Virus record (IMG/VR): IMGVR_UViG_3300000101_000041
Location: 9,084-30,977 of that record
DNA length: 21,894 nt
DNA from: a virus
Reading direction: 5' to 3' (one strand)
In this document: positions 1 through 21,894 of the stretch, in pieces
How the letters are laid out: the number at the start of each line of letters is the position of its first letter
Position numbering within the stretch: position 1 is the stretch's first letter
Translations under genes and position numbers: made by a program
The notes under the pieces: model-generated
The model's database searches: none
Told to the model about the DNA's origin: nothing
Seen by the model: only the letters and a program-made list of their open reading frames with translations

Positions 1-1410
1 ATGCAGTTGCTTGGAGTATTTCAATTACTTGATACGCTGAATGCTACGTTAGCTAAGATTAAAGATCTTGATCCTAAGAAGCTTGCTATTCAACTAGCAC
101 AGAAGCTAAAGATCGATGCCATTAAGAAGAAGATTAAGGACACTATTAAAAAGCTAGTTGAGAAGATCAAGCGTCAAGTTCTCAAGACTGTTAATAGCAT
201 TATTCCACAACTCAAGAATATGGGGTGTGCGAGTAAGGCTTTCTTTAAGAAGATGAGAAAGAAGATAGATCAGATTAACGAGTTCTTCTCTGAAGAGAAT
301 ATAAAGCGTATTAGAGACGAGATTGATACATTCATTAATAACATGGTGGCCAACTTTCAACGTCTGACACTAGAGAATGCTCTTATGCTTATGTATCAGC
401 TATGCCGATTTACTGAGCAGTTACAAGCACTTCTTATGGGAGATGCGAATGAAGTACAGAGAATCGCTATTGTAACACAGAACGAGACAAGGGCATTAGA
501 GTCAGCAGGACTTAAACAGACTATGAAAGCTGTAGAGAATGGAGCAGTACGAGTGGCGCCTGCGGAGCGTCTCAAGAAGCGTGAGGAGGTCATTAAGAAG
601 AATAACGAAGAGTCTAAGAAGTCTAAAGTGCCTAAAGATCATATCACAGATCCTTGTCCAACACAAGAAGAGATGGAGATTATTAATAAGATTAGTGATG
701 CAGGACTAGGCGCTAGTATAACATTTTCTTCTAGTGTTGTCAAGAATAAAGAATGGCAGGATGTCGATAACTCTGTATGGAGTAAGTTACTGCGTATTGT
801 TAAAGCGACAGATACAGAGTATGAAGTCACTAATGGAGTGAAGAAGAAGACTAATACAACTGCTACTATGGGCGGTACATCTAATCATATACATCTAACA
901 GGATTTGCTGTAGATATTTCTATCAATGATAAGAATAGAAAAGATACTATTATAGCCGCCAGTAAAGCCGGATTCTCAGGCATAGGAGTATATAAGACAT
1001 TCCTTCATCTAGACGTAGGAACAAGAAGATCATGGGTGGCCGGAGATAAGGGAATTGATATATCTCCTACTGAACAATTCGCAGGTACCGATCTAGCTGA
1101 TATCAAGAAGATTATGAATAAGCATGATAGTGATGGACATAGAAAGGTTCGTGATGAAGGGGAGGAAGTCGAGATAATTGATTTAAGTACAATAGCTACT
1201 GAAGACTTAACTGAAGAGCAGACTGCCCAGTATTTTAAACAACTTAGGAGTGAAAGACAGAAGAATGATTCTGCAAGATCTTTTGAGTCTGAGAGTATAA
1301 TGAGAGAGGTTGATGCATCATATAATAGTAGAGGTTTAAAGTCAATACGTCAGATGACAAAAGAAGAACTAGAAGAGTTTGATAAATCAGGCAAACGACC
1401 TAAAGCATAG
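1..1410 (+). CDS. Baseplate/tail-associated M15-family peptidase (putative peptidoglycan hydrolase), 5' end possibly cut
   Basis: A 469-residue frame opens with ATG at the first base of the window, so the true start may lie upstream. Residues 15-70 are very rich in lysine and look like amphipathic helices. More helix follows to about residue 145, then a charged linker to about 215. Residues 220-350 resemble the Peptidase_M15_3 type of D-Ala-D-Ala-cleaving zinc peptidases: SNHIHLTGFAVD gives the HxxGxAxD signature (H298, D305), and GIGVYKTFLHLDVG gives the second metal motif (H336, D338). The last 90 residues are charged and low in complexity. Lying directly before the gp25-like gene, it probably makes a virion-borne enzyme that opens peptidoglycan at injection, the job done by the lysozyme domain of gp5 in T4. 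No signal peptide is seen, which fits a virion part better than a secreted enzyme. The family call is good; the baseplate location is inferred from context. Confidence 0.75.
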   Translation: MQLLGVFQLLDTLNATLAKIKDLDPKKLAIQLAQKLKIDAIKKKIKDTIKKLVEKIKRQVLKTVNSIIPQLKNMGCASKAFFKKMRKKIDQINEFFSEENIKRIRDEIDTFINNMVANFQRLTLENALMLMYQLCRFTEQLQALLMGDANEVQRIAIVTQNETRALESAGLKQTMKAVENGAVRVAPAERLKKREEVIKKNNEESKKSKVPKDHITDPCPTQEEMEIINKISDAGLGASITFSSSVVKNKEWQDVDNSVWSKLLRIVKATDTEYEVTNGVKKKTNTTATMGGTSNHIHLTGFAVDISINDKNRKDTIIAASKAGFSGIGVYKTFLHLDVGTRRSWVAGDKGIDISPTEQFAGTDLADIKKIMNKHDSDGHRKVRDEGEEVEIIDLSTIATEDLTEEQTAQYFKQLRSERQKNDSARSFESESIMREVDASYNSRGLKSIRQMTKEELEEFDKSGKRPKA

Positions 1411-1412
1411 CA

Positions 1413-1420
1413 TATAAATA
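1413..1420 (+). promoter_or_regulatory. T4-type late promoter box (TATAAATA)
   Basis: The exact T4 late-promoter core TATAAATA lies in the 30-base gap between the peptidase gene and the gp25-like gene. It ends 20 bases before the ATG at 1441, and an AAAGGA ribosome-binding site follows at 1427-1432. In T4 this box is read by RNA polymerase carrying the phage late sigma-like factor gp55. The exact match and the position in the largest intergenic gap make it credible as the promoter of the baseplate wedge operon. Confidence 0.7.
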
Positions 1421-1440
1421 CACTATAAAGGATAAAAGAA

Positions 1441-1848
1441 ATGTCATTAACGCCACGCACACGATCACAAGAGTTCTTCTCTGATTTCACAAGGAATCTA
1501 GAGCAGATACCTGGCCGTAAGGATCTGAGTAGACGTATTAACGAGAATGCTGTAAAAGAGAGCATACATAATCTCGTTATGACGGATCGTGGAGAGCGTT
1601 TATTTCAGCCTAATATAGGATGTGATATACGAGGATCATTGTTTGAGAACATAGATCCCAATACTATATTACTACTGAAAGACAATATTCGATATACGAT
1701 TAATACATATGAACCAAGATGTAATCTACACAACGTAGAAGTTGAAGCTAACATAGACACAAACGATCTGAGAGTAAGAATAGTATTCTCTGTGATAAAT
1801 ACTAGTAACACTTCAGAACTTACAATTGATCTTAATAGGGTAAGATAG
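1441..1848 (+). CDS. gp25: Baseplate wedge subunit, T4 gp25-like
   Basis: The 135-residue protein has the length and motifs of the gp25/GpW-type baseplate wedge family. In T4, gp25 joins gp6 and gp53 at the inner baseplate core, near where the first sheath ring begins. Residues 41-70 carry the family's most conserved stretch, with GERLFQPNIGCDIRGSLFE at 51-69, followed by a helix and the EPR motif at 91-93 (TYEPRC). The C-terminal part (about 97-133) alternates as beta strands. The start at 1441 is supported by AAAGGA nine bases upstream and by the late promoter box. The gp6-like gene follows after four bases, matching the 25-6 order usual in T4-like phages. Confidence 0.92.
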   Translation: MSLTPRTRSQEFFSDFTRNLEQIPGRKDLSRRINENAVKESIHNLVMTDRGERLFQPNIGCDIRGSLFENIDPNTILLLKDNIRYTINTYEPRCNLHNVEVEANIDTNDLRVRIVFSVINTSNTSELTIDLNRVR

Positions 1849-1852
1849 ACAC

Positions 1853-3613
1853 ATGGCCAACTTGTCACCAATAAAAAATTTAGACTTCGCTGAAACGAAA
1901 GAAGCACTCAAGACGTTTCTAAAGAATCAGGATCGTTTCAAGGACTTTGACTACGAAGGCTCTAACACGAATGTGCTACTTGATGTACTATCATATAATA
2001 CGTTCTATAACAACTACTATTATAACATGATGATATCCGAGATGTTTCTGGATAGTGCTAGTCAACGTAATAGCGTATTGAGCCATGCAAAGGAACTTAA
2101 CTATCTTCCTACAAGTAGACGTAGTGCAGGTGCTAAAGCAACGATTAATGTAGTCGCCCCCAATCTAGACAGTAACTACTTTAACATTCCTGCTAATACT
2201 AAGTTCATTGGACGATGTGGTAACAAGACATATAATCTATTAACGGATAAAGCATATACTGCTGTACGATCTAATGGTGATAATAGTCTATATGTTATTG
2301 AGAATGTCGATCTATTTGAAGGCCGTGTGATTAAGGAGACTCTCACGATATCTAATACGACTCTCAGTAATGATGCTATTGATACTCGGTCTCTCAAGAT
2401 CACTGTTAATAACGAGACGTACACATATAGAAGTGATATCTTTGGTGTTTCTTCAACTGATAAAGTCTTCTATCTACAACCTGAGAATGACGGAAAGTAC
2501 TCTCTACAGTTTGGACAGAACAAGTTTGGAGTACAACCTACAGCAACTGATATCATTAAAGCAGAGTATAGAATAGCTTCTGGCCCTTCCGCTAATGGAG
2601 TAACTTCATTGACGATTGGCGCTTTTGGCGGAGCGAGTTCTATAACTGTGAATGTCACGACTGCTACATCGGGCGGATCGATGGCAGAAGATATTGAGTC
2701 AATTCGGACGTTCGCTCCTAAGGCGTTTCAAGTACAAGAGAGAGCAGTAACGAAACGAGACTACGAGACTCTACTACGTTCTCGCTTTCCTAATATTCAA
2801 GCAATCTCTGTATATGGTGGTGATGAAGTTGATCCTCCTCAGTTCGGAAAAGTAATTATCTCAGTTGACGTAACTGGTGGTGAAGGTGCGGCTGACTATG
2901 AGATTGCTAACTTCAAGAACTATCTAAAGGATAAGACTCCATTAACAATTGAGCCTGTCTTTGTTGTTGCTAAGTTTCTATATGTTAGTGCTAACATTAA
3001 TGTTGTCTATGATCCTAATGTAACTAACAAGTCGCCAGCTCAGATTCGATCTGAGTTAAATGACTCTATTATAGCATATCAGAATACAAACCTCAATGAC
3101 TTTAATAAGACACTTCGTCAATCAAGACTAGCGGCATTCCTTGATACTGTTGATGGATCTATTGTATCTTCTGATATTGTGGCTAAGCCTATTATTGAGT
3201 ATGTTCCTACACTTAATCTAGCAACAAGTCCATCATTCTCATTTGAGTCTGAGTTAGTTAAACCTTATCCGTTTGATGACGTAGAAGGCTTTACTACATT
3301 CAAGCCTGCTGTATCATCTAGTAAGTTTACTGTTGATGGATCACTTGTATCAGCAAAGGATGATGGTAAAGGAAACATTATGCTAGTGACTGGTGACACT
3401 ACTGTCGAAAGCGTGTTTAAATCGTCTGTCGGAACTGTTGATTATACTACAGGCGCCATCAAGTTATCTAATCTAAACATTAGTTCATTCCAGAATAAAG
3501 CAATTAAGTTTACTGCTAACACAACGAACAAAGATATTCGTCCTCCAAAAGATCGTATCATCGTGATTCGTGGTGAAGATGTTCTTATAACTGTATCTCC
3601 ATTGGAATCATAA
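1853..3613 (+). CDS. gp6: Baseplate wedge subunit, T4 gp6-like
   Basis: The 586-residue protein resembles T4 gp6 and phage Mu gp47/P2 gpJ-type wedge proteins. In T4 a gp6 dimer in each wedge, with gp7, forms the clamp that ties the six wedges into a ring around the hub. The N-terminal part has the typical opening: DFDYEGSN near residues 31-38, then a helical stretch NVLLDVLSYNTFYNNYYYN and SASQRNSVLSHAKELNYLP. The central part (about 270-320) includes IRTFAPKAFQVQERAVTKRDYETLL, the conserved core of the J/gp47 fold. The rest is beta-rich. It starts four bases after the gp25-like stop with only a weak GGG-type ribosome-binding site, so coupling to gp25 translation is likely. It is shorter than T4 gp6 (about 660 residues) but looks complete. 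Confidence 0.9.
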   Translation: MANLSPIKNLDFAETKEALKTFLKNQDRFKDFDYEGSNTNVLLDVLSYNTFYNNYYYNMMISEMFLDSASQRNSVLSHAKELNYLPTSRRSAGAKATINVVAPNLDSNYFNIPANTKFIGRCGNKTYNLLTDKAYTAVRSNGDNSLYVIENVDLFEGRVIKETLTISNTTLSNDAIDTRSLKITVNNETYTYRSDIFGVSSTDKVFYLQPENDGKYSLQFGQNKFGVQPTATDIIKAEYRIASGPSANGVTSLTIGAFGGASSITVNVTTATSGGSMAEDIESIRTFAPKAFQVQERAVTKRDYETLLRSRFPNIQAISVYGGDEVDPPQFGKVIISVDVTGGEGAADYEIANFKNYLKDKTPLTIEPVFVVAKFLYVSANINVVYDPNVTNKSPAQIRSELNDSIIAYQNTNLNDFNKTLRQSRLAAFLDTVDGSIVSSDIVAKPIIEYVPTLNLATSPSFSFESELVKPYPFDDVEGFTTFKPAVSSSKFTVDGSLVSAKDDGKGNIMLVTGDTTVESVFKSSVGTVDYTTGAIKLSNLNISSFQNKAIKFTANTTNKDIRPPKDRIIVIRGEDVLITVSPLES

Positions 3614-3616
3614 TTC

Positions 3617-6600
3617 ATGGCTTTGAACCTGAGAAGTAGTATCTATGCAGAGATAGCTGATCAATTTCCAGATGTCTATAAGGAAAATGGTGACTTTCTC
3701 ATATCCTTTGTAGAGGCGTACTATGAGCATCTTGACGAAAAGATGGATCGTGACGTTCCTAAACTTCGTGATATTGATAGTACTCTTAGTTCCTTTATAG
3801 TATTCTTTAAGAAGAAGTATCTTGCTGATTTACCATTAGATGCCGCTATCGATGTTCGATATGTACTCAAGCATATTAAGGATATGTACACACGAAAGGG
3901 TACTCAGGAATCACTTGAGTTGCTGTTCAAGATATTCTTTGATCAAGACATTGAAGTCTTCTATCCTAGTACTTCTATTTTGCGGCCTTCGGATTCTATT
4001 TGGGGAGGAGACGCTTATCTTGAAATGCGTACTGTATTCCAAGTAGATGACTATCCTATTAATAAGGGTGATAGAATAAAAGGAGATCTATCTCAAGCAG
4101 GCGCATTCGTTGATGAAGTAATCTTTGTTAACTTCTCGGGCGCACTATCTCCTATCATATATCTATCAAACATAACTGGAACATTCTCTGCTGATGATGG
4201 CATAATCGTATTCTCTGCTGATGGTGAGACTAACGTAGGTAAATTAATATCTGGATCAGTGAGTGAAGTTAATATTAACCCACTAAACAGAATAGCGAAT
4301 CAGAAAGTTGGTGACGCTGTTAGTCTTCGATCAGCACTTACTGGTATTGACGGCACTGCTCGTGTATTAACCACATCACAGCAAGAGACTGGATCTATAG
4401 ACTTTCGGATTCTTGATGACGGGTTTGGTTACATTGATCCTGCTAGTAGTATATCTGTAAGCAATAAGATAGGGATTAGTAATCAAGTTCTTATTGTCAA
4501 TAATGCTAACACGTTACAACTAAAGCCAGGCGATATTATTAGTGCTAATGCCTCTCCATTGACTTACACTGGAAGTGGAGATGTTGATGCAGTTCCTTAT
4601 GTAATGAATGGTCATGCAAAAGTTATACAATATAATCATCCTCTACTATTTGTCGAGAGTTCAAACATAGATGACTATAACACACTATGGAGTACTCAAG
4701 CACCAAATGGTGCAACAGCCACTGGACTTCTTACTCAAATAATATCTTCTATTGCGGCGTTTGGTGGTGCAAGCGCATTTACAGATCCTACTGTATATGC
4801 TCCATATGAGAACTGGGCATCTGTGCTGAATGCTCCGTTTCCTGTAGCGGGCGAGACTAATTCTGCTATAGATATTGACGACAACGGTGCTGTCGATAGT
4901 ATTGACGTACAATTTATTGCTAATATCAATCAGCTACAAGAGACAGATGGCGACACAAGCGGCTTAACATATTCAGTATATGGAACACCAGCCCTTTTCA
5001 AATATGATGCTTTTGGAGGAGCAACTCCAGAGGCATCAGACGCTGTAAAACTGCAAGCAAAGAGATGGCTTAGGGCTCTTACTCTACTTGATTTCTATAC
5101 ACCCCTTACTGCCGTGACGACTCAACCGACTCCCAATGCTGATAATCTCCAAGGCTCTTTAGCGACAGGAGTTGCTTTTCCCACAGCACTACAGAATCCG
5201 TCATTTACTGTTGAGGTTAATCACGACTCTAGTAATACGGTCGACATTGTTGGTTTGGGAACTCCTAATGACACAGCGCAATTTGATATTGGTAATGTGA
5301 GAAACAAAGAAACTGTCACATTGATTACGGATCAGATTGGTGATTTTACAAATGTCGTGTTAGATGCTGATGGTATTCCATCGAACGATGACTATGGTAT
5401 GACAGGCCCTAATGCAGAAAATCTAAACACAAGCATAGCTGATGCGTTCTCACCAATAACAATTACTATAGGCTCATTAGATACGTTAAATGTGTCGAAT
5501 GCTGGTTCTAACTATCAGAACGATGTTTTCGCTAATATAGAATTTGACTTAATCTCGAAGTTTCAGAAACATGACTTTATTTTAAACTTTGATGTTGTAG
5601 ACTTTAACCTTAGTGTTGGAGATACTATAATTCAGAATAGAACTATTCCAGATATTGAAGTTGGTCTAACTGGTAACCTTTCTGAAGTTGAGATAGAGAA
5701 CTTGGCCGCAACATCGACTAATGGTGCTGTTGGTTATCAGGATAGTGAGACTTCATTCGACTACGTTTCTGGTGGCACTATAGCATATGAATCAAAGGCA
5801 AAATTCTTAAAAAGAGTTGGATCAGATTTCTACTTTAGACCTATGTCTTTCTATCAGTTCGATGAAAGCAGAGATGACGATGATGTACTATTAACTAAAG
5901 TTTTGGTTGGAGGCGTACTCAAATCATTTAGTGGTTTAAGAGAAGACCTGACATCTAGTGTTATGGGAAATAATGGTAAGGTTCAGGGAGTGGCATCATA
6001 TCAAACTGGACAGATAGATACTGTAGCTATAACTAAGACAGGATATAGATATACGGATGGTGAGGCTGTCGAAATCTTTAATGAAGAAGTCGATAGTCCT
6101 AGCTATGGTAAAAAGATTGCTGACGCAACAATTAGAACATTGGGTCAGGGAAAGACAGCAGGTAGATGGAAATCTAAAACATCTTTCTTGAGCGAAGAGT
6201 CTAAGAAGATTCATGACAATAATTACTATCAAGAATATTCATATGATATATCCTCTATCATTGATCCCAAAAAATACACAGGACTTATCAGCGATGTTGT
6301 TGGTGTTGCGGGTACAAAACTATTCTCTACTCCACTGATAAATAGTGATAACGTAATTGATACAACACTGGATGCAGAATTCGTGTACTATAATATAGAG
6401 TCTCAAAATTTCATAGCGACTAATGGTGTGAGTGACTTTGAATATGTAACCCAAAACTCAGTTACATATCCAGGCGTTAATGCTTCGGGCGTCAATTATG
6501 CTCCAAGCACATTAATCTTTTCAAATAATACAATCGGAGTTTTTACAACTTTTGATTATGTACCTCAAGTTGGAGACTTCGTACAGATGACTGGTGGAGG

Positions 6601-6886
6601 AACAGATGTCGCCAATAATCCGTCCAACTTTACAGCACCGAATACAACATATCAAGTTAAGACAGTCGGGTCGATACAGGGCACTGCGCCCAATGAGTAC
6701 AGGAGTGTAACGCTTCATGTTGTTGGGAATTCGGCATTGGACATAACTATTCCTACTATAACTTACAATGCGGCTGCGACAGATCCACTATATTCAACAA
6801 ACGGGCTTATTGTAACATTCCGTTCTGACAACGTAGTTACACAGAATCTAGTTGCAGATATTGCAACTGAAACAGGAGTTTCGTAA
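3617..6886 (+). CDS. gp7: Baseplate wedge initiator, T4 gp7-like, with a large internal insert
   Basis: This 1089-residue protein follows gp6 after three bases. Residues 15-125 (GDFLISFVEAYYEHLDEK, then MYTRKGTQESLELLFKIFF) match, from memory, the C-terminal part of T4 gp7 (FEAFCEAYIQYLSDGYGTQ and STKGIEASYKFLFKVLYN). Residues 840-910 (GRWKSKTSFLSEESKK, NNYYQEYSYDISS) look like the next T4 gp7 segment (YYVMKIKSNLPSSRWKSD). Here the two parts are about 700 residues apart, with a beta-rich insert between them, and the N-terminal half of T4 gp7 is absent. The insert contains a dockerin-like calcium loop at residues 419-430. Residues 920-1089 are a further beta-rich tail. T4 gp7 links gp10, gp8 and the gp6-gp53 core, so this protein probably scaffolds the wedge. 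The stop overlaps the next start (TAATG). Confidence 0.75.
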   Translation: MALNLRSSIYAEIADQFPDVYKENGDFLISFVEAYYEHLDEKMDRDVPKLRDIDSTLSSFIVFFKKKYLADLPLDAAIDVRYVLKHIKDMYTRKGTQESLELLFKIFFDQDIEVFYPSTSILRPSDSIWGGDAYLEMRTVFQVDDYPINKGDRIKGDLSQAGAFVDEVIFVNFSGALSPIIYLSNITGTFSADDGIIVFSADGETNVGKLISGSVSEVNINPLNRIANQKVGDAVSLRSALTGIDGTARVLTTSQQETGSIDFRILDDGFGYIDPASSISVSNKIGISNQVLIVNNANTLQLKPGDIISANASPLTYTGSGDVDAVPYVMNGHAKVIQYNHPLLFVESSNIDDYNTLWSTQAPNGATATGLLTQIISSIAAFGGASAFTDPTVYAPYENWASVLNAPFPVAGETNSAIDIDDNGAVDSIDVQFIANINQLQETDGDTSGLTYSVYGTPALFKYDAFGGATPEASDAVKLQAKRWLRALTLLDFYTPLTAVTTQPTPNADNLQGSLATGVAFPTALQNPSFTVEVNHDSSNTVDIVGLGTPNDTAQFDIGNVRNKETVTLITDQIGDFTNVVLDADGIPSNDDYGMTGPNAENLNTSIADAFSPITITIGSLDTLNVSNAGSNYQNDVFANIEFDLISKFQKHDFILNFDVVDFNLSVGDTIIQNRTIPDIEVGLTGNLSEVEIENLAATSTNGAVGYQDSETSFDYVSGGTIAYESKAKFLKRVGSDFYFRPMSFYQFDESRDDDDVLLTKVLVGGVLKSFSGLREDLTSSVMGNNGKVQGVASYQTGQIDTVAITKTGYRYTDGEAVEIFNEEVDSPSYGKKIADATIRTLGQGKTAGRWKSKTSFLSEESKKIHDNNYYQEYSYDISSIIDPKKYTGLISDVVGVAGTKLFSTPLINSDNVIDTTLDAEFVYYNIESQNFIATNGVSDFEYVTQNSVTYPGVNASGVNYAPSTLIFSNNTIGVFTTFDYVPQVGDFVQMTGGGTDVANNPSNFTAPNTTYQVKTVGSIQGTAPNEYRSVTLHVVGNSALDITIPTITYNAAATDPLYSTNGLIVTFRSDNVVTQNLVADIATETGVS
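4871..4906 (+). other. Dockerin/EF-hand-like calcium-binding loop inside the gp7-like protein
   Basis: Residues 419-430 read DIDDNGAVDSID. They place D, D, N at loop positions 1, 3, 5, G at 6, a hydrophobic residue at 8 and D at 12, which is the calcium loop of a type-I dockerin repeat. A helix-like VQFIANINQL follows, as in dockerins. Only one such loop is clear, whereas true dockerins have two. The motif is seen directly; calcium binding is inferred. Confidence 0.6.
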
Positions 6887-7722
6887 TGGCTACATTAAGA
6901 ATACAATCAGACGGCGATCCGTTTCCTGCGAAGGCTGGGCATAACGGAACAAATGTTCCAAAGAATGATGGTAGTGCTAGAACATTCCAAGACTCATCGA
7001 ATATTGCAGATCAGAGTAACGACTTCACTATTAAATATAGAGGCGGAAGTAATACTTCCAATCCTCAGATTGTCGATAAGGATTTGCCGATAGGTATAAC
7101 GACAACGGGTGTTGTTATATACTCACCAATGGCACCGAATTCGGTTTTACCAGTTTCTGGACAGGCGGCACCACCTGGATATCACTGGAATATCATAGAG
7201 AATCAAACAGAATTTTATCAAGATCTCTGTGGTGGAAAGCCAGAGACTGGTGGAGAGTATAGATACAGAAGTGGTGGGTTCTATACAAATGGACTTCAAA
7301 GTAATTCATCATTCACAGGATCTAGTACATATTATACTAATGGTACTGAGCATCCAGATGGACACTCTAGAATCTTAGGATATGCATTTGATGGATACCC
7401 AATATACGGCCCAATGGGATACGCTTCACCGACAGATAATGCATCTGCTGTGATCAGGATGGAGTCTAGTTATACTGTTAGACCAACACCACTAGCATCT
7501 AGACTTAACGGATATGATATAATCCCTCAAGGTAAGTTCTGTGAAGATTATGAGTATACATCTTCAGGAAATTTAGATGAATATAATGGAAGATATTGTG
7601 TTACCCCAGATTACACAAACGGAACATACGCATACTTCTTGACATTCTCGGACGGAACATTTACTTCTCCTGCATATCCATATATAGTAGGTAGAAGCAC
7701 AAAAGAACAAAGATCGTCATAA
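6886..7722 (+). CDS. YHYH-domain virion protein
   Basis: This 278-residue protein resembles the YHYH domain family, whose biochemical role is not established. The defining block is GGEYRYRSGGFYTNG: the usual YHYH reads YRYR at residues 125-128. It is followed by HPDGHSRILGYAFDGYPIYG (156-175) and FCEDYEYTSSGNLDEYNGRYCVTPDYTNGTYAYF (219-251, given here in consecutive parts: FCEDYEYTSSG, NLDEYNGRYCV, TPDYTNGTYAYF), which are strong family matches. Cysteines 219 and 238 could pair. Residues 1-70 form a separate head with DLPIGITTTGVVIYSP at its end. The gene overlaps the gp7 stop (TAATG) with AGGAG seven bases before the ATG, and the gp8-like gene follows after 18 bases, so the product is very likely a baseplate part. 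There is no signal peptide. Family call high, function unknown. Confidence 0.8.
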   Translation: MATLRIQSDGDPFPAKAGHNGTNVPKNDGSARTFQDSSNIADQSNDFTIKYRGGSNTSNPQIVDKDLPIGITTTGVVIYSPMAPNSVLPVSGQAAPPGYHWNIIENQTEFYQDLCGGKPETGGEYRYRSGGFYTNGLQSNSSFTGSSTYYTNGTEHPDGHSRILGYAFDGYPIYGPMGYASPTDNASAVIRMESSYTVRPTPLASRLNGYDIIPQGKFCEDYEYTSSGNLDEYNGRYCVTPDYTNGTYAYFLTFSDGTFTSPAYPYIVGRSTKEQRSS

Positions 7723-7740
7723 CGAATACGGAACCCAATA

Positions 7741-9756
7741 ATGGCAAAGATAATTACAGAAAATTTTAAAGTCGAGACAACTAACGAGTTGTTTAAGTCA
7801 TTTAAAAATCAAAATAAAACTCTGGGTGATAACTTCATGTCCGAGTTAGCAGTCTATGATACTCAGTCGTCATCAATATCGTTGACTGCGGAGGATAATA
7901 TTGCAATTCGTGCTTTGGTTGATGATCAACTTGACAGACTAAGACCAGAATCTAGTTATTATATTATGGCATCGAAGGCATTGCCTTCTGGACAGGATGA
8001 GTCTGGTAGTATAAAGAATACGCAGAATAATAAAAGGGATTTCCAACGAAAGGTTATATTTGGTTCGAAAGTGGGAGACTCCACAGCAAGATATATGTTC
8101 TACGAAAACAACTGGCAAACAGGTACTGTCTATGATGCATATGACGATACTGAACCATTTGAAGGTAGCAACCAAATCGTCACTGTTCTTAATTCCGATT
8201 CCGACTATCTAGTATTCAAGTGTATTGAAAATAACAATGGTGGGCCGTCTACAATTAACCCTCAGACAACTCTATCTCAGTTTACTGCTAATTATCAGTC
8301 AGTTGAAACTGGAGACAAGTACATCTGGCACTATATGTTCACAGTGCCCTCTTCTGATGCTAACATATACAAGACGACTGATAGTCTACCTCTACCAATA
8401 GTATCTGATGGTGTGTATGGAGATGCACAAGTAATTAGTAACGCAAAGGAAACTATATCGCAAGTAATTATCGAAGATACTCCGGTCAACTTATTCAATC
8501 AATACTTGTTTGGTACTGCAACTAGCGTGGCTAACTCGTCTGACGTTGAATCTATATCTCAGACTTCAGCAGGATCGGGAGTCACAAATCTAAAGGTAAA
8601 GCCAAAGGACTTGACTGGTAGATCACTATATAATGATTCAGACTCATACAAGTATATGTACTTCAGATCTGCTGACGGGTCAACATCTGGAAAGTTATAT
8701 GATGTGATTGGATCAACCACAAATACGACTGAGAGTACAATAACATTATTGCTAGAAACTACTGATGCAATTTCAGGCTCTGGTCAACTAGTCCCCAAGA
8801 TTGAAATTAGTTCTCCAGACTATAACGGTGTTAGAGCAAAAGCATATGGAGTTATCGATCAGTTTGGTACACTGAAGCGTGTTGCGTTTGAGACTAGAGG
8901 GAGTAGCTATAAGTTCGCATCAGCGAAACTAATAACCCCAAAGAGTTTAAGTTCTACAGGAACTACCAGTCTTCGTGCTGTAGTTTCAACTAAAGGTGGA
9001 CATGGGTCTAATCCAATAAATGAGTTAGGGATGAGTAGACTCTCTATTGTTACAAACTTTTCTGGAGATTCTGATGATGTCCCAGATAGCAACACATATA
9101 CGCAAATGGGATTAGTTAAAAATCCGCAGTTTACTAATGGGGCAATCCCCGAAAGTTTTGACAATAGAGTCGTGATCAGCAAGGCCGGTGATTACACCGC
9201 AGTCGCAATACCTGATTACTATATTGAGCAATATATAGAGTTCGTTAATGCTACAGATCTGACTATAGGTGAATCGTATGTGATATCTGACTTGGGTAAT
9301 ATGACTACTTCTGATTGGAACGCAATATCGACTACAGAACTTACTGATGCTACTGCAATTGCAGGAACATCGTTTGTGGCATCCTCGGGCGTGTCTTCAC
9401 TATCTGCGACTAAAACTGGCGTAGCTACAGTGGCAGTAGATACTCTTTCTCGTGATAAAAAGCAAGAGATTGTAACTGCTAAAATACACGAGAGTTCGTT
9501 TGAGTCCGGTGTCACTAAAATATATTTGGTGGACTATTACGGAGATTTTAGAAGTAGACTTCAGAAGGGTAACATCCGTATAAAAATTACTGCAACCGCA
9601 GAAAACGCCACTGCGATAAGCATAAATAACTTTAGTGATATTGTTTATGGTGCTTATACTCCGTACACAGGAGACTTACTACACTTTATCGATTTTGCGC
9701 CGATAACCAGATCGTCAACCACAAGAGAAAAAGTAAAGTTCACATTTGACTTTTAA
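7741..9756 (+). CDS. gp8: Baseplate wedge subunit, T4 gp8-like, enlarged
   Basis: The 671-residue protein has the T4 gp8 hallmarks at wide spacing. VETGDKYIWHYMFTVPS (188-204) corresponds to the gp8 segment GDGYVWEYLFEIPPD, and the C-terminus APITRSSTTREKVKFTFDF corresponds to the PPI...ILFTF end of gp8. Residues 65-170 (AFGSKVG-like start, NNWQTGTVYDAYDD, VFKCIENNNGG) match the first gp8 beta domain. In T4, gp8 (334 residues) dimerises in the outer wedge and binds gp7 and gp10. This homologue is twice as long. The extra length lies mainly between residues 230 and 620 and includes a small domain (506-566) also found in two other virion proteins of this window. The ribosome-binding site is weak (GGAACC at 7730-7735). 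The gp8 identity rests on motif order and neighbourhood. Confidence 0.8.
   Translation: MAKIITENFKVETTNELFKSFKNQNKTLGDNFMSELAVYDTQSSSISLTAEDNIAIRALVDDQLDRLRPESSYYIMASKALPSGQDESGSIKNTQNNKRDFQRKVIFGSKVGDSTARYMFYENNWQTGTVYDAYDDTEPFEGSNQIVTVLNSDSDYLVFKCIENNNGGPSTINPQTTLSQFTANYQSVETGDKYIWHYMFTVPSSDANIYKTTDSLPLPIVSDGVYGDAQVISNAKETISQVIIEDTPVNLFNQYLFGTATSVANSSDVESISQTSAGSGVTNLKVKPKDLTGRSLYNDSDSYKYMYFRSADGSTSGKLYDVIGSTTNTTESTITLLLETTDAISGSGQLVPKIEISSPDYNGVRAKAYGVIDQFGTLKRVAFETRGSSYKFASAKLITPKSLSSTGTTSLRAVVSTKGGHGSNPINELGMSRLSIVTNFSGDSDDVPDSNTYTQMGLVKNPQFTNGAIPESFDNRVVISKAGDYTAVAIPDYYIEQYIEFVNATDLTIGESYVISDLGNMTTSDWNAISTTELTDATAIAGTSFVASSGVSSLSATKTGVATVAVDTLSRDKKQEIVTAKIHESSFESGVTKIYLVDYYGDFRSRLQKGNIRIKITATAENATAISINNFSDIVYGAYTPYTGDLLHFIDFAPITRSSTTREKVKFTFDF
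9256..9438 (+). repeat. Copy 1 of a small domain shared by three virion proteins (in gp8-like)
   Basis: Residues 506-566 of the gp8-like protein read DLTIGESYVISDLGNMTTSD, then W, and continue through GTSFVASSG to GVATVAV. The order GxxYxIxxxGNM, TTxxW, GxxF and a small-residue end is shared with 14392-14547 and 19502-19651. The similarity is visible in protein and is not obvious in DNA. Confidence 0.65.
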
Positions 9757-9774
9757 GGAAAGAGAATATAGCCC

Positions 9775-12700
9775 ATGGGTATTAACACAGATTTAAACGT
9801 AGATCCGTATTACGATGACTTTAATGAAGCTAAACAATTCAATCGTGTTTTGTTCAAGCCAGGTAAGGCTGTCCAAGCACGAGAGTTAACTCAGCTTCAA
9901 ACTATTCTACAGAAACAGGTGGAACGATTCGGATCTAATGTATATAAAGAAGGAACTATCATTAGCGGTATTAACTTGACTGCTCGTGATGACTTGTTTT
10001 ATGTCAAAATAAATGATCAAGTAGATTTTACCAATCCATCTTTATATAATCAGATTGTCTCTGATGATGGAACAAAAACTACCTATGTATTAGTCGGTCA
10101 AACTTCCCAACTTAGAGCAGAGATCATAAAGGGCGATAATGGATTCCAAACTCAAGATCCCGATCTAAAAACTCTTTATATCAAGTATCTAAACACAAGT
10201 CAAGATAATGATGGTGATGTTAAGCAATTTATCGCAGGTGAAGTATTAGAAATTAGAAAAGAATCTGACGATAGTCTTCAGGTTAGTATTACTGTTGCCA
10301 GTGTCGCTAATCAGACAGGAAATTCTTTTGGAGTATCATGTGAAGAAGGTGTTATCTATCAGAAAGGGCACTTCATTTTTGTGGATAATCAGTTCATCAT
10401 TGTTGAGAAGTATACGAATACGCCCGGTAATAAATCAGTAGGATTTTCTGTAAATGAGAATCTTATCGACTCCGATGCAGACGCATCTCTTCAAGATAAT
10501 GCGGCAGGATTCAATAACGTAAATGCACCTGGCGCTGATAGACTTCAGCTTGTACCAACTCTAGTATCTTATGACAGCGCATCTGAGCCCACAGAATTTT
10601 TCGCACTCATCAGATATGTCGATGGTAATCCAGTTCGTATTAGGGATAACACTGAGTTCAACGTAATCGGTGAAGAGATCGCAAGAAGAACATTCGAAGA
10701 GTCTGGTAACTATGTGGTTAACGGGTTAGAGGTTTCTCTAGAGGAAGAAAATAATACTGCCTACGCTGTAGTCAGCCCCGGTAAAGCTTATGTGTATGGT
10801 AAAGAGGTTACAAACGTATCTCCAACTAGACTTGCAATAGATCCAGTTACTTTAACTCAAAGTAGAACTAGTCAGCACACTGGTATTAACTACGGACAAT
10901 ATTTCACATACAATGCTAGTACAACGACAACTGTTGATCACTTTCAGGTAGACGGTACTCGGTACACGTTATATTCAGATACAGGTGGCACGACTGCAAT
11001 AGGAAAATGTTCAGTCTCTAATCTTTTGCCAGGTAAGATATTTGTCTTTGGTATTAAGAAAGATGCGGGTTCTGAAAACACTCCTGTACTAAGAATAGGT
11101 AATACTGTATTGAGCGCACCTGCAGGTTCTTCTGAGCCAGCAAGCAGACTATATGAACCTGAATCTGCATCTATGATATTTGACGCAGGTCGACCCGATA
11201 TGCAAAGCATATCCAATATCAATGTAGTTAGAAGAATTCGTGAGACTAATGTTAGTGTAAACGCTGGTGGCGAATTGACTATATCTGGTACTGGTGATAC
11301 TGCCCCACTATCAACTGATGTGATGGGGATGAGCGCAAATAATGTTGTTGTTCCAGTAACTACTGCAACCCCTGATGCTAGTAATGTGAATGTGGATTTC
11401 GATAACTCAGCGAATGATCCTGATGTTCTATATTACACTCGTGTAGACTCTAACCTGTCAGCAGATACTCTGACGGAGAAAGTCGGTTATGTGAAGGCAA
11501 CCCACAGCACTGTTAATGCATTTGGTAACAGTGGTAATGCAATGGCCAGTCTCGGCATACCCAATGTTATTGAACTCATTAGCGTTACAGATTTCTTTGG
11601 TAATACTAACTCTACTTCGGGAACAGTGGGTACAGACGTAACATATAAATTTAGATTGAATAAAAATCAAAAAGATGATTTCTATGGACATTCTTTTATC
11701 TCTTTGAGATCTGGAGAAACCCTTTCTAATAACGAACTACTAATTAAGTTTCGATATCTCGATAGAACTACTTTAGTAAACAGTGGATTCTTGACTGCTA
11801 ATAGTTACGATACAGTATCTAGTAAGTCTCTAGTTACCACATACACCACTAAAGATGGAACAGTCTTTAATCCGCTAAACTCATATGACTTCAGACCATA
11901 TGCAGATGCAACTATCACACCGGCACTAGATGCAGGTGGCTCAAGTGCAGTTCCTACATTTGTGGATTATACATTTAGTCGTGGCGTAGCTGTTATGAGT
12001 AATACTGCTATATCTGGAGATCAGACATACTATATGTCTAGAATCGATAGAGTGGTGTTAGACGAGTATTCAAATATTAGTATTATTAAGGGTGGAGAGT
12101 CTGAAAATCCATCTGCGCCTAAAGTTGGTAGACTGTACACAGTTGGTCAAATAACATCGCCAGGTAATACCACAAAAGTTTCTGGCGAAAATAGAATATA
12201 TGTTGATAATGTTTCTTCTAAAAACTATACAATGGAAGAGATTGGATTTATCGATAAGAGATTGGACGAATTAACCGAAATAGTATCTTTGAGTCTTCTT
12301 GAACAAGAGACTATTGATATGAGCATAACTAGTGTAGTTAACGGTGTTGTTACAAATAGATTTAAAAATGGAATACTGGCAGACTCATTCAACACGTTAC
12401 TAAATGCTGATATTATTGATGCAGAGTTCTTATCAAGTATCGATAAGAGTAGAAAAATAATTGCGCCTGCTGTAGAACAGTTTCCAGTTGATCTAAAAAT
12501 TGATCCTGCTTCAGCAAGCAATACAAGAATAACATTTGATGATGTGGTAACACTGACTGATTCGGGTAGTAATCTTCCTGTTATTGATCAGCCATATGCA
12601 ACTGCATTTAGAAACTGTGTATCTAATTTCTATGACTTTAGAGGCCAGGTAGCTATAGATCCTCCATTCTCCTCTGGATATGATGTAATCAATAATCCGG

Positions 12701-15315
12701 CAATAAATCTTGAAATTGATATTGCTGGTCCTATGTTGGATTTGGTTGATAATCTACAAGAGATTATGCCTCTTACTAGAGAAGATGTCATATCTGAAGT
12801 AAGAACTGGAACTAATAGACCCAGACGAAGAGTTATTATGGGTGAGTTTGAGCAGACTGTGGCAAATACCAGCCTCACTAGTTCAATATCTAGTGCTACA
12901 CAGCAGGTTGGTAACTTTATAACAGATATCAATATGAAGCCGTATTTGAGACGACAGCGAGTTAAGGTTGCCGTAACAGGATTAAGACCTAATACTGAGC
13001 ATCATTTCTTCTTTGACGGAAAGAGTGTTGATCAATATGTAGCACCTGGTAGAGTAGGCACATTTAGATCTGAAGAGACTAATAGATTTTTGGGCAGAGG
13101 AAGACAAATTAATGTTAAGCGTGTTTATGACATTGGTGACACGGTTGCTCCTTTCAATCGAAAGAGTGGTGTTGGTCAAAAAGTTAAGTCTAACTCACAA
13201 GGCATTCTTTTTGCAGTCTTCTACATACCAGAAAGAACATTCTTTGTTGGCGAAAACAACTTAGAGATTGTTGATGTTGACACATATAGTTCTATCGATT
13301 CCGCATCTACCTCATATGGTAAGGCTACATATAGAGGATATAACTTTGCGGTTAATAAGTCTGAGATGAACGTAACGACTAGGACAGTGGACTTTGATAC
13401 TAATGTTAACATTACTAAAAGAGAAGTTCAGAGACAAGTCGGAGATCCACTTGCTCAAACATTTAGAATTAAATCTACAAGCACATCGGAAGCTAATGTA
13501 ATTCATGTTAGTGATATCGACCTCTTTTTCAAGAAGAAGAGTGCTACTGTTGGTGCAACCGTACAAATACGAGAAGTTGAAAACGGATACCCAACTAAGA
13601 AAGTTCTACCTTTCGCATCAAGACATCTAGACTCCGCAGATATAGCAGTATCGGATGACGGCACAGCAGTAACTAAATTTCAGTTCACTAATCCTATTAA
13701 GCTGAATGCTAATACTGAATATGCTATTGTAGTTCTTCCAGATGGCAATTCTCCAGACTACTTAATCTACACCTGTAAGGTTGGAGACACAAGTCTGTCT
13801 AGAGGAACAAGTCCTTATAGGGTTGCTGTTACTAACGATTGGGGTGATGGAGTTTTGTTCACATCTACTAACGATAGTGCGTGGAAGTCTTATCAAGACG
13901 AAGACGTTAAGTTTGTTATCAATAGATTTGATTATAATGCCTCTGTTGGAACTATTGATCTAGTACCAAATGATATAGAAAACCTTACACTTCGTGAAGG
14001 TGCCGGCAACTTTAATGTGAGTGAACTTGCTTATGTTAAAAAAGATAATCTTCAATTTCAAGGAAGCATTAGTGGCGACTCTTTTGAAACTTTAACTATA
14101 GCAGACACATCACTTCCGTTTACTAGTGGAGACTTTATCTATATCGAGTCTAATGCTACTAGCACTGTTAACTTTGTAGCAGAGGTTATATCAAGCACTA
14201 CGAATCTATCTAACACAGTAATAACTCTAGATAGATCGATATTCCAAGAAGTAGCGGCAGTAACAGCAAATGTATGTGTGGTTGGAGAAGTGTCTCATTT
14301 CAATAACAAACACCCTAATAGTATACAACTAAAGGGTAGTAGTGCAAGATCAAGTAACTACATTGATGACAGCGCAACAGTGGAAAATGGAAGCTTTGTT
14401 CCAGGCCATACATACACGATTACGAATACTGGTAATATGGGAACAACCAACTGGAATACTGTTGGTGCTTCAGGGGAACCTTATGTTGGTCAAGTATTCA
14501 AAGCATTAGTGGTCGGAACAGAATCTGGATCTGGATCAGCCAGACCTAATATGCAAGTATTGAGAGGAACTGAAAGTGGCGCAACTGCATTCGTGACTTC
14601 TGTTAATAATCAGAAAATATCGTTTATTCAGCCACAAGTATTTTCTCATAACTCTATCAATACAAGTAGTGATCTGGATCTATTCAGAAATAATACTAAA
14701 GTTAAGTCTATAGGTAATAATGAGAATGTTTATACATTAGATACTCCTTTGACTATAGCAAGTAAGAGTCGTATTGTTGCTGATAACAACGAATCTACTG
14801 ATATGAAAATTCGTGTTAACATGAATAATAACGGTAAGAAGACAGATACTCCACTACTAGATCAGGCACTATCTGAACTTGTTGCATATAAATACATCAT
14901 TGATGAGTCGGCCGCACTTACGTCTAAATTCATATCTAAGCAAGTTATACTAAGAGATGGGTTAGACGCTGTAGGGCTGAGAGTTCTGCTTTCTGCGTAC
15001 AGACCCGCAGGAACTGTAATTGAAACCTATGCTAGATTTACATATCCAGAAGATGTTAGTAATATGAGCGATTGGATTCAGCTAACGAATGATACGCCTG
15101 AAGTATATTCCAACTTGGCAAATACTAGAGACTATAGAGATTTTGAGTACTCTCTTCCAAGTGAAGTTAACGAGTATAGCGCATTCCAGATAAAGTTTGT
15201 TATGCGTCATGCAACCACTAGTGAGTTGAGTGCTAGTCCAGATCTGAAAAATATAGATCCAGACATTAACCTATTCCCTCATCTATATGACTACAGAGCG
15301 ATAGCGTTAACATAA
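9775..15315 (+). CDS. Giant DUF4815-type virion protein, probable outer baseplate/fibre connector
   Basis: This 1846-residue protein opens with the block typical of DUF4815 phage structural proteins: FNRVLFKPGKAVQARELTQL at 22-41, then QTILQKQVERFG. Further along come VKVAVTGLRPNTEHHFFFDG (1063-1082), common in giant structural proteins of marine T4-like phages, and GDPLAQTF (1223-1230). The latter starts a jelly-roll-like domain (DLFFKKK, VQIREVENGYPTKK, FTNPIKLNANTEYAIVVLP) to about 1340. A domain shared with two other proteins lies at 1540-1591. The last 150 residues (VLLSAYRPAGTVIETYARFT, YSAFQIKFVMRH) look like a final beta-sandwich. By position after gp8 it may take the role of T4 gp9/gp10, the outer wedge proteins that hold fibres; that equivalence is inferred. 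AAGGAAAGAG lies ahead of the start. Complete. Confidence 0.8.
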   Translation: MGINTDLNVDPYYDDFNEAKQFNRVLFKPGKAVQARELTQLQTILQKQVERFGSNVYKEGTIISGINLTARDDLFYVKINDQVDFTNPSLYNQIVSDDGTKTTYVLVGQTSQLRAEIIKGDNGFQTQDPDLKTLYIKYLNTSQDNDGDVKQFIAGEVLEIRKESDDSLQVSITVASVANQTGNSFGVSCEEGVIYQKGHFIFVDNQFIIVEKYTNTPGNKSVGFSVNENLIDSDADASLQDNAAGFNNVNAPGADRLQLVPTLVSYDSASEPTEFFALIRYVDGNPVRIRDNTEFNVIGEEIARRTFEESGNYVVNGLEVSLEEENNTAYAVVSPGKAYVYGKEVTNVSPTRLAIDPVTLTQSRTSQHTGINYGQYFTYNASTTTTVDHFQVDGTRYTLYSDTGGTTAIGKCSVSNLLPGKIFVFGIKKDAGSENTPVLRIGNTVLSAPAGSSEPASRLYEPESASMIFDAGRPDMQSISNINVVRRIRETNVSVNAGGELTISGTGDTAPLSTDVMGMSANNVVVPVTTATPDASNVNVDFDNSANDPDVLYYTRVDSNLSADTLTEKVGYVKATHSTVNAFGNSGNAMASLGIPNVIELISVTDFFGNTNSTSGTVGTDVTYKFRLNKNQKDDFYGHSFISLRSGETLSNNELLIKFRYLDRTTLVNSGFLTANSYDTVSSKSLVTTYTTKDGTVFNPLNSYDFRPYADATITPALDAGGSSAVPTFVDYTFSRGVAVMSNTAISGDQTYYMSRIDRVVLDEYSNISIIKGGESENPSAPKVGRLYTVGQITSPGNTTKVSGENRIYVDNVSSKNYTMEEIGFIDKRLDELTEIVSLSLLEQETIDMSITSVVNGVVTNRFKNGILADSFNTLLNADIIDAEFLSSIDKSRKIIAPAVEQFPVDLKIDPASASNTRITFDDVVTLTDSGSNLPVIDQPYATAFRNCVSNFYDFRGQVAIDPPFSSGYDVINNPAINLEIDIAGPMLDLVDNLQEIMPLTREDVISEVRTGTNRPRRRVIMGEFEQTVANTSLTSSISSATQQVGNFITDINMKPYLRRQRVKVAVTGLRPNTEHHFFFDGKSVDQYVAPGRVGTFRSEETNRFLGRGRQINVKRVYDIGDTVAPFNRKSGVGQKVKSNSQGILFAVFYIPERTFFVGENNLEIVDVDTYSSIDSASTSYGKATYRGYNFAVNKSEMNVTTRTVDFDTNVNITKREVQRQVGDPLAQTFRIKSTSTSEANVIHVSDIDLFFKKKSATVGATVQIREVENGYPTKKVLPFASRHLDSADIAVSDDGTAVTKFQFTNPIKLNANTEYAIVVLPDGNSPDYLIYTCKVGDTSLSRGTSPYRVAVTNDWGDGVLFTSTNDSAWKSYQDEDVKFVINRFDYNASVGTIDLVPNDIENLTLREGAGNFNVSELAYVKKDNLQFQGSISGDSFETLTIADTSLPFTSGDFIYIESNATSTVNFVAEVISSTTNLSNTVITLDRSIFQEVAAVTANVCVVGEVSHFNNKHPNSIQLKGSSARSSNYIDDSATVENGSFVPGHTYTITNTGNMGTTNWNTVGASGEPYVGQVFKALVVGTESGSGSARPNMQVLRGTESGATAFVTSVNNQKISFIQPQVFSHNSINTSSDLDLFRNNTKVKSIGNNENVYTLDTPLTIASKSRIVADNNESTDMKIRVNMNNNGKKTDTPLLDQALSELVAYKYIIDESAALTSKFISKQVILRDGLDAVGLRVLLSAYRPAGTVIETYARFTYPEDVSNMSDWIQLTNDTPEVYSNLANTRDYRDFEYSLPSEVNEYSAFQIKFVMRHATTSELSASPDLKNIDPDINLFPHLYDYRAIALT
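14392..14547 (+). repeat. Copy 2 of the shared small domain (in the DUF4815 protein)
   Basis: Residues 1540-1591 begin SFVPGHTYTITNTGNMGTTN, then W, and go on through GQVFKALVVG to SGSGSARP. This is the clearest copy and matches the pattern of copies 1 (9256-9438) and 3 (19502-19651). Confidence 0.7.
14887..14894 (+). promoter_or_regulatory. Possible internal T4-type late promoter box
   Basis: An exact TATAAATA lies inside the DUF4815 gene, about 420 bases before the coiled-coil gene at 15315 and in the right direction to feed the fibre genes. It is also explained by the codons for Y-K-Y, and in AT-rich DNA such a match can occur by chance, so this is only a candidate. Confidence 0.25.
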
Positions 15316-15503
15316 TGTCAGCATCATCTTATATAAGGTCTAAAACTGGAGCAGGAGTAGTCAACTCTGATATTTCTGCCTATAATGATGCGGTACTTAA
15401 AAGAAAGCAAGATAAATATATAAAAGGTTTAGAGCAGAGAATTATAAAACTTGAGTCTGCACTATCCTTACTCGAAAACACAGTTAAAGAGATGACAAAA
15501 TGA
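15315..15503 (+). CDS. Small coiled-coil protein between giant protein and fibre genes
   Basis: This 62-residue protein has an N-terminal part with no clear fold (SASSYIRSKTGAGVVNSD) and a C-terminal coiled coil. Positions I36, L39, I43, L46, L50, L53, V57 and M60 follow perfect 3-4 heptad spacing, so it probably forms a short helical bundle, perhaps a trimer. The start overlaps the upstream stop (TAATG, 15313-15317) and its stop overlaps the next start (ATGA, 15500-15503). There is no clear ribosome-binding site, so it is probably translated by coupling. Tight linkage to the fibre gene suggests a fibre-assembly or attachment role, as a trimerising clamp or a minor virion part. I do not recognise a named family. 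Confidence 0.75.
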   Translation: MSASSYIRSKTGAGVVNSDISAYNDAVLKRKQDKYIKGLEQRIIKLESALSLLENTVKEMTK

Positions 15504-17254
15504 CAATCAACAAAACTGACTTAGCAAACACCTCCACATTTGGTACTTGGAAAACACGAACTAATGAGCTTTTGGCTTTCGCTAGAAAGACGGTCAGTCT
15601 TGGTGATAGTGGAGAGGACAACAATGGTAACATAGTCCTGAATGGCAATTTATCATTGGGTGTGAGTAACCCAGCTACGGATACAATAACCGTAAACAAT
15701 ATATCTAAGTGTTCTACTGGCGACTTTAAAATAACTAATGCCGCTACAGTTCAAGGCGTTTTAACTCTTGACTCTGGTTCAGGGTCGGCATCTTCAGTTC
15801 AATTCAGTAATGGTGGAACACCTACATGGGATATCTCAACACAGTCTGATCATAGTTATCTAGAGATTGGTGACGGTGCTTCTTACATTAGATTCCAAGC
15901 AGACGGTTCTGGTGGTAAAGAGATTGATGGTGAAGCTATTACAATTAACAATGATATTTTACCAGACGAAATAACTGCTGTTAATTTTACATCAACAGGA
16001 ACAGGTGCATCTAGATCAGTTTTTGCAGAGGCAAATATCGGTGCAGGCTCAATCACTGCTACTACAATAACCTGTCTTGGAACTGGGGCGAATAAAACAA
16101 CTCTGTCCGAAGTTGATATTAATGGTGGTGCTATTGATGGAACTGCGATAGGTGGTGCGACACCATCGACTGCCGCATTCTCGACTGTATCTGCATCGGG
16201 TCTTATTACTGCAAATGGTGGTGTAACTGGTGATGTGACTGGTAATGTGACTGGTAATGCAAGCGGAACAGCAGGCGGATTGACGGACGAGGCGCTAGTT
16301 GAAGTTTTAAAAGCAGTATATCCTATAGGTTCATTATTCACATCAACAGCTAATGTAGATCCCGGTACTGCTAGATCGCCCATCTTTGCGACTGGTGGTT
16401 TAGGATTTGGTACATGGGAAAGATATGCAGAGGGTAGAACACTAGTCGGCAAGGATGGAGGGTCACTTACTGCATCTGCTGGTCACTATTCAGTCAGAAA
16501 TGCTTATCTAGAGACATATGGCGCTGAATATACTTGTGTTTTTTATTTTGATGAGTTTGATTCGGAAAACGAAGTCGGACTCGGGCCAGGCGATAGAGTT
16601 GATTTGAATGTGGATGATATTACTCTAGATTCAAATAACCCCTTACCGTGGAATAAAGCACTTGGAAGTAATAGTGGAGCAGGATTTGAAGTTCTTGAGT
16701 CTGGAATGTCAGCCGTATTCACAGGCGTACCCTATATTAGAGTAGATGTTAGTGCTATGGTTAACTCAAATTCTGCATACACTTCTGTTTGGCCCACAGT
16801 AACTAATCTGATAGAAATTCAAGTAGGTGGGTCGAATCTTACTGCTAGTAATGGATTTACAATTAGAAATAATCGTTTCAGAGGTACTGTTAGTAAGGGT
16901 GGTATGAGCCATGTTAAACTAGATCCTAAACATATTCCCGATCATGTTCATACTATGGAATCGTGGGAATCTGGTATTCAGTACTATGGGTTTAATGATA
17001 ATAACAGTATACCTGCACCAAAAGCCGGCTTTGACGCCTTTGGTATTCACATTAATACGCAGTATGGTACTGAGATGATTGATGAGCATCGACAACAAGG
17101 GCCAGCTTCCAGTGATGATGGTCAAGTCTGTAGTAGCACCGGTGTTGTAAAGGGTTATCCAGGTTCGGCTGGTATAGTCGATGCTGATGTAGATAAGGGA
17201 CACGAAAATATGCCTCCTTATGAAGTAGTATATATTTACAGAAGAATAACTTAA
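15500..17254 (+). CDS. Tail fibre with phage tail-collar domain (short-tail-fibre, gp12-like C-terminus)
   Basis: The 584-residue protein starts with FGTWKTRTNELLAFARKTV (14-32), a virion-attachment head common on phage fibres. Residues 40-240 are a beta-rich shaft, with VDINGGAIDGTAIGGATPS at 205-223, a frequent fibre-shaft segment. Three VTGD/VTGN units (242-253) precede the C-terminal domain. AVYPIGSLF (272-280) and GLGFGTWERYAEGRTLVG (300-317) are the tail-collar signature, as in T4 gp12 and microcystin-dependent-protein-type proteins. KHIPDHVHT at 477-485 gives the HxH metal motif (H482, H484), which in gp12 binds metal at the trimer axis. The end NMPPYEVVYIYRRI is the classic collar-domain terminus. 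The protein probably forms a trimer that contacts the host surface. The start overlaps the previous stop. Confidence 0.85.
   Translation: MTINKTDLANTSTFGTWKTRTNELLAFARKTVSLGDSGEDNNGNIVLNGNLSLGVSNPATDTITVNNISKCSTGDFKITNAATVQGVLTLDSGSGSASSVQFSNGGTPTWDISTQSDHSYLEIGDGASYIRFQADGSGGKEIDGEAITINNDILPDEITAVNFTSTGTGASRSVFAEANIGAGSITATTITCLGTGANKTTLSEVDINGGAIDGTAIGGATPSTAAFSTVSASGLITANGGVTGDVTGNVTGNASGTAGGLTDEALVEVLKAVYPIGSLFTSTANVDPGTARSPIFATGGLGFGTWERYAEGRTLVGKDGGSLTASAGHYSVRNAYLETYGAEYTCVFYFDEFDSENEVGLGPGDRVDLNVDDITLDSNNPLPWNKALGSNSGAGFEVLESGMSAVFTGVPYIRVDVSAMVNSNSAYTSVWPTVTNLIEIQVGGSNLTASNGFTIRNNRFRGTVSKGGMSHVKLDPKHIPDHVHTMESWESGIQYYGFNDNNSIPAPKAGFDAFGIHINTQYGTEMIDEHRQQGPASSDDGQVCSSTGVVKGYPGSAGIVDADVDKGHENMPPYEVVYIYRRIT
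16223..16258 (+). repeat. 12-base tandem repeat encoding VTGD-VTGN-VTGN
   Basis: Three units: GTAACTGGTGAT, then GTGACTGGTAAT twice, the last two identical. They encode residues 242-253 of the collar-type fibre, just before the collar domain. Short VTGN runs are common hinge or shaft elements in phage fibres; the copy number could change by slippage. Confidence 0.85.
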
Positions 17255-17257
17255 ATA
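17250..17257 (+). promoter_or_regulatory. Degenerate late promoter-like box (CTTAAATA)
   Basis: CTTAAATA matches 6 of 8 bases of TATAAATA and ends 18 bases before the ATG at 17276, almost the spacing of the perfect box before the gp25-like gene. As there, AAGGATAA follows as ribosome-binding site (17262-17269). This could be a weak late promoter for the beta-helix fibre. Confidence 0.3.
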
Positions 17258-17275
17258 AATCAAGGATAAGTCCGA

Positions 17276-20200
17276 ATGAGTATAACAAAGAAGTTTTCGC
17301 AGTTAGATAGAATCCAGACACTGGATGCTACGGATATATTCGCAGTAACTGATGTCGATCAAACTAAGTCGATGAAGATTCAGACTGACGATCTCTCTAA
17401 TGTGATTCTGTCTGATGCAAATCTTACATCAAAAGCAGAAACTATAAAGAACAAGCTGAATGCATTTCAGTCTGGAGTAGGTAATGGTCTTCAGGCTCAG
17501 AAACTTTGGGATGATGGTCAATATAGAGACTCAACTTACTTTAGAAATTATAATAATCTAAATGGTAAGCCGGATATTATTACTGATCTTGGTCAGCTTG
17601 AGAATAGCCCAGAATATATAAAATATGATAATGCATCAGAGTCCATACTTGTTTCTGGCGCAGGCGCAACCAGCAGAACAATGACAACAGATTTCCTTAG
17701 AGAAGGAAATACTAACGAGTATTATACAAACGATAAGGTGATCACTCAACTTACTCAAAGCTTTGGAGCATTGTTTAATAGTTATAGCGATACATTTGAT
17801 GGCGGTGGAGTAGGCGATAGTTTGATGGATGTCTCTGGGACATTCTTAAATGTTACTACTAACCAGTCTTCTACTATTCGTGTACCAGATCCAGATAGCA
17901 CATTAGCACTTAGCTTTCAGCCTGGACAAATTTTAAGACTATATGGTGCAAATCTAACAGACAGTAATATAACTACTGCACCCACAGCAGGCAATCTCGG
18001 AGTCACTGTAAGTACCGGATTTACTTCTGGCACAGGCACAAATAGTAAAAACTTCTCATACAAGATATGCTTCTATAATTTAAAGACTGGAGAGATTACG
18101 CCAGCCTCGCCAGCACAAAGCGTTAATGTCTATAATGCAGGTAATGTGGTATTCGATGCATCGTCTACATCATTCAATACTGATAAGTTTATAGCACTTT
18201 CTATTAGCGGATACGCTGTTGGTAACGATCCTCAAGGCGTATTAATCTATAGGGCGATAGCACCCGGTGGTGTAGCACCTTCAACAGATTATAAATTGAT
18301 TGCTGTTCTAGGTGATAAAGAGTTACCGAACTGGAAAGATTATCACACATTCGATTACACTAGCTGGTCTGGAAAAAACTCTATTGATAATAGCTATTCT
18401 TCAATAACGCATTTCCCACTAACTGCCCCATCTACTGCACAGAGAGGGTGGACTGATGTAACAATATCGACTATTACTCAGAATGTTTCTTCTTTTGATA
18501 TTGGATTAACAACATCATCTTTTGTAAATACATCTGATGCTGTTCAGTTGGCACATAATGATACTAGTCTAATCACTGCGGCAATTTCTTCTAAGTCTAC
18601 ATCGGGTAGAAGAAGCTTATCTCTTAATGCTAAAACATATAACGCTACTCACATTAGTGTGCCAGATGACTTTGGTTTAGTTGGAACAGCTAACATTACA
18701 AAAATTAAAAAACTGCCTTGGAGTGGTTATAATGGGGCAAATGCTGATAACAGTCTAGTCAAATCGACCCAACCAACTAATGCACAGAATATTTCATTTG
18801 TTGGAGTGGACTTTGATGGAAACCTATTGAATCAATATTTACTCAACGATGATTCTGATCCATCATTGAACTTTTTAGTTGATTTGGGTTCTAATCCAAC
18901 TTCTATTATATTAGATAGGACAAGATTTAAAAACCAAGTTGGTGCGGGCATATACGCAACAAGTCCCAATCAGTTCAAGATGACTGCGAGTGAAGTTGTT
19001 AACAGTGGAGTCACAGATAGATTTACATTCTCTCCCTTAGTAATTGATAATGGTAGTTCGACAATTATTACAGGAAACAGATTCGAAAACTTTACTGATA
19101 ATATAGATGCGTCTATCACATCAGAGGGTGCTATTGCAAATAATATTATTAAAGCTTGTGGATCTGGCCTGTTTGTATATGGGTCAACATTCTTAGTATC
19201 CTCTCCTAATGTTCTTATGGGTGCGGCTAATGAGTTCTTATCTAGTCCAGACATATTGAATAGTGAATACGACTCAATAAACATATATCTAGAGCAACTA
19301 GGAGATACTGCACCATACAGCAGTGATGTATTAGTATATCAAGAAAATGGAGCGGCATTTGATCTTGCATATACAAGCACTGGCTTCTCTAGTAGTATAG
19401 TGTATAGACTAAATCTTGTTCAACAGTTGAGTGACGGATCTACTCAGAAATATGGAACATTTGTTGGGCCAGGCGCAACTGGGATTGATGGAAATGCTCA
19501 CAACACATTTGTTGTTGGTAAAAGATATGTAATTGTAGAGCCCGGTGATGTTACTTGGACTACTCATGGAGCGATTAATAGTAACGCAGGCACTGAGTTT
19601 ACATATAGTGGTATTGTTACGCCTAGCGGTTCGACCGGATTTTGTACACCTAGTGAGTTTGTGGGATATGGAAATGGTACTAACACACCTATTACATTCA
19701 CTGACGTTCCTGCATCTGAACCACATATCACTAGAAATAAAGGACAGTTCCAGTTCCAGATATCAGATCCAGACTACACTAAAATTAGGACTGGTATATA
19801 TTCTCCTGCTAGTCTACAGTCTCTTTATGCCGCAAACACCAAAACAAGTGTGAGCGATGCTACTAAGATACACCCATTCGGATCATCTCATGTTGGTTTG
19901 GCTTGGTCAGCTAGTTACAGATATGATGCTAAAGTTGCTTCTATAACTGGTTCTGGATCTTGGGCTACTAGTGGTAGTTACGGTGCCTCGACAACTGATC
20001 CTGTGTATACAGTTAACACTACAGTGTCGATTTCTACTCCACTTTCGGTTGGACAATTCGTTAGAATATATGAACACACCAGTTTTGCGCTTCACGCAGA
20101 TCCAAATTCAGGTCTTGCAGAAATTGTTGCTATTGGTCTTGGTGGAACAACGCTCAGTCTGAAATATTGGGGCTCAGGTGACGGCGCTACTGCCGCAAGT

Positions 20201-20302
20201 GTCGATGGTGCTACTGGAGCAGGGTGTACCAGAGGAACTGAAAATACAGGAACAATAAATATAGTAGACGACTTTGTGATGGCACAAGGGCTTATTAAAT
20301 AG
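17276..20302 (+). CDS. Tail fibre/tailspike with predicted right-handed beta-helix
   Basis: This 1008-residue protein begins with a fibre attachment module (FSQLDRIQTLDATDIFAVTD, then QTKSMKIQTDDLSNVI; residues 7-43). A shaft segment LQAQKLWDDGQYRDSTYFRN (near 73-92) resembles fibre units seen in marine phages. Residues 105-500 are beta-rich. Residues 505-650 show short repeated beta-strands with Asn and Gly turns (NISFVGVDFDGNLLNQ, SSTIITGNRFENFTDNI, AIANNIIKACGSGLFVYG), as in pectate-lyase-like right-handed beta-helices. No catalytic residues could be assigned, so this may be a binder or a sugar-cleaving spike. A small domain shared with two upstream proteins lies at 743-792. AAGGATAA supports the start. 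It probably recognises a surface sugar of the host. Confidence 0.75.
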   Translation: MSITKKFSQLDRIQTLDATDIFAVTDVDQTKSMKIQTDDLSNVILSDANLTSKAETIKNKLNAFQSGVGNGLQAQKLWDDGQYRDSTYFRNYNNLNGKPDIITDLGQLENSPEYIKYDNASESILVSGAGATSRTMTTDFLREGNTNEYYTNDKVITQLTQSFGALFNSYSDTFDGGGVGDSLMDVSGTFLNVTTNQSSTIRVPDPDSTLALSFQPGQILRLYGANLTDSNITTAPTAGNLGVTVSTGFTSGTGTNSKNFSYKICFYNLKTGEITPASPAQSVNVYNAGNVVFDASSTSFNTDKFIALSISGYAVGNDPQGVLIYRAIAPGGVAPSTDYKLIAVLGDKELPNWKDYHTFDYTSWSGKNSIDNSYSSITHFPLTAPSTAQRGWTDVTISTITQNVSSFDIGLTTSSFVNTSDAVQLAHNDTSLITAAISSKSTSGRRSLSLNAKTYNATHISVPDDFGLVGTANITKIKKLPWSGYNGANADNSLVKSTQPTNAQNISFVGVDFDGNLLNQYLLNDDSDPSLNFLVDLGSNPTSIILDRTRFKNQVGAGIYATSPNQFKMTASEVVNSGVTDRFTFSPLVIDNGSSTIITGNRFENFTDNIDASITSEGAIANNIIKACGSGLFVYGSTFLVSSPNVLMGAANEFLSSPDILNSEYDSINIYLEQLGDTAPYSSDVLVYQENGAAFDLAYTSTGFSSSIVYRLNLVQQLSDGSTQKYGTFVGPGATGIDGNAHNTFVVGKRYVIVEPGDVTWTTHGAINSNAGTEFTYSGIVTPSGSTGFCTPSEFVGYGNGTNTPITFTDVPASEPHITRNKGQFQFQISDPDYTKIRTGIYSPASLQSLYAANTKTSVSDATKIHPFGSSHVGLAWSASYRYDAKVASITGSGSWATSGSYGASTTDPVYTVNTTVSISTPLSVGQFVRIYEHTSFALHADPNSGLAEIVAIGLGGTTLSLKYWGSGDGATAASVDGATGAGCTRGTENTGTINIVDDFVMAQGLIK
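19502..19651 (+). repeat. Copy 3 of the shared small domain (in the beta-helix fibre)
   Basis: Residues 743-792 begin NTFVVGKRYVIVEPGDVTWT and continue through GTEFTYSGIV to SGSTGFCTP. This is the most diverged copy: it keeps GxxYxI, the W, GxxF and the glycine/serine-rich end, but is shorter around the W. Confidence 0.55.
20254..20261 (+). promoter_or_regulatory. Possible late promoter-like box (AATAAATA)
   Basis: AATAAATA (7 of 8 bases of TATAAATA) lies within the end of the beta-helix fibre gene, 50 bases before the ATG at 20312. The position suits a late promoter, but a one-mismatch hit is expected by chance in AT-rich DNA. Confidence 0.2.
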
Positions 20303-20311
20303 GAAAAAGAA

Positions 20312-21894
20312 ATGTCAAGTATTACAAATGTAAACCAAAACACATCAGTAGTAAACGTAGGTAGGACGACTCCTGTATCACCAGGCGCCCAAAACGCTGA
20401 CAAGTCTATACCAGTAGTAATGGCTTCGGATCAGACTCCTATTCCTGTTGTTGAGCAGAATAAGGTTCAGTCTGAAGTAGCACTATCGCTTCTAGGTATT
20501 CCAAGAGCAGAAGTTGCACTAGGTATCTTTGCTGACGTAAATACTTATGACGTTAACCCGTCAGAATGGTCAATGCAGCCTGCGTTCCATATTCCAGGCG
20601 ATGGTGTACAGCATCTCCCTACAGAAGCCGGTGCGCTCGTAGAGGCATCTCGAAACAAGACAGCGGTATTGACATCTAAGCGTTTCTTCAGATATCAGCC
20701 AGGTCGTGTATCTGCCGCCACTTTCGGTGTTAAGAGTTCTGTATCTATTGCAAACTTTGCACAGAATCCTGCCATTCGCAAGTTTGGTATCTATGATAAG
20801 TATGATGGCTACTACTGGGAAACTAGAAATAACGCTCAAGGTGATAACTTTGGTGTAGTTCGTAGAACGCAATCTCTTCCAAATGCTCCACTAAGCACAT
20901 ATGGTATAGGAGGCGCTACTGCCGCTACTACGCCACTTAGAGGCGATGGTGCCGCACCCGGTAACGTAACAACTACTCAGCTAGACGACTATAGAATAGT
21001 TGGTTTAGGTGCAAGCGAAAAGTCATCTGAAGATGCTGGTCTAGCTGTTGCGGATAGAAAGATTTTAACTGATAATAGATTTGCTATTATTGATGCAGTA
21101 CTTGCGAGTGCAATAGGAACTTATGGTACACCTGCTTCTGGTCAAACCATTGTAGGATCAACTGCAACTACAACTGGTAGCGGATATTATGCTGACTTTG
21201 TGGCAGCCTATAACGCTGTGAACGGTATCTCCGGCTTTACTGTGGATCAAATAAAAGCTAAGTGTAAACGAGATCTAGACTACTGGATAGATAACTATCT
21301 TCTCGATTTAAAGCACGGTGGTGATGCACACACAAAGATCAATACAACTAACTTTGCGCTGTCTGGTGGTACTGATTTTGATTATGACACTGGTAATAAC
21401 AATGTAAGAGTTGGTGTATTCCCTGCTCAACCAACAGTATTTGAAACGCCAGTACACCAAGCGTTTAAGACTTACATAGATGCTAATAGTATTTCATTAA
21501 GCACTCAGGCCGAAACTGACCTTAAAAGTTTAATCGATATCACAATAGCTTCTTACAATGGAACTGTATTTACGCCAGCAACTATTACATCGGGCGTAAA
21601 CTATGGAACTAAGGATAAGTTAGAAACTTTCTTTGACGTTAAGAAACAGTTCTGGTCATACTATGTAACTACTAAAAGTATTGTTGTGGATGTTATTGCC
21701 GATGCAGGTGCCAGTAATATTAACTACACTGTCCCGACTGGTGTCGGTCTAAGCGCCGCATTTACTGAGACAGAACTTAAATATAAATGTCAGCGTGATG
21801 TTGGGTATGTCATTGATGGATATAAGAATGATATTCTAGCAGATGCTAACGCAGAAACTGTATATAATGCAAGTATGTTCACTAGGGGTACAGG
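20312..21894 (+). CDS. Large virion structural protein, probable tail fibre component (3' end cut off)
   Basis: The frame opens with ATG at 20312, nine bases after the fibre stop, with AGGAA close upstream, and stays open to the window end (527 codons). It begins SSITNVNQNTSVVNVGRTTP and continues with KVQSEVALSLLGIPRAEVAL (52-71), GIFADVNTYDVNPSEW (72-87), RFFRYQPGRVSAATFGVK and RKFGIYDKYDGYYWETRN. From memory these blocks are typical of large virion proteins of T4-like marine phages. Two 28-residue units with a CxRD core (314-341 and 489-516) repeat about 175 residues apart. The function is not established; its place after the fibres suggests a fibre or fibre-anchor role. The full length cannot be given. 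Confidence 0.8.
   Translation, partial: MSSITNVNQNTSVVNVGRTTPVSPGAQNADKSIPVVMASDQTPIPVVEQNKVQSEVALSLLGIPRAEVALGIFADVNTYDVNPSEWSMQPAFHIPGDGVQHLPTEAGALVEASRNKTAVLTSKRFFRYQPGRVSAATFGVKSSVSIANFAQNPAIRKFGIYDKYDGYYWETRNNAQGDNFGVVRRTQSLPNAPLSTYGIGGATAATTPLRGDGAAPGNVTTTQLDDYRIVGLGASEKSSEDAGLAVADRKILTDNRFAIIDAVLASAIGTYGTPASGQTIVGSTATTTGSGYYADFVAAYNAVNGISGFTVDQIKAKCKRDLDYWIDNYLLDLKHGGDAHTKINTTNFALSGGTDFDYDTGNNNVRVGVFPAQPTVFETPVHQAFKTYIDANSISLSTQAETDLKSLIDITIASYNGTVFTPATITSGVNYGTKDKLETFFDVKKQFWSYYVTTKSIVVDVIADAGASNINYTVPTGVGLSAAFTETELKYKCQRDVGYVIDGYKNDILADANAETVYNASMFTRGT
21251..21334 (+). repeat. Internal protein repeat unit 1 (CxRDxxYxIDxY)
   Basis: Residues 314-341 of the truncated virion protein include KAKCKRDLDYWIDNYLLDL. 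Twelve of 28 residues are identical to unit 2 at 21776-21859, with no gap needed. The Cys, Arg-Asp, Tyr and Ile-Asp positions are kept. Such units recur in large marine phage fibre proteins. Confidence 0.65.
21776..21859 (+). repeat. Internal protein repeat unit 2 (CxRDxxYxIDxY)
   Basis: Residues 489-516 include KYKCQRDVGYVIDGYKNDI. It pairs with unit 1 at 21251-21334, starting 525 bases later, which implies a repeat domain of about 175 residues that may continue beyond the window. Confidence 0.65.

Follow-up and report, generated by a model that had tools for sequence, protein, structure and literature searches.

Phages with contractile tails must open the cell wall to enter their host, and the lysozyme-bearing spike of T4 is the textbook case: its gp5 carries an OB domain and a lysozyme on the same chain. 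The closest known counterparts of the protein analysed here are the "peptidase M15" proteins of the Sinorhizobium phages phiM12 (AGR47776.1), phiN3, phiM7 and phiM19 (phrog_25247; UniProt S5M6U0, "Murein endopeptidase K"). In phiM12 and phiN3, the annotated M15 peptidase comprises 520 amino acids and is encoded between gp5 and gp25. The gp5 of phiM12 additionally has a C-terminal glycanase-like domain, and a separate annotated endolysin is encoded elsewhere in its genome (NC_027204, 163127-163759). In Methylophilales phage Melnitz, gp5 shows a weak VanY/M15 match beside the OB domain, while gp5 of Rhizobium phage IG49 (L014:8968-9882) combines OB with CHAP (E 4.9e-11) and has no lysozyme domain. 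M15 domains also occur in MepK/YcbK and in Ply500-type endopeptidases, which are host or lysis enzymes. For the Anabaena myophage A-1(L), the published account describes a hub protein, gp15, with both peptidase and glycan-cutting domains, for which lytic activity and active-site mutants were tested (PMC10966104). A helical M15 hub protein is not described beyond database annotation in the part of the open-access literature consulted.

The window, the whole stretch of DNA analysed here, is 21,894 nucleotides long and corresponds to positions 9084-30977 of the virus record IMGVR_UViG_3300000101_000041, which has 40,624 bases. The gene of the M15 protein, hereafter X, is truncated by the window edge. 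Its frame runs on upstream, and in the longer source record the full ORF encodes 652 amino acids, not 469, with the ATG at window base 1 corresponding to Met184 of the full-length protein (Table 1). The ORF at 1-1410 (+), originally predicted to carry an M15 domain and to precede gp25, is real, Pfam matches confirm both its M15 domain and gp25 as the next gene, and extending the sequence upstream located both the true start of X and a gp5 gene directly before it. What had been taken for the N-terminal 70 residues is the segment 184-253, inside the all-helical middle of the protein; the apparent N-terminus was made by the window edge. Taken as a whole, the original observation was partly confirmed and its interpretation partly supported. 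For the first 181 residues of X, neither tblastn against phages nor the Pfam and PHROG profiles returned a match. At the other end, the C-terminal extension is the least conserved part of X within the window group, and is nearly absent in the three members of alignment A2 from outside that group.

Table 1. Coordinates of X, its domains and predicted zinc-site residues, and its neighbouring genes.
Feature	Position	Strand	Remarks
gp5 (OB domain)	L002:6887-8458		Directly upstream of X; PF06714 E 7e-6; phrog_430 E 1.2e-34
X, full gene	L002:8535-10493		652 aa; start 549 bases upstream of window
X, C-terminal 469 residues and stop	window 1..1410	+	
Rest of helical middle domain of X, residues 184-388	window 1..615	+	Holds Cys318 and the lineage-specific basic stretch
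Basic stretch of X, residues 184-253	window 1-210	+	
Cys318 of X (window residue 135)	window 403-405		Cys176 lies upstream of window
M15 zinc-peptidase domain of X, residues ~436-528	window 757..1035	+	
H298 (full-length H481), predicted zinc ligand	window 892..894	+	His in 68/72 relatives
D305 (full-length D488), predicted zinc ligand	window 913..915	+	Asp in 68/72
H336 (full-length H519), predicted zinc ligand	window 1006..1008	+	His in 72/72
D338 (full-length D521), conserved Asp of HxD motif	window 1012..1014	+	Asp in 71/72; Ala in L038
C-terminal extension of X, residues 531-652	window 1042..1407	+	
gp25 (baseplate wedge)	window 1441..1848	+	Next gene 3' of X; PF04965 E 2.6e-15
gp6 (baseplate wedge)	window 1853..3613	+	

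The relatives of X were collected by repeated IMG/VR searches, one search of GTDB genomes and one search of a single genome; in one of the family searches, 80 of 101 relatives were kept. The resulting set holds 72 distinct complete family proteins of 506-652 amino acids, phage records included. It is restricted to complete ORFs and leaves out L120-L122, which are plain phiM12 stretches, and L179 and L180, which are covered by L181 and L182. At an earlier stage the set numbered 62 proteins; a 40% identity level split its 30 representatives into five lineages, one of them the lineage of the window. Alignment A3 contains 35 family rows, and the two trees were built from 30 of the 62 proteins and from 29 of the 72, the latter showing the zinc-loss clade described below. 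The deepest branches of both (the window lineage, phiM12/phiN3 and L128) are long and unsure. The group is a broad and mostly uncultured one of T4-like phages. Named phages with a relative covering more than half of the window protein are limited to the four Sinorhizobium phages, represented by 7 records. In the phages collection, no named phage carries the X type of L024, and the type of L023 matches just 62 residues of M15 sequence in a single Nostoc phage endolysin. A genome match was found in a Rhodobacteraceae metagenome bin (G005, the source of the relative L177), in which contigs C86, C108 and C110 each carry a gp5-X pair; the binning of these phage contigs is a weak indication of the host. 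The whole-gene dN/dS of X was 0.25 between L006 and L011, a sign of purifying selection that argues against an ORF arising by chance.

Both gene position and sequence mark X as an ortholog of the phiM12-type peptidase, and on these grounds we regard it as a distant, syntenic member of this already annotated family. The phrog_25247 profile matches residues 158-531 of 652, spanning the helical and M15 parts (E 4.6e-15). Residues 158-528 align with the phiM12 protein at 24% identity; identity to the Sinorhizobium phage proteins is only about 24-27%. The two share gene order, domain order, the M15 domain, and the residues Ser170, Cys176 and Cys318. They differ in that the helical part of the phiM12-type protein is not basic, the C-terminal extension is missing from it, and the gp5 of the window virus has no counterpart of the glycanase-like domain of phiM12 gp5.

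In the source record, the genes are arranged in the order gp48-gp53-gp27-gp5-X-gp25-gp6, followed by further wedge genes downstream of gp6; phiM12 and phiN3 share this arrangement. Upstream of X, the series begins with a tail-tube-cap protein (phrog_230) and gp53, followed by a tail protein (phrog_350), which we name gp27-like after the annotation of the phiM12 gene in the corresponding position, and then gp5. Within the 62-protein set, all 39 relatives whose upstream flank exceeds 1.8 kb have gp5 directly before X, and all 60 whose downstream flank exceeds 0.7 kb have gp25 after it. The commonest spacing on either side of X is a 1-base overlap. Rfam and tRNA scans gave no match bearing on X. 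In one relative, L025, gp5 is split into two ORFs (L025:3342-5015), a sequencing error or a true break, while the near-identical L024 has a single ORF of 557 amino acids.

The C-terminal part of X carries an M15-type zinc peptidase domain with the correct zinc residues, from which peptidase activity is predicted. Its two Pfam matches barely exceed their cut-offs: PF05951 scored 27.8 bits (cut-off 27, E 2.4e-6), which places the domain in the MepK/DUF882 family, and PF08291 scored 23.9 bits (cut-off 23.2, E 4.7e-5). MepK/DUF882 is also its best-named cellular relative. MepK/YcbK (DUF882, PF05951) is reported to prefer 3-3 cross-links (PMC9249393). The four residues H298, D305, H336 and D338 named in the original prediction were correctly read, as a check of their codons confirmed. 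An H-x6-D ... H zinc triad is present in the window part of X, and the H-D-H set is intact in 68 of the 72 distinct complete relatives. The family profile retrieves the Streptomyces zinc DD-carboxypeptidase 1lbu (E 1.2e-6), with hedgehog proteins as the next matches. For structural comparison, the AlphaFold model of L177 (pLDDT 68.8 for the whole model, ~82-94 for the M15 part) was the better guide, as the model for X of the window lineage is poor (pLDDT 54.7). Compared by VIA, the M15 part of L177 aligns with Ply500 (Z 9.3), 1lbu (Z 8.7) and VanX (Z 8.2) as well as with LdcB and MepA; the highest scores belong to hedgehogs, which have the same fold as M15 (Z up to 10.2). Foldseek alone returned no PDB match for the L177 model at E <= 0.001.

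In the window virus, gp5 gave no lysozyme-type match among Pfam and PHROGs, either over its whole length or over its last 252 residues; PHROG families named "tail lysozyme" do match, over the OB part only. Profiles of T4 lysozyme (PF00959), phrog_90 and GH19 (PF00182) found nothing in the window record or in a 65 kb near-copy. By comparison, the C-terminal domain of phiM12 gp5 matches phrog_430 (E 1.3e-27) and phrog_90, named "endolysin" (E 6.4e-14), and the gp5 proteins of L177 and L128 match phrog_90 as well (E 4.8e-19 and 1.1e-22). In these three proteins the domain has no credible Pfam match, and its label as glycanase-like rests on the PHROG names and on a muramidase note in the phiM12 record. 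A profile search detects the domain directly before X in 18 of the 68 relatives with a readable upstream gene, phiM12 among them, and does not detect it in 50; the upstream gene was taken as the closest ORF of ~100 amino acids or more on the same strand and treated as gp5 by its position. A further four of the 72 have no readable upstream gene. On the trees, this distribution needs three changes. The original prediction had placed M15 in the role of the spike lysozyme. This holds for the present virus, whose gp5 adjoins X upstream and has no lysozyme-type match, so that the neighbouring gp5-type lysozyme that would have spoken against the idea was not found. It does not extend to the group, since 18 of 68 relatives have both domains.

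The zinc site is destroyed in four of the 72 relatives (L181, L182, L183 and L184), in which Tyr replaces the first His and Ser or Leu the Asp; two of three ligands are lost, and the remainder of X is intact. These relatives, two bin contigs and two IMG/VR contigs, form one clade (support 100/98), and all four carry the glycanase-like domain of gp5. The site is thus decayed in 4 of 18 relatives with that domain and in 0 of 50 without it, a contrast that goes back to a single loss event on the tree and is suggestive only for that reason. It suggests redundancy between the peptidase and the glycan cutter. Loss of the metal residues in relatives, which had been named as evidence against a wall-cutting X, does occur, in this one clade; it qualifies the idea and does not overturn it. 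As far as the domain matches tell, the peptidase appears to be the steadier part of the hub and the glycanase-like domain the varying one.

The helical middle domain of X shows a different pattern of conservation. In the window, residues 184-253 are predicted to be helical and have a net charge of +10, in agreement with the original description of a basic, helical segment. Among 53 proteins compared, the aligned segment has a charge of +9 or +10 in the six near-identical window-type proteins only; in the other 47 it ranges from -15 to +4, with a mean of -5.5. Because the charge is specific to one lineage, the earlier suggestion of binding to DNA or to acidic tail parts is unlikely as a conserved role, and we discarded a basic DNA- or tube-binding arm as a function of the family. 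Two hydrophobic helices of X bear the invariant cysteines. The maximal 19-residue Kyte-Doolittle mean varies from 1.28 in X of the window to 2.03 in L023, and a conserved transmembrane segment was accordingly rejected. Since these helices reach strong hydrophobicity in certain relatives but not in X of the window, contact with the membrane is possible in some lineages only. Ser170, Cys176 and Cys318 are invariant in all 72 relatives, even where lineages share as little as 20-30% identity. This suggests that X has a structural role in addition to catalysis; a disulphide or an assembly contact is possible. The four zinc-site-loss relatives keep these residues too, so the helical part probably has a job of its own. 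Structure searches with both models returned no confident fold or solved relative for this domain: the window-lineage model gave only helical-bundle noise, and the L177 model gave good fold matches for its M15 part only. Searched against a viral structure library, the L177 model had a single match within E 0.001, the phiM12 protein.

From this evidence, we consider it likely that X is a structural component of a T4-like baseplate hub whose C-terminal zinc M15 endopeptidase cuts peptidoglycan at entry. X would be made from the hub operon along with gp27 and the spike protein gp5, and would assemble into or under the hub via its N-terminal and helical domains. Tail contraction would then bring it into the periplasm, where the M15 domain, judging from its family, would cut peptide stems or cross-links of peptidoglycan and allow the tube to pass. 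No wall-cutting domain other than that of X is recognised in the hub of this virus; in other lineages, X would act together with a gp5 whose C-terminus carries a fused glycanase. As in T4, the wall-cutting enzyme is encoded in the hub operon. The enzyme of X differs in being an M15 domain on a separate protein, which has no OB or lysozyme match of its own. Its separateness also distinguishes X from A-1(L) gp15, where all domains share one hub chain, and from the Melnitz and IG49 proteins, in which the enzyme is fused to the OB protein. MepK/YcbK and the Ply500-type enzymes share the M15 domain family and fold with X and lack the helical hub domain.

X could also be chiefly a scaffold of the hub or the tail lumen, with the peptidase as a secondary, dispensable add-on. 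The invariance of Ser170, Cys176 and Cys318 even in the zinc-dead relatives fits this reading, as do tape-measure profiles that weakly match the helices of the phiM12 protein (E 7e-4 to 4e-3). Among four segments compared between L006 and L011 of the window group, the helical domain also has the lowest dN/dS, at 0.089 against 0.398 for the M15 domain, a value based on few changes, and ~0.4 for the C-terminal extension. The zinc site is nevertheless kept in nearly all relatives, including every one whose gp5 lacks the glycanase-like domain. In the L023 group, constraint on the M15 domain equals or exceeds that on the entire protein (dN/dS 0.17 vs 0.20; 0.10 vs 0.13). We regard this reading as unlikely.

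Nor is it probable that X is a late-made endolysin that bursts the cell and is merely sited in the baseplate cluster, even though many M15_3 proteins are endolysins, PHROG matches of the X family include phrog_2649 and phrog_894, both named "endolysin", and the M15 part of L028 has several endolysin matches. Also in favour of this rival, five profiles revealed no other lytic enzyme in the window record, which is incomplete. Against it, X is far larger than its peptidase domain, and every family search picks up its large, conserved N-terminal and helical portion. Wherever the flanking sequence suffices, the protein also keeps a fixed place, with gp5 on one side and gp25 on the other, and the zinc-dead clade retains the rest of X, which would be unexpected of a sole endolysin. 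Together with this fixed position, the separate endolysin of phiM12 and the additional lytic matches of Melnitz favour a role at entry. A non-wall substrate, such as a phage protein in tail assembly or a host envelope protein, is highly improbable, as the fold and motif matches are peptidoglycan peptidases besides the same-fold hedgehogs, and the sole zinc-decayed clade has a gp5 glycan cutter, which suggests a shared wall target.

X is thus a real, conserved protein and probably a hub-borne wall peptidase, in a lineage whose spike has no recognised enzyme. Across the group, the peptide cutter stays on a hub protein of its own and the spike may acquire or lose a glycan cutter, so that the varying glycan cutter offers a natural experiment on which wall bond must be cut for entry; phiM12 is a cultured phage with both domains. 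More tentatively, and on balance doubtfully, the hub may contain two separately losable wall-cutting slots, the gp5 glycanase and the X peptidase, with at least one always kept in the phages sampled. Under that proposal, X would be a helical hub part with fixed Ser/Cys/Cys residues and a structural function, perhaps lining a channel or facing the membrane, with a job at DNA entry.

Several further observations were made in the compared phages. L119 encodes a 163-amino-acid M15 protein (L119:5872-6363) that matches the M15 part of the family and has no helical domain; it is possibly an endolysin. In Melnitz (EXVC044M), two adjacent hub genes (L013:8983-12026) show weak VanY/M15 and PHROG endolysin matches, and GH108 and Hydrolase_2 matches occur elsewhere in its genome. 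The Melnitz paper, by contrast, reports no lysin-like gene besides gp67 (PMC9004378). The S-PM2 gene annotated as "base plate lysozyme" (L016:9904-10998) has no Pfam lysozyme match, and the sole PF00959 match of that phage lies far away. BLASTP gave no sign of homology between X and the protein that follows gp5 in either Melnitz or S-PM2, and this relationship was set aside.

Within the window, one gene amid those for the baseplate wedge encodes a YHYH-domain protein (window 6886-7722; PF14240 E 3.4e-30), which in addition matches portions of PHROGs of very large virion proteins. Towards its 3' end (window 20312-21892, and L003), the record carries several structural genes of great length. The last ORF of the record, open-ended at 1144 amino acids, appears leucine-rich-repeat-like by eye.
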